Of a stretch of 64,000 nt of DNA, positions 1 to 64,000 are shown in pieces. Below the pieces are notes generated by a model. That model was not told where the DNA came from. It ran no database searches and was given only the letters and a program-made list of their open reading frames with translations. The position numbers and the translations under genes are program-made. Source of the stretch: Armatimonadetes bacterium CG06_land_8_20_14_3_00_66_21 (GTDB taxonomy: Bacteria; Armatimonadota; Abditibacteriia; CG2-30-66-41). Location of the stretch: NCBI GenBank assembly GCA_002779825.1, contig PEVN01000452.1:18371-82370 (forward strand), written 5' to 3'. Each line of letters begins with the position of its first letter. Within the stretch, counting starts at the first letter, position 1.

Positions 1-910
1 ACATGACGGTCAAAGTGTAGTGCGACGAGGAGGCGTTGTAGATGGTCAGGCTCCACGCGGGGTTGAGGCTGGAGACCATCACTCGGGGGAACAGCGTGGT
101 GAAGAGCGTAACAGCCGCCGACGCGATGGTGAGACCAGTCATCGTGAAGGCCCACCCATCTTTGCCGTTGCGGATGAGCCACCCGGCGCTCAGGATGGCG
201 GCTCCGCCGATGACCGGTACTCCGCCTGGCACCACCCCGAAGCGCGCGCCGAAGTCAGTCGCGTGGTAGGTGAAGGCAACAGACAGCCCGAGCAGCGCCA
301 CCGTTGCCGGTCCCAGCTTCATCGCCGCTGCGCGGGCTCGCGCCTGCAGAGCGCCTTCGGTGCGCAAGATCAGGAAGAGAGCGCCGTGGAGCGTGAACAG
401 GGCGAGGGAGGCGAGCCCGCCGACGAGAGCGTACGGGTTCAGCAGGTTGAAGAACCCGCCGACATAGTTCATGTCGGCGTCGAGGGGCACGCCGCGCACC
501 GCGTTGGCCAAGGCCACGCCCCACAGCAACGCCGGGACGAAGCTGCCGACGAAGATCAGCCAATCCCACAGGCTGCGCCAACCGGGGCGCTCGTCCTTGC
601 TGCGAAACTCGAACCCCGCTCCCCGGACGATGAGCGCCAGCAGCATGAGCGCCAGCGGCAGGTAGAACCCGCTAAACAGCGTCGCGTACCAATGGGGGAA
701 GGCGGCGAACATGGCGCCACCGGCGGTGACCATCCAGGTCTCGTTGGCGTCCCAGAAAGGCCCGATGGTGTTGATGAGGACGCGCCGGTCTCGGTCGTCT
801 CTGCCCAGGAACGGCAGCAAGATGCCGACGCCATAGTCAAAGCCCTCCAGGAAGAAGAAGCCGGTGAACAACACGACAATCAGGGCAAACCAAAGGGTGT
901 TCAGGTCCAT
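1..910 (-). CDS. cydB: Cytochrome bd ubiquinol oxidase subunit II (partial, C-terminus beyond left edge)
   Basis: Subunit II of the cytochrome bd quinol:O2 oxidoreductase, an inner-membrane terminal oxidase with high oxygen affinity. Reading the minus strand from the ATG at 910 gives about 303 residues with no stop before the window edge, so the end of the gene is missing. It begins MDLNTLWFALIVVLF and continues into the family signature GFFFLEGFDYGVG, then FWDANETWMV and several long hydrophobic helices, as expected for a multi-pass CydB. A purine-rich ribosome site (GAGGGAGAG) lies ahead of the ATG. The gene starts 21 bases after the cydA stop, so the two are one operon behind the Rrf2-type regulator. 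Identification is firm; only the missing C-terminus cannot be judged. Confidence 0.93.
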   Translation of the reverse strand, partial: MDLNTLWFALIVVLFTGFFFLEGFDYGVGILLPFLGRDDRDRRVLINTIGPFWDANETWMVTAGGAMFAAFPHWYATLFSGFYLPLALMLLALIVRGAGFEFRSKDERPGWRSLWDWLIFVGSFVPALLWGVALANAVRGVPLDADMNYVGGFFNLLNPYALVGGLASLALFTLHGALFLILRTEGALQARARAAAMKLGPATVALLGLSVAFTYHATDFGARFGVVPGGVPVIGGAAILSAGWLIRNGKDGWAFTMTGLTIASAAVTLFTTLFPRVMVSSLNPAWSLTIYNASSSHYTLTVM

Positions 911-931
911 GTCTCGGTACTCTCCCTCGGT

Positions 932-2296
932 TCAATACTCCAGGTCTGAGGCGGCCGCGCCTGCTGCCTCCGGACCGTTCCGGGCGTACTTCCACAGCAG
1001 CTTCACGTCGACGACCAGTAGCGCGCCGTAGACGGCCGTGAACAGGATTAGCGTGGTCAGCACCATACCGGCGCTGACGGTGGGGGAAACGGCGTCGTTG
1101 GTCTTCATGACGCCGAAGACAATCCACGGTTGTCGGCCGACCTCCGCCATCATCCACCCGGCTGTGTTGGCCACGTAGGGGAGGACCAGGGCGAGCGGTA
1201 TCCACCGCAGGCACCACTTGCTCTCCGGCAGCGTTCCTCTGCTGGACAGGTGCAACGTCAGCCCAGCCAAGGCGATCATCAGGAGCCCGGCGCCGACCAT
1301 CACCCGGAACGACCAGTACGTGACGCAGACCGGTGGCACGTAGTTGCCCGGGCCGTACTCCTGCTCGTATTCGGCTTGGAGGTCTCTGATGCCCTTGACG
1401 GCGCCCGCCAACCGGTTGTATGCCAGTAGGCTCAGCAGCCGCGGAATGCGGATCGCAAACGCGTCGCGGCGCTGCGATTCGTTGCCGACAGTGAAGAGCG
1501 AGAACGAAGCTGGGTTCTCGGTCTCCCAGAGCGCCTCTGCTGCCGCGAGCTTCATGGGCTGCACCTTGACCGTTCGCTGTGTCTGTGCATGACCGCTGAA
1601 GGCGAGCCCCAGCGCGCCGATGACCCCGTAGATCGCCGCAAGGTGCGCAGAGCGCTGGAAGAAGTCCGAGTGATTCCCGCGCAAGAGGTGCCACGCGCTC
1701 ACCGCGAGGACGAAGAACGCCCCGGTCACCACGCCGCCCAGCAGCACATGGGGGAACGTGACTCTCAGGTACGGGTTGAGGACCAGTGCGGCGAAGTCGG
1801 TCATCTCAGCACGGCCGTTGCGAATGGCGAAGCCAACCGGGTGCTGCATGAACGAGTTGGCAAGGACAATCCAGAGCGCCGAGAGGTTCACTGCGAACGC
1901 GACCAGCCAGATGGCCGCGCAGTGCATCTTCTTCGACAGCCTCTCCCACCCGAACAACCACACGCCGAGGAACGTGGCTTCCAGATGGAATGCCACCAGC
2001 GCCTCGATGGCCAACGGTGCGCCGAAGATATCGCCCACAAACCGGGAGTACTGCGACCAGTTCATCCCAAACTGGAACTCCATCACGATGCCGGTGACGA
2101 CGCCCATGGCGAAGTTGATGAGGAACAGCTTCCCCCAGAACTTCGTCATGCGCTTGTAGGTCTCGTCGCCCGTGCGCACGTACAGCGTCTCCATGACCGC
2201 GAGCAGGGGAGCCAGCCCCAGAGTGAGCGGCACGAACAGGTAGTGGGACGTGATGGTGACGGCGAATTGCAGACGGGCCAAGGCCGCTACGTCCAT
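932..2296 (-). CDS. cydA: Cytochrome bd ubiquinol oxidase subunit I
   Basis: Haem-bearing subunit of cytochrome bd oxidase, which oxidises quinol and reduces O2 to water without pumping protons. Visible conserved residues are His18 in ITSHYLF and His183 in TFPHVLLG (haem ligands in characterised CydA), Met333 in SFRVMVG (the haem b558 Met ligand position), and Glu98 and Glu106 in the AIEAL and HLEATF helices. At 454 residues with little sequence between the GRE-like region and the SFRVM helix, it is a short Q-loop form, not the longer E. coli type. The ribosome site GAGAGG precedes the ATG. The gene lies 45 bases downstream of the Rrf2 gene and directly before cydB. No cydC or cydD is in view. 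Confidence 0.96.
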   Translation of the reverse strand: MDVAALARLQFAVTITSHYLFVPLTLGLAPLLAVMETLYVRTGDETYKRMTKFWGKLFLINFAMGVVTGIVMEFQFGMNWSQYSRFVGDIFGAPLAIEALVAFHLEATFLGVWLFGWERLSKKMHCAAIWLVAFAVNLSALWIVLANSFMQHPVGFAIRNGRAEMTDFAALVLNPYLRVTFPHVLLGGVVTGAFFVLAVSAWHLLRGNHSDFFQRSAHLAAIYGVIGALGLAFSGHAQTQRTVKVQPMKLAAAEALWETENPASFSLFTVGNESQRRDAFAIRIPRLLSLLAYNRLAGAVKGIRDLQAEYEQEYGPGNYVPPVCVTYWSFRVMVGAGLLMIALAGLTLHLSSRGTLPESKWCLRWIPLALVLPYVANTAGWMMAEVGRQPWIVFGVMKTNDAVSPTVSAGMVLTTLILFTAVYGALLVVDVKLLWKYARNGPEAAGAAASDLEY

Positions 2297-2341
2297 GGTC
2301 GGCTACCTCTCAATCCCCTCGCGTGTGGTGCAGGTGCTCTC

Positions 2342-2758
2342 TCAGGCACGTTCCGCCGCGCGGCCGGCGAGGTCGGAGAAGCTAATGCCGGCCAGCCGGG
2401 CGCGGAACTCCTCCCTAATCTCCAGCCACAGCGGGTGCACGAGGCAGTGCGCGTCGCGCGGACACTCACCGGGTCGCGCCATGCAGCGGTTGAGCGTTAC
2501 CGGACCGTCCACCGCTTCCACTACCTCCAGGAGGGAGAACTCCCCGGCAGGCTTCGCCAACGACACTCCGCCGTGGACGCCACGCTTCAGGTCAACGATG
2601 CCCGCGTTGGCCAGCCGAGCCAGAATCTTCGTCAGGAAGGCGGCGGGCACGTTCTGCGTCTCCGCGATCTCCGCGGAGGGTACGCGTAGATCGCTCCGGT
2701 GGAGCGCCAGGTGCAGGACTGCCCTCACTGCATAGTCTGCCTGTCGGGAGATCTCCAT
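2342..2758 (-). CDS. Rrf2-family transcriptional regulator with C-X6-C-X5-C cluster
   Basis: A 138-residue winged-helix regulator of the Rrf2 family (IscR, NsrR, RsrR relatives). It starts MEISRQADYAVRAVLHLAL, the typical first helix. The wing reads LKRGVHGGVSLAKP. Cys92, Cys99 and Cys105 form C-X6-C-X5-C, close to the C-X5-C-X5-C that binds an Fe-S cluster in IscR and NsrR, so sensing of redox state, iron-sulfur status or nitric oxide is likely by inference. The frame stays open upstream to 2830, but the ATG at 2758 is chosen: it has an AGGA ribosome site, matches the family N-terminus, and the upstream alternative would lie before the mapped promoter. As the first gene ahead of cydAB in the same direction, it probably controls both itself and the oxidase. 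Confidence 0.9.
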   Translation of the reverse strand: MEISRQADYAVRAVLHLALHRSDLRVPSAEIAETQNVPAAFLTKILARLANAGIVDLKRGVHGGVSLAKPAGEFSLLEVVEAVDGPVTLNRCMARPGECPRDAHCLVHPLWLEIREEFRARLAGISFSDLAGRAAERA

Positions 2759-2786
2759 GGGCAATTCCTGACAAAGACGGTCTCCT

Positions 2787-2815
2787 ATTCTATCAATCCG
2801 CCCGCGAGGGCGCAA
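2787..2815 (-). promoter_or_regulatory. Sigma-70-type promoter of the rrf2-cydA-cydB operon
   Basis: On the minus strand TTGCGC (2815-2810), a 17-base spacer and TAGAAT (2792-2787) form a good housekeeping promoter. Transcription would begin near 2780, leaving a leader of about 22 bases before the regulator's ATG at 2758. The same -35 hexamer, TTGCGC, occurs with a 17-base spacer in front of mraZ. Pattern read by eye; no transcript evidence. Confidence 0.6.
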
Positions 2816-3046
2816 GGCTCTGCGCCACAAGATTCCCTGCCCCGTTCTGGGTGCCCCGGTTGACGCCGCCTGCGTCCTGTGTTACCGTCCGTACAGCCTG
2901 TGCTCCTTGTGGCCCGCTGAAGCACCCGACTCGCGCGGCTTCCCGGCCGAGACGCGCGAGGCTGCTCGACGTGCACGCTCTGTATGGACGGAGTGCCGCG
3001 GCGGACTCTCAGGGCACAAGGTAACTGTTCGAGGAGTTGAAGCGCG

Positions 3047-4342
3047 ATGAACCAATCCCCAGCCTGGACGTTCCTGAAGACGACCCCCGTTCTCGTTCCC
3101 GGGGTGCTCGCCCTGTGCGGCTGCCTGTTGACGCAGCCGAGGAGTTGCGCCGCCACCTTCGGTGAAGATGTGGCGTTCCTGAAACAGCACTCCGATGTCA
3201 TTGTTCTGCGCGACGCCAGATCGGACGCGAAAGTGGCCGTGGTCCCCAGCATGCAGGGCCGCGTGATGACCAGCACAGCCCAAGGGGACCAGGGCGACAG
3301 CTTCGGCTGGATGAACAACGACCTCATCGCCAAGAATGAGCGACAGGACCACATCAACGTGTTCGGCGGCGAAGACCGCTTCTGGATGGGACCCGAGGGC
3401 GGGCAGTTCAGCATCTTCTTCAAGAAAGGCGACCCGTTCGATCTGCCGCACTGGCAGACGCCTGAGCCCATCGACTGGGGCGGCTGGGAAGTGGTGAAGC
3501 AGGGAACGTCGTCGGCGCACTTCCGCAAGCGGTTCCCATTCACCAACTACTCCGGCACGCGGTTCGACGTGACAGTGGACCGCGTCGTGAGCGTCTACAG
3601 CCGAACGGCAATCCAGAGGACCCTCGGCGTGAAGCTCGGCTACAGCCGAACGGCAATCCAGAGGACCCTCGGCGTGAAGCTCGGCAGCAACGTGAAGGCC
3701 GTCGGCTATGAGAGCGACAACCGCGTCACCAACTCCGGCGCCAATGCTTGGAGGAAGTCCACCGGGCTGCTGTCGGTGTGGATCCTCGGCATGTTCAAGC
3801 ATTCGCCGGCCACGACCATCGTCGTGCCGTTCAAGACTGGCCCCGAGTCCAAGCTCGGTCCCGTCGTGAACGACGCCTACTTCGGCAAGGTACCGGCGGA
3901 TCGGCTGAAGATCGACGCGAAGAAAGGCGTCGTCTACTTCAAAGGCGACGGCCAGTATCGCTCGAAGATCGGCGTCCCGCCCGGACGGGCGAAGGACCTC
4001 TTGGGCAGCTACAGCGCTGACAATCACTGCCTGACTCTGGTGAAGTTCACCCTCCCCAAGGGGGCGAAGGACTACGTGAACTCGATGTGGGAGATTCAGA
4101 AGAACCCGTTCGCCGGCGACGTGGCCAACAGCTACAACGACGGCCCGCCGGCGCCCGGCGCGAAACCGCTGGGACCGTTCTACGAGCTGGAATCCTCCTC
4201 CCCCGCGGCCGCTCTGGCACCCGGGAAGAGCCTGACCCACGTACACCGAACGATCCACGTGCAGGGACCGACGGCTGAGTTGGACCGGATCGCCAAGGCG
4301 ACGCTCGGTGTCGGGCTGGCGGAGATCGAGGCGGCGTTCTAA
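3047..4342 (+). CDS. Secreted hypothetical protein, DUF6786-like, with internal 15-residue tandem duplication
   Basis: A 431-residue exported protein of unknown function. Residues 1-37 form a signal peptide with a hydrophobic core (PVLVPGVLALCGCLL). The mature part is rich in beta-strand patterns, with features such as FGGEDRFWMGPEGGQFS and a C-terminal GKSLTHVHRTIHVQG that recall a galactose-mutarotase-like beta-sandwich. It resembles proteins grouped as DUF6786, but this match is from memory and unverified. A GGAGTTGAAG ribosome site precedes the ATG. Oddity: residues about 184-213 are two identical copies of the 15-residue unit YSRTAIQRTLGVKLG, identical in DNA as well, which suggests a recent duplication or an assembly artefact. 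It is followed after 143 bases by a second secreted protein in the same direction. Confidence 0.75.
   Translation: MNQSPAWTFLKTTPVLVPGVLALCGCLLTQPRSCAATFGEDVAFLKQHSDVIVLRDARSDAKVAVVPSMQGRVMTSTAQGDQGDSFGWMNNDLIAKNERQDHINVFGGEDRFWMGPEGGQFSIFFKKGDPFDLPHWQTPEPIDWGGWEVVKQGTSSAHFRKRFPFTNYSGTRFDVTVDRVVSVYSRTAIQRTLGVKLGYSRTAIQRTLGVKLGSNVKAVGYESDNRVTNSGANAWRKSTGLLSVWILGMFKHSPATTIVVPFKTGPESKLGPVVNDAYFGKVPADRLKIDAKKGVVYFKGDGQYRSKIGVPPGRAKDLLGSYSADNHCLTLVKFTLPKGAKDYVNSMWEIQKNPFAGDVANSYNDGPPAPGAKPLGPFYELESSSPAAALAPGKSLTHVHRTIHVQGPTAELDRIAKATLGVGLAEIEAAF
3596..3685 (+). repeat. Exact 45-bp tandem duplication inside a gene
   Basis: Bases 3596-3640 and 3641-3685 are identical, beginning TACAGCCGAACGGCAATCCA. 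The unit is a multiple of three, so the frame is kept and 15 residues are repeated. There are no mismatches between copies. Confidence 0.97.
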
Positions 4343-4350
4343 GACCTGCT

Positions 4351-4366
4351 CTCGGCGCGCGCCGAG
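4351..4366. repeat. 16-bp perfect palindrome after a stop codon
   Basis: CTCGGCGCGCGCCGAG begins eight bases after the stop of the upstream gene. It could fold as a GC-rich stem at the RNA end, but there is no T-run after it, so it is not a classical intrinsic terminator. A TCGA-rich palindrome sits in a similar position after the methyltransferase gene (9681-9698). Confidence 0.6.
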
Positions 4367-4485
4367 GCGAGGGGCGCTTCCCCAATAACCGGGGGCGTGG
4401 TCGTCAGCCCGCCAAGACGCAGGGGGCACGAGACGTAGGGCAGATTCTCCGTCACTGCCACTCCCTGCCTCAAGGAGAAGATGCA

Positions 4486-7230
4486 ATGCGCTCAATCCAG
4501 ACGGTAGTGTCGTTGATGTTGCTCGTCGGGTACGCCATGGCCGCCGAAGTGCAGACCATTGACGACTTCGAGTACGCGGACGCGGCGGCGGCTGATGCTG
4601 CCTGGGAAGCCTCCCAGGGCGCGCCGCCCGCGGAGTTGATGCCGCACGAGAGCGCCGGCGGCAAGACGGCCATGAAGCTGCCCTGCCCCTTCACTCAGGG
4701 CGACATTCCGCGCTCCTGCTACGACCGCAAGGGACCGCTCAATCTGCTCCGCGCCGGCGCCATCGCGTTTGACTTCTATGTCGATGACCCGGCGCCGATC
4801 AGCTACTGCAGCATCTACTTCCACACGGGTAACGGGTGGTTCGCCGCTTCCTTCGGCTTCACCCGTGGCTGGCAGCACGTGGTCCTGGGCAAGGGAGCGT
4901 TCCGCATCGAGGAGAAGCCCGGCGGCTGGGACCAAGTCGACACGGTCCGGATAAGCGCCTGGAAGGGCCAGACCCAGGACACGTTCTGCGCTTTCGACAA
5001 TCTTGAGGCGCGGACCGAGGACCTCGCAGTGGTTCGCGGGCTCGCCCCTGACGGAGAGAATGAGACCGCCCGGCGCTGCGCCGAGCAGCTCGGTGGGTAC
5101 CTGGACAAGCTGGGGCTGCCCTACGGGATCCTGACCGATAAAGACGTGGAAGGCGGCGCCCTCGCCGGCCAGAAGCTGGCGATCTTCGGCTACAGCCCCT
5201 CGCTGACCCCGGAGGCGGTCGCGAAGGTGCAGGAGTTTGTCGCTGGCGGCGGTAAAGTGATGGTCTTCTACTCAATCCCCGACCCGCTGCGCGCGCTGTT
5301 GGGGATTAGTAGCCTGACATACATGCCAAAAGAACGCGACGGGCAGTTCGCGCAAGTGGCCCTGGACGCCAAAGACCTCACCGGCTTGCCGGCATCCATG
5401 CGCCAAGACTCGTGGAATGTCAACACCGTCCAGCCTGGCGGGCAAAACGCCCGGGTGATCGGCACCTGGCAGGACGCCGCCGGGCAGGTCATCGGCCCCG
5501 GTGTGCTACTCAGCGACAACGGCGTCTACATGGGGCACATCCTCACGGACGCTGATGCCGAGAACAAGCAGGCGTTCCTGTTGTCCGTGATCGGCCACTT
5601 CCTTCCTGCAGCCTGGCAGACTGCTGCCGAAGTCTCGGTGAGCCGGGCGCAGGCGGTGGGCCCCTATCGCACCCAGGCCGAGTTGAGTGCCTTCCTGCAA
5701 CCCCAGACGACGGGCACGCCCCAAGCCGCAAGGGTGAAGGCGTCTCTTGCCGAGGCTGCGCAGGCCGAAGCCAAGGCCGAGAGATTGCTGACGGCGAAGG
5801 AGTACCCGGAGGTTCTGACCGCCGCCCGCCAACTCCACGAGTCGCTCATGGCCGCCTACCTCGTCGCGCACACCCCGCGCACCGCCGAGTTTCGCGCCGT
5901 CTGGAACCACTCCGGCACCGGCGACTGCGGCACCTGGGACGACGCCATGAGGCGCCTGAAGGACGCCGGCTTCAACGCCGTCGTGCCCAACATGTGGTGG
6001 GGCGGAGTGGCTCACTACGACAGCAAGCTCCTCCCGCACTCGGCGACCTTCGACCAGAAGGGCGACCAGATCGCCCAGTGCGTCGCCGCCGGGAAGAAGT
6101 ACGGCATCGAAGTCCATCCCTGGAAGGTGAACTGGAACCTGTCCACCGCGCCCGCTTCGTTCGTGGCGCAGATGCGCACTGAGAAGCGGTTGCAGGCGAA
6201 CTACAAGGGCGAAGAGGAAGCCTGGCTCTGTCCCTCTCACCCCGCCAACTATCAGCTTGAGCTGGACACCATGCTCGAAGTGGTGCGCAACTACGACGTG
6301 GACGGCGTCCACTTCGACTACATCCGCTACCCGCACGGCGACGTCTGCTACTGCGACGGCTGCCGCGAGCGGTTCGAGGCGGCACATGGCGCGAAGGTCG
6401 CCAACTGGCCGCTGGACTGTTACTCCGGCCCGCTGAAGGACGAGTACCGCGACTGGCGCTGCGGCAATATCACGCGCTTGGTCAAAGCAACCTCCGAGGC
6501 AGCGCACAAGCTCAAGCCCTACCTCAAGATCTCCGCCGCGGTCTTCAGTGACTACCCCGGCTGCAGAACCTCGGTCGGGCAGGACTGGGTGAGCTGGTGT
6601 CGGGAAGGCTACCTCGACTTCGTCTGCCCGATGAACTACACCGACAACGACACTCGGCTGGAGAATCTGGTCGCCAACCAAGTCAGTCGCGTCGGCAGTC
6701 GGGTGCCCCTGTACAGCGGCATCGGCGCGTTCATCATCCCCGACGACCAGGCCGTCGGGCAGTTGGAGATCGCCCGCGCCAACGGCGCCGACGGCTTCAT
6801 CCTGTTCAACATGGGCACCACGCTGGCCGAGCAAGGCTTCCCCCGGTTCGTCCAGGGCATCACCTCCGCCCCGGCGATCCTGCCCCACAACGGGCCCGAG
6901 GTCCGCTTCGTGACCATGTACGACGCCGAAGAGAAGCCGATCCGGGTGACCGAGGCGGCGCTCAAGGTGACCGTTGAGCTGGCCTCCACCGGCCGGCACC
7001 GCAAGGAGATCGCTGCCGTCACCGGCAAGCTGGAACTGCAGGACACCACCGGCAAGGCGCTGGCGCAGCTCGGCCCCCTGCCGAAGGTCGGTGAGAAGAC
7101 CGACGTGACCGTGACCAAGCAACCCGGCACCGTCCGCGTAGCAGCAGTCGGGACCATGACCTGCAAGGATGGGACGGCCCTGCCGTTCGTTGTGCGCAGC
7201 CGACCGTACAACTTCGCGGCAGGTGGGTGA
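4486..7230 (+). CDS. Secreted GHL10-type glycoside-hydrolase-like protein
   Basis: A 914-residue exported protein. Residues 1-20 are a signal peptide. About 22-170 is a beta-rich domain like a carbohydrate-binding module (DDFEYADA start, AFDNLEA end). About 175-370 is an alpha/beta domain of the glutamine-amidotransferase-like kind often found in glycosidases (GGGKVMVFYSI). From about 463 to 790 comes a TIM-barrel of the GHL10/DUF187 type: TAEFRAVWNH, DGVHFDYIRYPHGD near 605-617 with the likely catalytic acidic residues, a CYCDGC pair, and FVCPMNYTDND near 712. A beta-domain closes the protein. Family members are thought to act on glycans but substrates are largely unknown. It lies 143 bases after another secreted protein gene, probably in the same transcription unit. 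Confidence 0.85.
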   Translation: MRSIQTVVSLMLLVGYAMAAEVQTIDDFEYADAAAADAAWEASQGAPPAELMPHESAGGKTAMKLPCPFTQGDIPRSCYDRKGPLNLLRAGAIAFDFYVDDPAPISYCSIYFHTGNGWFAASFGFTRGWQHVVLGKGAFRIEEKPGGWDQVDTVRISAWKGQTQDTFCAFDNLEARTEDLAVVRGLAPDGENETARRCAEQLGGYLDKLGLPYGILTDKDVEGGALAGQKLAIFGYSPSLTPEAVAKVQEFVAGGGKVMVFYSIPDPLRALLGISSLTYMPKERDGQFAQVALDAKDLTGLPASMRQDSWNVNTVQPGGQNARVIGTWQDAAGQVIGPGVLLSDNGVYMGHILTDADAENKQAFLLSVIGHFLPAAWQTAAEVSVSRAQAVGPYRTQAELSAFLQPQTTGTPQAARVKASLAEAAQAEAKAERLLTAKEYPEVLTAARQLHESLMAAYLVAHTPRTAEFRAVWNHSGTGDCGTWDDAMRRLKDAGFNAVVPNMWWGGVAHYDSKLLPHSATFDQKGDQIAQCVAAGKKYGIEVHPWKVNWNLSTAPASFVAQMRTEKRLQANYKGEEEAWLCPSHPANYQLELDTMLEVVRNYDVDGVHFDYIRYPHGDVCYCDGCRERFEAAHGAKVANWPLDCYSGPLKDEYRDWRCGNITRLVKATSEAAHKLKPYLKISAAVFSDYPGCRTSVGQDWVSWCREGYLDFVCPMNYTDNDTRLENLVANQVSRVGSRVPLYSGIGAFIIPDDQAVGQLEIARANGADGFILFNMGTTLAEQGFPRFVQGITSAPAILPHNGPEVRFVTMYDAEEKPIRVTEAALKVTVELASTGRHRKEIAAVTGKLELQDTTGKALAQLGPLPKVGEKTDVTVTKQPGTVRVAAVGTMTCKDGTALPFVVRSRPYNFAAGG

Positions 7231-7574
7231 TGGCGGGGTGAGGCGGTCGAAGAGCGCAGCACCTGCTCAAGCTCAACCAGGTGTTAGACGACCTCGAACA
7301 GGACAGCATCGAGTGCTACGCCGCCGCATGCCCGGTCGTCCCGGTCCGGGCGATCCTCACCCACGGCTCCGAGTCCAAGTTGAGGCCCCAACCGTCTACC
7401 GTTTGATGCTCCGTGAGGGTCCCGCGTGTCTGCGGCGCAGGCCGACGCAGCATCCAGAAGGTCTTCGGGGCAGGTTGACGGGACATGTCCACCGGCCTAC
7501 ACTTGCCCGAGTCAGGCAGCCTGACCCACCACGCAGACATCGCCCAAGGGTGTCTAAGGGATCTGGAGCACCAC
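7231..7574. other. Intergenic stretch with a possible gene remnant
   Basis: No intact gene is seen over these 344 bases. One plus-strand frame is open from 7242 to the TGA at 7404-7406 and reads HLLKLNQVLDDLEQDSIECY near its start, a well-formed helix pattern with normal GC-rich codon use, but it has no ATG or ribosome site. It may be the tail of a lost gene at the left border of the restriction-modification-like island. Confidence 0.3.
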
Positions 7575-7784
7575 ATGCCATCGACGAGAGACCAGCGCTA
7601 CCTGGCGATTCTGCTGGACGCACTTCATGTGTGCAGGCAGTACAAGCCCAAGCTCGGGCACGGTGGGAGCGCCGGCTACTCGCTACGGGAATTCCAGGAG
7701 GTCTACGGGAACGACCCGTTCTACCGCTGGATGGGCCTTGACAATGCCCTCATGTACGCAGCCACAAGGCAGCCGGCGGCATGA
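7575..7784 (+). CDS. Small conserved-looking ORF leading the restriction-modification-like operon
   Basis: A 69-residue protein beginning MPSTRDQRYLAILLDALHVC. It is mostly helical and contains YSLREFQEVYGNDPFYRWMG, ending NALMYAA. The start at 7575 has a GGAG site; an upstream ATG at 7485 in frame would add 30 residues of less protein-like sequence. The stop overlaps the next start by ATGA (7781-7784), so translation is coupled. I do not recognise the family. It could be a subunit or a detached N-terminal domain of the endonuclease-like protein, or a control protein, although no helix-turn-helix is obvious. Confidence 0.6.
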   Translation: MPSTRDQRYLAILLDALHVCRQYKPKLGHGGSAGYSLREFQEVYGNDPFYRWMGLDNALMYAATRQPAA

Positions 7785-8386
7785 CCAGCATCTACCGGCA
7801 GATCGGGATAGGTTGCGAGCGGTTGTTCAGAGAGATCCTGCAAGACGCGCTGAGACTGTCGCCAGAAGAGGTCACATGGTCGTACACCGTCGCTCGAGCC
7901 GACGGCAGAAGTCAGACGCTCTCCCTGGACGGTCGCATCCTTTTTGACGCTGTGAGCGATTCAGACCGAAGGGGGCGCATTGCGGGTTGGGTTGATCAAG
8001 CTGCGCGTCGGCTTGACATTGACGGCAGGATCCGGCGGTCCATGAGCGGGGTGGTTTTCGAGATTCGGCAAGGCTACAAGAGCAAGGACTCGAAGCGCCA
8101 GAACGCCGACATTGCGAATGCGGCCACTGCATACACCAAGGGGTACCTGCCGTGCGTGGCCATACTGTCACAGCAGATCGATCGGGACATAGCCTTCCGG
8201 TACACGGCGGAGAAGTGGGCGCTGCTCACGGGCATCATGGGCAATGCGTCTCCGCACGACTCCTTCTACGCCTTCATGAAGGAAGTCGTCGGGTACGATC
8301 TCGCCCGTTTCTTCGAGAGGAATAGGGGACGACTGAAGAGCGAAGTCAAGCTCATTCTGGAGAGCCTGTTATCGGCGGACCAGTAG
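7781..8386 (+). CDS. Putative restriction endonuclease (PD-(D/E)XK-like), operon with methyltransferase
   Basis: A 201-residue cytoplasmic protein with no signal peptide or membrane segment. The central segment SGVVFEIRQGYKSKDSKRQN (about residues 88-107) puts an acidic residue and lysines on a beta-strand followed by a polar helix, the pattern expected around the catalytic core of PD-(D/E)XK nucleases. LSLDGRILFDAV (about 46-57) could supply the upstream acidic residue. The C-terminus is helical (GYDLARFFERN). Position is the strongest argument: it is coupled to a small upstream ORF and followed within about ten bases by a DNA methyltransferase, as in type II restriction-modification operons. 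Enzyme activity and recognition site cannot be read from sequence. A non-nuclease partner of the methyltransferase is the main alternative. Confidence 0.55.
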   Translation: MTSIYRQIGIGCERLFREILQDALRLSPEEVTWSYTVARADGRSQTLSLDGRILFDAVSDSDRRGRIAGWVDQAARRLDIDGRIRRSMSGVVFEIRQGYKSKDSKRQNADIANAATAYTKGYLPCVAILSQQIDRDIAFRYTAEKWALLTGIMGNASPHDSFYAFMKEVVGYDLARFFERNRGRLKSEVKLILESLLSADQ

Positions 8387-8396
8387 AGTGCGTGCC

Positions 8397-9641
8397 ATGG
8401 CAATCCCCAACACTGTCAGCCAACGGGCTGACTACACCTTCAAGTTCAACCGCCATCTGGGCCGCCACGGCTGGTTGAGACTGACCCCGGCATACTCAGT
8501 TAAACTGGTCGAGGAGATCCTGCAGACGGTGCCTCCGGAGTCCCGCGTGCTCGACCCATTTTCGGGCACGGCCACGACGCCGCTCTGCGCGGGGTACCGA
8601 GGGTTTTCGGCCGTGGGGCTGGAATTGAACCCCTTTTTGGTGTGGCTCGCCCAGGCCAAGACGGACCACTACCGCGCCTCGGACGTCCACGACGCGAGTG
8701 CAGCAGGACGGGACTTGGCTGAACGACTGCGGCGCGGGAGGCCGACACCAAGCTGCGCGCCCCCGATTCACAACATCGAACGATGGTGGGACGAGACCGA
8801 GCTCGCCTTCCTCTGCGCACTGAAAGGCGCGATTGGCCAGGGGCAACCCGACGACACCAAGGCCACGAGGCTGCTCCTCGTATGCTTCTGCCGGCTTGTG
8901 ATCAAGCTGTCGAACGCGGCGTTCAACCACCAATCCATGTCGTTCAAGCAGAAGAGCGCCGGTTCCGGCCAACTGCAACTCCTGCCCGACGAACCCGACT
9001 TCGTTTCCCTCTTCAAGGGCGAACTCGACGAAGTGCTCGCGGGCGCCCGCGACAACCCCCCCACGGTGCCAGAGATCGTCCAGGGCAACGCAAGGGACAT
9101 GGCCGCTGTCCGAGGACGGACGTTTGACTGCGTTATTACGTCGCCTCCGTACCCCAACCGGATCTCGTACATCAGGGAGCTTCGTCCGTACATGTACTGG
9201 CTCGGGTACCTCTCGAATGGACGAGAGGCTGGGGACTTGGACTGGGAAGCCATCGGCGGGACTTGGGGCGTGGCCACGAGCAGGCTGTCCGAGTGGGAAC
9301 GAAGCCCAGACGGCTTCTACCCCCCCTACTTCGCCGCTCTGTTGGAAGCGATCCGTCATGCCAGCGAGAAGAACGGTCCGCTTCTCTCGGACTACGTCGC
9401 GCGCTACTTCGAGGACATATGGCTCCACCTTCAGCGGATGCGCGCGCTATTGCCCACCGACGCACGGGTCCACTACATCATCGGCAACTCGACCTTCTAC
9501 GATGTTCTCGTGCCTGTAGAGCGACTCTATGTGGACATGCTCAGGGAGTTGGGATTCCGGCACATCGAGGTGCGCACGATCCGCAAGCGGAACTCCAAGA
9601 GGGCGCTCTATGAGTTCGATGTCTCGGCGACATCCGGGTGA
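8397..9641 (+). CDS. Site-specific DNA methyltransferase, N4-cytosine/N6-adenine type, motif I before motif IV
   Basis: A 414-residue DNA methyltransferase. The AdoMet-binding motif I, DPFSGTATT, lies near residue 45 and is followed by a motif-II-like AVGLELNPF. The catalytic motif IV, CVITSPPYPNRISYIRE, is near 245-260. TSPPY is characteristic of N4-cytosine enzymes, though N6-adenine cannot be excluded. In the common beta group SPPY comes first and DPFxGSGTT last; here the order is reversed, so this is a permuted form. About 150-220 probably holds target recognition. The ATG at 8397 is chosen; a GTG at 8388 in frame is also possible. It follows the endonuclease-like gene directly and should protect host DNA if that protein is a nuclease. 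Confidence 0.85.
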   Translation: MAIPNTVSQRADYTFKFNRHLGRHGWLRLTPAYSVKLVEEILQTVPPESRVLDPFSGTATTPLCAGYRGFSAVGLELNPFLVWLAQAKTDHYRASDVHDASAAGRDLAERLRRGRPTPSCAPPIHNIERWWDETELAFLCALKGAIGQGQPDDTKATRLLLVCFCRLVIKLSNAAFNHQSMSFKQKSAGSGQLQLLPDEPDFVSLFKGELDEVLAGARDNPPTVPEIVQGNARDMAAVRGRTFDCVITSPPYPNRISYIRELRPYMYWLGYLSNGREAGDLDWEAIGGTWGVATSRLSEWERSPDGFYPPYFAALLEAIRHASEKNGPLLSDYVARYFEDIWLHLQRMRALLPTDARVHYIIGNSTFYDVLVPVERLYVDMLRELGFRHIEVRTIRKRNSKRALYEFDVSATSG

Positions 9642-9680
9642 GGGAGTCACCCACCTGAACACCGTGCCAGCGAACTCCCC

Positions 9681-9698
9681 CTCGACATCGATGTCGAG
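9681..9698. repeat. 18-bp perfect palindrome downstream of the methyltransferase gene
   Basis: CTCGACATCGATGTCGAG is self-complementary over all 18 bases and lies 40 bases after the methyltransferase stop. No T-run follows. It could be a cruciform or RNA stem ending the operon, or a protein-binding site. Confidence 0.6.
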
Positions 9699-9883
9699 AG
9701 CGCTGCTGCCATCGGCTACCCGACATGGTGCGGGGCCCATAGCACAGGCCGCACCCACGCCATCGACCTGCCCCCGCCCTCATCCACGCTCTCCACGCCG
9801 CCTGCGAGGCTACCGGCGGCAAGCCCGAGCCGCGTTCTCGTCGCACTTTGCCCAAGCTTCCCGTGCCTATTCCCCCCGCAGCC

Positions 9884-9913
9884 TTGACTCGGCCGCCGCC
9901 CATGGGGTACAGT
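9884..9913 (+). promoter_or_regulatory. Candidate sigma-70 promoter for the helicase gene
   Basis: TTGACT (9884-9889), an 18-base spacer and TACAGT (9908-9913). It matches the housekeeping consensus well in a region without other coding signal. The start would be near 9920. Confidence 0.5.
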
Positions 9914-10367
9914 GTGTTATTCGGGCAGTAGGGCCATGGGCTCGTCAGGGCCGCAGCAGGGCTTGCCAGTGCTCTCCCGATTGCTCCGTTCTCCCGCCTC
10001 GTCCCGGTGAGGCAGATGCCGTTTGCCGGGTACGGGAGAGCAAGGGTCGAGGGTGGTTCACCTCCTCGATTGGTCCGTTGCGGACCACCGCCGTTTCCCA
10101 GACCCAGGCGACGGCGTTTCCATGTGTTGTGCTGTTCTGCAGTCTCTGCCAAGCAGGGAGCTGTCCAGGCAGTGAAGGGTCCCGTTACCGGTCTTACCGC
10201 CAGCCGCCGGTACGGAGTCAGGCGCAGTGGTTGGCGGACCCACCCACAGGGTCACACTCGCGTTCGACAAGTGCTGCGTTACACGTGATCCACTGGGTAC
10301 TGAGAAGGTGTCGCCGTGTCGGTGTCGCCTCGGAGTCAGGTGTAGCACAGCAACAGAAGGAGTCACA

Positions 10368-11675
10368 GTGAGTTTTCAGGAGTTCAACCTACATCCGAAG
10401 ATCGCCGCCGGTGTCAACGCCTTAGGCTACGTTGAGCCGACCCCCATTCAGACCCAGGCGATGCCCGCAGTCCTCGAAGGTCGCGACGTCATGGGGCTGG
10501 CGCAAACCGGCACCGGAAAAACCGCCGCGTTCGCGCTGCCGATCCTCCAACGCCTCATGAGCGGCCCCCGCGGCCGCATCCGTGCGCTGGTCATTTCTCC
10601 CACCCGGGAGCTGGCCGAGCAGATCCACGACGATTTCTGCGACCTGGGTCAGCAGACCGGCCTCCGCACCGCCACCGTCTACGGCGGCGTGGGATTCATG
10701 CCCCAGAAGAGCAAGCTCAACGGAAAGTGCGAGATCGTCGTCGCCTGCCCCGGGCGGCTGCTGGACCACCTCGGCCGGCGTACCATTGACCTGCGCCACG
10801 TGGAGGTGCTGGTCATCGACGAAGCGGACCAGCTCTTTGACATGGGCTTCCTGCCCAACGTGCGCCAGATTCTGCGTCACCTTCCCACCCAGCGGCAGAC
10901 GCTGTTCTTCTCGGCGACGATGCCCCGCGACGTGGAAGCGCTTGCCCGGGACGTCCTGGGCGATCCCGTTCGCGTTCAGGTGGGCTTCTGCAAGCCGGCC
11001 GACACGGTTTCCCACGCGCTGTACCCCGTCAAGCAACAGCTCAAGACGCCCCTGTTGGTGGAGTTGCTCAAGCGGGTCGACACCGAGTCGGTGCTCGTCT
11101 TCACCCGCACAAAGCACCGCGCTGCCAAGTTGGCGCAGCAACTGGGGCGGGCGGGCTTCGGCGCCACTGCGCTGCAAGGGAACCTGTCCCAGAGCAAACG
11201 ACAGTCTGCGCTTGACGAGTTCCGCCGGGGTTCCGTGCGCATTCTGGTTGCCACTGACCTCGCCGCCCGGGGCCTCGATGTGTTGAGCATCTCGCACGTC
11301 ATCAACTACGACATCCCCGACACCGCCGACGCCTACACCCACCGCATCGGCCGCACCGGGCGGGCGTCTCAGACGGGCGAAGCCTACACCTTCGTCACTC
11401 CGGACGACCGCACGCAAGTCCGCCAGATCGAGCGCATCCTGGGTGCGCAGATCAAACAGGTGAGGCTCAACGGCTTCAACTACGACGCCAGCGGCAGCAG
11501 GGACGAGTTCGCTCGCGAATCCGGCCGCCCCGCGCGCCAGCAGCAACGCCCGCGAGTGCGAGAGGGCCAGTCGCGCAGCAACTACACCTCGTTCGGCAGC
11601 CGCACCAACGGCCCGTCGCGCAAGCCGCACCCCCGCCGCGGCCCGTGGCGGATCAGCGACGCACAAGCTCTGTAG
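10368..11675 (+). CDS. rhlE: DEAD-box ATP-dependent RNA helicase, RhlE-like
   Basis: A 435-residue RNA helicase that uses ATP to remodel RNA, typically in ribosome assembly or mRNA decay. All core motifs are present: an N-terminal Q-motif region (FQEFNLHPKI, PTPIQTQAMP), Walker A AQTGTGKTAAF near 45, PTRELA, VIDEADQLF, SATMP, VATDLAARGLDV and HRIGRTGR. The C-terminal tail, after about residue 360, is basic and low-complexity (SRKPHPRRGPWR), as in RhlE-type enzymes. The frame is open further upstream, but the GTG at 10368 is chosen because AGAAGGAG lies just before it and the Q-motif region follows at once. A hairpin terminator follows the gene. Confidence 0.92.
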   Translation: MSFQEFNLHPKIAAGVNALGYVEPTPIQTQAMPAVLEGRDVMGLAQTGTGKTAAFALPILQRLMSGPRGRIRALVISPTRELAEQIHDDFCDLGQQTGLRTATVYGGVGFMPQKSKLNGKCEIVVACPGRLLDHLGRRTIDLRHVEVLVIDEADQLFDMGFLPNVRQILRHLPTQRQTLFFSATMPRDVEALARDVLGDPVRVQVGFCKPADTVSHALYPVKQQLKTPLLVELLKRVDTESVLVFTRTKHRAAKLAQQLGRAGFGATALQGNLSQSKRQSALDEFRRGSVRILVATDLAARGLDVLSISHVINYDIPDTADAYTHRIGRTGRASQTGEAYTFVTPDDRTQVRQIERILGAQIKQVRLNGFNYDASGSRDEFARESGRPARQQQRPRVREGQSRSNYTSFGSRTNGPSRKPHPRRGPWRISDAQAL

Positions 11676-11701
11676 CTCTTAGATCTCAAGTCGATTGAGT
11701 A

Positions 11702-11745
11702 GGCGGCGGCGGCTCCGGTATCCCTCCGGGCTGTCGCCGCCTTTC
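11702..11745 (+). terminator. Rho-independent terminator after the helicase gene
   Basis: GGCGGCG (11702-11708) pairs with CGCCGCC (11735-11741), with a GC-rich loop that can fold further, and is followed by TTT. It lies 27 bases after the stop. Confidence 0.6.
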
Positions 11746-11955
11746 GCTATTCCGGGCATGTCGCGCCGCGGTCTTGCCCTATCGCCGCTGACCAGATAGC
11801 CTCCTCTGCGCGCCGCTGCGGACGAACCACAAGCGGCGGGAAGACGTGACAATGAGCGCGGCGTGGAGAAGTGTCCCGATAGACGGCGGCCTGATTGCTC
11901 CACGGACCTTCGGCTCCATGCGCAAGCGCATGAGTCTGTGAGGTGAGCCGACCGC

Positions 11956-12294
11956 GTGCCCGCTCCGCCGAGCCTCTGCGAACCCTACGAGCAGGCGACC
12001 GTCCTCCGCGAACTGCACGAGCGCTTCCCCGGCATGCGCCCGCGAATCCAGATGGAGGTCGACCAGTTCGGGCGGCTGGTCGACTGGACCTGGTATGCCC
12101 GCCGCGGATCCGCCTATCTGTACAACAAGGAGTCCATGGCGGTTACCGTCGAGTCGCCCCAGACGGCAGCGGCGCTCCGCCAGCAGGCCCGGTGGCGGGT
12201 GCTTCAGGAGAGCGACTGGGAGATGACGTTCCTCGTGCCCGATGCCGACTTCGCGGAGGTGGCAGGGCTGGTGGGGTTGCACCAACGGGTGTAG
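11956..12294 (+). CDS. Hypothetical protein, 112 residues
   Basis: A small soluble protein from a GTG start, of unknown function. Codon third positions are strongly G/C, like real genes nearby. It includes the aromatic-rich stretch DQFGRLVDWTWYARRGSAYL and ends FAEVAGLVGLHQRV. There is no signal peptide or membrane segment and no motif I recognise. It ends 24 bases before the brnT-like gene, so it may be co-transcribed with the toxin-antitoxin remnant. Confidence 0.55.
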   Translation: MPAPPSLCEPYEQATVLRELHERFPGMRPRIQMEVDQFGRLVDWTWYARRGSAYLYNKESMAVTVESPQTAAALRQQARWRVLQESDWEMTFLVPDADFAEVAGLVGLHQRV

Positions 12295-12318
12295 CGGCCT
12301 GGTCTCTCTGTCTGTACA

Positions 12319-12516
12319 ATGTGCTCCGTGCGCCTCCACTTCGATCCTGCCAAGAACGAGCGCAACATCCGCGACCGCAGGCTCTCCTTCGAATCGGCGG
12401 CCGACTTCGACTTCGACGGCGTGGTGTACGTTGACGATCGGGAAGACTGCGGAGAGACACGCTACGTTGCGATAGGACTGCTCGACGGCTATGCCAAAGC
12501 CCGAAGCTCTCGTTGA
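12319..12516 (+). pseudogene. brnT: Truncated BrnT-type toxin
   Basis: BrnT proteins are small ribonuclease toxins of the RelE fold, neutralised by BrnA. The 65-residue product matches the first two thirds of the family: LHFDPAKNERNIRDRRLSFESA, given here as LHFDPAKNERN then RLSFESAADF, followed by ETRYVAIGLLDG. Family members usually run to about 90 residues and continue into a strand and helix with a conserved RIISARKA-like segment. Here the frame leaves the family pattern right after GLLDG and stops at 12516, inside the antitoxin gene. The missing third should hold active-site residues, so the toxin is probably dead. A deletion joining brnT to brnA explains the structure best. Confidence 0.6.
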
Positions 12517-12766
12517 CGCTCTCGGCGAGGTGCGAGAGATCATGCCGTCCGACCTCGAGGGCTTTCGTCCCGCGCGGGAGGCGCTGCCGGCATCGCGCTG
12601 CAAGACCGTCGGCGTGCCCGGGCCGCAGAAGACACCCACCAAGCAACGCCTCCCCCTCAGGCTGTCGGCAGACGTCGTTCAACGGTTTCGCGCAACTGGC
12701 GACGGGTGGCAGACACGGGCGGACGCGGCCCTCCAGGACTGGCTAAAGTCACACAATCCTGCGTAG
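12491..12766 (+). CDS. brnA: BrnA-type antitoxin
   Basis: A 91-residue protein whose C-terminal half has the BrnA/DUF4415 ribbon-helix-helix pattern: KQRLPLRLSADVVQRFRATG followed by WQTRADAALQDWL. BrnA binds the BrnT toxin and represses the brnTA promoter. The ATG at 12491 lies inside the truncated brnT frame, overlapping it by 26 bases, a tighter overlap than usual and consistent with a deletion at the junction. The N-terminal 40 residues do not resemble standard BrnA and may include sequence altered by that event. With its toxin broken, it may persist as an orphan regulator. Confidence 0.75.
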   Translation: MPKPEALVDALGEVREIMPSDLEGFRPAREALPASRCKTVGVPGPQKTPTKQRLPLRLSADVVQRFRATGDGWQTRADAALQDWLKSHNPA

Positions 12767-12803
12767 CGCGCTCTCCGCACTCCCCCCAAGGAGGGAACTT
12801 GGC

Positions 12804-14348
12804 GTGTTCGCGTTCACGAGCCGATACTGCACAACTGCCACCGGCAGGAGGGCTGGCGCAGCACTCCTCGTCGCCGGTCTGGCAACTGCCGCCGCAGCGC
12901 AGCAGCCCGCGGCGCCCGACTCGCCCCCCCTCGTTCGCCCTGCCCCCAAGCAGTTCCTGTGGGGCTTCTGCCAGGTCTGTTCGGGAACCTGGCCGCTGAG
13001 CGATGAAGAGATGGCGCGGACCGTCAAGGACTTGGGTGTCAACGCCATTCGCCTCTTCGTGCCGCCAGCGTGGGTGGGCTTCCCGCAGAAGACCTGGCAG
13101 GGGCCGGAGTCCATCGACTACACGAAGACGCCGGCCGACGAACTCGTGTGGGATCGACCGTCGCCGGAGATCGACTCGCTCGACGAGGTGATTGCGCAGC
13201 TTCGACGCTTCGGTATCCACCCCTTGGTGATGCCCCTGTTCGTGACACCTTACACGGACTACCTGTACAAGGACGACCTGACGTTCCTCAACGACCCCGA
13301 CAACAAGGTGGGGGGGCAGCCCAGCCCGGTGGACTTCACCGGTATCAAGCCGCTGGAGCAGGTGCTCTACCTCGCTCGCGCCGTTGCCCGCCACCTGCAC
13401 GAGAAGTTCGGCGACGACTTCACGATGATCTTCGACGAGGTCCGCGGCGGCAATCCGGAGCCGCCGGCCGCCCATGTCGGGGAGCAGGAACGATGGGCGC
13501 AGGTTGTTGCTGCCCTCAAGCAGGAAGCGCCCGGCTGCACGGTCTTCTCACCAGAGCTGTGTGTCGGCATGTGGTGGTGGCCCACGGCGCTCAAGAATGA
13601 CGGCGAGGTGGCGGGCAAGCTCTTGGAGTACAACGAGCAATGGCCCCGCGGCGACCGGATCGAGAACTACGCCGCCTCCTTCGACGCACTGGCCATCTCG
13701 TTCTTCGAGATTGGGGTCCGGGAATGGCTGAAGTTCGCGCCGACCCGCACGTTCGTGCAGGTCAACGCCGACGTTCCGCTGCACGTCACCCGCGACCACT
13801 GCCGACCGAAGCAGTGGTTCTGGGGGGAGGCGCCGTGGGGCTCGTGCGAGGCGTTGGCGCTACAGCGCACCTGGACCGGCGTGTTCTTCGGAACGGACAA
13901 CTGCCGCGGCCTCCTGTCGTGGCAGCTCAAGGACCATGAGGGCAGCGGCTCGGGCGTGATTCAGAAGGACGGCAAGCTCGCCGATACCTACCCCGCGGCG
14001 CAGCAGTTCGCGCGGGTGGTCTGCGAGGAGAGTCGCTTCCTCGCCACATACCACGGGGCGGTAAACGCGGACGGGTTCCCGGTCGCCAGAGACGACCAGT
14101 TCGTGGAAGAAGACCGCGACGTCATGACGCGGTTGCTCGGGCAGCACTTGGTTGTCTTCAACTGCGGCAGTCGTCGGACTGACCTGCTGCTGCGCAACCC
14201 CCAAGGCTGCACCTTACAGCCCGTCGTGCAGCCGGGATGGCCGCACAGCCTGAAGATCGAGCACCGGGGCGACGAGGCAGTGCTCTCCGGAGTGATCCCC
14301 TCGCACCTCTATCTGCTTCGCCTGCTGCCACCGAGTCCTGGCGAGTAG
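12804..14348 (+). CDS. Secreted (beta/alpha)8 glycosidase-like protein
   Basis: A 514-residue exported protein from a GTG start behind a strong AAGGAGG site. Residues 1-32 form a signal peptide (GAALLVAGLATAAAAQ). The body reads like a TIM-barrel glycosidase: FLWGFCQVCSGTWPL, VNAIRLFVPPAWVGFP, GIHPLVMPLFVTPY, MIFDEVRGGNPE near residue 208, FSPELCVGMWWWP and LLSWQLKDHEGSG. The C-terminal 90 residues form a short beta-domain typical of clan-A glycosidases (LVVFNCGSRRTDL). The exact family and substrate are not recognisable. It starts a run of three same-strand secreted glycan-related genes ending at 17360. Confidence 0.75.
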   Translation: MFAFTSRYCTTATGRRAGAALLVAGLATAAAAQQPAAPDSPPLVRPAPKQFLWGFCQVCSGTWPLSDEEMARTVKDLGVNAIRLFVPPAWVGFPQKTWQGPESIDYTKTPADELVWDRPSPEIDSLDEVIAQLRRFGIHPLVMPLFVTPYTDYLYKDDLTFLNDPDNKVGGQPSPVDFTGIKPLEQVLYLARAVARHLHEKFGDDFTMIFDEVRGGNPEPPAAHVGEQERWAQVVAALKQEAPGCTVFSPELCVGMWWWPTALKNDGEVAGKLLEYNEQWPRGDRIENYAASFDALAISFFEIGVREWLKFAPTRTFVQVNADVPLHVTRDHCRPKQWFWGEAPWGSCEALALQRTWTGVFFGTDNCRGLLSWQLKDHEGSGSGVIQKDGKLADTYPAAQQFARVVCEESRFLATYHGAVNADGFPVARDDQFVEEDRDVMTRLLGQHLVVFNCGSRRTDLLLRNPQGCTLQPVVQPGWPHSLKIEHRGDEAVLSGVIPSHLYLLRLLPPSPGE

Positions 14349-14454
14349 AATGGGAGCCCGACGCGCAGGCGTTTCTGTAACGCGAGGAGCATAGCGGGAG
14401 TCCAACGGCCGTGCTTGGACTGAACACCGCACGGCAGGAGACGCTTCCGTTCCG

Positions 14455-14516
14455 CAGGACGCCCGAACTTGTTCAGGGCTGGGCGCGAGGAGTGCCCGAA
14501 CCAGTCGGGCGTCCTG
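14455..14516 (+). promoter_or_regulatory. 12-bp inverted repeat next to the ribosome site of the WbsX-like gene
   Basis: CAGGACGCCCGA (14455-14466) pairs perfectly with TCGGGCGTCCTG (14505-14516) across a 38-base loop. The AAGGAG ribosome-site sequence begins one base later at 14518, so the stem sits directly against the translation start region of the gene at 14536. It could tune translation or act as an operator. Confidence 0.45.
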
Positions 14517-14535
14517 AAGGAGCGGCCGACGGAGA

Positions 14536-16308
14536 ATGGCAATGATGCCCGTGATTGAGCGGATGTGGAGAACCTGTTGGACCGTGACTGTGCTGAGCCT
14601 CAGCGCGGGTCGCTGTCCGGTGCAGGGCGCGGAAGTGAAGGTGTGGAACGGCGACTACGTCCCGCCGCCGCGGCCGCTCAAGACCGAAGTCACAGTCGGT
14701 GCTTACGTCTTCCCAGGCTGGTACCGCGATGAGGGCAAGGGCGACTACCCCTACAAGACCCACGACGAGGACAGCGAGTGGCGCCAGGTCGCCAAGTGTC
14801 CGAAGCCGCGACCACTGCTTGGCTTCTACGAGGATTCGCTGCCGGAGGTCAACGACTGGCACATCAAGTGGGCGCTTGAGCATGGGGTGTCCTTCTTCTG
14901 CTTCGACTGGTACTGGAACGCCGGCGAACACCGACTGCTCCGCACTTTGGAGCGCGGGTTCCTGAAGGCGAAGTACTGCGACCAGATGAAGTTCTGTATC
15001 CACTGGTGCAATCACGGGCTGGATTGGCGGAACAAGAAGTGGAACCGCCCTCTGGACGAAGACTTCCGGACCAAGGCGCTGGTCGAGATGAGCGAGTACC
15101 TCGCCGACAACTACTTCAAGCTGCCGAACTACCTGAGGCTCGAAGGACGGCCCGTCCTCGTGGTCTGGGACGCCAAGAGCCTCATTCAGGCCAATGGCGG
15201 CGCAGCCGGGTTTGCCGCCGCGCTGGACGCGATGAACAAGGCGCTTCGGGACCGAGGAATACCGACCCTCTACCTACTCGCCATGTCCAACAGCCAGGGG
15301 ATCCGAGCGGGGGGCTTCGCCGCCACCACCGGGTACGGCTACTACGGGACCGACTACGACTCGAAGTACGAGTGGCGCGCCGGCCGCAGCGTCCCGTACG
15401 ACGAAGTCGTCAAGCACTATGAATCGGTGTGGCGGGGGATCACCGCTGACCCTGTGCTCCCTTACGTGGTGGCCATCGGCTCCAACTGGGACAGCCGCCC
15501 GCGTGCCGGCGATAATGCGGCCGTCATTTCCGGCAAGACGCCTGCGAAGTTCGAGACCATGTGCCGGAACAGCCTGAAGTACGTCGACAAGGGGCTGAAC
15601 CTGGCGATCATCGAGGCTTGGAACGAGTGGGGCGAAGGCAGCTTCATCGAGCCGGACAAGGAGTTCGGCTTCGGGTTCCTGGACGCTGTGCGGAGGGTGT
15701 TCGGCGACGGGACGGGCAACCATCCCGACTACGTGCCCACGCCGGAGAAGATCGCCTCCTTCAGCGTGCTGAAGGGCGACGAACTCGCCAAGGCCAGTGA
15801 GGTCGAGAAGCAGCCGTACCTCGATCCGCCGCTGTCGCTGCGAACCGTGGAGTGGAAGATCGATGAGCCGTTGCCCGACACCAAGGTGCTCAGAGGATGG
15901 GAGTTCGACGGCGCTTCCAGCGAGGGCTGGATGCCCTACCATATTGAGCCGCTCGCCGTGCGCGACGGCGTGCTCCTGACCGCTGTCACGACCGAGGATC
16001 CACAACTCATCGTCGACAATGTGGGCGTGACCCTCGACGACATGGGGTGTCTTGCGCTGCGGCTCCGCGTGCCCGACGGGGTCTCCTCCTGCGAGCTGTT
16101 CTGGACGACTGCAGCCGAGCCGACCATGTCTGCCGACAAGGCCTTCCGGTTTCCGCTCAAGGGCGAGGGACAGTGGCACACGTACCAGGTCGCCAAAGCG
16201 GCGGAAGGCAAGTGGAGCGGGGCGCTGAAGGTCCTCCGGCTCGACCTCGGCGGGCCCGGGGACAAGCTCGAAGTGGACTGGATACGGCTATATGGCAAAC
16301 AACGTTAG
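14536..16308 (+). CDS. Secreted WbsX-type (GH99-like) protein with C-terminal beta-sandwich
   Basis: A 590-residue exported protein. Residues 1-32 are a signal peptide. About 50-400 matches the WbsX/GH99-like family: VGAYVFPGWYRDEGKGDYPY, HGVSFFCFDWYWN, FCIHWCNHGLDWRNKKWN, YLRLEGRPVLVVWD, and the diagnostic IIEAWNEWGEGSFIEP near 358-373. Family members have been linked to polysaccharide biosynthesis and degradation; GH99 enzymes cut mannan-type glycans. About 430-590 is a beta-sandwich (RGWEFDGASSEGW ... LRLDLGG), probably carbohydrate binding. A 12-bp inverted repeat flanks its ribosome site. The stop overlaps the start of the next, broken gene by 17 bases, so they were co-translated. Confidence 0.85.
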   Translation: MAMMPVIERMWRTCWTVTVLSLSAGRCPVQGAEVKVWNGDYVPPPRPLKTEVTVGAYVFPGWYRDEGKGDYPYKTHDEDSEWRQVAKCPKPRPLLGFYEDSLPEVNDWHIKWALEHGVSFFCFDWYWNAGEHRLLRTLERGFLKAKYCDQMKFCIHWCNHGLDWRNKKWNRPLDEDFRTKALVEMSEYLADNYFKLPNYLRLEGRPVLVVWDAKSLIQANGGAAGFAAALDAMNKALRDRGIPTLYLLAMSNSQGIRAGGFAATTGYGYYGTDYDSKYEWRAGRSVPYDEVVKHYESVWRGITADPVLPYVVAIGSNWDSRPRAGDNAAVISGKTPAKFETMCRNSLKYVDKGLNLAIIEAWNEWGEGSFIEPDKEFGFGFLDAVRRVFGDGTGNHPDYVPTPEKIASFSVLKGDELAKASEVEKQPYLDPPLSLRTVEWKIDEPLPDTKVLRGWEFDGASSEGWMPYHIEPLAVRDGVLLTAVTTEDPQLIVDNVGVTLDDMGCLALRLRVPDGVSSCELFWTTAAEPTMSADKAFRFPLKGEGQWHTYQVAKAAEGKWSGALKVLRLDLGGPGDKLEVDWIRLYGKQR

Positions 16309-17360
16309 CGTGTGCGTGAGACGCGCGCCCTCGGGTCGGCCGGGCCGGACCCACCGCCCTGTCGGTGTGGCAGCCATCGCGACTTCGCTCCTGCTGACAG
16401 CGCTGGCCGCGGCCGACTGGCGCGATCACCCCGAGCTCCCCGACTGGGCCCGTCGCGGCTATGTGCAATGGGGGCACGGGGCCAACATTGACGGGCGCAT
16501 CAAGTGGGGAGCCGGTGGGTTCGGCGCGGACGTGGCCAACGTGAAGCTGCTGCTGTATTGCGGGCGCAACCTGCAGCAGACCATCGCATCCCTCGACGAC
16601 GAGGCGGCGCGGCTGGCGAACGAGGGCGGCCTGCGCAGACAGCCGTACATCTGCAGCCAGACCGTGTGGTGGCGCACGGAGGAGACGAAGACGCCGGAGC
16701 TGATCGGTGCCGTCCGACAGGGGCTTGACGGCAAACCGATCATCATCTACAGCAACCCCGACCGCCATTGCGGCTGCTACAACGCACCGTTCTGGCTGGA
16801 GTACACGAAGCAGAAGATCAAGACCACCGTCGAGGGTGGTGGTATCGCTCAACGGGCAGGATCTGAAGACGTACAACGGCTCCGAACTGCGGAACGCGGG
16901 CTGGTACGCGGTGCCTGTCCCCGACGGAGTCCTCAAGGAGAGCAACGACGTCACCTTCCGCGCGCTGGGGAAGCCCAACGGCCACCCGGACTGGTTCGCG
17001 CTGAAGATCGACACTGAAGCCGCCACGCGCCGCTCGTCGTGGTCCGAGGAGGACGGCAACACCTGGACCGAAGCGGACCTGTCTCCGGACCCCGGCGCGC
17101 AGACGGGCGAGTACTTGGTGCGCCTTGGACCGCCGACCGACCCCGACGCCGTTGCGAAGCCCGAGGACTTCATGGGGAAGCTGCACGTGCGACCGGCACG
17201 CGCGGTCGAGGTGGTGCTCAGGACGGTGGGACCGGCACCCCTCGGGAAGCTCGTCTCGCCCGACGGGCCAGACCAGACGATAGCGCCGACCATCGACGGC
17301 GACTTCGCGACGTACCGCATTCCGGAAGTCTACGTCTACTCAGTGCTGGTGCTGCGCTGA
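16292..17360 (+). pseudogene. Broken secreted glycosidase-like gene (frameshift, probable internal deletion)
   Basis: Two frames together form one damaged gene. The first, from the ATG at 16292, gives a signal peptide (VGVAAIATSLLLTALAAA) and a catalytic-barrel start: WARRGYVQWGHGANIDGR, VKLLLYCGRNLQQ, CSQTVWWRTEETKTPELI and FWLEYTKQKIKTT. Sense is lost near 16835. The second frame carries on from about 16838 to the stop at 17360: VVSLNGQDLKTYNGSELRNA, HPDWFALKIDTEAA, EVYVYSVLVLR, a beta-domain. The join sits in GGGTGGTGGTA. Related barrel proteins have several hundred residues between such N-terminal and C-terminal parts, so a deletion as well as a frameshift is likely. A sequencing error alone would not restore a full barrel. 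Confidence 0.7.
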
Positions 17361-17403
17361 GCCCTCGGGGAGCCGTCGCCGAGTGGCCAACAGACCTCAA
17401 CGT

Positions 17404-20400
17404 CTAGCCCCTCGCGAGGCACGTCACGCTTCCGTCTTCCTCCACCACGTACAACCGGCTGTTGGCCGCCGCGGCGCCATTGAAGACGGGCGGGGAGGGG
17501 AGTTGGTACTCGGTGGCTCTGTCACCGGACTTGCAGTCGATCGCGTAGAGCAGACCGCCCTTCCTGCCCTCGAAGGCGCCCAGCGGGTCCTTCGGGTCAA
17601 CGACATCTGGTGGGCCCGCGACGAACAGGCGGCCAGTGGTCAGGACCATGGCACGGACCCGGACCGGGACGCGCTCCATCCAGGTGTTGGACTTGCCGCC
17701 GAGGTTCTTCCCGAATAGCAGGTATCCCTTGCTCCCCGGCGTGAAGAGGACGGTCGGGGAGAGCCCTTGCAGCGAGTCGAACTGCCGGATGTAGTAGACG
17801 GAGTTGCTGTCATGTGCCAGCAGGTTCGCGTAGTTTCCGTCGTAGTTCCAGGGCGTGCGCTTGAAGTACGTGTCATCCAGAAGTCCGCTTCGCACTTGGA
17901 GGTCCGGCCGGCCGGGCTTCCGTTTCAGCTCGCCGTCGAACGCCACCGACCGCATGTAGAGCGTCGTCCCGTCTCCCACCAGGATGTCCGGGAGCGACCC
18001 CATCGGCAGGCGGAAGTTGTCGTCGTATGTGGCGTCGGCGTTCTCCGGCGGCGCGCCCTCTTCCGGTCGGACGGCGAGCTTGCCGGCGGCGTTGACGTAG
18101 TAGTCGGGACCTGCCATCCTCGTGTGGCACCGCGTCTCACCGGTGGCGGCGTCGACTCCAAACAGGTAGAGACCGCCGTCCAACTCCGACGTCCTCCCGG
18201 CGACGAAGTAGGCGACACCCTCCTGCACCAGCACACTTCCAGGTACGGGCCACGCCGATTCCAGTTGCCCGTAGGCGCCGATCAGCCGCTCTTCGGGCGC
18301 GGCGCGGAAGCGCCACACCAACTGCCCGTCGTCGGCACGCAGGCAGTACACCCAGCCGTCCGCGGAGCCGAAGAGGACGGTGCCGTTGTGGTACGTCGGC
18401 GGCGAGTCGACGCGGCCGCCGGCGATGAACGCCCAGAGCTGTTTCCCGTCCGCGGCGTCGAGGCAGACGACCTGGTGTTCGTCAGTGAGCGCCGCGAATA
18501 GCTTGCCGGCGGCGACGATGGGCGCCGACACTTTGGTGCCCACGCGGACCCGCCACACCGGTGCCAGTCCGTCGGGAACTTGCGTGTCTACAGCACCCGT
18601 GCGCATTGAGTCGTGACGGAAGGCAGACCATTCGGATTTCGGATCTTGGGTTCCGGGTTTGGGATTTGACGCTTGCCCATAGACTGGACCGCGCACGAGT
18701 TGGGCTGACGGCTGGCCGCTGACGGCTCCTTGCGGCGAAGCCGGCGCCAACGCCTGGAAGCCGTTGAGCTTCTCCTCGATGTAGCAGGTGCATGGATGCG
18801 GTGGTACGTACTGGAGGCCGTTGGCCGGCATCTGCCCAACGTGGCAGGTGCCGCGGACCCAGTTGGACACGGTGTGCTTCCCCTCTTCGAGGTCGACGTA
18901 TTCGGTCCCGCGCCGGCTGGCCAGGAGGTACCGGACGGTGGCCTTGTTCCGGTAGCAGCGGTGGTGGTGATACGCCCTGAAGATCGGACCGGTCGGTACT
19001 TCCTTCTTCAGCGCCCCGGTCTTGAGGTCGTCCCCGTTGACTGACCGCGGCCACCATTCGTGCTGGCCCTTGCCGCCGACGTCGAAGGTCGTGTCATCCA
19101 GCTCTGCGCTCCAGGTCCAGACAAGCCCCTCGATCACGAACACCTCTTTCCACTCGTACCAGAGGTGACCGATGTACTTCTTCGGTTGCGCCCACAGCAG
19201 CTTCCCCGTCTCGCCGTCGAACGCGGCCAACTTGGCCGGGCTGGCGTGGAGGACGACGCCGTCACTGACGATCATGGTCCCGTTCCAGAGGTTGTCCTGG
19301 GCATTGGCGCCTCCGGCTGTGCGGTCGGCGTCGGCAGTCGGGAAGGAGGCGTGCCACTTCTCCGCGCCGGTCCTGAAGTCCAGACCGACCAGTTGTGTTC
19401 CGTCGAGCAGCGCCACCGTCTTCCCGTCGGTCGCCGCATTGGCAGCGGGGGCCACGTAGGGTGCTTTGAGGTCGGCGTAAGGACTGGTGAACTTCACGTA
19501 GTCGACGGCGCTGCCGCGGTACGTCTTCCCGCTGGCCCAGAGCAGCTTGCCCGTTCCTGCGTCGACGGACACCACCTTGAGCTGCCCGTCGACAAACACC
19601 GGCAGAATCAGCTTCCCATTGTGGTAGAGGATCTCCCCGGCGCCCTCCGTGCCGGCGTAGGTCTGCAGCACTTCGCCAGTCCGGGCGTCCAACTCCGAGA
19701 CGGGCGCGCGGTATCCAAGTGTGACGTACACCTTGTCGCCCACCGCGACCAATCGCTGGCGGATGTCCAGCGGGAAATCGCCCGGTCGGTTGGTGAACCA
19801 CGTGTCCTTCCACTCGCGCCAGCCCCAGCGGCGAATGGGGACCTTCCAGAGCAACACGCCGTTGAACGCGTCGCGCGCCACCAGCGACCACTTGTCCGGG
19901 AGCGTCGCTCCCTCCACGCTGTTCGGCGCCTCATCAACGATGGCGAACAACCGGCCGCGGGCCGTCACCACGGTACTCACGCTCGAGTCGGTCTCGTGCG
20001 ACTTCAGCCACAACGGCTCCGCAATCCACTGGTAGTGCCGCGGCGGGCCGACCACGCGGTCTTGAGCGACGGGGTTCCCGTCGGCCCCGTGCAGGTAGTG
20101 CGTCCACTCGTCGATATCGGCGGGCCACGGCTTCTGGAAGCACACCCACCGGCCGCCCGCCTGCAGAATCGAGGGACCCTTCAGTCCCAGCGCCCGCAGT
20201 TGGTCCAAGAGCGCCCCTGCCTGCCCCTCCGTCGCGAACGTGCCGACGCACGCCGTCCCGAGTGGCGCCAGCACGCGGAGCACCTCCTGCGGCGTCGGTC
20301 CGCCCTTCGCGAGGGCGGCGTAGGAGTCGACAACAACAAGGTTGATGAGATTATCCGTATACGGCAGCCGCCCGCCCTCAAGCACGTTCGCCGACACGGC

Positions 20401-20679
20401 GCCATACATCCCCGCGGCCCGGATCGTCTCCCGCATGGTGTCGCAGAGTTCCCGATCCGCGCACAGCACGTGGACCACGAAGCGCCCCTGCTTCGCCAGC
20501 GCCAGCGCCAACTCAGCGTCCGTAGCGCCAACAACCGAAACGACGCCGCCCGACGCACCCCCAACACGCACCATCTGCGCAGCCGTTTCCAGCGCCGTCG
20601 GTCTCGGCGCCTCCGCAAGCACCGCGCCCTCAAACAGCCACGTGATCAGGAAACCGTACCGCCATCTGGATGGGTTCAT
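17404..20679 (-). CDS. Secreted PQQ-type beta-propeller protein with N-terminal Rossmann/methyltransferase-like domain
   Basis: A 1091-residue exported protein. The ATG at 20679 is chosen over one 33 bases upstream because GGAGGAATT directly precedes it and a signal peptide follows (YGFLITWLFEGAVLAEA). About 30-190 looks like a Rossmann methyltransferase-type domain (VVSVVGATDAELALALAK, RLPYTDNLINLVVVDSYAAL). From about 215 onward are repeated propeller blades of the PQQ kind: ARDAFNGVLLWKVPI, ELDARTGEVLQ, SVDAGTGKLLWASGK, GETGKLLWAQP, CLDAADGKQLWAF, CLRADDGQLVWRF and GVDAATGETRCH. The PQQ cofactor itself is not implied. A linker near 18631-18669 is a DNA repeat-like insert. It lies 48 bases downstream of the HEAT+LamG gene as one operon. 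Confidence 0.85.
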   Translation of the reverse strand: MNPSRWRYGFLITWLFEGAVLAEAPRPTALETAAQMVRVGGASGGVVSVVGATDAELALALAKQGRFVVHVLCADRELCDTMRETIRAAGMYGAVSANVLEGGRLPYTDNLINLVVVDSYAALAKGGPTPQEVLRVLAPLGTACVGTFATEGQAGALLDQLRALGLKGPSILQAGGRWVCFQKPWPADIDEWTHYLHGADGNPVAQDRVVGPPRHYQWIAEPLWLKSHETDSSVSTVVTARGRLFAIVDEAPNSVEGATLPDKWSLVARDAFNGVLLWKVPIRRWGWREWKDTWFTNRPGDFPLDIRQRLVAVGDKVYVTLGYRAPVSELDARTGEVLQTYAGTEGAGEILYHNGKLILPVFVDGQLKVVSVDAGTGKLLWASGKTYRGSAVDYVKFTSPYADLKAPYVAPAANAATDGKTVALLDGTQLVGLDFRTGAEKWHASFPTADADRTAGGANAQDNLWNGTMIVSDGVVLHASPAKLAAFDGETGKLLWAQPKKYIGHLWYEWKEVFVIEGLVWTWSAELDDTTFDVGGKGQHEWWPRSVNGDDLKTGALKKEVPTGPIFRAYHHHRCYRNKATVRYLLASRRGTEYVDLEEGKHTVSNWVRGTCHVGQMPANGLQYVPPHPCTCYIEEKLNGFQALAPASPQGAVSGQPSAQLVRGPVYGQASNPKPGTQDPKSEWSAFRHDSMRTGAVDTQVPDGLAPVWRVRVGTKVSAPIVAAGKLFAALTDEHQVVCLDAADGKQLWAFIAGGRVDSPPTYHNGTVLFGSADGWVYCLRADDGQLVWRFRAAPEERLIGAYGQLESAWPVPGSVLVQEGVAYFVAGRTSELDGGLYLFGVDAATGETRCHTRMAGPDYYVNAAGKLAVRPEEGAPPENADATYDDNFRLPMGSLPDILVGDGTTLYMRSVAFDGELKRKPGRPDLQVRSGLLDDTYFKRTPWNYDGNYANLLAHDSNSVYYIRQFDSLQGLSPTVLFTPGSKGYLLFGKNLGGKSNTWMERVPVRVRAMVLTTGRLFVAGPPDVVDPKDPLGAFEGRKGGLLYAIDCKSGDRATEYQLPSPPVFNGAAAANSRLYVVEEDGSVTCLARG
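18631..18669 (-). repeat. Short G/T- and A/C-rich imperfect repeat inside the propeller gene
   Basis: On the minus strand the segment reads as imperfect units such as AAATCCCAAACCCGGAACCC and GATCCGAAATCCG. It encodes a proline-rich linker (SNPKPGTQDPKSE) between two propeller parts. Its composition differs from the GC-rich sequence on both sides, and it resembles the ATCCGAAATCC-type dispersed repeats I recall from other environmental bacterial genomes. Confidence 0.45.
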
Positions 20680-20727
20680 AATTCCTCCATTGTGCATCTC
20701 ATGCCGCCTCAACTTCGTTGGGACCTC

Positions 20728-22158
20728 TCACTCCGGAGTTGCCTGCTTCGCGATGTCCTCGGCCGACAGCGCTGCGCTGTACGCCTTGACTTCATCGATC
20801 AGGCCCTCGAAGTTGTCGGTGATCTCCGCCGGGCTGTTCGTTTCGTCGTAGCCGATCTCCATGCCCTGACCGCACTCGCCGGGGAGGTAGCCTTCTGTTT
20901 TCGCGGTGGCGGCGAGTTTGCCGTTGACGTACAGCTCGACGTGATCGCTCTTGACCACTCCGGCCAGGTGCACCCACGGGCCGACGACTTGCTCGGTTCC
21001 GACGGCGATGTAGGCTGGACCCGCTTGCGTCAGGTGAATGCCGAACTTGGCGACTCCGTCCATGACGTAGAGCGAGAACCCGCAGAACGCGCCGCCCTTG
21101 GCGACGACCACGCCGTTCTTGGCCTCGGACTTGACCCACGCCATGACGGTGAAGGGCACGTTGCCGAAGCGTGCTCCCGGTGGGTGGCCGAGCTCGACGT
21201 AGTTGCCTTTGGCGAACCGCAACGCGTGCCCGACCTTTCCCGCCGTCGGTTCGCAGCCTTTGATCTGGCCGTCGCTGCCGTGGCCCGTCACGTCCTTCGC
21301 GACCTTCGTGTCCTGATCGTCGAAGCGCCAGTGCGCCATCAGGTCATTCTCGCGCGAGAACACGGCGAGGGCGTGCCCAATCGCCTCCTGAACGGCCGGG
21401 TCCTTCTCTCCGGCGAGCAGCGCTTTCAACGGTTTCTCCGCACGGTCGTCTCCCAGCTTGGTGAACGCCTCCACCGAGGTTCGCCGGACGCCGGCGTCTG
21501 CGTCCTTCAGGGCGGCGAGGAGCGGCTCGACGGCAGCCGTGTCCTCCAGCTCCGCCAGCGCCTGCACAGCACGCAGCCGCACTCGCGGCTGAGGCTCCTT
21601 GAGCAGGGCGGCGAGGGGAACCGTCGCTTGTTCGGCGCCAGCGCCCTTGAGCAACCAGAGGAGGTGCGGTACGTCGGCGGAATCCTCCTTCAGTGCACCG
21701 ACGACCGTGCCGACGATCCCCGGGTCGTGCAGTTCGCGGAGCGCCCACGCCGCCTGATCGCGCACGCAATACTCCGGGTCGCCCAGCGCTGCGAGCAACG
21801 CGGCAGCGGCCTTCGGGTCTTTGATCTCGCCCAGCGCGTAGGCGGCATACAGGCGGACGTTGGCCTCCTTGTCGCGGAGCGCTTCGAGCAAGGGCGTCAC
21901 CGCGCGTCCGTCCTTCATGGCGCCCAGGGCTTTGGCGGCCTCTCTGCGCACCTCCTTCTCCGGGTCTTTGAGCGCTGCCACCAGTGCCGGGACGGCTGAC
22001 TGGTCGGCGAGCCGGCCCAGCCTCGCGGCGGCGTTCTCCCGCACGGCAGGAACGCTCGACTGCAAGTCCCGAACGTACGCCTCCGCCGCCGGTTCGGCAG
22101 CGCAGACGCCCAGTGACGCGGCCCAGATCAGGAGGGAAATGACAACGGCAGTCTTCAT
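20728..22158 (-). CDS. Secreted HEAT-repeat protein with C-terminal LamG/concanavalin-like domain
   Basis: A 476-residue exported protein. Residues 1-21 are a signal peptide (VVISLLIWAASLGVCAAE). About 25-270 holds seven or eight HEAT/PBS-lyase-type repeats, recognisable by units such as VPALVAALKDPEKEVRREAA, TPLLEALRDKEANVRLYAA and EPLLAALKDADAGVRR. About 280-470 is a LamG-like jelly roll: LMAHWRFDDQ, FTVMAWVKSEAKNG, WVHLAGVVKSDHVELYVNGK and GLIDEVKAYSAALSAEDI. HEAT repeats usually bind proteins and LamG domains bind glycans, so an extracytoplasmic scaffold is a reasonable inference. It is the first gene of an operon with the propeller protein. Confidence 0.85.
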   Translation of the reverse strand: MKTAVVISLLIWAASLGVCAAEPAAEAYVRDLQSSVPAVRENAAARLGRLADQSAVPALVAALKDPEKEVRREAAKALGAMKDGRAVTPLLEALRDKEANVRLYAAYALGEIKDPKAAAALLAALGDPEYCVRDQAAWALRELHDPGIVGTVVGALKEDSADVPHLLWLLKGAGAEQATVPLAALLKEPQPRVRLRAVQALAELEDTAAVEPLLAALKDADAGVRRTSVEAFTKLGDDRAEKPLKALLAGEKDPAVQEAIGHALAVFSRENDLMAHWRFDDQDTKVAKDVTGHGSDGQIKGCEPTAGKVGHALRFAKGNYVELGHPPGARFGNVPFTVMAWVKSEAKNGVVVAKGGAFCGFSLYVMDGVAKFGIHLTQAGPAYIAVGTEQVVGPWVHLAGVVKSDHVELYVNGKLAATAKTEGYLPGECGQGMEIGYDETNSPAEITDNFEGLIDEVKAYSAALSAEDIAKQATPE

Positions 22159-22636
22159 GTCGAATGCACCTCGGGCCTTCTGTTCGCGCCGGCTGCCGGG
22201 CCCTCCTTCCCGCGAAAGGAACGGCGGCCCCCTCCGGGGTGATCGCCTGAGGGGTGCAGGCTGCTGACGGGCTCGATGACAGTGGTCGCTTGGACCTCAG
22301 ATGGTCGGGAACTCCGGGTCTGGGCCGAATACTGCCCACACTCAAGGCCACTGGTTGCCCAGAGCTGCGCAGCGCTGAAGGCGCTGATCCATACCAGCCT
22401 GGCGGCAACGCCCCAGGTAGCGGCGACCACACGATACATGCCGGCGCTGAAGGCGCGATTCCGTGCCTGGCTGTCCCGCGCACCGCGGCGGAGGCGGCAC
22501 CCGGGACCGACTCCAGCCGCCCTCAAACACCAGTGTCGACATAGCGTGAACGCCAGCAAAGCGGTGGCCTATGCCTCTCCACTCAGTGGGGACGGCAACC
22601 GACGCGGTTCGAACAGCAACGGAAGTGAAAAGAGCC
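22159..22636. other. Intergenic region upstream of the HEAT+LamG gene
   Basis: These 478 bases separate divergent genes. A plus-strand frame at 22276-22740 is open but reads as arginine-rich, low-quality protein and is not accepted. No promoter stands out clearly. Confidence 0.35.
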
Positions 22637-22999
22637 ATGAGACGGGCTACCTCGGAGTGGCTACCGCCAATCAACGAGTACAAAGCGCACTGGACGGAGT
22701 ACGGACCGGACAGGCAGGTTGCCGGCAAGACGCTGGCTGAGTTCGAAGGGCTGGCAGAGGCGGTCCTGGTGGCCCTCAAGGAATGTGAGGACTTGAGGCA
22801 CCAAGCGGAGCTGGCTGCCGCCCGGCGCGACGCCGACGGGCAAGCTCTTTACGCCGCGATGAGGGCGTACAACGGCTACGTTCGCGCCATGGAAGGGCCG
22901 GGTTTGGAGCACGTCAGGACCGCCCCGCGTCTGGCCAAGCACCGCCGCTCGGCCGGCAACGCTCCACCCGCCTCGACACCGCCTACGACGGTCGGGTGA
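22637..22999 (+). CDS. Hypothetical helical protein, 120 residues
   Basis: A small soluble protein of unknown function. The ATG at 22637 follows an AAAGAG site and starts MRRATSEWLPPINEYKAHW. Residues about 35-95 are strongly helical and charged (LVALKECEDLRHQAELAAAR, ALYAAMRAYNGYVRAME) and could form a coiled coil. The tail is low-complexity and basic. There is no signal peptide. It is divergent from the HEAT+LamG gene and precedes the vWA gene. Coding status rests on composition only. Confidence 0.45.
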   Translation: MRRATSEWLPPINEYKAHWTEYGPDRQVAGKTLAEFEGLAEAVLVALKECEDLRHQAELAAARRDADGQALYAAMRAYNGYVRAMEGPGLEHVRTAPRLAKHRRSAGNAPPASTPPTTVG

Positions 23000-23241
23000 G
23001 AGGGCGCACTTGGGGAGGGGCAATCGATCCATGTCGCGGCGTGGAGGCGTCGGGCGTGGTCTGCGCCACCGCCTGTCCTGCGTCCTCCGGCAGTGCCCCG
23101 AACGACGGTAGCGGGGCAGGGACTCCGCGGCGGAAGCCACGTCGCCGGCGGGTACTCTTGTGGGACGGCCGGAGTGCAGGTGGAACATTTCCTCTGGGCG
23201 TGAAGTCAAAGTCGGCAGCCTGACCATCGAGGTGCTTGACT

Positions 23242-25668
23242 ATGAGAACCAGAGGAACCCCCGTCCTGTTTGCCGTGACGTTGTGCGTGCTGGCGACCGC
23301 TGCCCTGGGGCAAGGCTACATCCTCGTCCCCCCGCCCGGCCCGTGGCCGCCCCCGCCGCCGCGACCCAGGCCGTTCCCCGTCCCGCCGCGCGACTACCTG
23401 CTGCGCGTGAAGAGCGAGAAGGTCAACGTCACCATCAAAGACAACGTGGCGGAGACGGCTGTTGAGCAGGTCTTCCACAACGACCTACCGCAACGGGTCG
23501 AAGGGACCTACATGTTCCCACTGCCGGAAGAGGCGGCGATCTCCGGGTTCGCCATGTACGTCAACGGAAAGCGGCTGGAGGGCGAGGTGCTGGACCGGGA
23601 CAAGGCGCGGGGCATTTATGAGGACATCGTCCGCAAGTTGAAGGACCCGGCGCTGCTGGAATACGTGGGGCGGAACGCGTTCCGGGCGAAGATCTTCCCC
23701 ATCGAGCCCAACAGCGACCAGAAGGTCGAACTCAAGTACTCCGAGCCGCTGAAGGGCGAGAGCGGCACGTTCCGCTACACGCTGCCGCTGAAGGTGGACA
23801 ACTGCCAGTCGCAGCCGTACGACGAACTCGCCGTCTCGGTCAAGCTCGCGTCGAAGGTGCCATTGAAGGGGGTCTACTCGCCGACCCACGAGGTGGACGT
23901 GAAGCGGGACGGCGACCGGAACGCTGCGGTCAGCTTCGAAGCGAACAAAGCCGTGCCCGACAAGGACTTCGTGCTCTACTACAACCTGTCGGAGAAGGAC
24001 TTCGGGCTGAGCCTGGTGACCCACCGCGAGGCGGGCGAGGAGGGGTTCTTCATGATGCTGTTGGCGCCGAAGCAGGAGCTGCAGCAGAAGGAGATCGCCG
24101 GCAAAGAGATCGTCTTCGTGTGCGACACCTCGGGCAGCATGGCCGGCGATGACAAGATCGACCAGGCGAAGAGCGCCCTGCGATTCTGCCTGAAGAACCT
24201 CAACAGCGACGACCGCTTTGCCCTGGTCACCTTCAGCACCGAAGTGCGCACGTTCCGGGAGGAGTTGGTCACGGCCAACAAGCAGAATGTGGAGGCGGCG
24301 CTGGCGTTCGTCGACAAGATCAAGGCGCGCGGCGGCACTGACATCGACTCGGCGCTGCAGGCGGCGCTGAAGATGATGGAGGGTAAGGAGCAGTCGGCGA
24401 TGGTTGCCTTCCTGACCGACGGGCTGCCGACGGTCGGCGAGACAGACCTCGCGAAGATCCTCGAGAACGCCGAGAAGGCGAACAAGGCCAAGCGCGCCCG
24501 GGTGTTCGCATTCGGCGTCGGGTTCGATGTCAACACCCACCTGCTGGACACATTGTCCGGCGACAACGGCGGCGCCTCGCAGTACGTCAAGCCGAAGGAA
24601 GATCTGGAGGTGAAGCTGTCCGCGTTCTACGAGAAGATCGCCTATCCGGTGATGGCGGATCTGGAGGTTGACTTCGGAAAGGTGCGCACGTACGACGTCT
24701 ATCCCAAGCGACTGCCCGACCTGTTCAAGGGCTCGCAACTCACTGTCTTCGGCCGCTATGACGGCACCGCTGACGCCGCCGTCACGCTCACGGGCGCCGT
24801 CGGCGGGAAGAAGCAGAAGTTCACCTATGACGCCGGGTTCCCCAAGTCGGAACGCAACGACTGTCTGCCACGACTTTGGGCGACGCGCAAAGTCGGCTAC
24901 CTGTTGGACGCCATCCGGCTGAAGGGCGACGACAAGGAACTGCGCGACGAGATCGTGAAGCTGGCGCTGGAGTACGGGATCGTCACGCCGTACACGTCAT
25001 TCCTCGTGCAGGAAGACGCCGAGCGGCTCGCGCAGCGGCCGCAGTTCCGGCAGCCTCGGGATTTCCAGCCCATGCTGGCAGCACCCGTGGCCGCGACCGG
25101 GCCGGGGAGAGCTGGCGGCGGCTTTGGCGGCGGCGGACTCGGCGCGGCGGACTTGGCGCTGGCGAAGGAAGGCGAGGGTGCTGTCCAAGTTGCGCAGTCG
25201 GTCGCGCGGCTGAAGCATTCCAGCGTGGCCGACGAACTGGTGTCGCGCTCCCGCGAGACGCGCCGAGTGGGTGAGAAGCTGTTCTACCTGACCGACGGCG
25301 TCTGGATCGACGGCCTGTACGCGGCAGACAAGCAGACGCTGAAGGTGAAGTACCTCAGCGACGCCTACTTCGCGTTGGCGGGCGCGAACGCGGAACTGGC
25401 GAAGTGCCTTGCTCTCGGCGACCGAGTGATCGTGTGCTGGAAGGACAGATGTGTGGAAGTCGGCCCCGAGGGGAAGGAGAGCCTCTCGCCGGAAGAGCTG
25501 AAGGCGTTCGCTGCCAGCGCAAAACATGCCGCGGCCCCCGCCGCCCACGCGCCCGTCGCCCGCGCCATCGAGGCCGTTCCGCAGCGCGCGAAGGTCGCCC
25601 TTGCCGCCGTGCCTGCGGGCCTGCTTGGGCTGGGTGGCTTGCTGTGGAGAGTGCTTCACGTCGGGTGA
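23242..25668 (+). CDS. Secreted VIT- and von Willebrand A-domain protein
   Basis: An 808-residue exported protein. A signal peptide (PVLFAVTLCVLATAALG) is followed by a proline-rich stretch (PPPGPWPPPPPRPRPFPVPP). About 50-190 is a VIT domain: VEGTYMFPLPEEAAISGFAM and DRDKARGIYEDIVRK are diagnostic. About 285-450 is a vWA domain with a complete MIDAS start, VFVCDTSGSMAG near 293, then GGTDIDSALQAAL and FLTDGLPTVGE, so metal-dependent ligand binding is likely. After about 600 there is a glycine-rich patch (GRAGGGFGGGGLG), and the end has a hydrophobic segment (AVPAGLLGLGGLLWRVL) that may anchor the protein. The ATG at 23242 is preferred over TTG at 23236. Such proteins act outside the membrane, but no specific role is known here. 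Confidence 0.87.
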   Translation: MRTRGTPVLFAVTLCVLATAALGQGYILVPPPGPWPPPPPRPRPFPVPPRDYLLRVKSEKVNVTIKDNVAETAVEQVFHNDLPQRVEGTYMFPLPEEAAISGFAMYVNGKRLEGEVLDRDKARGIYEDIVRKLKDPALLEYVGRNAFRAKIFPIEPNSDQKVELKYSEPLKGESGTFRYTLPLKVDNCQSQPYDELAVSVKLASKVPLKGVYSPTHEVDVKRDGDRNAAVSFEANKAVPDKDFVLYYNLSEKDFGLSLVTHREAGEEGFFMMLLAPKQELQQKEIAGKEIVFVCDTSGSMAGDDKIDQAKSALRFCLKNLNSDDRFALVTFSTEVRTFREELVTANKQNVEAALAFVDKIKARGGTDIDSALQAALKMMEGKEQSAMVAFLTDGLPTVGETDLAKILENAEKANKAKRARVFAFGVGFDVNTHLLDTLSGDNGGASQYVKPKEDLEVKLSAFYEKIAYPVMADLEVDFGKVRTYDVYPKRLPDLFKGSQLTVFGRYDGTADAAVTLTGAVGGKKQKFTYDAGFPKSERNDCLPRLWATRKVGYLLDAIRLKGDDKELRDEIVKLALEYGIVTPYTSFLVQEDAERLAQRPQFRQPRDFQPMLAAPVAATGPGRAGGGFGGGGLGAADLALAKEGEGAVQVAQSVARLKHSSVADELVSRSRETRRVGEKLFYLTDGVWIDGLYAADKQTLKVKYLSDAYFALAGANAELAKCLALGDRVIVCWKDRCVEVGPEGKESLSPEELKAFAASAKHAAAPAAHAPVARAIEAVPQRAKVALAAVPAGLLGLGGLLWRVLHVG

Positions 25669-25802
25669 CCCGCCGGCGGCTGCAAGGGCAATCGCCCGGG
25701 AACCAGTCGGCGAGGACGGGGCGACCCGCGCTCCGTCTGGCCTCCTCGCCCTCGCTGGCTGCTGGAACCATCCCGTGCGTTCCCTGTCCTACCGAGGTGC
25801 TG

Positions 25803-25808
25803 TATAAT
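25803..25808 (+). promoter_or_regulatory. Perfect -10 hexamer ahead of the Gfo/Idh/MocA gene
   Basis: TATAAT at 25803-25808; the hexamer 17 bases upstream is a weak TTCCCT (25780-25785). Transcription would start near 25815, giving a leader of about 49 bases to the GTG at 25864. Confidence 0.5.
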
Positions 25809-25863
25809 CCTGCTCTGGGGCACTTGGGCGCCCCGGCAGACGACGCAACGAAGGAGTTTTTCA

Positions 25864-27156
25864 GTGGAGAGCACTCGACCCGTGAACCGACGACAATTCC
25901 TGACGGACGCCGGCAAGGTGGCCGCTGTAGCAAGTGTGGGCTTGACCGCCGCTTCCGCCAAGCGCGTGCTCGGAGCCAATGAGCGAATGCGCGTCGGCGT
26001 GATCGGGCCCGGCCTGCGCGGGTTCAATGTGCTTATCCGCGGGGGGCTGCAGCGGATCGACAACGTGGATCTCGTGGCCGTCGCCGACATCTACGAGGGC
26101 TGGCGGGAGCGCGGCATCGAGGCGGCGCAACTCACCTATGAGAAGGCCAAAGGCTACGACCACTACAAGAAGCTCCTGGACGCCAAGGATAAGGACAAGC
26201 TCGACGCTGTCGTCATCGCCACGCCGGAGCACTCGCACTGCCGGATGGTGCTGGACGCGCTCGACGCTGGCTTCGATGTGTACTGCGAGAAGCCGATGAC
26301 GCACACCGTCGAGGAAGCCAAGCAGGTTGTTGCCGCCAACAAGAAGGCCAACCGGATTATCCAGGTTGGGACGCAGCGACGGAGCATCGACGTCTACCAG
26401 CAGGCAGCCAAGATCGCCCAGGCCGGGCAGATCGGGAAGATCACCCAGGTGCGAGCCTTCTGGTATCGCAACTCCAAGAACGACTCCCCGCAGTGGCGGT
26501 ACTACATTCCCGAAGAAGCCTCGGAGAAGAACCTCAACTGGAAGGAATTCCTCGGCACGGCTCCCGATAGACCCTTCGACCTGAAGCGATACTTCCAGTG
26601 GCGCTGCTATTGGGACTACTCGATGGGCATCGCCAGTGACTTGATGATCCACCAAGTGGACGCGACCAACATGGTGCTCGGGTCTACGGCGCCCAAGTCG
26701 GTGTTCGCCATGGGCAGTACGCTCCGGTGGACCAAGGACCTCGACCCCGACCGGGAGACCCCGGACACGTGGAACACCCTCATCGACTACGGCAGCTTCC
26801 AGTTCAACTACAGCTCGTGCTTCAGCAACGAGCACTACGAGCTTGGGGAGCAGTTCCTGGGGACGGACGGGACCATCGAGATCGAGAAGGAAGGCGCCAC
26901 CCTCCGCGTCTTCCCCGAAGCCGAGAAGATCCGTTCAATAGCGGAGGTGCCCGAACTCGAAGTCCGGTCGAAGGACCCCAATGGCGCCAAGTCGCACCTG
27001 GAGAACTTCCTCGGCTGCTGCCGGACGCGCAAGCGCCCCAATTGCACCGAGGTGGACGGTTACTATGGCGTCATCGCGGCGCACATGGCCGTGCGGTCAT
27101 TCTTCGAGGGTAAGCGAGTTACCTGGGACGCGGAGAACGAGGTCGAGGTGGTCTGA
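25864..27156 (+). CDS. Tat-exported Gfo/Idh/MocA-family oxidoreductase
   Basis: A 430-residue NAD(P)-dependent oxidoreductase of the family that oxidises or rearranges sugars and inositols. Residues 8-13 (NRRQFL) plus a hydrophobic stretch form a twin-arginine signal, so the folded, cofactor-loaded enzyme is exported. The Rossmann domain follows (MRVGVIGPGLRGFNVLIRGG), with VVIATPEHSH and the catalytic-lysine motif CEKPMTHTVEEAK near 141-153. The C-terminal alpha/beta domain includes DLMIHQVDATNMV. The start is GTG at 25864 after AAGGAG; a TATAAT lies upstream and a strong hairpin terminator downstream, so it is a single-gene unit. The substrate is unknown. The surrounding secreted glycan enzymes suggest a sugar derivative. 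Confidence 0.92.
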   Translation: MESTRPVNRRQFLTDAGKVAAVASVGLTAASAKRVLGANERMRVGVIGPGLRGFNVLIRGGLQRIDNVDLVAVADIYEGWRERGIEAAQLTYEKAKGYDHYKKLLDAKDKDKLDAVVIATPEHSHCRMVLDALDAGFDVYCEKPMTHTVEEAKQVVAANKKANRIIQVGTQRRSIDVYQQAAKIAQAGQIGKITQVRAFWYRNSKNDSPQWRYYIPEEASEKNLNWKEFLGTAPDRPFDLKRYFQWRCYWDYSMGIASDLMIHQVDATNMVLGSTAPKSVFAMGSTLRWTKDLDPDRETPDTWNTLIDYGSFQFNYSSCFSNEHYELGEQFLGTDGTIEIEKEGATLRVFPEAEKIRSIAEVPELEVRSKDPNGAKSHLENFLGCCRTRKRPNCTEVDGYYGVIAAHMAVRSFFEGKRVTWDAENEVEVV

Positions 27157-27211
27157 TCCGACGGCGCACAGCGCCGGCCACCACTCGACAACACGTCCTG
27201 TGTGTTCCTGA

Positions 27212-27252
27212 GAGCCCGCCGTGGCGACTGCCGCGGCGGGCTCGTCGTTTGT
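27212..27252 (+). terminator. Strong hairpin terminator after the Gfo/Idh/MocA gene
   Basis: GAGCCCGCCG (27212-27221) pairs perfectly with CGGCGGGCTC (27234-27243) around a 12-base loop, followed by the T-rich GTCGTTTGTT. It isolates the division cluster from upstream transcription. Confidence 0.75.
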
Positions 27253-27453
27253 TGGTCGCGTCGGCCAGGTTCGGCCCCGTTACGCGCGCTCGTCAACAGT
27301 GTGCGTGCACATCCGTCTCCGAGTCCTCGATCACCCCCCGTCACCGTGCCCCCACGGATAGCGTCAGCGGGTCGGGTCCACACTTCATCTGGAGGCGGAC
27401 GACGGGGCCGCGGTGTTTGCAGCGGATTTCTCCCGTATCTCTGCGCCGTGACC

Positions 27454-27482
27454 TTGCGCACAACCGTGAATCGTGATATCAT
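27454..27482 (+). promoter_or_regulatory. Sigma-70-type promoter of the division and cell-wall cluster
   Basis: TTGCGC (27454-27459), a 17-base spacer and TATCAT (27477-27482). Transcription would start near 27489, about 53 bases before the mraZ ATG. The phased repeats begin one base after the -10 hexamer, so a protein bound to them would block the polymerase. Confidence 0.65.
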
Positions 27483-27517
27483 TTCCCGAGAATTATCAGA
27501 CTTTCCCGGAATTTCCC
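27483..27517 (-). promoter_or_regulatory. Putative MraZ operator: GGGAA repeats phased at 10 bp
   Basis: TTCCC occurs at 27483-27487, 27503-27507 and 27513-27517, with a degenerate TTATC at 27493-27497. All four are in register at exactly 10-base steps. On the minus strand they read GGGAA-N5-GGGAA-N5-GATAA-N5-GGGAA. MraZ proteins are known to bind G-rich direct repeats separated by five bases upstream of their own gene, so this is a good candidate site for autoregulation. Confidence 0.6.
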
Positions 27518-27541
27518 GTAATATCCGTGCAACCGACCGCC

Positions 27542-27997
27542 ATGAGCGCCTCTGCCGCCAACTATGTTCAGCGAGTCGATGCCAAGTGGAGGCTTCCCGT
27601 TCCACTGAAGTTCCGCTCGACGTTTGCGCCGGAGTTCCAGATGTTCCTGGATCATGATAACTACTTGGCGCTCGTGTCGTTGCAGCGGTGGCAGGAACTC
27701 GTTGAGTACATGGACTCCCAGCGCAAGCTGAACCCGGACGACGACGACCTCCAGGATGCCGTGGACCGCACGTACAACTTCTCGGAAGAGGTCTCGGTGG
27801 ATGGCAGCGGTCGGTTCGTGATCCCGTCGCGGTTGCGCCCGGAGTGCGACCTGCAACCCGAGACTGAAGCCGTCTTTGTCGGCCGCGCCGACCGCGTTAC
27901 GCTCGTGTCATTGGCGAGCTTCGAGCAGGCCTTCGAGCCGAAACTGAGGTCAGAGGACGCTCGGGCCGCCCAGAAGCGCCTCCTGCGGGGCGTTTGA
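27542..27997 (+). CDS. mraZ: Transcriptional regulator MraZ
   Basis: A 151-residue DNA-binding protein with two SpoVT/AbrB-type half-domains. It is usually the first gene of the division and cell-wall cluster and represses it. The first half carries YVQRVDAKWRLPVPLKFRS, the second VSVDGSGRFVIPSRLRPEC; each is the conserved D(x)KGR-like loop of a MraZ repeat. The ATG at 27542 is chosen because longer frames would run through the promoter and operator. There is no strong ribosome site, only a short leader. Phased GGGAA repeats lie between the promoter and the gene. rsmH begins 16 bases after the stop, so the cluster begins here. Confidence 0.88.
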   Translation: MSASAANYVQRVDAKWRLPVPLKFRSTFAPEFQMFLDHDNYLALVSLQRWQELVEYMDSQRKLNPDDDDLQDAVDRTYNFSEEVSVDGSGRFVIPSRLRPECDLQPETEAVFVGRADRVTLVSLASFEQAFEPKLRSEDARAAQKRLLRGV

Positions 27998-28013
27998 TCG
28001 CCCTTTGACTCCC

Positions 28014-28982
28014 ATGATTCAGCGCCGCCTGCATCCACCGGCTTTGGTGGAGGAGGTCTTGGACTTCCTTCGCGCTCGCGACTTGCGCGACGGCGTCGTG
28101 TGTGACTTGACCCTTGGTACAGCCGGCCATACACTGGCCCTGCTGCGAGCGAACCCGCACCTGCGGGTCGTTGGTTTCGACCGCGACGAGGAGTCGCTCC
28201 GAGTCGCGCAGGACCGGCTAACGGCTGAAGGCGTGTCGGCTCGATGTCGGTTCGTGCACGCGGACTACCGGTACTTTGGCGCGCACCTTGATAACTCAGA
28301 AGCTTCATGCGTCGGGGGAGTGCTTCTCGACGCAGGTTGTAGTCTCTGGCAACTCGACGATGCCCAGCGCGGGATGAGCTTCCGCGGCGAGGGTCCGTTG
28401 GACATGCGGTTCAGCACGTCCCAGGAGGGCTGCACCGCTGCTCAGCTCGTGAACGACTCCTCGGAGGAGAGGCTGGCCGAGTTGCTGAGACAGTATGGAG
28501 AGGAATCGTCTCGGGCCCGGATCACTGCTCGTGGCCTTTGTCGCAGCCGTCGCCGCAGTCCCATTCGAACTTCACAGGAACTCGTCGCCGCAATCAATGC
28601 AGCCACCACCGGCCCGTCCCGTCGCAGCAACGAGGCCGCCGTGACCCGGACGTTCGCTGCGCTTCGTAGCGCCGTCAACGAGGAGCTACCAGCCCTCGAA
28701 GGCGGTCTGCGCGAAGCGGCGCGAATGCTCGCGCCAGGCGGCCGGCTTGTAGTACTCACCTACCACTCTGGGGAAGACACCATCGCGAAGGCCGTCCTCG
28801 CGGAACTGTCCGGCCCCGGTCCGGGCCCTTTTTCCTCCTCTCCTGCACGGCAACCTGTGGTCCGGTTGGTGGCCAAGAAACCGGTTGTTCCCACCCGGAG
28901 GGAGACCTTGGCCAACCCGCGGGCGCGAGCCGCCAAGCTGCGGTGTGCCGAGAAGCTGCCCCCTGCAGAAGCTCCTGAGTAA
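28014..28982 (+). CDS. rsmH: 16S rRNA (cytosine-N4)-methyltransferase RsmH, divergent
   Basis: RsmH (MraW) methylates N4 of C1402 in 16S rRNA using AdoMet. The 322-residue product keeps the family layout: VCDLTLGTAGHTLALL (AdoMet-binding region), QLDDAQRGMSFRGEGPLDMRF, RTFAALRSAVNEELPALE and LAPGGRLVVLTYHSGEDTIAK. Several normally near-invariant positions differ: LDAGCSLWQLD replaces the usual LDLGVSSxQLD, and TYHSGED replaces SFHSLED. The protein is recognisable but unusual; activity may be altered. The ATG at 28014 is used, with TTG at 28005 possible. Its place between mraZ and ftsL/ftsI is the standard cluster order. Confidence 0.87.
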   Translation: MIQRRLHPPALVEEVLDFLRARDLRDGVVCDLTLGTAGHTLALLRANPHLRVVGFDRDEESLRVAQDRLTAEGVSARCRFVHADYRYFGAHLDNSEASCVGGVLLDAGCSLWQLDDAQRGMSFRGEGPLDMRFSTSQEGCTAAQLVNDSSEERLAELLRQYGEESSRARITARGLCRSRRRSPIRTSQELVAAINAATTGPSRRSNEAAVTRTFAALRSAVNEELPALEGGLREAARMLAPGGRLVVLTYHSGEDTIAKAVLAELSGPGPGPFSSSPARQPVVRLVAKKPVVPTRRETLANPRARAAKLRCAEKLPPAEAPE

Positions 28983-29033
28983 TCATGTTCGGGCCGTCGC
29001 CCGTAGCCCCCCATCCAGAGAGGAGAGATTGCC

Positions 29034-29642
29034 TTGGCCGCTGATCCGCTGTTGACCCACGAGTCTCTGCTGCGCGTGCCGTCGGCGCCCGCCGCGGGGT
29101 ACCGCGCCCTCTCGTGGACGTGGGGTGCCATCGCCAAAGGGGTGTTCCTCTTTGCGCTGGGGATGACGCAGGTCTGGCTGTACGCGTGGTCCAAGACCGA
29201 GCAGGAACGGCTCGACAAGCTGAACACGAACGTGCAACGCGTACGCGCGCAGGCCCACAGCAAGGCCTACCGATATGCCCGTTTAGTGGACAGGTTCCAG
29301 GTGCAGCCTGCCGAGGCCGAGACCTTCCAGCGACTCACTCCGGAGTTGGTGGACCGCGTGCACCTTCCCGCCTCAACGGCGACCGTGGCAGCTTCCTGTC
29401 CGGTTGGAGCTAAGAACGCCGGGAACGCCAGGGGGGATTCCCCCGGAGGGGCGAACGTGTGGCGTTCGGTGGAGTACGTGCTCCGCGGGCACACTGCCGC
29501 CGCGGAGCAGAGATCGCCCGTTCGTGCGACCTCCGCTCGGGCCGCCGTGCCGGCGTTCGGCGACAGGTGCTTGCGCGAATGGCGCGCGGCGGGGAAAATC
29601 TGTCCGCGAGGGAGACCTGATCCTTGGGCGTTCAACCGGTAA
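29034..29642 (+). CDS. ftsL: FtsL-like division protein with hairpin-rich C-terminal extension
   Basis: Occupies the ftsL position between rsmH and ftsI. It starts at TTG behind GAGAGGAGAG. Residues about 30-50 form one membrane segment (AIAKGVFLFALGMTQVWLYA), followed by a charged helical stretch (ERLDKLNTNVQRVRAQAHSK) that fits the periplasmic coiled coil by which FtsL pairs with FtsB and recruits FtsW/FtsI. The first 120 residues are a normal FtsL size. The remaining 80 are basic and low-complexity and are encoded by DNA carrying two perfect inverted repeats, so the ORF may run through an inserted element. Its end overlaps the ftsI start by 19 bases. FtsL sequences diverge strongly; the name rests on topology and position. 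Confidence 0.65.
   Translation: MAADPLLTHESLLRVPSAPAAGYRALSWTWGAIAKGVFLFALGMTQVWLYAWSKTEQERLDKLNTNVQRVRAQAHSKAYRYARLVDRFQVQPAEAETFQRLTPELVDRVHLPASTATVAASCPVGAKNAGNARGDSPGGANVWRSVEYVLRGHTAAAEQRSPVRATSARAAVPAFGDRCLREWRAAGKICPRGRPDPWAFNR
29423..29508 (+). repeat. Two consecutive inverted repeats inside the ftsL 3' half
   Basis: GAACGCCA (29423-29430) pairs with TGGCGTTC (29460-29467), enclosing a further CCCCCGGAGGGG-type stem. Twelve bases on, GCTCCGCGG (29480-29488) pairs with CCGCGGAGC (29500-29508) around an 11-base loop. Both are perfect. Confidence 0.7.
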
Positions 29643-31414
29643 CGCAGCGTCGAACTGCAGTCATCCCGTGGCTGTTCTTCTTCTGCCTGCTTGGGTTCGC
29701 AGGCAAGGTCGGCAACCTGCAGTTGGCGGGGGAAGAAGCACACTGGACGCGAGACACGCTCAAGCCCAGGCGCCTTCGGGAGGAAGTCGTACCCGCCCGC
29801 CGAGGCACGCTGTATGCCCGCAACGGCACGCCGGTGGTGGTCACTGTCGACCGGAAGGCGGTTACCGCCAATCCGCAAGTGGGGCGCGACAGCGCGGCCG
29901 TGGCGCACGAGCTCGCCGGGCTGCTGGGAGAGCCGGAGCTGCTCCTCAGAGCGCGGCTTGCGAAGAGGCGACAGGCGGATGGAAGCCCGAACTTCTACGT
30001 CAAGCTGTGTGGCAAGGTGCCCCTCTCGGCCGAGGAGCGGTTGCTCCCCAGGACGCACAGGTACCCGCTGCAGAACGACGAGTGCGCGCAGTTCCCCGGC
30101 GTCTACCTCAGCACGTGGCATGAGCGCCGGTACCCCCTCGGCTCCTTCGCCTCGCAGCTCCTGGGACGGATTCAGGACGACGGGGTACCGACCGGCGGCA
30201 TTGAGCGGTTCTACCAGGACCGTTTGGCCGGGCGCGATGCTCAGCGTACGTACGAAGTAGACGCCAACGGCCACGCGGTGCCAAACGGGTACGCGCGCGA
30301 GGTAGCGGCCAAGCAGGGGCAGAGCTTGGTGCTCACTCTGGACGAAAACCTCCAGACCGCTGCGGAGACTGCGCTGGCTCAGTGCCTGGAGCAGTTCAGC
30401 CCTGAGTTTGCTTGTGCGCTGGTGCTGCACCCGCCGACGGGGCAAGTGCTGGCATGGGCCTGCGCGCCTTCGTTCGACCCGAACCACGTGCGCCCCGAGG
30501 ACATCGCGTCCATGAACAACCGGCCCGTCACGTATGTGTTCGAGCCCGGTTCGACCTTGAAGCCGGTGGTGGCCGGGATCATTGCGGAGAACACGACCGA
30601 CTGGCAGTCCAAGCGGTACGACTGCACTGGGGTCATGCAACTGGGCAATCGCCAGAAGCACTGCTGGATCCTGTCCGAGAAGGGCCACGGCCACGGGCCG
30701 CAGGGCCTGTCAGACGGCATCTGCAACTCCTGCAACATCGCGATGATGCAGTTTGGGCTGCGGCTGGACGCCCGGGTGTTGTATGCGGGCTTCGCGCAGT
30801 TCGGGCTCACGAAGCCCACCGGCTGCGACGTGCCATACGAACGCAGCGGGATGCTGGCGCCCTACGACACATGGAGTCTGCAACGGCACGCCGATGTCAG
30901 CTATGGCCAGGGCATCGCCATCACCCCGCTGCAATTGGCGACCGCCATCTCGGCAATCGCCAATGGCGGGAAGCTCATGCGGCCGTATGTGGTGTCCGAA
31001 GCGATCGATGAGTCCGGCCGCCGGCACCCGATCGGCAGACCATGTGTTGTCCGGCAAGCGCTCTCGAAGACGACCGCCTCCCAAGTCACCGACATGATGG
31101 TGCGGGTGATTGACGAAGGCACCGGCAAGAGCGTTGCCCTCCCCAACGTCCGCGTCGCCGGAAAGACGGGGTCGGCCCAGAAGGCGGTCAATGGGCACTA
31201 CCCCGCCGGCCACTACATCTGCACGTTCACCGGCTTTGCGCCCGCTGAGGCGCCGCGCGCCTGCGTCTTGGTGATGGTCGTGGAACCGAAGGGCGCCCAT
31301 TGGGGTTCGGAGGTTTGCGGGTCTACCTTCAAAGCGATCATGCAGGAAGCACTGCTGCACACGGAGATCCGCCCCGTTCTCACTGCGGGCAGACCGCGCG
31401 GGCCGAGGATCTAA
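29624..31414 (+). CDS. ftsI: Septal peptidoglycan transpeptidase FtsI (PBP3)
   Basis: A class B penicillin-binding protein that cross-links septal peptidoglycan with FtsW. The 596-residue protein has an N-terminal membrane anchor (VIPWLFFFCLLGFAG, residues 13-27), a dimerisation region from about 50 (PARRGTLYARNGTPV) and a transpeptidase domain from about 235. Catalytic motifs are complete: Ser310-T-L-Lys313 in EPGSTLKP, Ser369-Cys-Asn371 in NSCNIAMMQ, and Lys514-Thr-Gly516 in AGKTGSAQK. There is no PASTA domain. TTG at 29624 follows a GAGGGAGA site and overlaps the ftsL-like end, suggesting coupled translation. The dcw order ftsL-ftsI-murE supports the assignment. Confidence 0.95.
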   Translation: MGVQPVTQRRTAVIPWLFFFCLLGFAGKVGNLQLAGEEAHWTRDTLKPRRLREEVVPARRGTLYARNGTPVVVTVDRKAVTANPQVGRDSAAVAHELAGLLGEPELLLRARLAKRRQADGSPNFYVKLCGKVPLSAEERLLPRTHRYPLQNDECAQFPGVYLSTWHERRYPLGSFASQLLGRIQDDGVPTGGIERFYQDRLAGRDAQRTYEVDANGHAVPNGYAREVAAKQGQSLVLTLDENLQTAAETALAQCLEQFSPEFACALVLHPPTGQVLAWACAPSFDPNHVRPEDIASMNNRPVTYVFEPGSTLKPVVAGIIAENTTDWQSKRYDCTGVMQLGNRQKHCWILSEKGHGHGPQGLSDGICNSCNIAMMQFGLRLDARVLYAGFAQFGLTKPTGCDVPYERSGMLAPYDTWSLQRHADVSYGQGIAITPLQLATAISAIANGGKLMRPYVVSEAIDESGRRHPIGRPCVVRQALSKTTASQVTDMMVRVIDEGTGKSVALPNVRVAGKTGSAQKAVNGHYPAGHYICTFTGFAPAEAPRACVLVMVVEPKGAHWGSEVCGSTFKAIMQEALLHTEIRPVLTAGRPRGPRI

Positions 31415-31432
31415 GATGAGGACCTGACGACA

Positions 31433-32926
31433 GTGCGCACGCTACCCGAGCTTCTTCAGGACGTCGCAATCGCACGGACCACCGGCGAGGCCGCGAGACC
31501 GGTCGAGGGTCTCGCCTACGACTCGCGAACCGTCAAGCCGGGCGACCTCTTCGTCTGCATCAAGGGGTTCGCGACTGACGGGCACCGCTTCGTCGGCGAG
31601 GCGCTCGCCCGGGGCGCGACAGCGATCGTCTGCCAGGTGGACAACACGGTCCTGCTCCCGAGCCTCGGCGCTGCGGCCCTGGTAGAGGTCGCGGATTCGC
31701 GAGTGGCGCTGGCCGAACTGAGTTGCGAGTTCTTCGACCACCCCTCCCGCGAGTTGAGGGTATTCGCCGTGACGGGTACCAACGGCAAGACCACCACGGC
31801 CACGATGGTCGCGCGGGTCTTCGAGTCGGCCGGGATCCCCTCGGCCAGCCTCGGGACCTTGGGGATTCGGGTTGGGGAGCGAACACGCGCCTTGAGTCGC
31901 ACCACCCCGGAGGCACCGGACCTTCAGGCTGCGCTCAGAGGATTGGTCGACGATGGGATCCGCGCTGTGTGTATGGAGGTGTCTTCGCACGCCCTCTCCC
32001 TTCACCGAGTCCACGGCTGCGCCTTCGATGCCGCGGTGTTCACAAACCTGACCCGGGAGCACCTCGACTTCCACTCGACCCTCGAGAACTACTTTGCCGC
32101 CAAAGCTGTTCTGTTCACCGATTACGCAGAGGTAGCAGGACGGCTCAAAGCCTTCGTTGCCGTGATCAACGCCGACGATGCCGCGGGTCGGAGACTTGTT
32201 GACCTCTGCCCCAGCCCGACGCTCACCTACGGGATCGAGACCGACGCAAACCTGCGCGCCGAAGGGCTGGCCATCCGGCGGGACGGGGCGGCCTACGTCG
32301 CTCAGTTCGACGACATCCACCTGCCTGTGCACCTCCCGATGACAGGACGCTTCAACGTCTACAATTCGCTGGCTGCGGCAGGCGTCGGCATCGTCTCCGG
32401 GCTGGATCCGGTGGCGATCAGGCAAGGGTTGGAGAGTGTGCATCCCCCCGCCGGCAGGCTGGAGATGATCGAGGAAGGACAGCCCTTTGCCGTGGCGGTC
32501 GATTACGCACACACCCCGGACGGGCTCCGGAATGCCATCTCCACTGTGCGCGAGATCGCCGACGGGCGGGTGATCTCGGTCTTCGGGTGCGGCGGCGACC
32601 GAGACCGCACCAAGCGGCCGCAGATGGGCGGCCTCGCCGCGAGCCTGAGCGATCTGTGCATTGTCACCTCGGACAACCCCCGGACCGAGGACCCCGAAGC
32701 CATCGTCGGCGACATCCTGGAGGGGATTGAGGACACCGGCGGCTGTGAGGTTATCCTCGATCGCCAGACTGCCATCGAACGCTCCTTGGCTCTGGCCGAG
32801 CCAGGCGACTTCGTTCTAATCGCGGGGAAGGGTCACGAAACGTACCAAATCTTCCAGGATCGCACGATTCACTTCGACGACCGCGAGGTTGTCCGGGCTG
32901 CATTGAGGGGGCGACTCGGTGCTTGA
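31433..32926 (+). CDS. murE: UDP-MurNAc-tripeptide synthetase MurE, meso-DAP type
   Basis: Adds the third amino acid to UDP-MurNAc-L-Ala-D-Glu in the cytoplasm with ATP. The 497 residues include the ATP loop GTNGKTTTATM near 114, the central-domain segment THEHLDFH-like NLTREHLDFHSTLENY, and DNPRTEDP near 414. The DNPR motif marks enzymes that add meso-diaminopimelate, not lysine, so the peptidoglycan is probably of the DAP type. The start is GTG at 31433, 18 bases after ftsI. The stop overlaps the murF start by 8 bases. Confidence 0.96.
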   Translation: MRTLPELLQDVAIARTTGEAARPVEGLAYDSRTVKPGDLFVCIKGFATDGHRFVGEALARGATAIVCQVDNTVLLPSLGAAALVEVADSRVALAELSCEFFDHPSRELRVFAVTGTNGKTTTATMVARVFESAGIPSASLGTLGIRVGERTRALSRTTPEAPDLQAALRGLVDDGIRAVCMEVSSHALSLHRVHGCAFDAAVFTNLTREHLDFHSTLENYFAAKAVLFTDYAEVAGRLKAFVAVINADDAAGRRLVDLCPSPTLTYGIETDANLRAEGLAIRRDGAAYVAQFDDIHLPVHLPMTGRFNVYNSLAAAGVGIVSGLDPVAIRQGLESVHPPAGRLEMIEEGQPFAVAVDYAHTPDGLRNAISTVREIADGRVISVFGCGGDRDRTKRPQMGGLAASLSDLCIVTSDNPRTEDPEAIVGDILEGIEDTGGCEVILDRQTAIERSLALAEPGDFVLIAGKGHETYQIFQDRTIHFDDREVVRAALRGRLGA

Positions 32927-34301
32927 GTGGTCAGCGGCCGAGATGTGTGCCGACCTGAAGGGGACCCTCCTGGGCGGTCTCCCCACCGCTCGCTTGACCG
33001 GGGTCTCGACCGACACCCGCTCGATCGCGCCCGGGTGTCTGTTCTTCGCGTTGCAGGGGGAGCGGTTCGACGGGCATCACTTCTGCCGCGAGGCGCTCGA
33101 GGCGGGTGCTGGCGGGGTGGTGGTGAATCGCTCCGACCTCGACCTCCCGCAAGGGGGCGTTGTTGTCTGCGTCGACGACCCGTTGTTGGCACTGGGGCGC
33201 CTCGCCGCTGCACACCGGAACCGGTTCGACGTGCCCGTTATTGCCGTCACCGGCAGCGTTGGCAAGTCGACAGTCAAGGCGTGGATCGCGACGATCCTTG
33301 AGCAATCTCGCCGCACGCTGGGCGCCAGGGAGAGCTACAACAACGAGATTGGGTTGCCGCTCACGCTGCTGGAGCTGACCGCCGACACCGAGGTGGTGGT
33401 GCTCGAGATGGCCATGCGCGGGCTCGGCCAGATCAAGTACTTGTGCGACTTGGCGCGGCCGCAGATCGGCGTGATCACCAACGTCGGCGTCTCTCATTTG
33501 GAGTTGCTGGGCAGCGTCGCGAACATCGCCAAAGCGAAGGGCGAGCTGTTTGAGGCGCTCCCGCCGGAGGGCGTCGCCGTTGCAGACTCGGCCGGGCCGC
33601 ACTACGGCGACCTGTGCGCGCGAGCCACCTGCCGCTGCCTTAGCTGTGGGCTTGGCGAAAGAGCAGCCGTCCGCGGAGACAACCTACGGCCCGGCGCTGA
33701 CGGAACCACTCAGTTCGACCTCTGCCACGAGGGCGACCACGTGAGGGTCACCCTCAACGCACCCGGCCGCCACAACGTGGAGAACGCCCTGACGGCCGCG
33801 GCTGCTTGTCTCGCCGTGGGTGTCCCACTCACTGAGGTCGCAGCAGGCCTCGCCTGCGTGACTCCGCCGAAGATGCGGCTGCAGCCTCTGCGCAGCCTCC
33901 GCGGCACTGTCGTGCTCTCCGACTGCTACAACTCCGCCCCCGTTTCAGCCCAAGCCGCCGTAGGGGTGGCTCGCGACTGGCAGATCGGGGGGAGACGACT
34001 CGCCGTGTTGGGAGACATGAAGGAACTGGGCCCCGAGAGCGCCGCTCTGCACCGACAGCTCGGCCGGTCGCTGCCCGCGGCAGGCTTCGCGTGGGTCTTC
34101 GCCGTCGGCGACTATGCAGACGACCTGATCGAGGGGGCAGTCGTCGCCGGGATGAGTGCCAAACAGGCAATCTCGTGCGAGGACAACCAGCAGATCGCCC
34201 AGCGGCTCGGCGCTGAAGTCCGGCCCGACGACCTGGTCTTGGTCAAGGGCTCGCGCGCCATGCAGTTGGAGCAGGTCGTGGAGGCGCTCTGCAATGCGTG
34301 A
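32919..34301 (+). CDS. murF: UDP-MurNAc-tripeptide:D-Ala-D-Ala ligase MurF
   Basis: Adds the D-Ala-D-Ala dipeptide to complete the UDP-MurNAc-pentapeptide. The 460-residue product shows the MurF N-terminal domain (GVSTDTRSIAPGCLFFALQG), an ATP loop of form VTGSVGKSTVKAWIA near 110, ESYNNEIGLPLTLLEL and LEMAMRGLGQIKYL, typical of MurF, and the C-terminal domain SDCYNSAPVSAQAAV. The GTG start lies within the end of murE. The stop overlaps the mraY start by 8 bases, so three consecutive genes are translationally coupled. No ddl gene to make D-Ala-D-Ala is in view. Confidence 0.95.
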   Translation: MLEWSAAEMCADLKGTLLGGLPTARLTGVSTDTRSIAPGCLFFALQGERFDGHHFCREALEAGAGGVVVNRSDLDLPQGGVVVCVDDPLLALGRLAAAHRNRFDVPVIAVTGSVGKSTVKAWIATILEQSRRTLGARESYNNEIGLPLTLLELTADTEVVVLEMAMRGLGQIKYLCDLARPQIGVITNVGVSHLELLGSVANIAKAKGELFEALPPEGVAVADSAGPHYGDLCARATCRCLSCGLGERAAVRGDNLRPGADGTTQFDLCHEGDHVRVTLNAPGRHNVENALTAAAACLAVGVPLTEVAAGLACVTPPKMRLQPLRSLRGTVVLSDCYNSAPVSAQAAVGVARDWQIGGRRLAVLGDMKELGPESAALHRQLGRSLPAAGFAWVFAVGDYADDLIEGAVVAGMSAKQAISCEDNQQIAQRLGAEVRPDDLVLVKGSRAMQLEQVVEALCNA

Positions 34302-35253
34302 GTGCCTCGTTGCCGCCGCCCTCGCGGCCGGGATTGTGTTGGCCGCCACGGGTCCCTTCGCCCGGTGGCTTCGAGCCGGGCGGCTACGGCGGGAGGTGCG
34401 CATTGACACTCCGGAGTCCCACCAGGCGAAACAAGGAACGCCCTCGATGGGAGGGGTCGTGCTGACGTTGGCGGTCGCGGCGGCTTGCCTGGCCGCCAGC
34501 CCCACGGTGTCGTGTCTGGTGCTGACCCTTGCCACGGTGGCCTTCGCCGGTCTCGGCTTCCTCGACGACTTTGTCAAAGCGACCGCCCGCCCCGGGTTCG
34601 GGATCAAGGCGCGCCACAAGTTCTCCGTTCAGGTGGGGCTTTCGGGGGGGGCTGTCTACGCCGTGGCGTGGGCGTTCGAGTTGCCGCCGGCGCTGCATTG
34701 GCCGCCGACGTTCGCTGCGGTGCCACTGGGCTGGGCGTTCGTTCCTGCCGCGGTGTTCTTCGTGGTGGCCGTAACGAACGCCACCAACATTGTGGATGGA
34801 TTGGATGGTCTGGCTGCTGGCGTGCTGTTTCTGTGCTTCGGCGCCCTGACCGTGATCTCAGCCGTTGAGGGACTCACCCCGGTGGCGGCATTCAGTGGCG
34901 CCGCGGCTGGCGCTTGTCTGGCATTTCTGTGGTTCAACCGGCATCCGGCCCGGATCTGGATGGGCGACACCGGCTCGATGGCATTGGGCGCCGGCCTGGC
35001 GTTGACCGCGTTGGCCAGCGGCAAAGAGCTGCTGCTGCCGCTGCTCGCCCTCGTGCTGGTGGTCGACGGCGTCTCCGTGATCCTCCAAGTGCTCGCGTTC
35101 AAGACAACCGGGAAGCGCCTCTTCCGAATTGCTCCCATCCATCACGCCCTCGAATTGAGAGGCTGGCCTGAAACCCGAGTCGTGACTGCCGCCTGGCTCC
35201 TGACAGGAGTCGGCGCTTTGGGCAGTGCGGCAGTCTGGCTTTCCGGCAGGTAG
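34294..35253 (+). CDS. mraY: Phospho-N-acetylmuramoyl-pentapeptide transferase MraY
   Basis: An integral membrane enzyme that moves phospho-MurNAc-pentapeptide to undecaprenyl phosphate, making lipid I. The 319 residues contain the family loops DTPESHQAKQGTPSMGG, FLDDFVKATAR (acidic pair), NATNIVDGLDGLAAG, WMGDTGSMALG and the histidine loop RIAPIHHALELRGWPE, between about ten hydrophobic helices. The frame is open upstream, but the ATG at 34294 is chosen by homology and because it gives the usual overlap with murF. The length is at the short end for the family. Confidence 0.95.
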   Translation: MRECLVAAALAAGIVLAATGPFARWLRAGRLRREVRIDTPESHQAKQGTPSMGGVVLTLAVAAACLAASPTVSCLVLTLATVAFAGLGFLDDFVKATARPGFGIKARHKFSVQVGLSGGAVYAVAWAFELPPALHWPPTFAAVPLGWAFVPAAVFFVVAVTNATNIVDGLDGLAAGVLFLCFGALTVISAVEGLTPVAAFSGAAAGACLAFLWFNRHPARIWMGDTGSMALGAGLALTALASGKELLLPLLALVLVVDGVSVILQVLAFKTTGKRLFRIAPIHHALELRGWPETRVVTAAWLLTGVGALGSAAVWLSGR

Positions 35254-35263
35254 AGAGACGACA

Positions 35264-36664
35264 GTGCCAACCACACCGACACGTGATAGCTCCTTCGCCG
35301 AAGCACTTGCCGGCAAGCAGGTGGCTGTCGTCGGCCTGCAACGCAGCGGCTTGGCGCTGGCCCGGGAACTGGCCCGCCGCGGTGCTGTCGTCGTGGGGAC
35401 GGATGAGAAGTCGTGCGCTGAGCTGCCCGCAGCCGTCGACGAGTTCGCGCGGCTGGGAGCGACTGTCCACTGCGGCGAGGACGCCTACCAGGGGCTTTGC
35501 GAGTGCGACCTGATCGTCGTCAGCCCGGGCGTCCCAATCGACAAGCCTGCGCTGGCCGAGGCGCGCCGGCAGCAGATCCCCGTCCTCGGCGAAGTCGAGT
35601 TCGCCTCTCGTCTGACTCCGAACGAGATCGTCGCAGTCACCGGCACCAAGGGGAAGACCACGACCGTCTCGCTGCTCGGCGCGATGCTCTCGGCGGCGGG
35701 AATCGCCAACCGCGTCTGCGGCAACATCGGGCAGCCGTTGGTCGGCGAGGTGGCCGCCGCCGCCCCTGCCGAGGTGCTGGTGGTTGAGGTCAGTAGTTTC
35801 CAGCTTGAGTCGACCGCGCTTTTTCGCCCGCGGCACGCGGCGATCCTCAACGTAGCCAGCGATCACCAGGACCGCCATGCCTCGTTTGAGGAGTACGTAG
35901 GGGCAAAGCTCAAGCTGCTGCACAACCAGACGGCAGAGGACCGCTGCTACCTCTCCTGCGACTACCCCGAGCTGCGGCAGGCCGGGGAGGGCGCCGTCGC
36001 TCCCGTGACGTGGCTCAGCGTCGGGCGGCCGCTCGACGCCGGTGCTTGGGTGAGCAGTGCCGACGAGCTTTGCTGCCAACTGCCTCAGTGGGAAGGAGTC
36101 CTGTGCAGAACGGAGGACCTGAAGCTGCTCGGGCGGCACAACGCCGGCAACGCGCTGTTTGCCGCTGCAGTTGCGTTCGCGCACGGCGCCTCTGTGGACC
36201 AGGTGCGCTCGGTGTTGACTTCCTTTGCGGGCGTTCTCCATCGGCTTGAGCGCGTCGCTGACGTCGACGGGGTAACCTTCTGGAATGACACGATGGCGAC
36301 GACGCCCTTCGCCGCCAAAGCGGCGCTGGAAGCAATGCGCGGCCCGACGGTGATTATAGTCGGCGGGCGCGCCAAGACGGACGACTTCGCTCCGTTGATC
36401 GACGCGCTCTCTCGGCTGGCAAAGGCAACGGTGTGCCTTGGCGAGAGCGGGCCGGCCCTCGCCGCGCTGGCCCGTTCGGCAGGAGTGCCCCGGGTCGAGC
36501 AGGCTTCGTCGCTGTCTGCCGCTGTGGGCGCGGCCTTTGCCGCTGCGTCGGCCGGAGACAACGTTCTGCTGTCGCCGGCATGCGCCAGCTTCGACATGTT
36601 CCGAGATTACGCAGACCGGGGCGAGCAGTTCCGGCAGTGCGTCGCAGCGCTACGAGGTAACTGA
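35264..36664 (+). CDS. murD: UDP-MurNAc-L-alanine:D-glutamate ligase MurD
   Basis: Adds D-glutamate to UDP-MurNAc-L-Ala. The 466-residue protein starts from GTG at 35264, ten bases after mraY, and carries an N-terminal Rossmann domain (KQVAVVGLQRSGLALARELA), the ATP loop TGTKGKTTTVSLL near 126, EVSSFQLEST, NVASDHQDRHASFEEY and a C-terminal domain with FWNDTMATTPFAA and LLSPACASFDMFRDYADRG. The last two are characteristic of MurD. The position between mraY and ftsW is standard. Confidence 0.95.
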   Translation: MPTTPTRDSSFAEALAGKQVAVVGLQRSGLALARELARRGAVVVGTDEKSCAELPAAVDEFARLGATVHCGEDAYQGLCECDLIVVSPGVPIDKPALAEARRQQIPVLGEVEFASRLTPNEIVAVTGTKGKTTTVSLLGAMLSAAGIANRVCGNIGQPLVGEVAAAAPAEVLVVEVSSFQLESTALFRPRHAAILNVASDHQDRHASFEEYVGAKLKLLHNQTAEDRCYLSCDYPELRQAGEGAVAPVTWLSVGRPLDAGAWVSSADELCCQLPQWEGVLCRTEDLKLLGRHNAGNALFAAAVAFAHGASVDQVRSVLTSFAGVLHRLERVADVDGVTFWNDTMATTPFAAKAALEAMRGPTVIIVGGRAKTDDFAPLIDALSRLAKATVCLGESGPALAALARSAGVPRVEQASSLSAAVGAAFAAASAGDNVLLSPACASFDMFRDYADRGEQFRQCVAALRGN

Positions 36665-36666
36665 AC

Positions 36667-37872
36667 ATGCTGCAGCTTTTCCGACGCTGTTCCCGCCCCC
36701 CGTTCGATCCGCTCCTGTTCACGCTTACCTGTGTGGTGACGCTGGCGGGGATCCCCCTCCTCTACAGCGCCAGCTACGCGGAGGGGCTCGCGCTCCACGA
36801 TGACCCGCAGTATTTCGTGCTCCGGCAGGCGGCCTTCGCCCTCGTCGGCTTCGCCGGCCTGGTGGCCGCTGCCAAGGTGGACCTGGCCTGGCTGCGGAAG
36901 AGGAGCCGCTTCTTCCTGGGGGCAACCGTGGCGCTGCTGTTTGTGTGTTTGTCGCATGGCGCGCTCAACGGAGCGCGCAGGTGGATTTCGGTGGGGGGCT
37001 TCACGGTACAGCCGTCGGAGTTCGCGAAGCTGGCGCTCATCATCTACCTTGCCAGCTACCTCGCGAAGGCTCGTGAGTGGATCCAGGAAGGCTGGACGCC
37101 TGTCGTTCACGTCGCGCTGGTGACAGGAGGCGTCGCCCTGCTGCTGTTGCTCCAGCCCCACCTGAGCGCGTTGCTGCTGGTGGTGGGTGTCGCTACAGTC
37201 ATGGTCGTGCTTGCCGGGCTGCCGGGGAACCGCGTGCTCAGCCTCGGGTGTGTACTGCTGATCGCCGGAGTGCCTCTCTTCCAGATTGCGCCGCGCGAAC
37301 AGCAGAATCGCGTCAAGGTCTGGTTGGGGCTGATCCAGAGCGAAGAGGACGCGTACCACCAGAAGCAGTCACTGCTTGCCATCGAGCGCGGTGGCGCGCT
37401 GGGAGTCGGCTTCTGCGAGGGGCGCCAGAAGCTCCGCTACCTGCCCGCCTCTCACAATGACTTCATCTTCTCCTGCATCGCGGAGGAGTTTGGGTTTCTG
37501 GGCGTGGTGGTGGTTCTGTCGCTTTTCTCGGCGCTGGTCATCCGGTGCTATGACATCGCCCATATGTGCGGCAGTCAGTTCGGGAGCCTGCTGTGCACGG
37601 GCGTGGCAACATTGCTGGGGCTGGAGTTGGTCGGGCACGTTGGGGTGGCCACGGGGCTGCTGCCGCCGACGGGCGTAACGCTGCCGCTGGTGAGCGCGGG
37701 CGGCTCTGCGTTCATTTGCGTGCTCTTCGGCATCGGTCTGGTGCTGAATGTGTCGCGGGGTGTGTCTCCGGAAGTCGAGGCGATGGACGATGGATTTGGT
37801 TTTGACGGGAGGGGGGACGGGAGGACACATCTGCCCGCTCCTCGGCCTCGCCGATACGGCGCGGTCGCTTGA
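36667..37872 (+). CDS. ftsW: Septal peptidoglycan polymerase FtsW (SEDS family)
   Basis: A multi-pass SEDS glycosyltransferase that polymerises lipid II at the septum with FtsI. The 401 residues form about ten membrane helices. Conserved segments are LNGARRWISVGGFTVQPSEF, KLALIIYLASYLAK, YHQKQSLLAIERGGALGVGF, LPASHNDFIFSCIAEEFGFL and TGVTLPLVSAGGSA. The ATG lies three bases after the murD stop. The last 27 residues (DDGFGFDGRGDGR onward) are read from DNA that also encodes the start of murG in another frame: the two genes overlap by 83 bases, unusually long for this cluster. Confidence 0.94.
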   Translation: MLQLFRRCSRPPFDPLLFTLTCVVTLAGIPLLYSASYAEGLALHDDPQYFVLRQAAFALVGFAGLVAAAKVDLAWLRKRSRFFLGATVALLFVCLSHGALNGARRWISVGGFTVQPSEFAKLALIIYLASYLAKAREWIQEGWTPVVHVALVTGGVALLLLLQPHLSALLLVVGVATVMVVLAGLPGNRVLSLGCVLLIAGVPLFQIAPREQQNRVKVWLGLIQSEEDAYHQKQSLLAIERGGALGVGFCEGRQKLRYLPASHNDFIFSCIAEEFGFLGVVVVLSLFSALVIRCYDIAHMCGSQFGSLLCTGVATLLGLELVGHVGVATGLLPPTGVTLPLVSAGGSAFICVLFGIGLVLNVSRGVSPEVEAMDDGFGFDGRGDGRTHLPAPRPRRYGAVA

Positions 37873-38890
37873 CCCGTCAACGCAGGTAACCTTCATTGGC
37901 GAAGCCAGCGGGCTTGAGAACCGTCTCGTGCCAGCCGCCGGGTACCCCTTGCGGGCACTCAAGGGACGCCCGCTGCCTCGGCGGTTTTCGCCGGCCTCGA
38001 TCCGGGCATTGCTCACTTTGGCCGCAGCGGTGCCCCGGGCCACAGCGCTGCTTCGCGACCTGGCTCCCAGCGCTGTGATCGGTACGGGCGGCTACGCCAG
38101 CGCCTGTGTGCTGTACGCGGCTGCGCGGTTGCGCCTGCCGACTCTGCTCATCGAGCTGAACGCGGTGCCGGGACGGACCACCCGGGCGCTGGCGCGGCGC
38201 GTGACACGCGTGTGCACGCAGTTCGAGGAGACGGCCACGCACCTGCCCGGCGGGCGCTGTGAGCTGACCGGCAGCCCCGTCAGAGCGCCGTTCCTTACGG
38301 TAAGTCGGGAGACTGCGCGCGCTCAGTTGGCCGTCGGCCCCGAGGACTTCTGCGTGTTGGTCTTCGGCGGCAGCCAGGCGGCGCGGACCCTCAACCTTGC
38401 GGTCGAGCAGGTGCTGCCGTTGCTGGCGGCGGCCGGGCGCCCGCTCTGTGTGCGCCATTTGTGCGGCGAGACCTTCCTGCCGACCGCCGAAGGACTGGCA
38501 GCGCAGTACGCGGGACACCCGTCGCTGGCGTATCGCCCCGAAGCCTATCGGGACGACCTCTGGACGCTGCTGTCGGCGGCGGACGTGGTGGTCTGCCGGG
38601 CCGGTGGCTCGTCGCTCTCTGAGCTCTCCGTGGTGGGCGTGCCGGCAATTCTGGTGCCGTACCCGTTCGCGACAGACGACCACCAAGCTCGGAACGCTGC
38701 GAGCTTCCGGGATCGCGGCGCGGCAGTGGTTGTGCCGGATCGCGAACTGTCCGGCACGCGGCTGGTGCAGGAACTAACCGCCCTGCTCGACGACCCGCAG
38801 CGAGGTGAGACCATGCGTCGGCAGGCACTGAGCGCTGGCTTCCCGGAGGCGGCGGAGCACCTGCTGTCCTTGGTGCTGGCGCTTACTTGA
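37790..38890 (+). CDS. murG: UDP-GlcNAc:lipid I N-acetylglucosaminyltransferase MurG
   Basis: Membrane-associated GT28 enzyme that makes lipid II. The 366-residue product starts MDLVLTGGGTGGHICPLLG, with the GGGTGGH donor/acceptor loop at the extreme N-terminus, and continues with GASGLENRLVPAAGYP-like EASGLENRLVPAAG, GTGGYASACVLYAA, LTGSPVRAPF, VFGGSQAARTLN, CRAGGSSLSELSVVGVPAIL and PYPFATDDHQARNA. ATG 37790 is the only start that places GGGTGGH correctly; upstream residues in this frame lie inside ftsW. It therefore overlaps ftsW by 83 bases. A promoter for the next gene sits at its very end. Confidence 0.95.
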   Translation: MDLVLTGGGTGGHICPLLGLADTARSLDPSTQVTFIGEASGLENRLVPAAGYPLRALKGRPLPRRFSPASIRALLTLAAAVPRATALLRDLAPSAVIGTGGYASACVLYAAARLRLPTLLIELNAVPGRTTRALARRVTRVCTQFEETATHLPGGRCELTGSPVRAPFLTVSRETARAQLAVGPEDFCVLVFGGSQAARTLNLAVEQVLPLLAAAGRPLCVRHLCGETFLPTAEGLAAQYAGHPSLAYRPEAYRDDLWTLLSAADVVVCRAGGSSLSELSVVGVPAILVPYPFATDDHQARNAASFRDRGAAVVVPDRELSGTRLVQELTALLDDPQRGETMRRQALSAGFPEAAEHLLSLVLALT

Positions 38891-38916
38891 AGGCGCCCCT
38901 GAATACGATGTAGAAT
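38887..38916 (+). promoter_or_regulatory. Internal promoter candidate ahead of murC
   Basis: TTGAAG (38887-38892), an 18-base spacer and TAGAAT (38911-38916), at the murG stop. Transcription would start near 38923, giving murC a leader of about 136 bases. This is the only sizeable gap (168 bases) inside the otherwise packed cluster up to this point. Confidence 0.5.
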
Positions 38917-39058
38917 AGTGGCGGTCGCAGCCAGAACAAACCTGGTGGCCGCAGCAGCGCTGGAACGGACAAACGCACTTCTCGGCGACGCGGGGAAGCG
39001 GAGGACCGGCGGACTCAGTCGTTGTCAAGCGTTCGTAACGAGGAGCGTACCAACCTAC

Positions 39059-40480
39059 ATGCAGACCGAGCGGCCATACCTTTCGACAATTCGGCAATTC
39101 CACTTCATCGGGATCGGTGGCATCGGGATGAGTGGCATCGCCCATTTGCTGCTGGAGTTGGACTACCGGGTCAGCGGGTCGGACATCAAGGCGTCTCCGC
39201 TCACGCGTCGCCTCAGCGGGTTGGGCGCGGTTGTCCATGAGGGGCACGAAGCCAGTCACCTCGATGGCGCGGAAGCGGTAGTTGTCTCCTCGGCAGTTCC
39301 AGAGACCAACCCGGAGTTGCGCCACGCTCGCGAGACCGGCTTGCCCGTCATCCACCGCTCGCAGATGCTGGCCGAGCTGATGGACCGCCAGCGCGGGATT
39401 GCCATCGCCGGCACTCACGGCAAGAGCACCACCACCTCCATGATCGGCGTAGTCTTCCAGCGGCACGGCGCCGACCCAACGGTCGTGGTCGGTGGCGAGC
39501 TGAACGACCTCGGCGGCAACGCGAGGCTCGGGCGCGGCGAGTACTTCATCGCCGAGGCCGATGAGTCGGACGGCTCTTTCCTCAACCTCCACCCCCAGGT
39601 GGCCGTGGTCACAAACATCGAAGCGGAGCACCTTGACCACTATGCGTCTGAGGCCGAGGTGGTCGCTACCTTCGAGCGGTTCCTCCGCGCCCTCCCGGCG
39701 GACGGCACTGCCGTCATCTGCGGCGACTGCCCAAACGCGCTGCAGGCCTCGGAGTTCATGGCAACGCGTCGCCTGACGTACGGGTTCGGCGACACCTGCG
39801 ACCTCACCGCGGCCGATGTTCGGCCGGACGGCTACCAAAGCCGGTTCACCGCCTTCCGCCACGGAGTGGAGCTGGGTCAGCTCACGTTGGGCGTCCCGGG
39901 TCGGCAGAATGTACTCAATTCATTGGCGCCCGTGGCGACGGCGCTGGAGGCAGGCATTCCCTTTGAGACGGTGAGCGGCGCGCTGGCGGACTTCCACGGA
40001 ATCGGGCGACGGTTCGAGAAGGTTGCGGAGACCGCCGGGATCCTCCTCATCGACGACTACGCGCACCACCCCACGGAAGTGCGCGCCACCCTTCGAGCTG
40101 CGCGGGACGGGTTCCCCGACAGGCGCATTGTCTGCGTCTTCCAGCCACACCGGTACTCGCGCACGCAGTTCCTGGGTGCGCAGTTCGGGACTGCGTTCAC
40201 CGACGCGGGATTGGTATTTGTAACTGACGTATACGCCGCCGGTGAACCACCGCTGGAGGGCGTCTCCGGCGAGCTCATCGTGGACGCGGTCCGACAGCAG
40301 GACCCGAGCCGGTGCGTGCGGTACCTCCCGGATCGCAAGGAAGTGCCGGGGGCGCTGAAGCAAGTCGCGCTGCCGGGCGACCTCGTTCTCACCCTTGGCG
40401 CCGGGAACATCCGGGAAAGCGGCGTGGAGTTTGCGCAGAGCTTGGGCGCTCCCGTCGTCGCCAGCCCTCCGCCGTCCTGA
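39059..40480 (+). CDS. murC: UDP-MurNAc:L-alanine ligase MurC
   Basis: Adds L-alanine to UDP-MurNAc, the first peptide step. The 473 residues open with IRQFHFIGIGGIGMSGIAHL, the conserved UDP-sugar loop, then SSAVPETNPEL, the ATP loop IAGTHGKSTTTSMIGVV near 118, AEADESDGSFL, NIEAEHLDHY and DDYAHHPTEVRATL. The frame is open 47 codons upstream, but ATG 39059 follows an AGGAG site and fits the family. There is no MurB domain fused to it and no murB gene after it, unlike clusters with murC-murB-ftsQ order. Confidence 0.95.
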   Translation: MQTERPYLSTIRQFHFIGIGGIGMSGIAHLLLELDYRVSGSDIKASPLTRRLSGLGAVVHEGHEASHLDGAEAVVVSSAVPETNPELRHARETGLPVIHRSQMLAELMDRQRGIAIAGTHGKSTTTSMIGVVFQRHGADPTVVVGGELNDLGGNARLGRGEYFIAEADESDGSFLNLHPQVAVVTNIEAEHLDHYASEAEVVATFERFLRALPADGTAVICGDCPNALQASEFMATRRLTYGFGDTCDLTAADVRPDGYQSRFTAFRHGVELGQLTLGVPGRQNVLNSLAPVATALEAGIPFETVSGALADFHGIGRRFEKVAETAGILLIDDYAHHPTEVRATLRAARDGFPDRRIVCVFQPHRYSRTQFLGAQFGTAFTDAGLVFVTDVYAAGEPPLEGVSGELIVDAVRQQDPSRCVRYLPDRKEVPGALKQVALPGDLVLTLGAGNIRESGVEFAQSLGAPVVASPPPS

Positions 40481-40557
40481 GCTACTCTCGGCCGCGCCTT
40501 GAGCAGCGGCCAGTTCACAGCACCCAACACAGCCTCCAACGCAGCAGGAAACGAACC

Positions 40558-41325
40558 ATGAACAAGGGCGCCCCCCAGTCGGGTTGCGGTTTGCCGCCCG
40601 GCGAGTATGAAAGTCGCCAGGCGGAGCGACAAGTCGGCCGGTTCTGCCTCCGGGTGGCATTGGTCGGCCTGCTCTGCGGCCTGTACGCCGCCCAACCAGT
40701 GCTGGTGCGCCGCCTTCGGATCGAGGGATGCCGGGCGCTGTCTGAAGCCACCGTGCGGCAGTACACCGATGTGCTCATTGGGCAGCACTGGGCGGTGGCG
40801 CGGACGCGACCTGTGCAGAAGCGTTTGCTGGCGTTGCTCAGCATCAAGGACGTTCGCCTGCGTCGCTGGCCGTTCCAGGAGATCACCGTCTCGATCGCCG
40901 AGCGCAAGCCGCGCGCCCTAGTCTCCGCCCGCACGGGCCCGTTGCTCGTGGACGACGAGGGGGTGCTCTTCGAGCCGCCCGATGGTCCCTTGCCGAAGTG
41001 CCCAGTGCTATCCGGGCAGCGGCTGAAAGGAGCCAAGCTCGGCGGCCGGCTGGACGCGGAAGACCTCGGGCGAGTGCTCGATTGCCTCCGGAGCGCGCAG
41101 GCGGCTAAGCTGCCCGCACCCAGCCGGGTGGTGCTGGACGGGAACGGTGGCTTGACGCTATATACGGCCGGCCCCCTCTGCATTCACTTGGGCCGGCAGG
41201 ACCTCCGGGAGAAGCTCCTGCTGGCGAAGTATGCGGTGGAATCTCTGCGCGCGCAGCAGAAGCCGGTAGCCAGCCTCGACCTGCGGACCCTTGACTGCCC
41301 GACGTGGTCACCGCATCTCAGTTGA
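40558..41325 (+). CDS. ftsQ: Cell division protein FtsQ/DivIB-like
   Basis: A 255-residue bitopic membrane protein that links FtsL/FtsB to the division machinery. One membrane segment lies at about 31-47 (LRVALVGLLCGLYAAQP), directly followed by a POTRA-type domain (VRRLRIEGCRALSEATVRQY, IKDVRLRRWPFQEITVSI, ERKPRALV). The C-terminal part (VDDEGVLFEPP, VVLDGNGGLTLY, HLGRQDLREKLLLAKYAVE) matches the FtsQ beta-domain. ATG 40558 has a GCAGGAA site. It sits between murC and the DUF881 gene, the normal ftsQ place. Confidence 0.88.
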   Translation: MNKGAPQSGCGLPPGEYESRQAERQVGRFCLRVALVGLLCGLYAAQPVLVRRLRIEGCRALSEATVRQYTDVLIGQHWAVARTRPVQKRLLALLSIKDVRLRRWPFQEITVSIAERKPRALVSARTGPLLVDDEGVLFEPPDGPLPKCPVLSGQRLKGAKLGGRLDAEDLGRVLDCLRSAQAAKLPAPSRVVLDGNGGLTLYTAGPLCIHLGRQDLREKLLLAKYAVESLRAQQKPVASLDLRTLDCPTWSPHLS

Positions 41326-41358
41326 GGAGGCGAATCTCGCCGCGAGCTGCCAACCGAC

Positions 41359-42192
41359 ATGCCCACAGCCCTCGCCGAACAAGAACCAACTGAGCCACCG
41401 GAGGGTCCGCCGCAGGCAGCGCCTCTGGCGCCGCCCCGCCACACCCGCCGCTGGCTGGCCCAGTTGCCGCTAACCCTCGTGTGCCTTCTGCTTGGTGCCT
41501 TGGGCGCTGCGCTCTGGCGGATCGACGGCGGGCGGGTCGGTCAGGACGGGCTTGAGGGGCAGTCGAAGCAGCCCAATCGCGCGGAGATTCTGGCACAGCA
41601 ACTCGCCGACTCCGATGCGAAACTCGAAGAGATGCGCCGCGAGATCGAGCAACTTCGGCAGAGCCTGAAGCAGTACGAGACTGCGGCCGCCAAAGATCAG
41701 AGCCTCGCGAAGGAGATGCATGGTGCCCTCCAGCAGGCCAGAATCGCCGCCGGTCTCACTGCAGTCGAGGGGCCGGGAATCGTGGTGACGCTGGAGGATG
41801 CGGCGCTACGCGCCGGCGCGGGGGAAGACCAGTCGCCGTACGTGATCCACGATGTTGATCTGCTGCAGATCGTCAACGAGTTGCGAGCCGCGGGAGCCGA
41901 AGCAATCGCCCTCAACGGCCAGCGCCTGACCGCCACCAGCGAACTGCGCTGTTCGGGCGGGGTGGTGCGGGTCAACGGAATCTCCCTGGTGCCCCCATTT
42001 GATGTGCGCGCCATCGGCAGCGCCAAGGCGCTGGCCGGCGCGCTCAATCTGCCCGGCGGAGTCATGGAGATCCTCCGCAAGTTCGAGATTGCGGTGAATG
42101 TCACCCTCAAGTCGAAGGTGGAGCTTCCCGCTGCCGACGTCGCCCAGTCGTTCAGATACCTCCGAGTTGCGGACGTCAAGCCGGACCAGTAG
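41359..42192 (+). CDS. DUF881 membrane protein (YlxW/YlxX-like)
   Basis: A 277-residue bitopic protein. A proline-rich cytoplasmic start is followed by a membrane segment at about 36-53 (LPLTLVCLLLGALGAALW), a coiled coil at about 75-105 (LADSDAKLEEMRREIEQLRQ) and the DUF881 domain with VEGPGIVVTLEDAA, VIHDVDLLQIVNELRAAGAE, AIALNGQRLTATSEL and AIGSAKALAGALNLPGG. DUF881 genes lie near division genes in Firmicutes, Actinobacteria and some deep lineages; their exact role is unknown. Here it is between ftsQ and the small basic protein gene, suggesting a division-related membrane task. Confidence 0.9.
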   Translation: MPTALAEQEPTEPPEGPPQAAPLAPPRHTRRWLAQLPLTLVCLLLGALGAALWRIDGGRVGQDGLEGQSKQPNRAEILAQQLADSDAKLEEMRREIEQLRQSLKQYETAAAKDQSLAKEMHGALQQARIAAGLTAVEGPGIVVTLEDAALRAGAGEDQSPYVIHDVDLLQIVNELRAAGAEAIALNGQRLTATSELRCSGGVVRVNGISLVPPFDVRAIGSAKALAGALNLPGGVMEILRKFEIAVNVTLKSKVELPAADVAQSFRYLRVADVKPDQ

Positions 42193-42270
42193 GCCGGCCG
42201 CCCTGACGCCGCCGCCCAAGCGCCCTGCGGTTCCCGGATCGTGGGGCCCGAAGGATGGTGCAGTTCCCCC

Positions 42271-42651
42271 GTGTGGTTGCCCATTTCTGCGTTGGTGGCT
42301 GGTTTTCTTCTCGTCCATGCCACCCAGTTCACCGTGCCAGAGGCCCTCGGCAGGTACCTGGCTCTGTGCCTGGTAGCCGGTCTCGACTCCGTCGTCGCCG
42401 GCGCTCGGGCACACTTGGAGGGCCGGTATGAGGGCACCTCGCTCCTCCTGGGATTCCTCGCCACCTCGGTCTTCGCCGTCTCGTTGGCATCCCTCGGGGA
42501 CCTTCTCGGCCTCAACCTGTTGCTGGCTGTCGTGGTGGCGCTGGGGCTCCGGCTGTTCCAGAACCTTACCGTCCTCCGCGCCCACGTGGTCAGCCGCTTC
42601 CTCCACGGCCGCTCCCCGGCCCCGGACACCCGAGCTGCTGACGTGCTCTGA
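42271..42651 (+). CDS. sbp: Small basic protein, DUF1290 (Sbp)
   Basis: A 126-residue integral membrane protein. From GTG 42271 it reads MWLPISALVAGFLLVHATQF, then LGRYLALCLVAGLDSVVAG, ARAHLEGRYEGTSLLLGFLA and the last helices LGLNLLLAVVVALGLRLFQN, matching the DUF1290 pattern of three or four helices with the DSVxGGxRAxLEG motif. DUF1290 genes pair with DUF881 genes just before ftsA or ftsZ in several phyla. The function is unknown. A GTG 30 bases upstream is less likely. Confidence 0.85.
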   Translation: MWLPISALVAGFLLVHATQFTVPEALGRYLALCLVAGLDSVVAGARAHLEGRYEGTSLLLGFLATSVFAVSLASLGDLLGLNLLLAVVVALGLRLFQNLTVLRAHVVSRFLHGRSPAPDTRAADVL

Positions 42652-42801
42652 CCGCTGCGCCGCGCCTGGCAGTTGGGGGGGCACCAACGAGGACGGGGCA
42701 GTCTTCTTGCATGTCCCGCAGGAACCGGGCGGGGGCCGGCGAAACCCGCTCTGCTTCGGGCACCCCGTCTGTTCCTGACGGTCGCCCCGGGATGACCACT
42801 C

Positions 42802-44028
42802 ATGTCGCGTTCCCCAGTTGTCGGCTTGGATGTCGGAACCACCAAGATCTGCACTGTTGTCGCTGAGGTCACTGAACCAGGCGACGCGCAGATCCTTGGG
42901 GTGGGTGTCAGCAGGTCACTGGGGCTGAAGAAGGGCATCGTCGTGGATGTCGAGGACACGGTGCGGTCCATCCGCGCCAGTGTGGCCGAGGCCGAGCGGA
43001 TGGCTGGCACCGAGGTTCGCTCGGTCATCGCGGGAATCACGGGCAGCCATGTGTCCTCGATGAACACGCGCGGGGCGGTAGCAGTGGCGGGTGACGACAA
43101 CGGGATCAGCGGCAGCGACGTTCAGCGCGTGATGGAGGCCGCCAGCGTTGTCGTCATTCCGCCAGATCGCCAGGTCATCCATGCAGTTCCCCGGGGGTTC
43201 ACTGTGGACGGCCAGGACGGCGTGCGGCGCCCCATCGGCATGTTCGGCAGCCGGCTGGAAGTCGAGATGCATCTGGTGACCGGGCTGCGCGCGTTCATCG
43301 ACAATGTCGCCCAGTGCGTCGAAGGTGCGGGGCTGGACCTGGAGCGGCTGGTGATGGAGCCCATCGCCACCGGGGAGGCGGTGGCGACGCCCGCCGAGCT
43401 GGAGCTCGGCGTGGCGATTGTGGACATCGGCGGCGGCACGACAGATGTGGCGCTCTTTGGCGAGGGCAGCATCGGGTACTCGGCTGCGATCCCCATCGCG
43501 GGCAATCATGTGACGTACGACCTGGCCGTCGGTGTTCGCACCCCGACAGAGGAAGCGGAGCGGATCAAGCTGACGCAGGCCACCGTCGCCATCGACACCG
43601 TCGGCAACGAAGAGCACGTCGAGATCAGAGCCCCCGGAAGCGCCGAACGGCGACTCGTCCCCCGTCGCCTGGTTGCGGAGATCGTTCTCTCGCGGCAACG
43701 CGAGCTGCTGGAGTTGGTCAAGTCGGAGCTGACGGCTTCCGGGCTGGTGGACCGGCTCGCGAGTGGCGTAGTGCTGACCGGGGGCGGCGCGCTCCTCCAC
43801 GGGACGCGAAAGCTGGCCGAGCAGGTTCTGGAGCTGCCAGTCCGGATCGGGCTCCCGCTGGACGTGCGGGGCATGTCCTCCTCAGTCAACAGCCCCATCT
43901 TCGCGACGGGAGTCGGTTTGGTGCGGTTCGGCGTTCGGCATCCCGAGACCCGCTCCCAGACCCCGGCACCGGTGGCGTTCGCCCAGAGCGCCTGGGACAG
44001 GCTTCGCGCGCTGTTCAGGATGGGTTGA
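42802..44028 (+). CDS. ftsA: Cell division actin-like protein FtsA
   Basis: An actin-fold ATPase that anchors FtsZ to the membrane. The 408 residues show the phosphate-1 loop VVGLDVGTTKICTVVAEV, subdomain 1C (IRASVAEAERMAGTEVRSVI), phosphate-2 IVDIGGGTTDVALF, the SHS2-like region AIPIAGNHVTYDLAVGVRTP and adenosine loop SGVVLTGGGALLHG. The end SAWDRLRALFRMG is an amphipathic helix suited for membrane binding. It is the last gene of the cluster: no ftsZ follows, and the next features are on the opposite strand. Confidence 0.95.
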   Translation: MSRSPVVGLDVGTTKICTVVAEVTEPGDAQILGVGVSRSLGLKKGIVVDVEDTVRSIRASVAEAERMAGTEVRSVIAGITGSHVSSMNTRGAVAVAGDDNGISGSDVQRVMEAASVVVIPPDRQVIHAVPRGFTVDGQDGVRRPIGMFGSRLEVEMHLVTGLRAFIDNVAQCVEGAGLDLERLVMEPIATGEAVATPAELELGVAIVDIGGGTTDVALFGEGSIGYSAAIPIAGNHVTYDLAVGVRTPTEEAERIKLTQATVAIDTVGNEEHVEIRAPGSAERRLVPRRLVAEIVLSRQRELLELVKSELTASGLVDRLASGVVLTGGGALLHGTRKLAEQVLELPVRIGLPLDVRGMSSSVNSPIFATGVGLVRFGVRHPETRSQTPAPVAFAQSAWDRLRALFRMG

Positions 44029-44049
44029 ATCGGCGCGCGCCCCCCGGGG

Positions 44050-44124
44050 TGGTGGGCCCAGCAGGATTCGAACCTGCGACCAGCCGGTTATGAGCCGGAC
44101 GCTCTACCGCTGAGCTATGGGCCC
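44050..44124 (-). tRNA. tRNA with CAT anticodon (Met, or Ile2 if lysidine-modified)
   Basis: On the minus strand a complete 75-base cloverleaf runs from GGGCCCATAGCTCAGCGGTA to an encoded CCA end. The acceptor stem GGGCCCA pairs with TGGGCCC, the T-arm contains GGTTCGAATCC, and the anticodon loop CTCATAA holds CAT at 44092-44090. It lacks the mismatched 1-72 pair of initiator tRNA, so it is an elongator Met or an Ile tRNA read after lysidine modification; sequence alone does not decide. It lies downstream of rpoD and may be co-transcribed with it. Confidence 0.95.
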
Positions 44125-44212
44125 ACCGAGGTACCCATAGGTAGACCAGCTTACCAGCATTGGCTCCAAGCGGCAAGAGGTTGGGGGGAGGGGCCGGCCG
44201 GGGAGGGGGCGG

Positions 44213-45340
44213 CTAATCGGCCAGATAGTCGCGCAACTCGCTCTGAACGCGTTTGTGCCGCAGTTTGCGCAGCGCCTTGGCCTCGATCTGCCGGACCCGC
44301 TCGCGGGTGAGGCTGAACTTCTGCCCCACTTCCTCGAGCGTCCGCGGGGACCCGTCCGCAAAGCCGAAGCGAAGCTTCAGCACCTCCCGCTCCCGCTCGC
44401 CAAGGGTGTCCAGGATCAACTCAAGTTGCGCTCGGAGCCACTGATTCGACGCCGCGTCCGAAGGCTCCTCGGCGAGGCCGTCGGCGACCACGTCGCTGAG
44501 GCTGCCGGTTTCCCCCTCGCTGAAGGGCTGCTCGAGGGACAGGGGTTCGCTCGTCAGGCGGCGCAGGGCGGCCAGCCGTTCCACCGGCATGTCCAGCTCC
44601 TCGGCAAGCTCCTCGGGCTGGGGCTCGTGACCGAGACGCTGCGATAAGGTCCTGGTGGCGCGGATCAGCTTGCCCAGGGCCTCGGAGATGTGGAGGGGGA
44701 TCCGGATCGTGCGGCTCTGGTCGGCGATGGCGCGGGTGATCGCTTGCCGGATCCACCACGTGGCGTACGTACTGAACCGGTACCCTCTCCGGTAGTCGTA
44801 CTTGCCGACGGCTTTCATCAAGCCGAGATTGCCCTCTTGGATCAAGTCGAGGAACGGCATGGCGGTGCGCTTGCCGTACTTCCGCGCAATGCTCACGACC
44901 AGCCGTAGGTTGGCTTCTGTGAGTTCGCGCCGGGCGGCGTCGTCGTCCTGCTCAACCCGTTTGGCGAGGGCGACCTCTTCTTCCGTGGTGAGCAGCGGTA
45001 CCTGACCGATCCGGTTCAGGTACAGGCGGATCGCGTCCTCCAGCGGGACCGCCTCTTCGGCGGCCAAATCCTCCTGGCGCAGCAGGGAACGACGGTCCGC
45101 CTCCGTGGGCGGGCTGTCGGCGGCTTCAGCCTTGGCGACTCCCTCGGCCTTGTCCACCACACGGACGCCCTCGTTCTCCAGCGCCTCGAAGACTTCCTCG
45201 ATCTCTACGGGATCCCAAGCGACGTCGTCGCGGAGCGCGTCGTTGATCTCCTCATACGTGAGGAAACCTCTGTCCCTTCCCTGGGCAAGCAGAGACTGGG
45301 TTTCAGGAGCGGATAGTAACTCGTCCTTCGGGTTGGACAA
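44213..45340 (-). CDS. rpoD: RNA polymerase primary sigma factor RpoD/SigA
   Basis: Housekeeping sigma-70 factor. From TTG 45340 (after a GGGGAG site) the 375 residues contain a shortened region 1.1 ([20 protein letters not shown]), region 1.2 ([20 protein letters not shown]), region 2 with the invariant [35 protein letters not shown] and [20 protein letters not shown], region 3 and region 4 ([20 protein letters not shown]). There is no large non-conserved insert. A longer frame to 45406 lacks a ribosome site. The 87-base gap from dnaG in the same direction gives the familiar dnaG-rpoD pair. Confidence 0.94.
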
Positions 45341-45427
45341 CCGCGTTCTCCCCTTTCGACAGCACCAGGCGCACAGTACAACCTGAGTTCGCGCCCCGCG
45401 AGGCAACAGCGCCCCGGAGCCGAGTCC

Positions 45428-47260
45428 TCACTCACTGTATTTGACGCCCTGGCGGAAATGCCTTGCCAACTCCTGATATTCCTGATGGAGCGGGTCCTCT
45501 CCGCTCAAGGTGCCGGCTGCCAGCCGCGTGTTGACCTCAGCCCGAACTTCCTCCCAGCGCTTCCGGCGAGCCCGGTCGCGGATGAGCTCGATCCGTTCTG
45601 CGAGCCTCGTTTCCGTCGTTGCCATGGCTGGTGGCTCCAGCGCTAACCGGCTGAGCAGTGCTTTCGCCTCGGTGTTCTCCGCGTCGGCGACGACCTTGCC
45701 GACATCAGTCTGCACGAGCCCGCCGAGGTGGGCGAAGAGCGCTGCGGCAGCCGCCCGGCACGTGTCATCAGCCCACTCGTCGAGCGCAAGGTGCTCCTTC
45801 ACGTAGCGGGCGGCTTTGGTCTCGTGCAACATCGCAGAGAGCAGCTCGTGTTCTGCTCGCACGTAGCCGGGGACCGGCCGCGGCCCCTGCGGCCGGAGAG
45901 GGGGCGCTTGTTGCCCGCTCGCCTGGGGTGAGCGCCCTTGCGGTCGGGTGGGTCGCCGCAGCGCCTGCCGCACCTCGTGCCGGATGGCTGCCTCTGCCTG
46001 CTGCACCCGGCCAAGATCGGGGTGACACCAACGCACCGCGAGTCTGCCAATCTGCTCTTCCCGCTCGATCTCGCTGCGGAGATCACACAGGATGGGTACC
46101 ACCTGCCGCACCATCTCGGCGGTGATCTTGGCGGAGCCGGCCGGTTGCTCACGCACGGCGCGGTTGAGGCGGTAGTCGATCAGCGAGACGGCGTCGCGAA
46201 CCGCCTGCTGGAACGCCTCCGGGCCCGCCTCGCGAACCCAGTCATCCGGGTCCTTCCCTGCCGGCATCTCGACGATCCGGACTTTGATCTCCTGTTCCTG
46301 GAAGATAGTCGCCCCTCGCACCACCGCCGCCATGCCGGCGGAGTCGCCGTCGAAGGCGGCCACGATGGTCTTCGCGTAGCGCGCCAGCGTGCTCCCGGAC
46401 CGGGGTGTCACGGCCGTGCCCATGGTTGCGACGGCGTTGGTGATTCCATGTTGGTGGAGGGCGATGGTGTCCATGTACCCCTCGACCAAGATGACCTCTC
46501 CTTGAGCTGAGATGTCGCGCGCCGCCAGGTTGAGGGCGTACAGCAGGTCGCCTTTGCTGAACACCGGGGTCTCGGCGGTATTCACGTATTTTGCCGATTC
46601 GTCCTTCAGTGCGCGCCCACCGAAGCCGACCACGTTCCCTGACACATCCCAGATGGGGAACATCAGCCGGCCGCGGAACCAGTCGAAGTGGCCAGTGCCC
46701 TCTCGCCGACGCGACACAAGTCCGGCCTTCACGCCCTCCTCCGGCGTGACGCGCGCCCGCCGCAGTCGGTTGAGCAGCGCGTCCCAGGAGTCCAGCGAGT
46801 AGCCCAACTGGAAACGTTCCGCCGTTGCGTCGTCGATGCCTCGCCGGGCCAGGTAGGCTCGTGCTCCCGCTGCCTCGGGCGCCTGCCCCAGCGCCTCGTG
46901 GTACCAGCGGGAGACCATGGCGTTGATCTCGAGTATGCGTTCCCGTTCGGACCGCCGCGCGGCGTGGTCGCCCGAGACCTCGAAACGCAGGTTCACCCGC
47001 TCAGCAAGCTTCCGCGCCGCCTGGACAAAGTCCAGTGCATCGTGGCGCATGATGAAGTCGAACACATCCCCGCCGACGTTGCAGCCGAAGCAGTGGAACA
47101 CCTGCTTCTCCCGCGAGACGGTGAAGGAGGGAGTCTTCTCTTTGTGGAACGGGCAAAGCCCCTGGAACTCGCTGCCCGCCCGCTTCAGCGCCACATAGTC
47201 GGAGATGACCTCGACAATGTCGTTGCGTTGCCTGATCTCTTCTTTCTGGTCTGCAGCCAT
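45428..47260 (-). CDS. dnaG: DNA primase DnaG
   Basis: Makes RNA primers for replication. The 610-residue protein starts at ATG 47260 (MAADQKEEIRQRNDIVEVIS) and has an N-terminal zinc finger (CPFHKEKTPSFTVSREKQVF then HCFGC), the RNA-polymerase core (IWDVSGNVVGFGGRAL), a TOPRIM domain (VILVEGYMDTIALHQHG, IVAAFDGDSAGMAA) and a C-terminal helicase-binding region from about 470. The frame is open 88 codons further upstream, but that part is arginine-rich and unlike primase. It is transcribed toward rpoD. Confidence 0.95.
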   Translation of the reverse strand: MAADQKEEIRQRNDIVEVISDYVALKRAGSEFQGLCPFHKEKTPSFTVSREKQVFHCFGCNVGGDVFDFIMRHDALDFVQAARKLAERVNLRFEVSGDHAARRSERERILEINAMVSRWYHEALGQAPEAAGARAYLARRGIDDATAERFQLGYSLDSWDALLNRLRRARVTPEEGVKAGLVSRRREGTGHFDWFRGRLMFPIWDVSGNVVGFGGRALKDESAKYVNTAETPVFSKGDLLYALNLAARDISAQGEVILVEGYMDTIALHQHGITNAVATMGTAVTPRSGSTLARYAKTIVAAFDGDSAGMAAVVRGATIFQEQEIKVRIVEMPAGKDPDDWVREAGPEAFQQAVRDAVSLIDYRLNRAVREQPAGSAKITAEMVRQVVPILCDLRSEIEREEQIGRLAVRWCHPDLGRVQQAEAAIRHEVRQALRRPTRPQGRSPQASGQQAPPLRPQGPRPVPGYVRAEHELLSAMLHETKAARYVKEHLALDEWADDTCRAAAAALFAHLGGLVQTDVGKVVADAENTEAKALLSRLALEPPAMATTETRLAERIELIRDRARRKRWEEVRAEVNTRLAAGTLSGEDPLHQEYQELARHFRQGVKYSE

Positions 47261-47559
47261 GAGGGGTCCCGGGAGCCAAGTGGACCCCGTAGTGTTCGCC
47301 GCCATGCTCATAGGACCTTCTCGGCAGGCTGCGGTCCAGAGCGCTGGGAGTGCTGTGCGAAGCGGCCGAGCGGAAGACGAAGTCAGGCGGAGAGCGGCAC
47401 GAAGCGGGCGCGGCGAGACACTTAGGCCCGAGACTGGCAGCAAAAGACAGGTAGCCTCAACGAGTCGCGAAGAGAGCGAAGCCGCAGGCCAGTATGCCCT
47501 GCGAGTGGAGGGGAGGACGGGCACGTTGGGGATCGCGCCAGCGGCAGGGGAGAGGGCGG
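47261..47559. other. Intergenic region upstream of dnaG
   Basis: No gene is accepted here. The dnaG frame continues through it without primase similarity. I see no clear promoter by eye. Confidence 0.35.
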
Positions 47560-48798
47560 TTAGAAGTTCGTGCGGTAGTAGACCTTGCGCTCGGGGTTGA
47601 AGTGATCGGGATCGCCGAAAATGTTGATCCGGACAACCTTGTGATCCCGCAAGGTGAACATGACGTTGTAGCTGTCGTGGTAATAGAAGATGAACGTTCG
47701 GCGCAACTCGTTTGTAACGGTGCCGAAGCTGACGCTGCCGTTCAGTTGCGCCCCTCCGCCTCCGCTCGAAAAGGTCAGCCCGGTGGCTGCCGCCTGTTGG
47801 GCGCCGCCGCCCTGCGGTCCGCCTCCGCCCATACCCATGCCGGGTCCGCCCATGCCGCCCTCCATGCCGCCGGGTTCACCCATGCCACTGCCGCCGCCCG
47901 GGCCACCCATGCCGCCCCCGGGTCCGCCCATTCCACCGCCGGGTCCACCCATCCCACCGCCAGGTCCACCCATGCCGCCGCCTTCAGCGCCGCCGCCGCC
48001 GCCGCCGCCGGCCCCCATCGCTGCGCCGCCGCCACCGCCGCCGCCGCCGGATACGTAGGTCTGGATGTCGTCTGGAATGCCGTACCGCAGGAACACTCGC
48101 TGGGTGTCATCGCCGAGCCGGACGCAGTGCGCCGGGTCGCCAAGCTGGGTTGCCGCGATCTTGCATTGTGTCCCGGCGACGACGATCTGATCGATGAAGC
48201 CGAGTCGGTCCACAACGAACCCCATCGTATAGGTGTCGCGTTGATAGAGCCACTCGCAGTGGTTCTCATCCACCGCCACCCAGGCTGCCAGAGCCCAGGC
48301 TGGAGCCGGGCCGCCAGCCGAGACGGCCTGCGCCTGACCGCCGCCGCCACCTTCTCCGCCACCGGGTCCGCCCATGCCGCCACCGGGTCCGCCCATGCCG
48401 CCACCGGGTCCGCCCATGCCGCCGCCGGGTCCACCCATCCCGCCGCCCCCACCGGCGCCGCCCATCATCGCGGCCTCGCCGCCGCCCCCGCCGGCGCCGA
48501 CTCCACCGGGAGGCGTCTGCGCCGGAGCCAGACCGCCGCTGCCGACAACGACGGCGGTCGGATTGCCGTGAACACGGAAGAGACAGTACCGCAGCACGTA
48601 GTTGCCGGTTTCGCGGTCCAGCACCTTGTCGCCCAGGGAGACGCCGCAGAGCTGGAACTCGAACGGGTAGCGGACCCAGTGCTTCTGAGGCAGGCCGTCA
48701 GGGCCAATGAGTTGGTGGGCCAGGGTCGGGCCGACGCAAAGGATGAGAGCGGCTGCGGCGATGAACGCGCGCGTTGAGGTGGACTGTCGAGTGGGCAT
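47560..48798 (-). CDS. Secreted glycine-rich protein with two blocks of MGGPGGG heptad repeats
   Basis: A 412-residue exported protein. ATG 48798 gives a clean signal peptide (AFIAAAALILCVGPTLAHQ). Three short folded segments, each a run of strands, are separated by two low-complexity blocks: PFEFQLCGVSLGDKVLD at the start, then VAVDENHCEWLYQRDTYTMG and VRLGDDTQRVFLRYGIPDDI in the middle, and NELRRTFIFYYHDSYNVMFT at the end. The middle part recalls SmpA/BamE-type lipoprotein domains, but weakly. The blocks contain four successive MGGPGGG units each plus poly-glycine. Similar glycine-rich spacers occur in secreted adhesive or matrix proteins. The function is unknown. Confidence 0.75.
   Translation of the reverse strand: MPTRQSTSTRAFIAAAALILCVGPTLAHQLIGPDGLPQKHWVRYPFEFQLCGVSLGDKVLDRETGNYVLRYCLFRVHGNPTAVVVGSGGLAPAQTPPGGVGAGGGGGEAAMMGGAGGGGGMGGPGGGMGGPGGGMGGPGGGMGGPGGGEGGGGGQAQAVSAGGPAPAWALAAWVAVDENHCEWLYQRDTYTMGFVVDRLGFIDQIVVAGTQCKIAATQLGDPAHCVRLGDDTQRVFLRYGIPDDIQTYVSGGGGGGGGAAMGAGGGGGGGAEGGGMGGPGGGMGGPGGGMGGPGGGMGGPGGGSGMGEPGGMEGGMGGPGMGMGGGGPQGGGAQQAAATGLTFSSGGGGAQLNGSVSFGTVTNELRRTFIFYYHDSYNVMFTLRDHKVVRINIFGDPDHFNPERKVYYRTNF
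47808..48051 (-). repeat. Diverged MGGPGGG repeats and poly-glycine (second block)
   Basis: A longer block encoding poly-glycine, four MGGPGGG heptads and irregular GM/GP units. The DNA units differ from each other at synonymous positions, so this block looks older than the other. Confidence 0.8.
48340..48480 (-). repeat. 21-bp tandem repeats encoding MGGPGGG (first block)
   Basis: At least three consecutive 21-bp units (CCACCGGGTCCGCCCATGCC on the plus strand) are identical in DNA, with a fourth diverged, encoding four MGGPGGG heptads. Identity at third positions indicates recent slippage or homogenisation. Confidence 0.85.
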
Positions 48799-48939
48799 CG
48801 TTTGGTTCCTCGCTGTCGGTTCGCCGAAGCCAGGCAGGGAGCCCCACCTGGTTCCGAAAGGCGCTCGGGTGCCACAAACAAAGGACACCCTACAATACCC
48901 GCAGGATAGGCGAGCCAAACAACTCCCGCAGGATCGTTC

Positions 48940-51660
48940 TCACCCGGACTCGGCCGGTACTGAAAGCGCTGTCGTGGTCACAGGATACCTCAATATGCCG
49001 TCGGTCACAACGGCGACTTCAGAGGTGCCCTCTAGCTTGTGGACGCGGGCGCGCACCCGCCCCGCGAATCCGGGCAGTTGGAGACCCGCGCCGGGGGTGT
49101 CTGACCACCAGTACCACCTGCCGCCGAGGCGCACGAGTTCGTAGCAGCCGCCCGACTGGTACACGTTGATCTCGCCGAGTTCGCCCACCCGAAACCGGCA
49201 CGGTCGGTCGGTCGGTCGGCCGTCGGTGCACACCGGCGCGCGGCCGAAGCTGCGGACGACGCCGCGGGCTGTCCCGCCAGCGCCAGGCTGTGTCACCGCC
49301 TGCGCTTCGTTGCGAGCGTCTGTCGCCACCCGGATCAGGAAGTCCGGGGTCGTCTGCAGCGGCTGGCTGGTGAGGCTCAGTGCCAGCGCCACGCCCGGAC
49401 CGCTCAGCCCGGCGACGCGGAGTCCGGACAACTGGCGTTCCGCCGGCTTGAGTGCGCCGGCCACGGCCTGGAATCGTGGTGCGTCCACCGTCAGCAGACC
49501 CTCCGCGCAATGGCGCTCGAGTTCGCCGGTGTCGCTGCAAAACGTCCGCGTGTCGACGCTAACGTGAGAGACCGGAGCGTCGTAGAGCTTGCGGAGGGCG
49601 TCGAGACTCAGGCGGAGGGTGTTCCCCGCGGACAGCGAGTTGAAGGCGAAGCTGCGCGTCTGCGGGTCATACAGCCCATAGGCTTCGCCGGTCTGCTCGC
49701 TGACGCCAATCGGTTCGCAGCCTCGTTGGCGGAGCGCCGCGAGGTCGAAGGGAGGCCAGAGTTGGAGGGTCTTCCGCACGCCGTCGCCGAACAGCAGTCC
49801 GGCGAACGACACTGCCCGGGTGGCGGACTCCTTCGTCGGCAGCGCCAGCGTGGCAACAGAAAGCGGCACCGGCGCGCGGGCGGAGTCTGCCAGGTCGAGG
49901 CTGCGTCCCGCGGCCGACAGCAGGCGGCCGGCGCCGAGAAGACGCCCGGTCCCACTCCTCCCGGAGGCGATGGACAGTCCGCTGCTGGTGGTCCACTCGT
50001 CGTCGTACAGCCGGTTCTGCGTTCGGGTGACCCAGGCCAGGCGGTAGAGCGGGCTGTGGTAGCGGAAGTAGTAGAAGGTATCGACCTGCGAGTAGCAGAC
50101 CTCTGCCGAGCGCCGAGCGGCCGAGACGTCTTGGCGAAGGAACGCAGTCGCGCAAGCGCCGACCAGAGACCAGCGAGCCGGGTCAGCGTGAGCATCGAAG
50201 TAGCTGACGGGGTTAACCGAGTCTTCCGTGCCATAGGTGAACAAGAGCAATGCATCGAGGTCTTGCAGCAAGCCGTACGCTGTGGCCTCGACGATCCCTG
50301 CAGAGCGATACCGGTTCGGCCAGCAGTAGCCCCACTCGCGCACCACCAGCGGCTTTCCCGCCATCCGCGAGAGCGTTACCCAAGGAGCGAAGCCGAACTC
50401 GTCTTCGTTCGCCACGGGGTTGTCGCCGTGGAAGTAGGAGGGGAGCTTCCAGTCCTTGCCGGCGGGCCAGGAAGGATGGTCCTGATAGTAGTTGTTGCCG
50501 ACGAAATCCAGTTCGTCGGCGACGGACTGGAGGTCGGGCATCTGGTGGTTGCTTACCACCGCCGTGAGCGGGACGCTGACGCCAAGCCCGCGCAGGTGCT
50601 GCTTCATCGCGCGGAAGTACTGACGCTGCACCTCGTAGGCGAACAGCGCGCCTTCGTTCTTGCGGACCGGCGACCGGACGGAGGCGGCATACGGCGAGTC
50701 GTTCAGCTCGCCCAGTTCCATTGCCGGCAGTTCGACCGTGCCGCGCTCCAGGCTCTCGTCTGGTCGCAAGGCTTGTTCGCCTCGGAAGTTGGTCCAGCGG
50801 GCGCGGAGGGTTCCGGTGTTCCCGTGGCGTTGGCGCAGGAAGTCATTCCACCGCGCGGCAAGCTGCTCCTGGTACGGCGACACGAGCGTCCGCCACTGGC
50901 TCCGCCTGATGAGGAGACCATTCTCGTCGCAGAGTTCCACCAGCGCCACCGCCGGGTCGTCGGCATACGAGAGGTGCGTGAACGGGTTGACGTGCTCCTT
51001 GAGCAGCTTGGTCGCGTACTCCTTCTGCAGCTCGATGAGGCGCGGGTCGAAGCACGCGTAGGGCTTTGCACCTCGGTCGAGCTTCTCGCCGTTGGGGACC
51101 CCATCGCCCGTCTTGAAGGTGCGGTAGTCCAACAGGTCGAGGTAGGTGTAGATTCCTCGTTCCTTCAGTCTGGCGATCCAGTAGTCGAGTGCGCGGAGGC
51201 GGTCTGGATGGAGGTGCCGAGAGTCGCTCTGGTCGCCGTCGATGACACCGTAGACATCGTCAAAATGGTGCAGCCTGACCATGTTGAGGCCTGCGCGGGC
51301 AAACACGTCAACGACTTGGTCGATGGTGGCGTCGTCCACGAACAAGCTGCGCCCCGCCACATTGATGCCGAAGAACCGCGCCCGGCCGCCCTTCTCAAAG
51401 TAGAAATGGCCGTCTGCCCCCACACGCACGAAGCCGTGCTTCCCGGCGGGTGCGTCCAGCAACTCGGTGAGGTTGGCCAGCGAGGAATAGGGGAACCGGG
51501 CGTACCGGGGATCGAGTACGTTCATGGGCGCGGCCGGCGCGGCAGTGATTCCAGGGCAGCCGAGAGAGAGCGCCAGCCAAACGAGTGACAGGTGCTGGCG
51601 GCTGGCTCTGGTTCGCCCGGTTTGCCGGCCGTATCGCGGCCCGATTGTCTCAGTACTCAT
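48940..51660 (-). CDS. Secreted clan-A glycoside-hydrolase-like protein
   Basis: A 906-residue exported protein. A signal peptide lies at about 20-42 (LSLVWLALSLGCPGITAAPA). About 60-500 is a TIM-barrel of the cellulase/beta-galactosidase superfamily: FFGINVAGRSLF, GLNMVRLHHFDDVYG, LKERGIYTYLDLLDY, then VALVELCDENGL near 240 with a likely acid/base Glu, and KPLVVREWGYCWPN near 440 with a likely nucleophile Glu. The remaining 400 residues are beta-rich accessory domains. Family and substrate are not certain. Its start overlaps the stop of the deacetylase gene by 11 bases (ATGAGTACTGA), so the two are translated together. Confidence 0.82.
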   Translation of the reverse strand: MSTETIGPRYGRQTGRTRASRQHLSLVWLALSLGCPGITAAPAAPMNVLDPRYARFPYSSLANLTELLDAPAGKHGFVRVGADGHFYFEKGGRARFFGINVAGRSLFVDDATIDQVVDVFARAGLNMVRLHHFDDVYGVIDGDQSDSRHLHPDRLRALDYWIARLKERGIYTYLDLLDYRTFKTGDGVPNGEKLDRGAKPYACFDPRLIELQKEYATKLLKEHVNPFTHLSYADDPAVALVELCDENGLLIRRSQWRTLVSPYQEQLAARWNDFLRQRHGNTGTLRARWTNFRGEQALRPDESLERGTVELPAMELGELNDSPYAASVRSPVRKNEGALFAYEVQRQYFRAMKQHLRGLGVSVPLTAVVSNHQMPDLQSVADELDFVGNNYYQDHPSWPAGKDWKLPSYFHGDNPVANEDEFGFAPWVTLSRMAGKPLVVREWGYCWPNRYRSAGIVEATAYGLLQDLDALLLFTYGTEDSVNPVSYFDAHADPARWSLVGACATAFLRQDVSAARRSAEVCYSQVDTFYYFRYHSPLYRLAWVTRTQNRLYDDEWTTSSGLSIASGRSGTGRLLGAGRLLSAAGRSLDLADSARAPVPLSVATLALPTKESATRAVSFAGLLFGDGVRKTLQLWPPFDLAALRQRGCEPIGVSEQTGEAYGLYDPQTRSFAFNSLSAGNTLRLSLDALRKLYDAPVSHVSVDTRTFCSDTGELERHCAEGLLTVDAPRFQAVAGALKPAERQLSGLRVAGLSGPGVALALSLTSQPLQTTPDFLIRVATDARNEAQAVTQPGAGGTARGVVRSFGRAPVCTDGRPTDRPCRFRVGELGEINVYQSGGCYELVRLGGRWYWWSDTPGAGLQLPGFAGRVRARVHKLEGTSEVAVVTDGILRYPVTTTALSVPAESG

Positions 51661-53536
51661 TCGTCTCCCCGGCTCGTCCGGCGGACACGGGTCGTCCGGA
51701 CTTCAGGAGTTCCGACACAGTCACGAAGCGAAAGCCACGCTCCGTGAGGTTCTGGATGAGCAGCTCAAGGATGTGGACGGTCTCGTCCTTGCCGTTGTGA
51801 AGCAGGAGTAAGTCGCCCTCCGCCGCTTGGCGCGCCATCGCTCCGGCGATCTCCTCGGGCGCGCGCCCTTTCCAGGAGGTGATGTTGGGCCCCCAGAAGA
51901 TGGACACGTACCCTAACTCCCGCAGGGCAGCGCGGACATTGCCGTTGTAGTTCCCGCCGGGCGGCCGGAAGAGCCGGGTGCGCCGTTGACTCGCCTGGCG
52001 AATGGCAAGCTCCGCCTGCAGGACTTCGCGCTCTGCCGCGGGCGTGGTCAGTGTCGCCATGTTCGGGTGGGAGAAGGAGTGGTTCGCCAGTTCGTGCCCA
52101 TCTTTCTGAATCGCCCGAACCAGGTCGGGGTAGGCGGCCGCCATCTTGCCTACCAGGAAGAACGTGGCTCGCGCCCGGTGCTGGCGTAGGATCTCGAGGA
52201 TCTTCTCCGTAAAGAATGGTCGCGGCCCGTCGTCGAACGTGAGCGCCACGCACGGGCCGGCGCCCTCGACCCGCCACACTTCCGTGGCAGGTACCAGCGG
52301 GCGGTATTCGGCGCCTTGCCGCAGCCGCCGGAGCCCCTCATGCGCCTCGCTCCGAGTCGGGTCCTCCACGAAAAGGCGAGTGTACTCGGTCAGCGCCGCG
52401 TCGCGCTGACCGCCCTTCTCGTAGCTCTTCGCCAGAATCAGGCGCGGCCGGGTGGGGTCGGCGCGCACCCGCAGCAGTGTCCTGAGGTTGCTCTCGACAC
52501 TGACGCGGTCTGCCGGCGGTAAGGCCGCGGGCGGGGCGACGACCGTGGGCGGAGGCGGGGCAGGCGCGTTCTCCAACGCGACGTGACGGAACTGCTGGCC
52601 CAGCAGCACCCCGCCTGCGCCGTAGGCCTGAATCGCGACCACATGCGGGCCGTTGGCGGACGGGCTCGTGTCCCAGACCCAAGTGTACGGAGACTTGTTG
52701 GTGACCGCGCGCATAGCTCCGTCCAGCAGGAACGCGACGTATTGCGTCTCCTTCTGTAGCGACGACGCAGTCACGGCCATCGCGCCCGACACAGTGATCG
52801 GCGCGGGAAGTGGTGCGTCCATTACCAGCCTGCCCCGACTGGGGGTCAGCTCCAGGGACTGGAGACCGCCGCCGGACTCCGCCGGCTTCTCGGTGAAAGG
52901 CGAGGAAGTGCCGGTGGTTGCCTTCCCCGCTTCGAGGGAACCGGGTGTCAGATCGACCAAGGCGGCCGTCGTAGCCGCGCTCTGTTGCAGTTGCCTGAGC
53001 TGCTCAGTTGCCCCCGCGAGAGCGCCGCTGAGTATGTTTGCTGTGGCGGCAACCTCATGCAGGAACGGGTAGCCGTTCGTCTGCGTGAGCGCGGTTTGAC
53101 ACTCCTTCACTGCACCGGCCGCGATCCCCTGAGTACAGAGGGCGTAGGCGAGGTTCGTTCGCGCTTCTGCGTACGTGGCGTCGAAGCGAACGGCGTTCTG
53201 GAAGTGCGTCGTCGCCTGTCCAACGTCGCCGGTTTTGAGCAGGAGCAACCCCATGGCGTTGTGGGCGGCGGCGTAGTCAGGGCGCGCCTCCAAGGCCGCC
53301 AGGTACTCTGCCTTGGCGGCGCTGAGGTCGCGCAGGCACGTGGCCGCAAGGCCGAGAGCCAAGTGGATCTGCGGGTTCCCGGGCTCGAGTTTTTTGGCTC
53401 GGGTGAGCGAGGCGACCGCGCCGGGGTAGTCGCCTCGGCCCAGGAGTTCTATTCCCTGCTCCAGCGGAGACTGCCCGGCAACCTCCTGTCCCGCAGTGCC
53501 GAGAGCGGTGGACAAGCAGGCGAAGAGCAGGGCCAT
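51650..53536 (-). CDS. Exported TPR protein with C-terminal polysaccharide deacetylase (NodB/CE4) domain
   Basis: A 628-residue protein with an N-terminal signal sequence (ALLFACLSTALGTAGQ). About 25-175 contains TPR repeats (GIELLGRGDYPGAVASLTRA, NPQIHLALGLAATCLRD). About 220-330 is a beta-domain and proline-rich linker (APAPPPPTVVAPPAALPP). About 420-610 is a CE4 polysaccharide deacetylase: ALTFDDGPRPFF (metal and base Asp), HSFSHPNMA (metal His pair), FRPPGGNYNGNV and LLLLHNGKDET. Such enzymes remove N-acetyl groups from peptidoglycan, chitin-type or exopolysaccharide chains. Fusion with TPRs recalls exopolysaccharide export systems. It is coupled to the downstream glycosidase gene, so both may process the same glycan. 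Confidence 0.88.
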   Translation of the reverse strand: MALLFACLSTALGTAGQEVAGQSPLEQGIELLGRGDYPGAVASLTRAKKLEPGNPQIHLALGLAATCLRDLSAAKAEYLAALEARPDYAAAHNAMGLLLLKTGDVGQATTHFQNAVRFDATYAEARTNLAYALCTQGIAAGAVKECQTALTQTNGYPFLHEVAATANILSGALAGATEQLRQLQQSAATTAALVDLTPGSLEAGKATTGTSSPFTEKPAESGGGLQSLELTPSRGRLVMDAPLPAPITVSGAMAVTASSLQKETQYVAFLLDGAMRAVTNKSPYTWVWDTSPSANGPHVVAIQAYGAGGVLLGQQFRHVALENAPAPPPPTVVAPPAALPPADRVSVESNLRTLLRVRADPTRPRLILAKSYEKGGQRDAALTEYTRLFVEDPTRSEAHEGLRRLRQGAEYRPLVPATEVWRVEGAGPCVALTFDDGPRPFFTEKILEILRQHRARATFFLVGKMAAAYPDLVRAIQKDGHELANHSFSHPNMATLTTPAAEREVLQAELAIRQASQRRTRLFRPPGGNYNGNVRAALRELGYVSIFWGPNITSWKGRAPEEIAGAMARQAAEGDLLLLHNGKDETVHILELLIQNLTERGFRFVTVSELLKSGRPVSAGRAGETNEY

Positions 53537-53592
53537 TGCCGCGGCTCTGCCGCGGCCGGTTGCCCAGTTGGGCCCCCTTCGTTCCCGACCCC

Positions 53593-53946
53593 TCAGGTGC
53601 GGCGTGACGGCCCCTCCTTGGGCGAGCCCCAGCCTGCGTGAACAAGCCCAAATGTGGTGTACTTGCCTGTCGCCTCATGCCAGGAGAGCCGGAGGTCCTC
53701 CACTCGCGCCCCCCCCGGGCCTTGGCGGAGGTATTCGAGCAGGGAGGCGAGCCGGTCGGCCGCGCCTTCGGCAATGACCTCAACACACCCGTCCGGGAGG
53801 TTGCGAACAGTGCCCGACACACCCAGCGCGTGGGCGCGGCCGAGCACAAACGCGCGGTAGCCCACGCCCTGCACGGTTCCACTCACGACGGCCTCCAAGC
53901 GCCGGCAGCCGCGCGATTCTGTTTGGTTCTGTGACTCGTCCAGCAC
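53593..53946 (-). CDS. acyP: Acylphosphatase
   Basis: A small cytoplasmic enzyme that hydrolyses acyl phosphates. The 117-residue product contains both signatures: VSGTVQGVGYRAFV with the phosphate-binding loop and arginine, and GTVRNLPDGCVEVIAEG with the catalytic asparagine. The C-terminal about 20 residues (HAGWGSPKEGPSRRT) extend past the usual fold. It reads toward the deacetylase gene with 56 bases between and is divergent from the phosphodiesterase gene. Confidence 0.93.
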   Translation of the reverse strand: MLDESQNQTESRGCRRLEAVVSGTVQGVGYRAFVLGRAHALGVSGTVRNLPDGCVEVIAEGAADRLASLLEYLRQGPGGARVEDLRLSWHEATGKYTTFGLVHAGWGSPKEGPSRRT

Positions 53947-54093
53947 GGGGCCGGATTCTACTCGTGCCCGGCCACCGTGTCAAGGAAGCCCCACGCACGG
54001 CACGCCCGACCGTGGGCATTGTCGCTCGCCGCAAGGAGATCACGCGCAGCCGGGGAACTTAACGAGCAGCCCAGATGAGGGAGAGCGCCGCGT

Positions 54094-54834
54094 ATGTCTA
54101 CCTCCAAGCCGTTCGAACTGGTTGCCCACCGCGGCGACAAGACAAATGCCCCCGAGAATACGCTCGCCGCGTTCCGCCGCGCCTGCGAGGTCGAGTGCGA
54201 AGCCATCGAGTTGGACGTCCACCTGACGAGGGACGGCGAACTGGTGGTGATCCACGATGGCACGCTTGACCGCACCACCTCCGGCAGCGGCCAGGTGGCC
54301 GACCAGACGCTCGCCGAGGTCCGCCGCCTGGAGGCCGGCTCGTGGTTCTCCCCGGAGTTCGAGGGGGAGCCGGTCCCGACGCTCGCGGAAGCCATCGCCG
54401 CTGTTGCCGGTCGCAGGATATTGGTGGTCGAGATCAAGGACCCACCCAGGGACAGCGACCGCGTCGAGCAAGCCGTCCTGAGCGACCTCCGCAACGGCGA
54501 ACTCCTCGAAGCTTCGCTGGTCATCTCGTTTGACTGGCAGAGCGTCGAGAATGTCCGGCGTCTCGCGCCCGCGACCAACGTGTCCCTGCTCGGGATCAAC
54601 GGCCCGGCGCTGCTGGAAGCCGCCCGGCAGCGGGCCACCGGCCGCATGTCTCTGCTCCACACCGCTTGCACCGAGGGGTTGGTGAGCGCCGCTCGCGAGG
54701 CCGGCGTGTGGGTGAACGCCTGGACGGTCAACAATGAGGAGGAGATGCGACGACTTGTCGCCCTCGGCGTCGACTCAATCGCCTCCGACCGGCCAGCGGA
54801 CATGGCGGAATGGCGGAAGCGGCTGACGGCGTAG
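54094..54834 (+). CDS. Glycerophosphodiester phosphodiesterase
   Basis: Hydrolyses glycerophosphodiesters to glycerol-3-phosphate and an alcohol. The 246-residue protein has no signal peptide, so it is cytoplasmic. GDPD motifs are complete: VAHRGDKTNAPENTLAAF at the start, AIELDVHLTRDGELVVIHD (metal and catalytic residues), LVVEIKDPPR, and VWVNAWTVNNEEEMRRLVAL with GVDSIASDRP at the end. The ATG follows a weak site. It may share a transcript with the RNA methyltransferase gene 98 bases on. Confidence 0.94.
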   Translation: MSTSKPFELVAHRGDKTNAPENTLAAFRRACEVECEAIELDVHLTRDGELVVIHDGTLDRTTSGSGQVADQTLAEVRRLEAGSWFSPEFEGEPVPTLAEAIAAVAGRRILVVEIKDPPRDSDRVEQAVLSDLRNGELLEASLVISFDWQSVENVRRLAPATNVSLLGINGPALLEAARQRATGRMSLLHTACTEGLVSAAREAGVWVNAWTVNNEEEMRRLVALGVDSIASDRPADMAEWRKRLTA

Positions 54835-54932
54835 ATCCGGGAATTGCCAGAGCGCCCTGCCCCCTGGAGGTTCCCCGGTGGCACTCGTGCTGCCTCGGTG
54901 GTTCACCACGTCTCAGTGACGGCCTCCCTCGC

Positions 54933-55805
54933 ATGACAGAACAAGACCCCCCCCTATCTCAGGCCAAAGGCGTCTTCACCGACGAGGCGCGGCCGCTCCC
55001 GGCAAACCTCGCCAACGTCCATGTCGTGCTCGTCCAGCCGCAGGTCCCCGGCAACATCGGCGCTGCGGCCAGAGCGATGAGGGCCATGGGGTTGTCGAAC
55101 TTGGTGCTCGTCGACCCCTGCGACTACGGCCCGAAGACAGAAGCGCCGGCGCGTGCGCGCGTCGCCCAGGAGATCCTGGACAACGCAAGAGTGGTAGAGA
55201 CGCTGGACGCAGGGCTCGAAGGGCTGACACTCGTCCTTGGCACGACCGCAAAGCGCCGAGGGCAGGGGATGCGCAGCATCGTCCCGCTCCGCGAAGGCAT
55301 CGCGGAGCTGCTTCCGGTCTCGCAGACCCAGCCGGTGGGTCTGCTGTTCGGCCGCGAGCAGTGGGGACTCGACAAGTCCGAGTTGGGCAGGTGCCAGCTC
55401 TGGGCGAGCATCCCCAGCCCCCACCGGAGCCTGTCCCTCAACCTCTCGCACGCCGTGATGGTTGCCTGCTACGAGGTCTACACCCAGAGCTGCGGTGAGT
55501 TTGAGACGATCCCCCTCGAAGCAGCGCCCCTCAACGAAGTCGAGCGCATGTACGACCACCTCAACTCCGCCCTGATCGAGGTCGGCTTCGCCCCTCGCGG
55601 TGGTAAGGAGGCCTTCACCCAGTCGCTCCGCCGCGCCTTCTCGCGTGCCCAGCTCGAGACCCGAGACGTCGAGGTGTTCCACCGGATCGCGCAGCAGATG
55701 GAGTGGTTTGCGCGGAAGGGGTGGCAGCGGGTGCGGGCCTCGGCCGATCCGGGAATGCCGCCGGCTGAAGACCAAGGACCAGAAGGACCTCAGGGACAGC
55801 AGTGA
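54933..55805 (+). CDS. trmJ: SpoU/TrmJ-type RNA 2'-O-methyltransferase
   Basis: A trefoil-knot (SPOUT) methyltransferase that puts a 2'-O-methyl group on RNA, in TrmJ at position 32 of tRNAs. The 290 residues carry motif 1 VLVQPQVPGNIGAAARAMRA, motif 2 VGLLFGREQWGLDKSEL and motif 3 LSLNLSHAVMVACYEVY, plus a helical C-terminus (MYDHLNSALIEVGF). The target site is inferred from overall TrmJ-like length and motifs. ATG 54933 is chosen; the frame is open upstream but overlaps the phosphodiesterase gene. The tail after residue 270 is low-complexity (PPAEDQGPEGPQGQQ). Confidence 0.87.
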   Translation: MTEQDPPLSQAKGVFTDEARPLPANLANVHVVLVQPQVPGNIGAAARAMRAMGLSNLVLVDPCDYGPKTEAPARARVAQEILDNARVVETLDAGLEGLTLVLGTTAKRRGQGMRSIVPLREGIAELLPVSQTQPVGLLFGREQWGLDKSELGRCQLWASIPSPHRSLSLNLSHAVMVACYEVYTQSCGEFETIPLEAAPLNEVERMYDHLNSALIEVGFAPRGGKEAFTQSLRRAFSRAQLETRDVEVFHRIAQQMEWFARKGWQRVRASADPGMPPAEDQGPEGPQGQQ

Positions 55806-55974
55806 CAACGGGTGCCACCCGACCGAAGTGGTGTGCGCAGGCAAGCTGCCTGCCGGCCACCCCGTTCTGTCCCTGGTCCCGGGTGTCCTTACCGTCGTCT
55901 CCGTCCCTTTCAGCCATCCACAAGCACCCTCCGCGGCGTCACACTGGAGGCAGGACGCCAAAGGAGACTGCACC

Positions 55975-56565
55975 ATGAGACCACGAACCGTTGCAACAGC
56001 GCTGCTGGCGCTTCTGCTCCCGAGCGCGGCATTCGCCGGGACCTGGGAGATCGACCCCGTCCACTCGACCGTCGGGTTCAGCATCCGTCACTTGGTCGGC
56101 CGCGTCAGCGGCCAGTTCACCAAGCTCACGGGGACCATTACCGCCGACGCAAAGAGCCCGACCAAGGCCAGCGTGACGGCCACGATTGATGCCACCAGCC
56201 TCACCACGCAGAACGAACGACGGGACATCCACTTGAAGGGCGCCGACTTCTTCGACGTGGACAAGTACCCCGAACTCACGTTCAACACCAAGAAGGTACT
56301 GGTAAAAGGCAAGGACCGATTCCAGGTCCTCGGCGACCTGAAGATGCACGGCGTCACCAAGTCGGTCACCCTCGACATGACTTACAACGGCCAGGGACCT
56401 GACCCATGGGGCAACACCCGCGCTGGCTTCAGCGCGACCACGACGCTAAACCGGAAGGACTTCGGTCTGTCGTGGAACAAGCTGCTGGAGGCGGGCGGCG
56501 CGATGATCGGGGACGACGTGAAGGTCACGCTGGAGATCGAGGCAGTCCTCAAGCAGGACAAGTAG
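55975..56565 (+). CDS. YceI-family periplasmic lipid/isoprenoid-binding protein
   Basis: A 196-residue exported beta-barrel protein. Residues 1-22 are a signal peptide (ATALLALLLPSAAFAG). The mature part has the YceI pattern: WEIDPVHSTVGFSIRHLVG, VSGQFTKLTGTI, HLKGADFFDVDKYPELTFNT, LGDLKMHGVTKSVTLDMTY and NRKDFGLSWNKLLEAGGAMI. Family members bind polyprenoid chains in the periplasm. ATG 55975 follows an AAAGGAGA site. It is convergent with the isomerase gene, 22 bases apart. Confidence 0.94.
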   Translation: MRPRTVATALLALLLPSAAFAGTWEIDPVHSTVGFSIRHLVGRVSGQFTKLTGTITADAKSPTKASVTATIDATSLTTQNERRDIHLKGADFFDVDKYPELTFNTKKVLVKGKDRFQVLGDLKMHGVTKSVTLDMTYNGQGPDPWGNTRAGFSATTTLNRKDFGLSWNKLLEAGGAMIGDDVKVTLEIEAVLKQDK

Positions 56566-56569
56566 CGTG

Positions 56570-56583
56570 CAGCCGGCCGGCTG
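56570..56583. repeat. 14-bp palindrome between convergent genes
   Basis: CAGCCGGCCGGCTG lies between the stops of yceI (56565) and the convergent isomerase gene (56588). It could form a stem at both RNA ends, but there is no T-run. Confidence 0.5.
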
Positions 56584-56587
56584 AGAC

Positions 56588-57394
56588 TTACCCCACAAGC
56601 TGCCGAAGCAGTGGCAGCGAGAGCCGAATGTGGCGCTCGTAATACTCGGGTCGGCCCCACTTGGCGCCATGCGGCTCGATGACGACGTGCCCCTGGTAGT
56701 CGTGCTCGTAGAGCAGGCCCAGAAGCTGCGCCCAAGGCAGTTGCCCGTAGCCGACGGGCGGTTCGGTCTCGCGGTCGCCGATCCGGAGAATGTCCTTGAC
56801 GTGGAAGTGGCCGACGCGGTGACCGAACTCCGCGAACACCGGCAGCGGGTCGGCTTTGACGTTGCGCATCAGCCCGACCGGGTCGACCTTGAGCTTCAGT
56901 TGGGGCATTGCCTCGCACAAGGTACGGAGCGCCTCGACGCAATTCACGAAGTTGCCGGGGTGTCCCATGTAGGTGGCGTACGTCAGCCCCTTCGACTCGA
57001 CGTAGTCGAGGAGTGGCGGGAATCCCTCACGGTATGCGGCGACGTTGGCGGCGAGGTCGCCCTCGACTTGCCCCGTGTCCGAGAAGAACACCGTCGCTCC
57101 CACCTCAGCCGCATAGTCGGCCCCGGCGCGGAATAGGGCGTGGCTTGCCTCGCGTTCGACGGGATCGGCTGCGAGGTAGTTGATCCGCCAGAGCCCAAGC
57201 GCGCAGACGCCGGTTCCATGGGCCTCGCACGCGCTGCGGATCGCCGCCGCTGGGACAACTGTGGCGGGGTCGCGCTGGTTGAACAGCAGCTCGAGGGACA
57301 ACTTCTCTCCGGCGGCGAAGGCTGCCCATTTCTCTATGTCTTTCCCCTCGGGCACGATGAACCCGAGCGTCGGAGTGTTGCTGTCGCACCTCAT
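56588..57394 (-). CDS. Xylose-isomerase-like TIM-barrel protein (sugar phosphate isomerase/epimerase family)
   Basis: A 268-residue cytoplasmic TIM-barrel of the AP-endonuclease-2 superfamily, which includes sugar isomerases and epimerases. ATG 57394 starts MRCDSNTPTLGFIVPEGK. Metal-ligand type segments are visible: LSLELLFNQRD, YATYMGHPGNFVNC, LKLKVDPVGLMRN, GHFHVKDILRIGD and GHVVIEPHGAKWG. The substrate is unknown. It lies just downstream of divIVA on the same strand; the longer frame to 57475 would overlap divIVA. It may be transcribed with the yggS-divIVA cluster. Confidence 0.82.
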   Translation of the reverse strand: MRCDSNTPTLGFIVPEGKDIEKWAAFAAGEKLSLELLFNQRDPATVVPAAAIRSACEAHGTGVCALGLWRINYLAADPVEREASHALFRAGADYAAEVGATVFFSDTGQVEGDLAANVAAYREGFPPLLDYVESKGLTYATYMGHPGNFVNCVEALRTLCEAMPQLKLKVDPVGLMRNVKADPLPVFAEFGHRVGHFHVKDILRIGDRETEPPVGYGQLPWAQLLGLLYEHDYQGHVVIEPHGAKWGRPEYYERHIRLSLPLLRQLVG

Positions 57395-57471
57395 GGCTGG
57401 CACCTCGGAACCGCTTATGTTCGCGCCGCGCTTGAATCCCCCGACGGCGGTGCAGGGCGAGGGAGGCGTTG

Positions 57472-58131
57472 TCACTGGACGAGCGCCCGGTCTCCGCGAA
57501 GGTTGAGGGTGGGCAGCTCGTCTTCCTCTTCGTCGGTGGCTGCCGCCCCGTCTTCGCGGTGCCCCAGGCGGGTCCAGTCAAGGATGCTCTGGTGGCGCGG
57601 GTCTTCTGTTTGAGCGTCCAGTTCAGGACTGTCCACGGGGGGCTGGGGCGCTTCGGGCGGCGGCAACGGGGGTGCTTCAGCGGCTCTGTCGGTGCCGTCC
57701 TCCAGCATCCGCAGATGCGATTGCAGGAGCACGCGGAACTCCATCTCGAAGCGGCGCCGTTGTTGTCGCAGCTCGGAATACTCGCGCTCGACCTCGGCGC
57801 CGCGGCTTTGCGCGTCGCTGAGCACTTGCTGGCGCTTCTGCTCGGCGTCGGCGAGGATCACCTCCGCCTGCTTCTGGCTGCCTCGGCGCGTGTCCTCGGC
57901 AGATTTCTGCGCCAGGACCAGCGCGTTCTGCATCGTCTCTTCGATCTTCTCGTAGTGCAGCAGCCGGCGCTCCAGCGACTGGACCTTCTCGCGCAGCTCC
58001 GCGCTGGTCGTGAGCGCCTGTTCCAGCGTCTCGGCGATCTGGCGCAGGAACTCCTGCACTTCTCGCTCGCGGTAGCCCCGGAGGGAACGTCGGAAGTCCT
58101 TGTGGAGGATGTCCAACGGGGTAACGGACAC
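57472..58131 (-). CDS. divIVA: DivIVA-domain cell-pole/septum protein
   Basis: A cytoplasmic coiled-coil protein that recognises curved membrane at septa and poles. The 219 residues begin from GTG with the DivIVA membrane-binding motif TPLDILHKDFRRSLRGYRER and EVQEFLRQIAE, followed by a long coiled coil at about 30-150 (LREKVQSLERRLLHYEKIEE, AEQKRQQVLSDAQSRGAEVE) and an acidic, proline-rich tail. It is the last gene of the yggS-sepF-proC-yggT-divIVA set, a classic division-linked arrangement. A long hairpin repeat separates it from yggT. Confidence 0.92.
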   Translation of the reverse strand: MSVTPLDILHKDFRRSLRGYREREVQEFLRQIAETLEQALTTSAELREKVQSLERRLLHYEKIEETMQNALVLAQKSAEDTRRGSQKQAEVILADAEQKRQQVLSDAQSRGAEVEREYSELRQQRRRFEMEFRVLLQSHLRMLEDGTDRAAEAPPLPPPEAPQPPVDSPELDAQTEDPRHQSILDWTRLGHREDGAAATDEEEDELPTLNLRGDRALVQ

Positions 58132-58168
58132 TGCGTGTCACTCCTTACGAACATGCACACCCCCCTCC

Positions 58169-58255
58169 GAGCCGCGACCGTGAGGGAGCGGCCCCGGCAA
58201 GCACTCCGCGATCCACCGGCTTGGCGCCGGGGCCGCTCCCTCACGGTCGCGGCTC
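58169..58255. repeat. 30-bp perfect inverted repeat, REP-like hairpin
   Basis: Bases 58169-58198 (GAGCCGCGACCGTGAGGGAG, then CGGCCCCGGC) are exactly complementary to 58226-58255, with a 27-base loop that itself offers a four-base AAGC/GCTT pairing. Beyond the arms CTCC and AGAGG continue imperfectly. It lies in the 167-base gap between yggT and divIVA within one operon. It has no terminator T-run and no ORF, and resembles an extragenic palindromic (REP-type) element. Confidence 0.85.
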
Positions 58256-58298
58256 AGAGGAGACGGGGCTTCCACGGGTCGAGGTGCGGCAGGTGCAA

Positions 58299-58565
58299 TT
58301 AGAGCGCGCGGAGAAGCAGGTTCCGGAGCGCTTGGAGGAGGAAGATCGCGATCAGCGGGGACAGGTCAAGCCCCACGCCGCCGGACCGGACGGTGAAGGC
58401 CTGAAACGGCTTCAGGATCGGGTCAGTCACCTGATAGAGCAGCTTGACCAGCGAGTTGTACGGATCCACCCGCACCCAGGACAGCAGGCAGCGGATGAAG
58501 ATGAGCAGGACGACGAAGTCGATGACCCTGGCCAGCAGGTAGCCGATACCGAACATGTTAGGCAC
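58299..58565 (-). CDS. yggT: YggT-family membrane protein
   Basis: An 88-residue integral membrane protein with two hydrophobic hairpins. It shows the YggT pattern: FVVLLIFIRCLLSWVRVDPY, then VTDPILKPFQAF and a second helical pair LDLSPLIAIFLLQALRNLLL. Family members affect osmotic tolerance and, in some species, division or chromosome organisation. The gene follows proC with no gap (stop at 58566, start at 58565). It is a typical neighbour of sepF and divIVA. Confidence 0.92.
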   Translation of the reverse strand: MPNMFGIGYLLARVIDFVVLLIFIRCLLSWVRVDPYNSLVKLLYQVTDPILKPFQAFTVRSGGVGLDLSPLIAIFLLQALRNLLLRAL

Positions 58566-59381
58566 TCACTTCTTTGCCAGCTCCGCGGAGCGCTGGGTTG
58601 CTGCAGTCACTGCGTCCATCATTGCGCCACGTACAGCCGAACGCTCGAGGCAATGGATGCCGGCGATGGTGGTGCCGCCGGGGGAGGTCACCATGTCTTT
58701 GAGTTCGCCCGGGTGCTTGCCGGTGGCGAGGACCATTTCGGCGGCGCCGAGCACGGTCTGGGCGGCCAGGCGGGTGGACAGGTCGCGCGGAATGCCGTTG
58801 CGGACGCCGGCATCAGAGAGGGCCTCGATGAACAGGTACACGTAGGCGGGGCCGCTTCCGCTGAGTCCGGTAACGGCGTCCATCAGCTTCTCTTCGACTT
58901 CGACGGCGAGCCCCACGGCGCTCAGCAGCTCATTCGTCAACGCGGCATGCTCGGCGGTGGCGTGGGTGCCCCGGCAGAAGGCCGCTGCTCCCCTGGAGAC
59001 CAACGCGGGCGTATTGGGCATCACGCGGACGACGGGCGCGTTCTCCGGCGCTTGGGCCTCCAGCGCCGCCAGCGGCACGCCGGCAGCGATGGAGATCAGC
59101 AACTGGTCGCGGCACAACCCCGGTCTGGCGGCCTCCAGAGCCGCCGCCACGTCTTTGGGTTTGACGGCCAGGACGACGCAGTCGGCCCCGCGGACCGCCT
59201 CTGCGTTGGTGGGGGCGGTGTTGATTGCGAGTTCGGCACGAATCGCCGCCAAGCGGGCAGTGTCGACATCGGTCGCAGTGATCGCGGCCGGTTCCAGCAC
59301 GCCGGCGTTCAGGGCGCCGCGCACGAGCGCGCTCCCCATCGCACCGACACCGAGGAGGGCAACCTTCTTCTCTGCTAGCAA
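58566..59381 (-). CDS. proC: Pyrroline-5-carboxylate reductase
   Basis: The last step of proline synthesis: NAD(P)H reduction of 1-pyrroline-5-carboxylate. The 271 residues show the dinucleotide fold VALLGVGAMGSALVRGALNA, VVLAVKPKDVAAAL, VVRVMPNTPALVSRGAAAF, LMDAVTGLSGSGPAYVYLFI and the substrate signature LKDMVTSPGGTTIAGIHCLE. TTG is used as the start at 59381, five bases after sepF. proC within the sepF-yggT set is a recurrent arrangement in several phyla. Confidence 0.95.
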   Translation of the reverse strand: MLAEKKVALLGVGAMGSALVRGALNAGVLEPAAITATDVDTARLAAIRAELAINTAPTNAEAVRGADCVVLAVKPKDVAAALEAARPGLCRDQLLISIAAGVPLAALEAQAPENAPVVRVMPNTPALVSRGAAAFCRGTHATAEHAALTNELLSAVGLAVEVEEKLMDAVTGLSGSGPAYVYLFIEALSDAGVRNGIPRDLSTRLAAQTVLGAAEMVLATGKHPGELKDMVTSPGGTTIAGIHCLERSAVRGAMMDAVTAATQRSAELAKK

Positions 59382-59386
59382 CTCGT

Positions 59387-59914
59387 CTATCCCTCCGGTC
59401 TGGGTCCAAATCCTGCGCGCGCGAACAGGCCCGTTCTCATTTCCGGCGGCGGCCCGTCCGCAAACCCCGGGCGGGGTTTCGGCTGCTCGAACCCGTCGGC
59501 AAAGAGCCCGGTCTCGGCGAGGTTACGCTTGTCATCGGGAGTCAGGGAGAAATCGTGGGGCACGAAGACGAAAATCCGGTCGCCCGTCGGCAGGCTGGCG
59601 CCACCAATCCCGAAGGCAACGCCGGACAGCACATCAACGATCCGCTGCCCCTTCCCCCGGTCGAGCTCCTGCAGGTTGGCGACGACGGCGCTGCCGGCGA
59701 CGAGGTACTCTGCCGCCTTGTAGGCGTCCTCCAGGGACTGCGGGCTGATGGTGAAGATGGACTTCCCGCGCGAGGGCAAGACCCGCAGGCGCGCCCGACT
59801 GCGCGCACCGGCGTAGGACTCGTCGGCCTCTTCGCAGTGGCTCCGCGCGGGCGCGGACGCCGGGGTGCCCCCGAGGTATCCTTTCAGGTACGAAACAGCG
59901 GTCGAAACGCTCAT
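59387..59914 (-). CDS. sepF: Cell division protein SepF
   Basis: A small cytoplasmic protein that binds membranes with an N-terminal helix, polymerises and anchors FtsZ. The 175 residues have the short amphipathic start MSVSTAVSYLKGYLGG, a variable linker and the SepF core: YKAAEYLVAGSAVVANLQEL, GQRIVDVLSGVAFGIGG and IFVFVPHDFSLTPDD. The tail of about 45 residues is proline- and arginine-rich. Together with FtsA encoded elsewhere in this window, the cell has two candidate FtsZ membrane anchors. Confidence 0.93.
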   Translation of the reverse strand: MSVSTAVSYLKGYLGGTPASAPARSHCEEADESYAGARSRARLRVLPSRGKSIFTISPQSLEDAYKAAEYLVAGSAVVANLQELDRGKGQRIVDVLSGVAFGIGGASLPTGDRIFVFVPHDFSLTPDDKRNLAETGLFADGFEQPKPRPGFADGPPPEMRTGLFARAGFGPRPEG

Positions 59915-60009
59915 TGCGCTGGTCCTCCTCTATTGCCGCGATGGTGGCTGCTATGGTTGCGGTCTGGTCTATCCCCACCACGCTGCGCGCGCGGTGGGGT
60001 GTGTGCTTG

Positions 60010-60699
60010 TCACGGGCGCGGTCCGAAGAGACCCGTGCCGACTCGGACGAGGGTCGCTCCCTCCTCGACTGCGAGGGGGTAATCGTGGGTCATTCCCATG
60101 GAGAGCTGGTCCATCGACACCCTCGGAATCCCGGCCGCTCCCACTTCCTCCGCCAATGCGCGTAGCCGACGGAAGAACGGGCGCGACTGCTCAGGATCCG
60201 CAGAGAAGGGCGGCATGCACATCAGGCCACGAACGTTGAGGTTCGCCAACGGTGCCACCTGCGCGGCGAGGGCCCGAAGCTCTGCCGGGGGCACCCCGGA
60301 CTTCGTCTCCTCGCCGCCCAAGTTCACTTCGATCAGCACCTCAAGCGTCTTGCCGACTGCCGCAGCGCGCTTGTCGAGTTCCTGTGCCAGCCGAACACTG
60401 TCCACGGACTGGACTACGTCGAAGAGCTGCACAGCGTGCCGAGCCTTGTTGACCTGGAGGTGCCCGATGAAGTGCAGGCTGACCGGCCCGCGGAGGAGGG
60501 GGAGCTTGTCCTGTGCTTCCTGGACGTAGTTCTCGCCTACGGCCCGCAGACCGGCCTCGATCGCACAGTTGACGCGGTCGGGGGGGACCTTCTTTGCAGC
60601 GCCCAGGATCGTCACGTCTTCAGCGCGGCGTGCAGACCGTTCCGCGGCTTCCGCTACGCGCTGTTGAATGACCCTGAGATTGGCCGCAACATCCACCAT
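60010..60699 (-). CDS. yggS: PLP homeostasis protein (YggS/YlmE family)
   Basis: A pyridoxal-phosphate-binding TIM-barrel protein that balances free PLP. The 229 residues include ILGAAKKVPPDRVNCAI (the second lysine at the PLP-binding position), VGENYVQEAQDKLPLL, SLHFIGHLQVNKARHAVQLF, LEVLIEVNLGGEETKSGV and SMDQLSMGMTHDYPLAVEEG, with the arginine/threonine end RVGTGLFGPR. It heads the yggS-sepF-proC-yggT-divIVA operon behind a near-consensus promoter at 60759-60787. Confidence 0.94.
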   Translation of the reverse strand: MVDVAANLRVIQQRVAEAAERSARRAEDVTILGAAKKVPPDRVNCAIEAGLRAVGENYVQEAQDKLPLLRGPVSLHFIGHLQVNKARHAVQLFDVVQSVDSVRLAQELDKRAAAVGKTLEVLIEVNLGGEETKSGVPPAELRALAAQVAPLANLNVRGLMCMPPFSADPEQSRPFFRRLRALAEEVGAAGIPRVSMDQLSMGMTHDYPLAVEEGATLVRVGTGLFGPRP

Positions 60700-60758
60700 G
60701 GCAATGACGCAGTGGCTCCTTCTGGGGTGGCGGTCGTGCGATAGTACCGAGTGGACGC

Positions 60759-60787
60759 ATTATAGCACACGGTCAAGGGGTGGGCAA
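60759..60787 (-). promoter_or_regulatory. Near-consensus promoter for the yggS-divIVA operon
   Basis: On the minus strand TTGCCC (60787-60782), a 17-base spacer and a perfect TATAAT (60764-60759). Transcription would start near 60752, about 53 bases before the yggS ATG. Confidence 0.7.
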
Positions 60788-60926
60788 CAAGGGAGGGGCG
60801 GCAGTCGTGCGTTCGCCGGCAATCCCGGCATCGAACCCTCGCCCGGGGCCCCGGGCATTCGTTCCACGCCCCCTCGGCGGCACGTGCGCGGGGTGGGGGC
60901 GGATTGGCAACAATGCCGCGGAGGCT

Positions 60927-60955
60927 TTGACCTTGACCCAGGGTTTTGGTATCCT
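60927..60955 (+). promoter_or_regulatory. Promoter for the second sigma-70-family gene
   Basis: TTGACC (60927-60932), a 17-base spacer and TATCCT (60950-60955). The start would be near 60962, with a leader of about 126 bases. Confidence 0.6.
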
Positions 60956-61087
60956 CTGCGTGGCTGGTTTGAGTGAAGCGAGCTCTCCGGGAAGCCTCCG
61001 GTCTCGCCGCGCGCGTGCGAGTGCGCCCACTGCCGGTGGCGGGCACTCCAGTCAATCTGACCAGGAAGTAGTCCTCGAGCATGCACC

Positions 61088-62089
61088 ATGGTTGAGCTTC
61101 TCTCGTTCGGTGACAGCGATACGGAACTACCGCCGGGATCCCTGCGGCAGACCGAGGAGACCGACGACTGGGCGTCGGTCGAAGACTCCGACAACGGCAA
61201 CGGTGATCGCCCCGACTCCGGAAAGGACGACGAGGGCTGGGTGCCCTGGGGAGCGGGTTTCATCGACGAGCAATGGTCGCGCGCTCTCAGCAAGCGCGCG
61301 CTGCTTTCCCGCGGCGAGGAGATCGAGCTGGCGCGCAAGGCGCAAGCCGGCGACGAAGACGCGCGAGAGCACTTCATCGAGTCCAATTTCAAGCTCGTCA
61401 TCAGCGTCGCGAAGCGCTACCGCAACTCCGGGGTCCCCATGGAGGACCTCATCCAAGAGGGCAACCTGGGTCTGATCAAGGCAGTGGATAAGTTCGACCC
61501 CGATCGTGGCTGCCGGTTCAGTACCCATGCAGTGTTGTGGATCGAGGGGCAGATCCGTCGCAGCATCGCCAACCTCCGGCACAATGTGCACCTGCCCCTC
61601 CGGATTGTGGCCGACCTGAGCAAGCTGAGCCGCGTCACCGACGAGCTTACGCAGAAGTTCGGGCAGAAGCCCTCGGCCATGGACTTGGCGGAGACGATGG
61701 AGGCGTCGGTCGGGCATGTCACGCAACTCCTGGAGCTCCGTCCCGATCCGGTGTCACTGGATGAGACCATCGACGGCGAGTTGGGGATGTTTCTGTCGGA
61801 CGTGCTGGAGGACGAGAACACGCTCTTCCCGGACGACTTTGCGGTCCGGCGGGAGTCGCAGCGCGAAGTGCTGGACGTGCTGCAAGCCCTGCCGGAGCGC
61901 TACCAGTTGGTCCTGCGCCTGCGCTATGGTCTGGACGACGGTCGGGAGCACACTCTGGAGGAGATCGGCCAGAAGCTGAACCTGACCCGACAGCGAGTGC
62001 GGCAGATCGAGATGACTGCGCTGAAGAAGATGCGCTGTATGGACTGTCCGCGCCTCCATCTTTTCGACCCGGAAGACGTGGTAGCGTGA
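61088..62089 (+). CDS. Group 2-like sigma-70 factor
   Basis: A second sigma factor of the sigma-70 family, 333 residues. It has an acidic, low-complexity N-terminus of about 60 residues (DWASVEDSDNGNGDRPDSGK) in place of region 1.1, then regions 2 ([60 protein letters not shown]), 3 and 4 (HTLEEIGQKLNLTRQRVRQI). The region 2.4 segment differs from the primary factor (THAVLWIEGQIRR versus [13 protein letters not shown]), so promoter preference may differ somewhat. It is probably a non-essential or stress-related alternative factor. It has its own promoter and is divergent from the division operon. Confidence 0.88.
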   Translation: MVELLSFGDSDTELPPGSLRQTEETDDWASVEDSDNGNGDRPDSGKDDEGWVPWGAGFIDEQWSRALSKRALLSRGEEIELARKAQAGDEDAREHFIESNFKLVISVAKRYRNSGVPMEDLIQEGNLGLIKAVDKFDPDRGCRFSTHAVLWIEGQIRRSIANLRHNVHLPLRIVADLSKLSRVTDELTQKFGQKPSAMDLAETMEASVGHVTQLLELRPDPVSLDETIDGELGMFLSDVLEDENTLFPDDFAVRRESQREVLDVLQALPERYQLVLRLRYGLDDGREHTLEEIGQKLNLTRQRVRQIEMTALKKMRCMDCPRLHLFDPEDVVA

Positions 62090-62333
62090 CGCCAGAATGC
62101 CGGCCATGGCCGCGGCCGAGTGCTCGCGTCACAATAGATACTGGACAGGCGGGATGAAGTGGAACGGGCGACCCGGGGGCCTGTGTCTACGCTCTGTCGC
62201 GACCGTTTGCCCCGGCTGAATCCGCTTCGCGTTCGCCCGTTGGTTGGGCACTGTGACCCCGAAGGCCCGTACAGCCGGGCAGCTCGCCCGTCTTCGCCTC
62301 AGTGCCGTCTGTTACCGAAAGAGAGCCTGTTAG

Positions 62334-63605
62334 ATGGAAACGATTTACCTCGATCATGCAGCCACGACGCCGGTCGCTCCGGAAGTCATCGAGGCGATGT
62401 TGCCCTACTTTACCGAGCACTTCGGCAACCCGAACGGGATTTACTCGGTCTCACGTCGGGCAAAGCAGGCGCTGGAGGAGTCCCGGCAGCGCGTGGCGGA
62501 GTTCTTCCACTGCAAGGTGACAGAAGTCGTGTTCACCGGCGGCGGGTCCGAGAGCGACAACATGGCGATCAAGGGAGTCGCCCTCGCCCAGCAGGGAAAG
62601 GGGCGGCATCTCATCACCACCCAGATCGAGCACCACGCTGTCTTGCACGCGTGCCAAGCGCTCGGAAAACAGGGGTACGAAGTCACCTACCTGCCGGTGG
62701 ACGCGACCGGACTGGTCACTCCCGAGCAGGTTCGAGAAGCCATTCGAGACGACACGATCTTGGTCTCGGTCATGTATGCCAACAACGAGGTTGGCACGGT
62801 GGAGCCCATCGCCGAGATCGGTGCCGTCTGTCGCGAGGAGGGCGTGCTGTTCCACACAGACGCGGTTCAGGCAGTGGGGCAAGTCGACTGCCAGGTGGAA
62901 GCGCTCAATGTCGATCTGCTGAGCTGCTCGGCGCACAAGCTGTACGGCCCCAAGGGCGTCGGCGCCACGTACGTCCGGCGCGGCACCAAGCTGCTTCCGC
63001 TCATTGACGGAGGCGGGCAGGAGCGCAACCGGCGGTCTGGCACGGAGAACGTCGCCGGCATTGTGGGCATGGCCACTGCACTCGACTTGGCTGAACAGCA
63101 CCAGGCGGCCGGGGAGACGGTGAGGATACAGCAGCTCCGCGACCGGCTCATAGAGGGGATCGGCGAACGGGTCCCCCAGGTGCGCCTCAACGGCCACCCC
63201 ACCAAGCGCCTGCCCAACAACGTCAACTTCTGCATTCAGTACATCGAGGGCGAAGGCGTCCTCCTGGGGCTGGACATGTCCGGGATCTGCGCCTCAAGCG
63301 GCTCTGCCTGCACTTCCGGCAGTCTGGATCCCTCGCACGTGCTCCTCGCCATGGGCATTCCACACGAGCGCGCGCACGGTTCACTGCGGCTTTCGCTTGG
63401 GGTGCATAGCACCGAGGCGCAGGTGGACACAGTGCTGGAGGTGCTCCCCAAAGTCGTGGAACGCCTGCGCCAGTTGTCGCCCCTCTACGACCCGAAGACG
63501 CAGACAGCCACGAAGCTGGCGGAGGCGTTCCGGCAGCGCGCAGAGAGCGGGGAGTTCGAGCACGCCGGCGATCACGACCACGACCTGGAAGACGCCGAGG
63601 GCTGA
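62334..63605 (+). CDS. Cysteine desulfurase (NifS/IscS type)
   Basis: A PLP enzyme that takes sulfur from cysteine for Fe-S clusters and thiolation. The 423 residues show YLDHAATTPVAPEVIEAM, FGNPNGIYSVSRRAK, VVFTGGGSESDNMAIKG, QIEHHAVLHACQAL, the PLP lysine in LLSCSAHKLYGPKG (near 202) and the active-site cysteine in SGSACTSGSLDPSHVLLAMG (near 325). The C-terminus carries a His/Asp-rich tail (HAGDHDHDLEDAEG) not typical of the family. No iscU, iscR or nifU adjoins; nuoB follows, a subunit that needs a [4Fe-4S] cluster. A GAGAG site precedes the ATG. Confidence 0.94.
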   Translation: METIYLDHAATTPVAPEVIEAMLPYFTEHFGNPNGIYSVSRRAKQALEESRQRVAEFFHCKVTEVVFTGGGSESDNMAIKGVALAQQGKGRHLITTQIEHHAVLHACQALGKQGYEVTYLPVDATGLVTPEQVREAIRDDTILVSVMYANNEVGTVEPIAEIGAVCREEGVLFHTDAVQAVGQVDCQVEALNVDLLSCSAHKLYGPKGVGATYVRRGTKLLPLIDGGGQERNRRSGTENVAGIVGMATALDLAEQHQAAGETVRIQQLRDRLIEGIGERVPQVRLNGHPTKRLPNNVNFCIQYIEGEGVLLGLDMSGICASSGSACTSGSLDPSHVLLAMGIPHERAHGSLRLSLGVHSTEAQVDTVLEVLPKVVERLRQLSPLYDPKTQTATKLAEAFRQRAESGEFEHAGDHDHDLEDAEG

Positions 63606-63707
63606 GCCGGCTGAGGCGGAACGCGGTGTGGTCAACGTGATGCAAGCGGCCGAATGGGTTAGAATGGCGCGTGCGCCGAGGCGCTGACGTTGACCGAGGA
63701 GCAGTCC

Positions 63708-64000
63708 ATGTCCCACATCCGATTCCCGGAAGAGTCCGGCATCCAACTGGTTGAAGACGTCCCCGACGGGGGGATCTTCCTCGGCTCTGTCGAGAAGGTC
63801 TTCAACTGGGTCGTCAACTGGGGTCGCAAGGCCTCTATGTGGCCGCTGACGTTCGGGCTGGCTTGCTGCGCCATTGAGATGATGGCCACCGGTGCCGCTC
63901 GGTACGACCTGGACCGGTTCGGCATCATCTTTCGCGCCACCCCTCGCCAGTCTGACCTGATGATTGTCGCGGGGACCGTCACCCACAAGATGGCTTCCCG
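63708..64000 (+). CDS. nuoB: NADH-quinone oxidoreductase subunit B (partial, right edge)
   Basis: The subunit carrying the terminal [4Fe-4S] cluster N2 of respiratory complex I, on the cytoplasmic side of the membrane. ATG 63708 follows a GAGGAG site. About 97 residues are in the window: [20 protein letters not shown], then [20 protein letters not shown] with the first two cluster cysteines, and [17 protein letters not shown]. The distal cysteines are beyond the edge. No other nuo gene is visible here; more may follow to the right. Confidence 0.95.

What the first reader, a model, noticed from the sequence alone, without database searches (positions are those of the whole stretch)
7575..9641. 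Compact restriction-modification-like island with a permuted methyltransferase and an unknown small partner
Three same-strand ORFs are coupled (ATGA overlap, then about ten bases). The last is a methyltransferase with DPFSGTATT before TSPPY, opposite to the usual beta order. The middle ORF has a nuclease-like FEIRQGYKSKDSK segment. The 69-residue leader is unrecognised. Its lack of assigned relatives by eye makes this the best candidate for an undescribed defence module.
Basis: partly seen in the sequence, partly recalled or inferred. Interest (0 to 1): 0.65.

Follow-up and report, generated by a model that had tools for sequence, protein, structure and literature searches.

The report
Frame-broken Type II restriction-modification operon
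This is an ordinary, widespread bacterial restriction-modification gene pair whose DNA-cutting enzyme gene has been split in two by a single-base frame break (a recent mutation or an assembly error), so the supposed unknown small partner is just the front end of the cutting enzyme.

Summary
The ORFs exist, but the first two are one gene. ORF1 (69 aa) matches profile positions 8-68, and ORF2 (201 aa) positions 73-275, of the same PADLOC Type II restriction enzyme model (PDLC03512, 276 aa). In homologues this is one 260-290 aa ORF directly upstream of the same methyltransferase. A DNA alignment has one gap column, at about window 7756. Coding frame switches near 7761, before the ATG of ORF2, and HKAAGG, the family sequence, is read just upstream of that ATG. 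The ATGA overlap is a by-product. The methyltransferase is not newly permuted: it has the alpha-class order (motif I, target domain, TSPPY) and aligns full length with the characterised alpha-class N4-cytosine enzyme M.DraR1 (26%; PMC6712171). The endonuclease model has PD-(D/E)XK-like topology with invariant D and E, but no significant structural match. Breaks in homologues differ in place and kind (3 nonsense, 4 frameshifts), as in repeated loss of restriction with modification kept. Here every residue conserved in at least 95% of homologues is retained in ORF2, and another gene in the window is also frame-broken, so an assembly error is equally possible. Ordinary; low interest.

The parts
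7575..7784 (+). ORF1: N-terminal about 63 residues of the Type II REase, then out-of-frame tail (ATRQPAA) and stop
   Evidence: PDLC03512 positions 8-68, E 3.3e-16; aligned with the N-termini of fused relatives
7755..7764 (+). frame break (net one base missing relative to the relatives)
   Evidence: single gap column in the DNA alignment; best join of the two frames by profile score; codon-usage frame switch at 7761/7762
7781..8386 (+). ORF2: C-terminal three quarters of the same REase, with the predicted nuclease core
   Evidence: PDLC03512 positions 73-275, E 1.1e-56; AlphaFold model pLDDT 90.9; no deviation at columns conserved in 95% or more of homologues
7928..7930 (+). invariant Asp50 of ORF2 (SLDGRI), candidate metal ligand
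   Evidence: invariant in a 50-sequence alignment; at a beta-strand in the model
8060..8102 (+). invariant E94-x-R96-QGYK100-SKDSKRQ motif, candidate catalytic segment
   Evidence: invariant or at least 90% conserved columns
8388..9641 (+). alpha-class amino-methyltransferase (probable N4-cytosine), cognate modification enzyme, intact
   Evidence: PADLOC MTase_II models to E 8.8e-22; 26% identity over 405 aa to M.DraR1; intact homologue next to the REase in nearly all loci
8553..8579 (+). motif I DPFSGTATT (AdoMet binding)
   Evidence: translation; aligned to DPFGGVGTT of M.DraR1
9138..9152 (+). motif IV TSPPY (catalytic)
   Evidence: translation; aligned to TSPPY of M.DraR1

Best explanation
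The locus is a two-gene Type II restriction-modification operon, REase then alpha-class methyltransferase, from a large family found across many phyla. ORF1 and ORF2 are one REase of about 270 aa that is interrupted by a net one-base loss at about 7755-7764. In intact members the methyltransferase would protect a cytosine-containing site (probably N4-methylcytosine) and the PD-(D/E)XK-like REase would cut unmodified DNA. In this genome, if the sequence is right, restriction is lost and only modification remains. Shown: one gene in relatives, the place and nature of the break, co-occurrence, the methyltransferase class. Inferred: activity, modified base, site, loss of function.
For: Both ORFs match one 276-aa Type II REase model end to end. 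Fused single ORF plus adjacent methyltransferase in L004, L006, L007 and in about 74 of 78 genome loci not cut by a contig end. One gap column in the DNA alignment. Frame switch near 7761 without homology. Best join at about 7764 gives 375.9 bits. The family sequence HKAAGG, including the invariant H and G, lies upstream of the apparent ORF2 start, so neither product carries it. All 9 genomes of the phylum with a strong methyltransferase match have the REase directly upstream, broken in 4 at different places while the methyltransferase is intact. Full-length homology to M.DraR1, a proven alpha-class N4-cytosine enzyme (PMC6712171). In phage contig L088 the same REase family sits directly after a C5-cytosine methyltransferase instead, which suggests that the protected base is a cytosine.
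Against: Foldseek found no PDB match at E up to 0.001 for either model, so the nuclease fold rests on topology and on weak hits to PD-(D/E)XK enzymes. The usual E-x-K is E-x-R here. No family member has a recorded cutting assay in anything I found. ORF2 shows no further decay, which allows that the gene is intact in the living organism.
Confidence: 0.94

Rival explanations
1. The frame break is a sequencing or assembly error in this draft genome; the REase gene is intact in the organism and the restriction-modification system is functional. (A sub-question of the best explanation: what caused the break.)
For: ORF2 keeps every residue that is at least 95% conserved. Another gene in the same window (16292-17360) also changes frame at about 16835 with an overlap of some 300 bases, and the DUF6786 gene contains an exact 15-aa tandem duplication. 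The assembly is 578 contigs with 6.6% contamination.
Against: Three homologues carry in-frame nonsense codons (L059, L086, L096), which are unlikely as indel errors and show that real REase loss happens in the family.
Confidence: 0.5
2. The break is real and recent: the REase is a pseudogene and the methyltransferase a remnant that still modifies DNA. (The other answer to the same sub-question.)
For: The REase is broken in 4 of 9 methyltransferase-anchored genomes of the phylum, at different places, with the methyltransferase intact. Loss of the REase before the methyltransferase is the expected order of Type II decay (PMC6471742).
Against: No second lesion, and local signs of assembly noise.
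Confidence: 0.45
3. A genuine two-subunit restriction enzyme: ORF1 and ORF2 are translationally coupled through ATGA and assemble.
For: ATGA overlap; the break falls close to the loop between two predicted helices (residues 59-68 and 72-94 of the relative).
Against: No relative has the split at this place. The ATG is only the Met of GGMTS in the fused chain, and is Ile in L006 and L007. The invariant His and Gly just before it are lost from both products.
Confidence: 0.03
4. Programmed -1 frameshifting or phase variation joins the two frames.
For: Only the frame relation itself.
Against: No X-XXY-YYZ slippery heptamer or long simple repeat seen by eye in 7740-7784 (sequence). Relatives need no shift, and their breaks differ in position and direction.
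Confidence: 0.02

Closest known systems
PADLOC-DB PDLC03512, Type II restriction enzyme
   Same: ORF1 and ORF2 together cover the whole 276-aa model; intact relatives match at E 1e-64 to 1e-81
   Different: In the window the chain is interrupted by a frame break; the name of the prototype enzyme and its target could not be recovered here
M.DraR1 of Deinococcus radiodurans (alpha-class N4-cytosine methyltransferase, CCGCGG; PMC6712171)
   Same: 26% identity over 405 residues, same motif order, TSPPY at the same place
   Different: Partner REase there is a GIY-YIG enzyme encoded ten ORFs away (PMC10855626). Identity is low, so the site need not be CCGCGG
Decayed Type II systems with lost REase and retained methyltransferase (for example PMC6471742)
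   Same: Intact methyltransferase next to a disrupted REase gene
   Different: Here the loss rests on one base in a draft assembly and is not confirmed by reads

Membership tests
Type II restriction-modification system | REase gene and methyltransferase gene adjacent and inherited together | tested here: met
   All 9 methyltransferase-anchored genomes of the phylum and all 80 REase-anchored genome loci have both, side by side
Type II restriction-modification system | REase homologous to a known Type II restriction enzyme family | tested here: met
   PDLC03512, E 3.3e-16 (ORF1) and 1.1e-56 (ORF2)
Type II restriction-modification system | Intact REase reading frame | tested here: not met
   One-base frame break at about 7755-7764; the locus belongs to the family by descent, but is not shown to be a working member
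Type II restriction-modification system | Both enzymes act on the same DNA site; methylation blocks cutting | not testable with these tools
   Needs methylation calls and a cleavage assay
Alpha-class DNA amino-methyltransferase | Order AdoMet motif I, target recognition region, catalytic motif IV | tested here: met
   Motif I aa 56-64, about 185 residues, TSPPY aa 251-255. The order is the alpha definition in PMC2890505. Full-length alignment with alpha-class M.DraR1
Alpha-class DNA amino-methyltransferase | Methylates N4-cytosine (or N6-adenine) | not testable with these tools
   SPPY and the M.DraR1 homology point to N4-cytosine; not measured
PD-(D/E)XK nuclease | alpha-beta-beta-beta-alpha-beta core | tested here: inconclusive
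   Models with pLDDT about 90 show this order of elements. The best PDB hits of the full-length model include PD-(D/E)XK enzymes (Card1, MspJI) but none at E up to 0.001
PD-(D/E)XK nuclease | Conserved D ... (D/E)xK residues | tested here: inconclusive
   D50 and E94 of ORF2 invariant; E-x-R in place of E-x-K, with an invariant K100 nearby
Heteromeric (two-chain) Type II REase | The two chains are encoded separately in relatives | tested here: not met
   Relatives have one chain, and the broken ones break elsewhere

The most novel reading that the evidence does not exclude
A naturally split form of this REase family in which a 69-residue chain and a 201-residue chain, coupled by ATGA, reassemble into an active endonuclease.
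Probability: 0.03. Interest if true: 0.35.

Novelty: new member of a known kind. Interest (0 to 1): 0.1.

Why it matters
Little by itself. It removes a false lead: a small unknown defence partner that is the front end of a restriction enzyme. It also shows a widespread but little-described REase family, without a Pfam model, that is paired with an alpha-class methyltransferase in nearly all loci and with a C5 methyltransferase in one phage contig, and that seems to lose its REase repeatedly.

Tried and rejected
Unknown small partner: rejected, because ORF1 is the REase N-terminus. Permuted methyltransferase: rejected, it is alpha class. Conserved split gene: rejected, because breaks in L020, L045, L059, L086, L091, L093 and L096 lie elsewhere. 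Apparent clustering of frameshifts in the N-terminal region was considered; the REase-anchored set was chosen by the best match to ORF2, which favours breaks outside ORF2, and the methyltransferase-anchored set shows no cluster. Pfam, NCBIfam, phage and plasmid searches for the REase gave nothing. PDB sequence and fold searches gave no significant relative.

Full report
Observation. The three same-strand ORFs are present as described: 7575-7784, 7781-8386 and 8388-9641. The ORF1/ORF2 overlap is ATGA. The methyltransferase has a GTG one base after the ORF2 stop, or an ATG ten bases after it. DPFSGTATT (aa 56-64) precedes TSPPY (aa 251-255).

ORF1 and ORF2 are one gene. Scanned separately, ORF1 matches positions 8-68 and ORF2 positions 73-275 of the same PADLOC model, PDLC03512, a 276-aa Type II restriction enzyme (E 3.3e-16 and 1.1e-56). 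The first relatives found, one in IMG/VR (L004) and two in genomes of the same phylum (L006, L007), carry a single ORF of 279, 292 and 262 aa that matches the whole model, followed at once by the same methyltransferase. The DNA alignment over the junction has one gap column, at about 7756. A codon-usage path over the window, which knows nothing of homologues, changes frame at 7761/7762, about 20 bases before the ATG of ORF2. The frame of ORF2 reads HKAAGG just upstream of that ATG, as the family does, while the ORF1 frame turns into ATRQPAA. Piecewise reading of the two frames scores best when joined at about 7764 (375.9 bits). The ATG of ORF2 is the Met of GGMTS in fused relatives, and is Ile in two of them, so the ATGA overlap is accidental.

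Is the split conserved? No. A genome-contig scan gave 281 loci, of which the best 80 were kept, from many phyla (Pseudomonadota, Planctomycetota, Nitrospirota, Chloroflexota, Elusimicrobiota, Acidobacteriota, a methanogen and others). Among those not cut by a contig end the REase is one ORF in about 74 of 78. The exceptions are frame changes in L020 and L045 and in-frame stops in L059 and L086. In a methyltransferase-anchored search of 291 genomes of the phylum, 9 had a strong match. All 9 have the REase directly upstream, and it is broken in 4: the window, L091 and L093 by frameshift and L096 by an in-frame stop. The breaks differ in place and kind and none coincides with the window's. So ORF1 is not a partner, and the REase gene is repeatedly lost while the methyltransferase stays, which is the expected order of decay of a Type II system (PMC6471742).

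Real break or artefact? ORF2 still has every residue that is conserved in at least 95% of homologues, so the break is very recent or false. In the same window a second gene changes frame at about 16835 with an overlap of some 300 bases, and a DUF6786 gene contains an exact 15-residue tandem duplication. The assembly is a 578-contig draft. I cannot decide between the two without reads and give them about equal weight.

The methyltransferase. PADLOC MTase_II models match to E 8.8e-22. The order AdoMet motif, recognition region, catalytic motif is the definition of the alpha class (PMC2890505). It aligns over 405 residues with M.DraR1 of Deinococcus radiodurans (26%), shown experimentally to be an alpha-class N4-cytosine methyltransferase for CCGCGG (PMC6712171). 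The partner of M.DraR1 is a GIY-YIG enzyme encoded elsewhere (PMC10855626), so only the methyltransferase, not the whole system, is related.

The endonuclease. AlphaFold models of a full-length relative (pLDDT 89.8) and of ORF2 (90.9) show helix, three strands, helix, strand, with invariant D50 and E94 on or next to strands and an invariant QGYK-x-K-x-x-KRQ stretch after E94. This fits a PD-(D/E)XK core with E-x-R instead of E-x-K. Foldseek's first hits for the full-length model include PD-(D/E)XK enzymes (Card1, MspJI) but none is significant. The fold assignment is therefore probable, not proven.

Mechanism. In intact members the methyltransferase marks a cytosine-containing site and the REase cuts the unmarked site (inference from the family). 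In one phage contig (L088) the same REase family follows a C5-cytosine methyltransferase instead (PF00145, E 1.5e-61), which suggests that methylation of a cytosine by either chemistry protects the site. In the window, if the break is real, only modification remains.

Verdict. A new member of a known kind, frame-broken, of low interest.

Noticed in passing
16292-17360: Second frame-broken gene in the window: coding frame changes at about 16835, the two open frames overlap by about 300 bases; no Pfam match to either part.
   Followed up: partly
3047-4342: DUF6786 gene with an exact tandem duplication of 15 residues (YSRTAIQRTLGVKLG); Pfam matches in two stretches. Slippage or assembly artefact.
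   Followed up: no
L088:1610-3597: Phage contig (terminase-like genes nearby, by eye) where this REase family directly follows a C5-cytosine methyltransferase instead of the alpha-class enzyme: a partner swap.
   Followed up: partly
55576-55805: Possible third frame change near 55745 between two + strand frames.
   Followed up: no
L002, L003 (G000:C387:12702-13880): A second, distant alpha-order methyltransferase in the same genome (27-39% identity in two stretches of one 492-aa frame).
   Followed up: no
L097:2690-3487: Morganella morganii plasmid p81703-2 encodes a 'hypothetical protein' 40% identical to the C-terminal 63% of the methyltransferase: apparently a truncated copy on a small mobilizable plasmid.
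   Followed up: no
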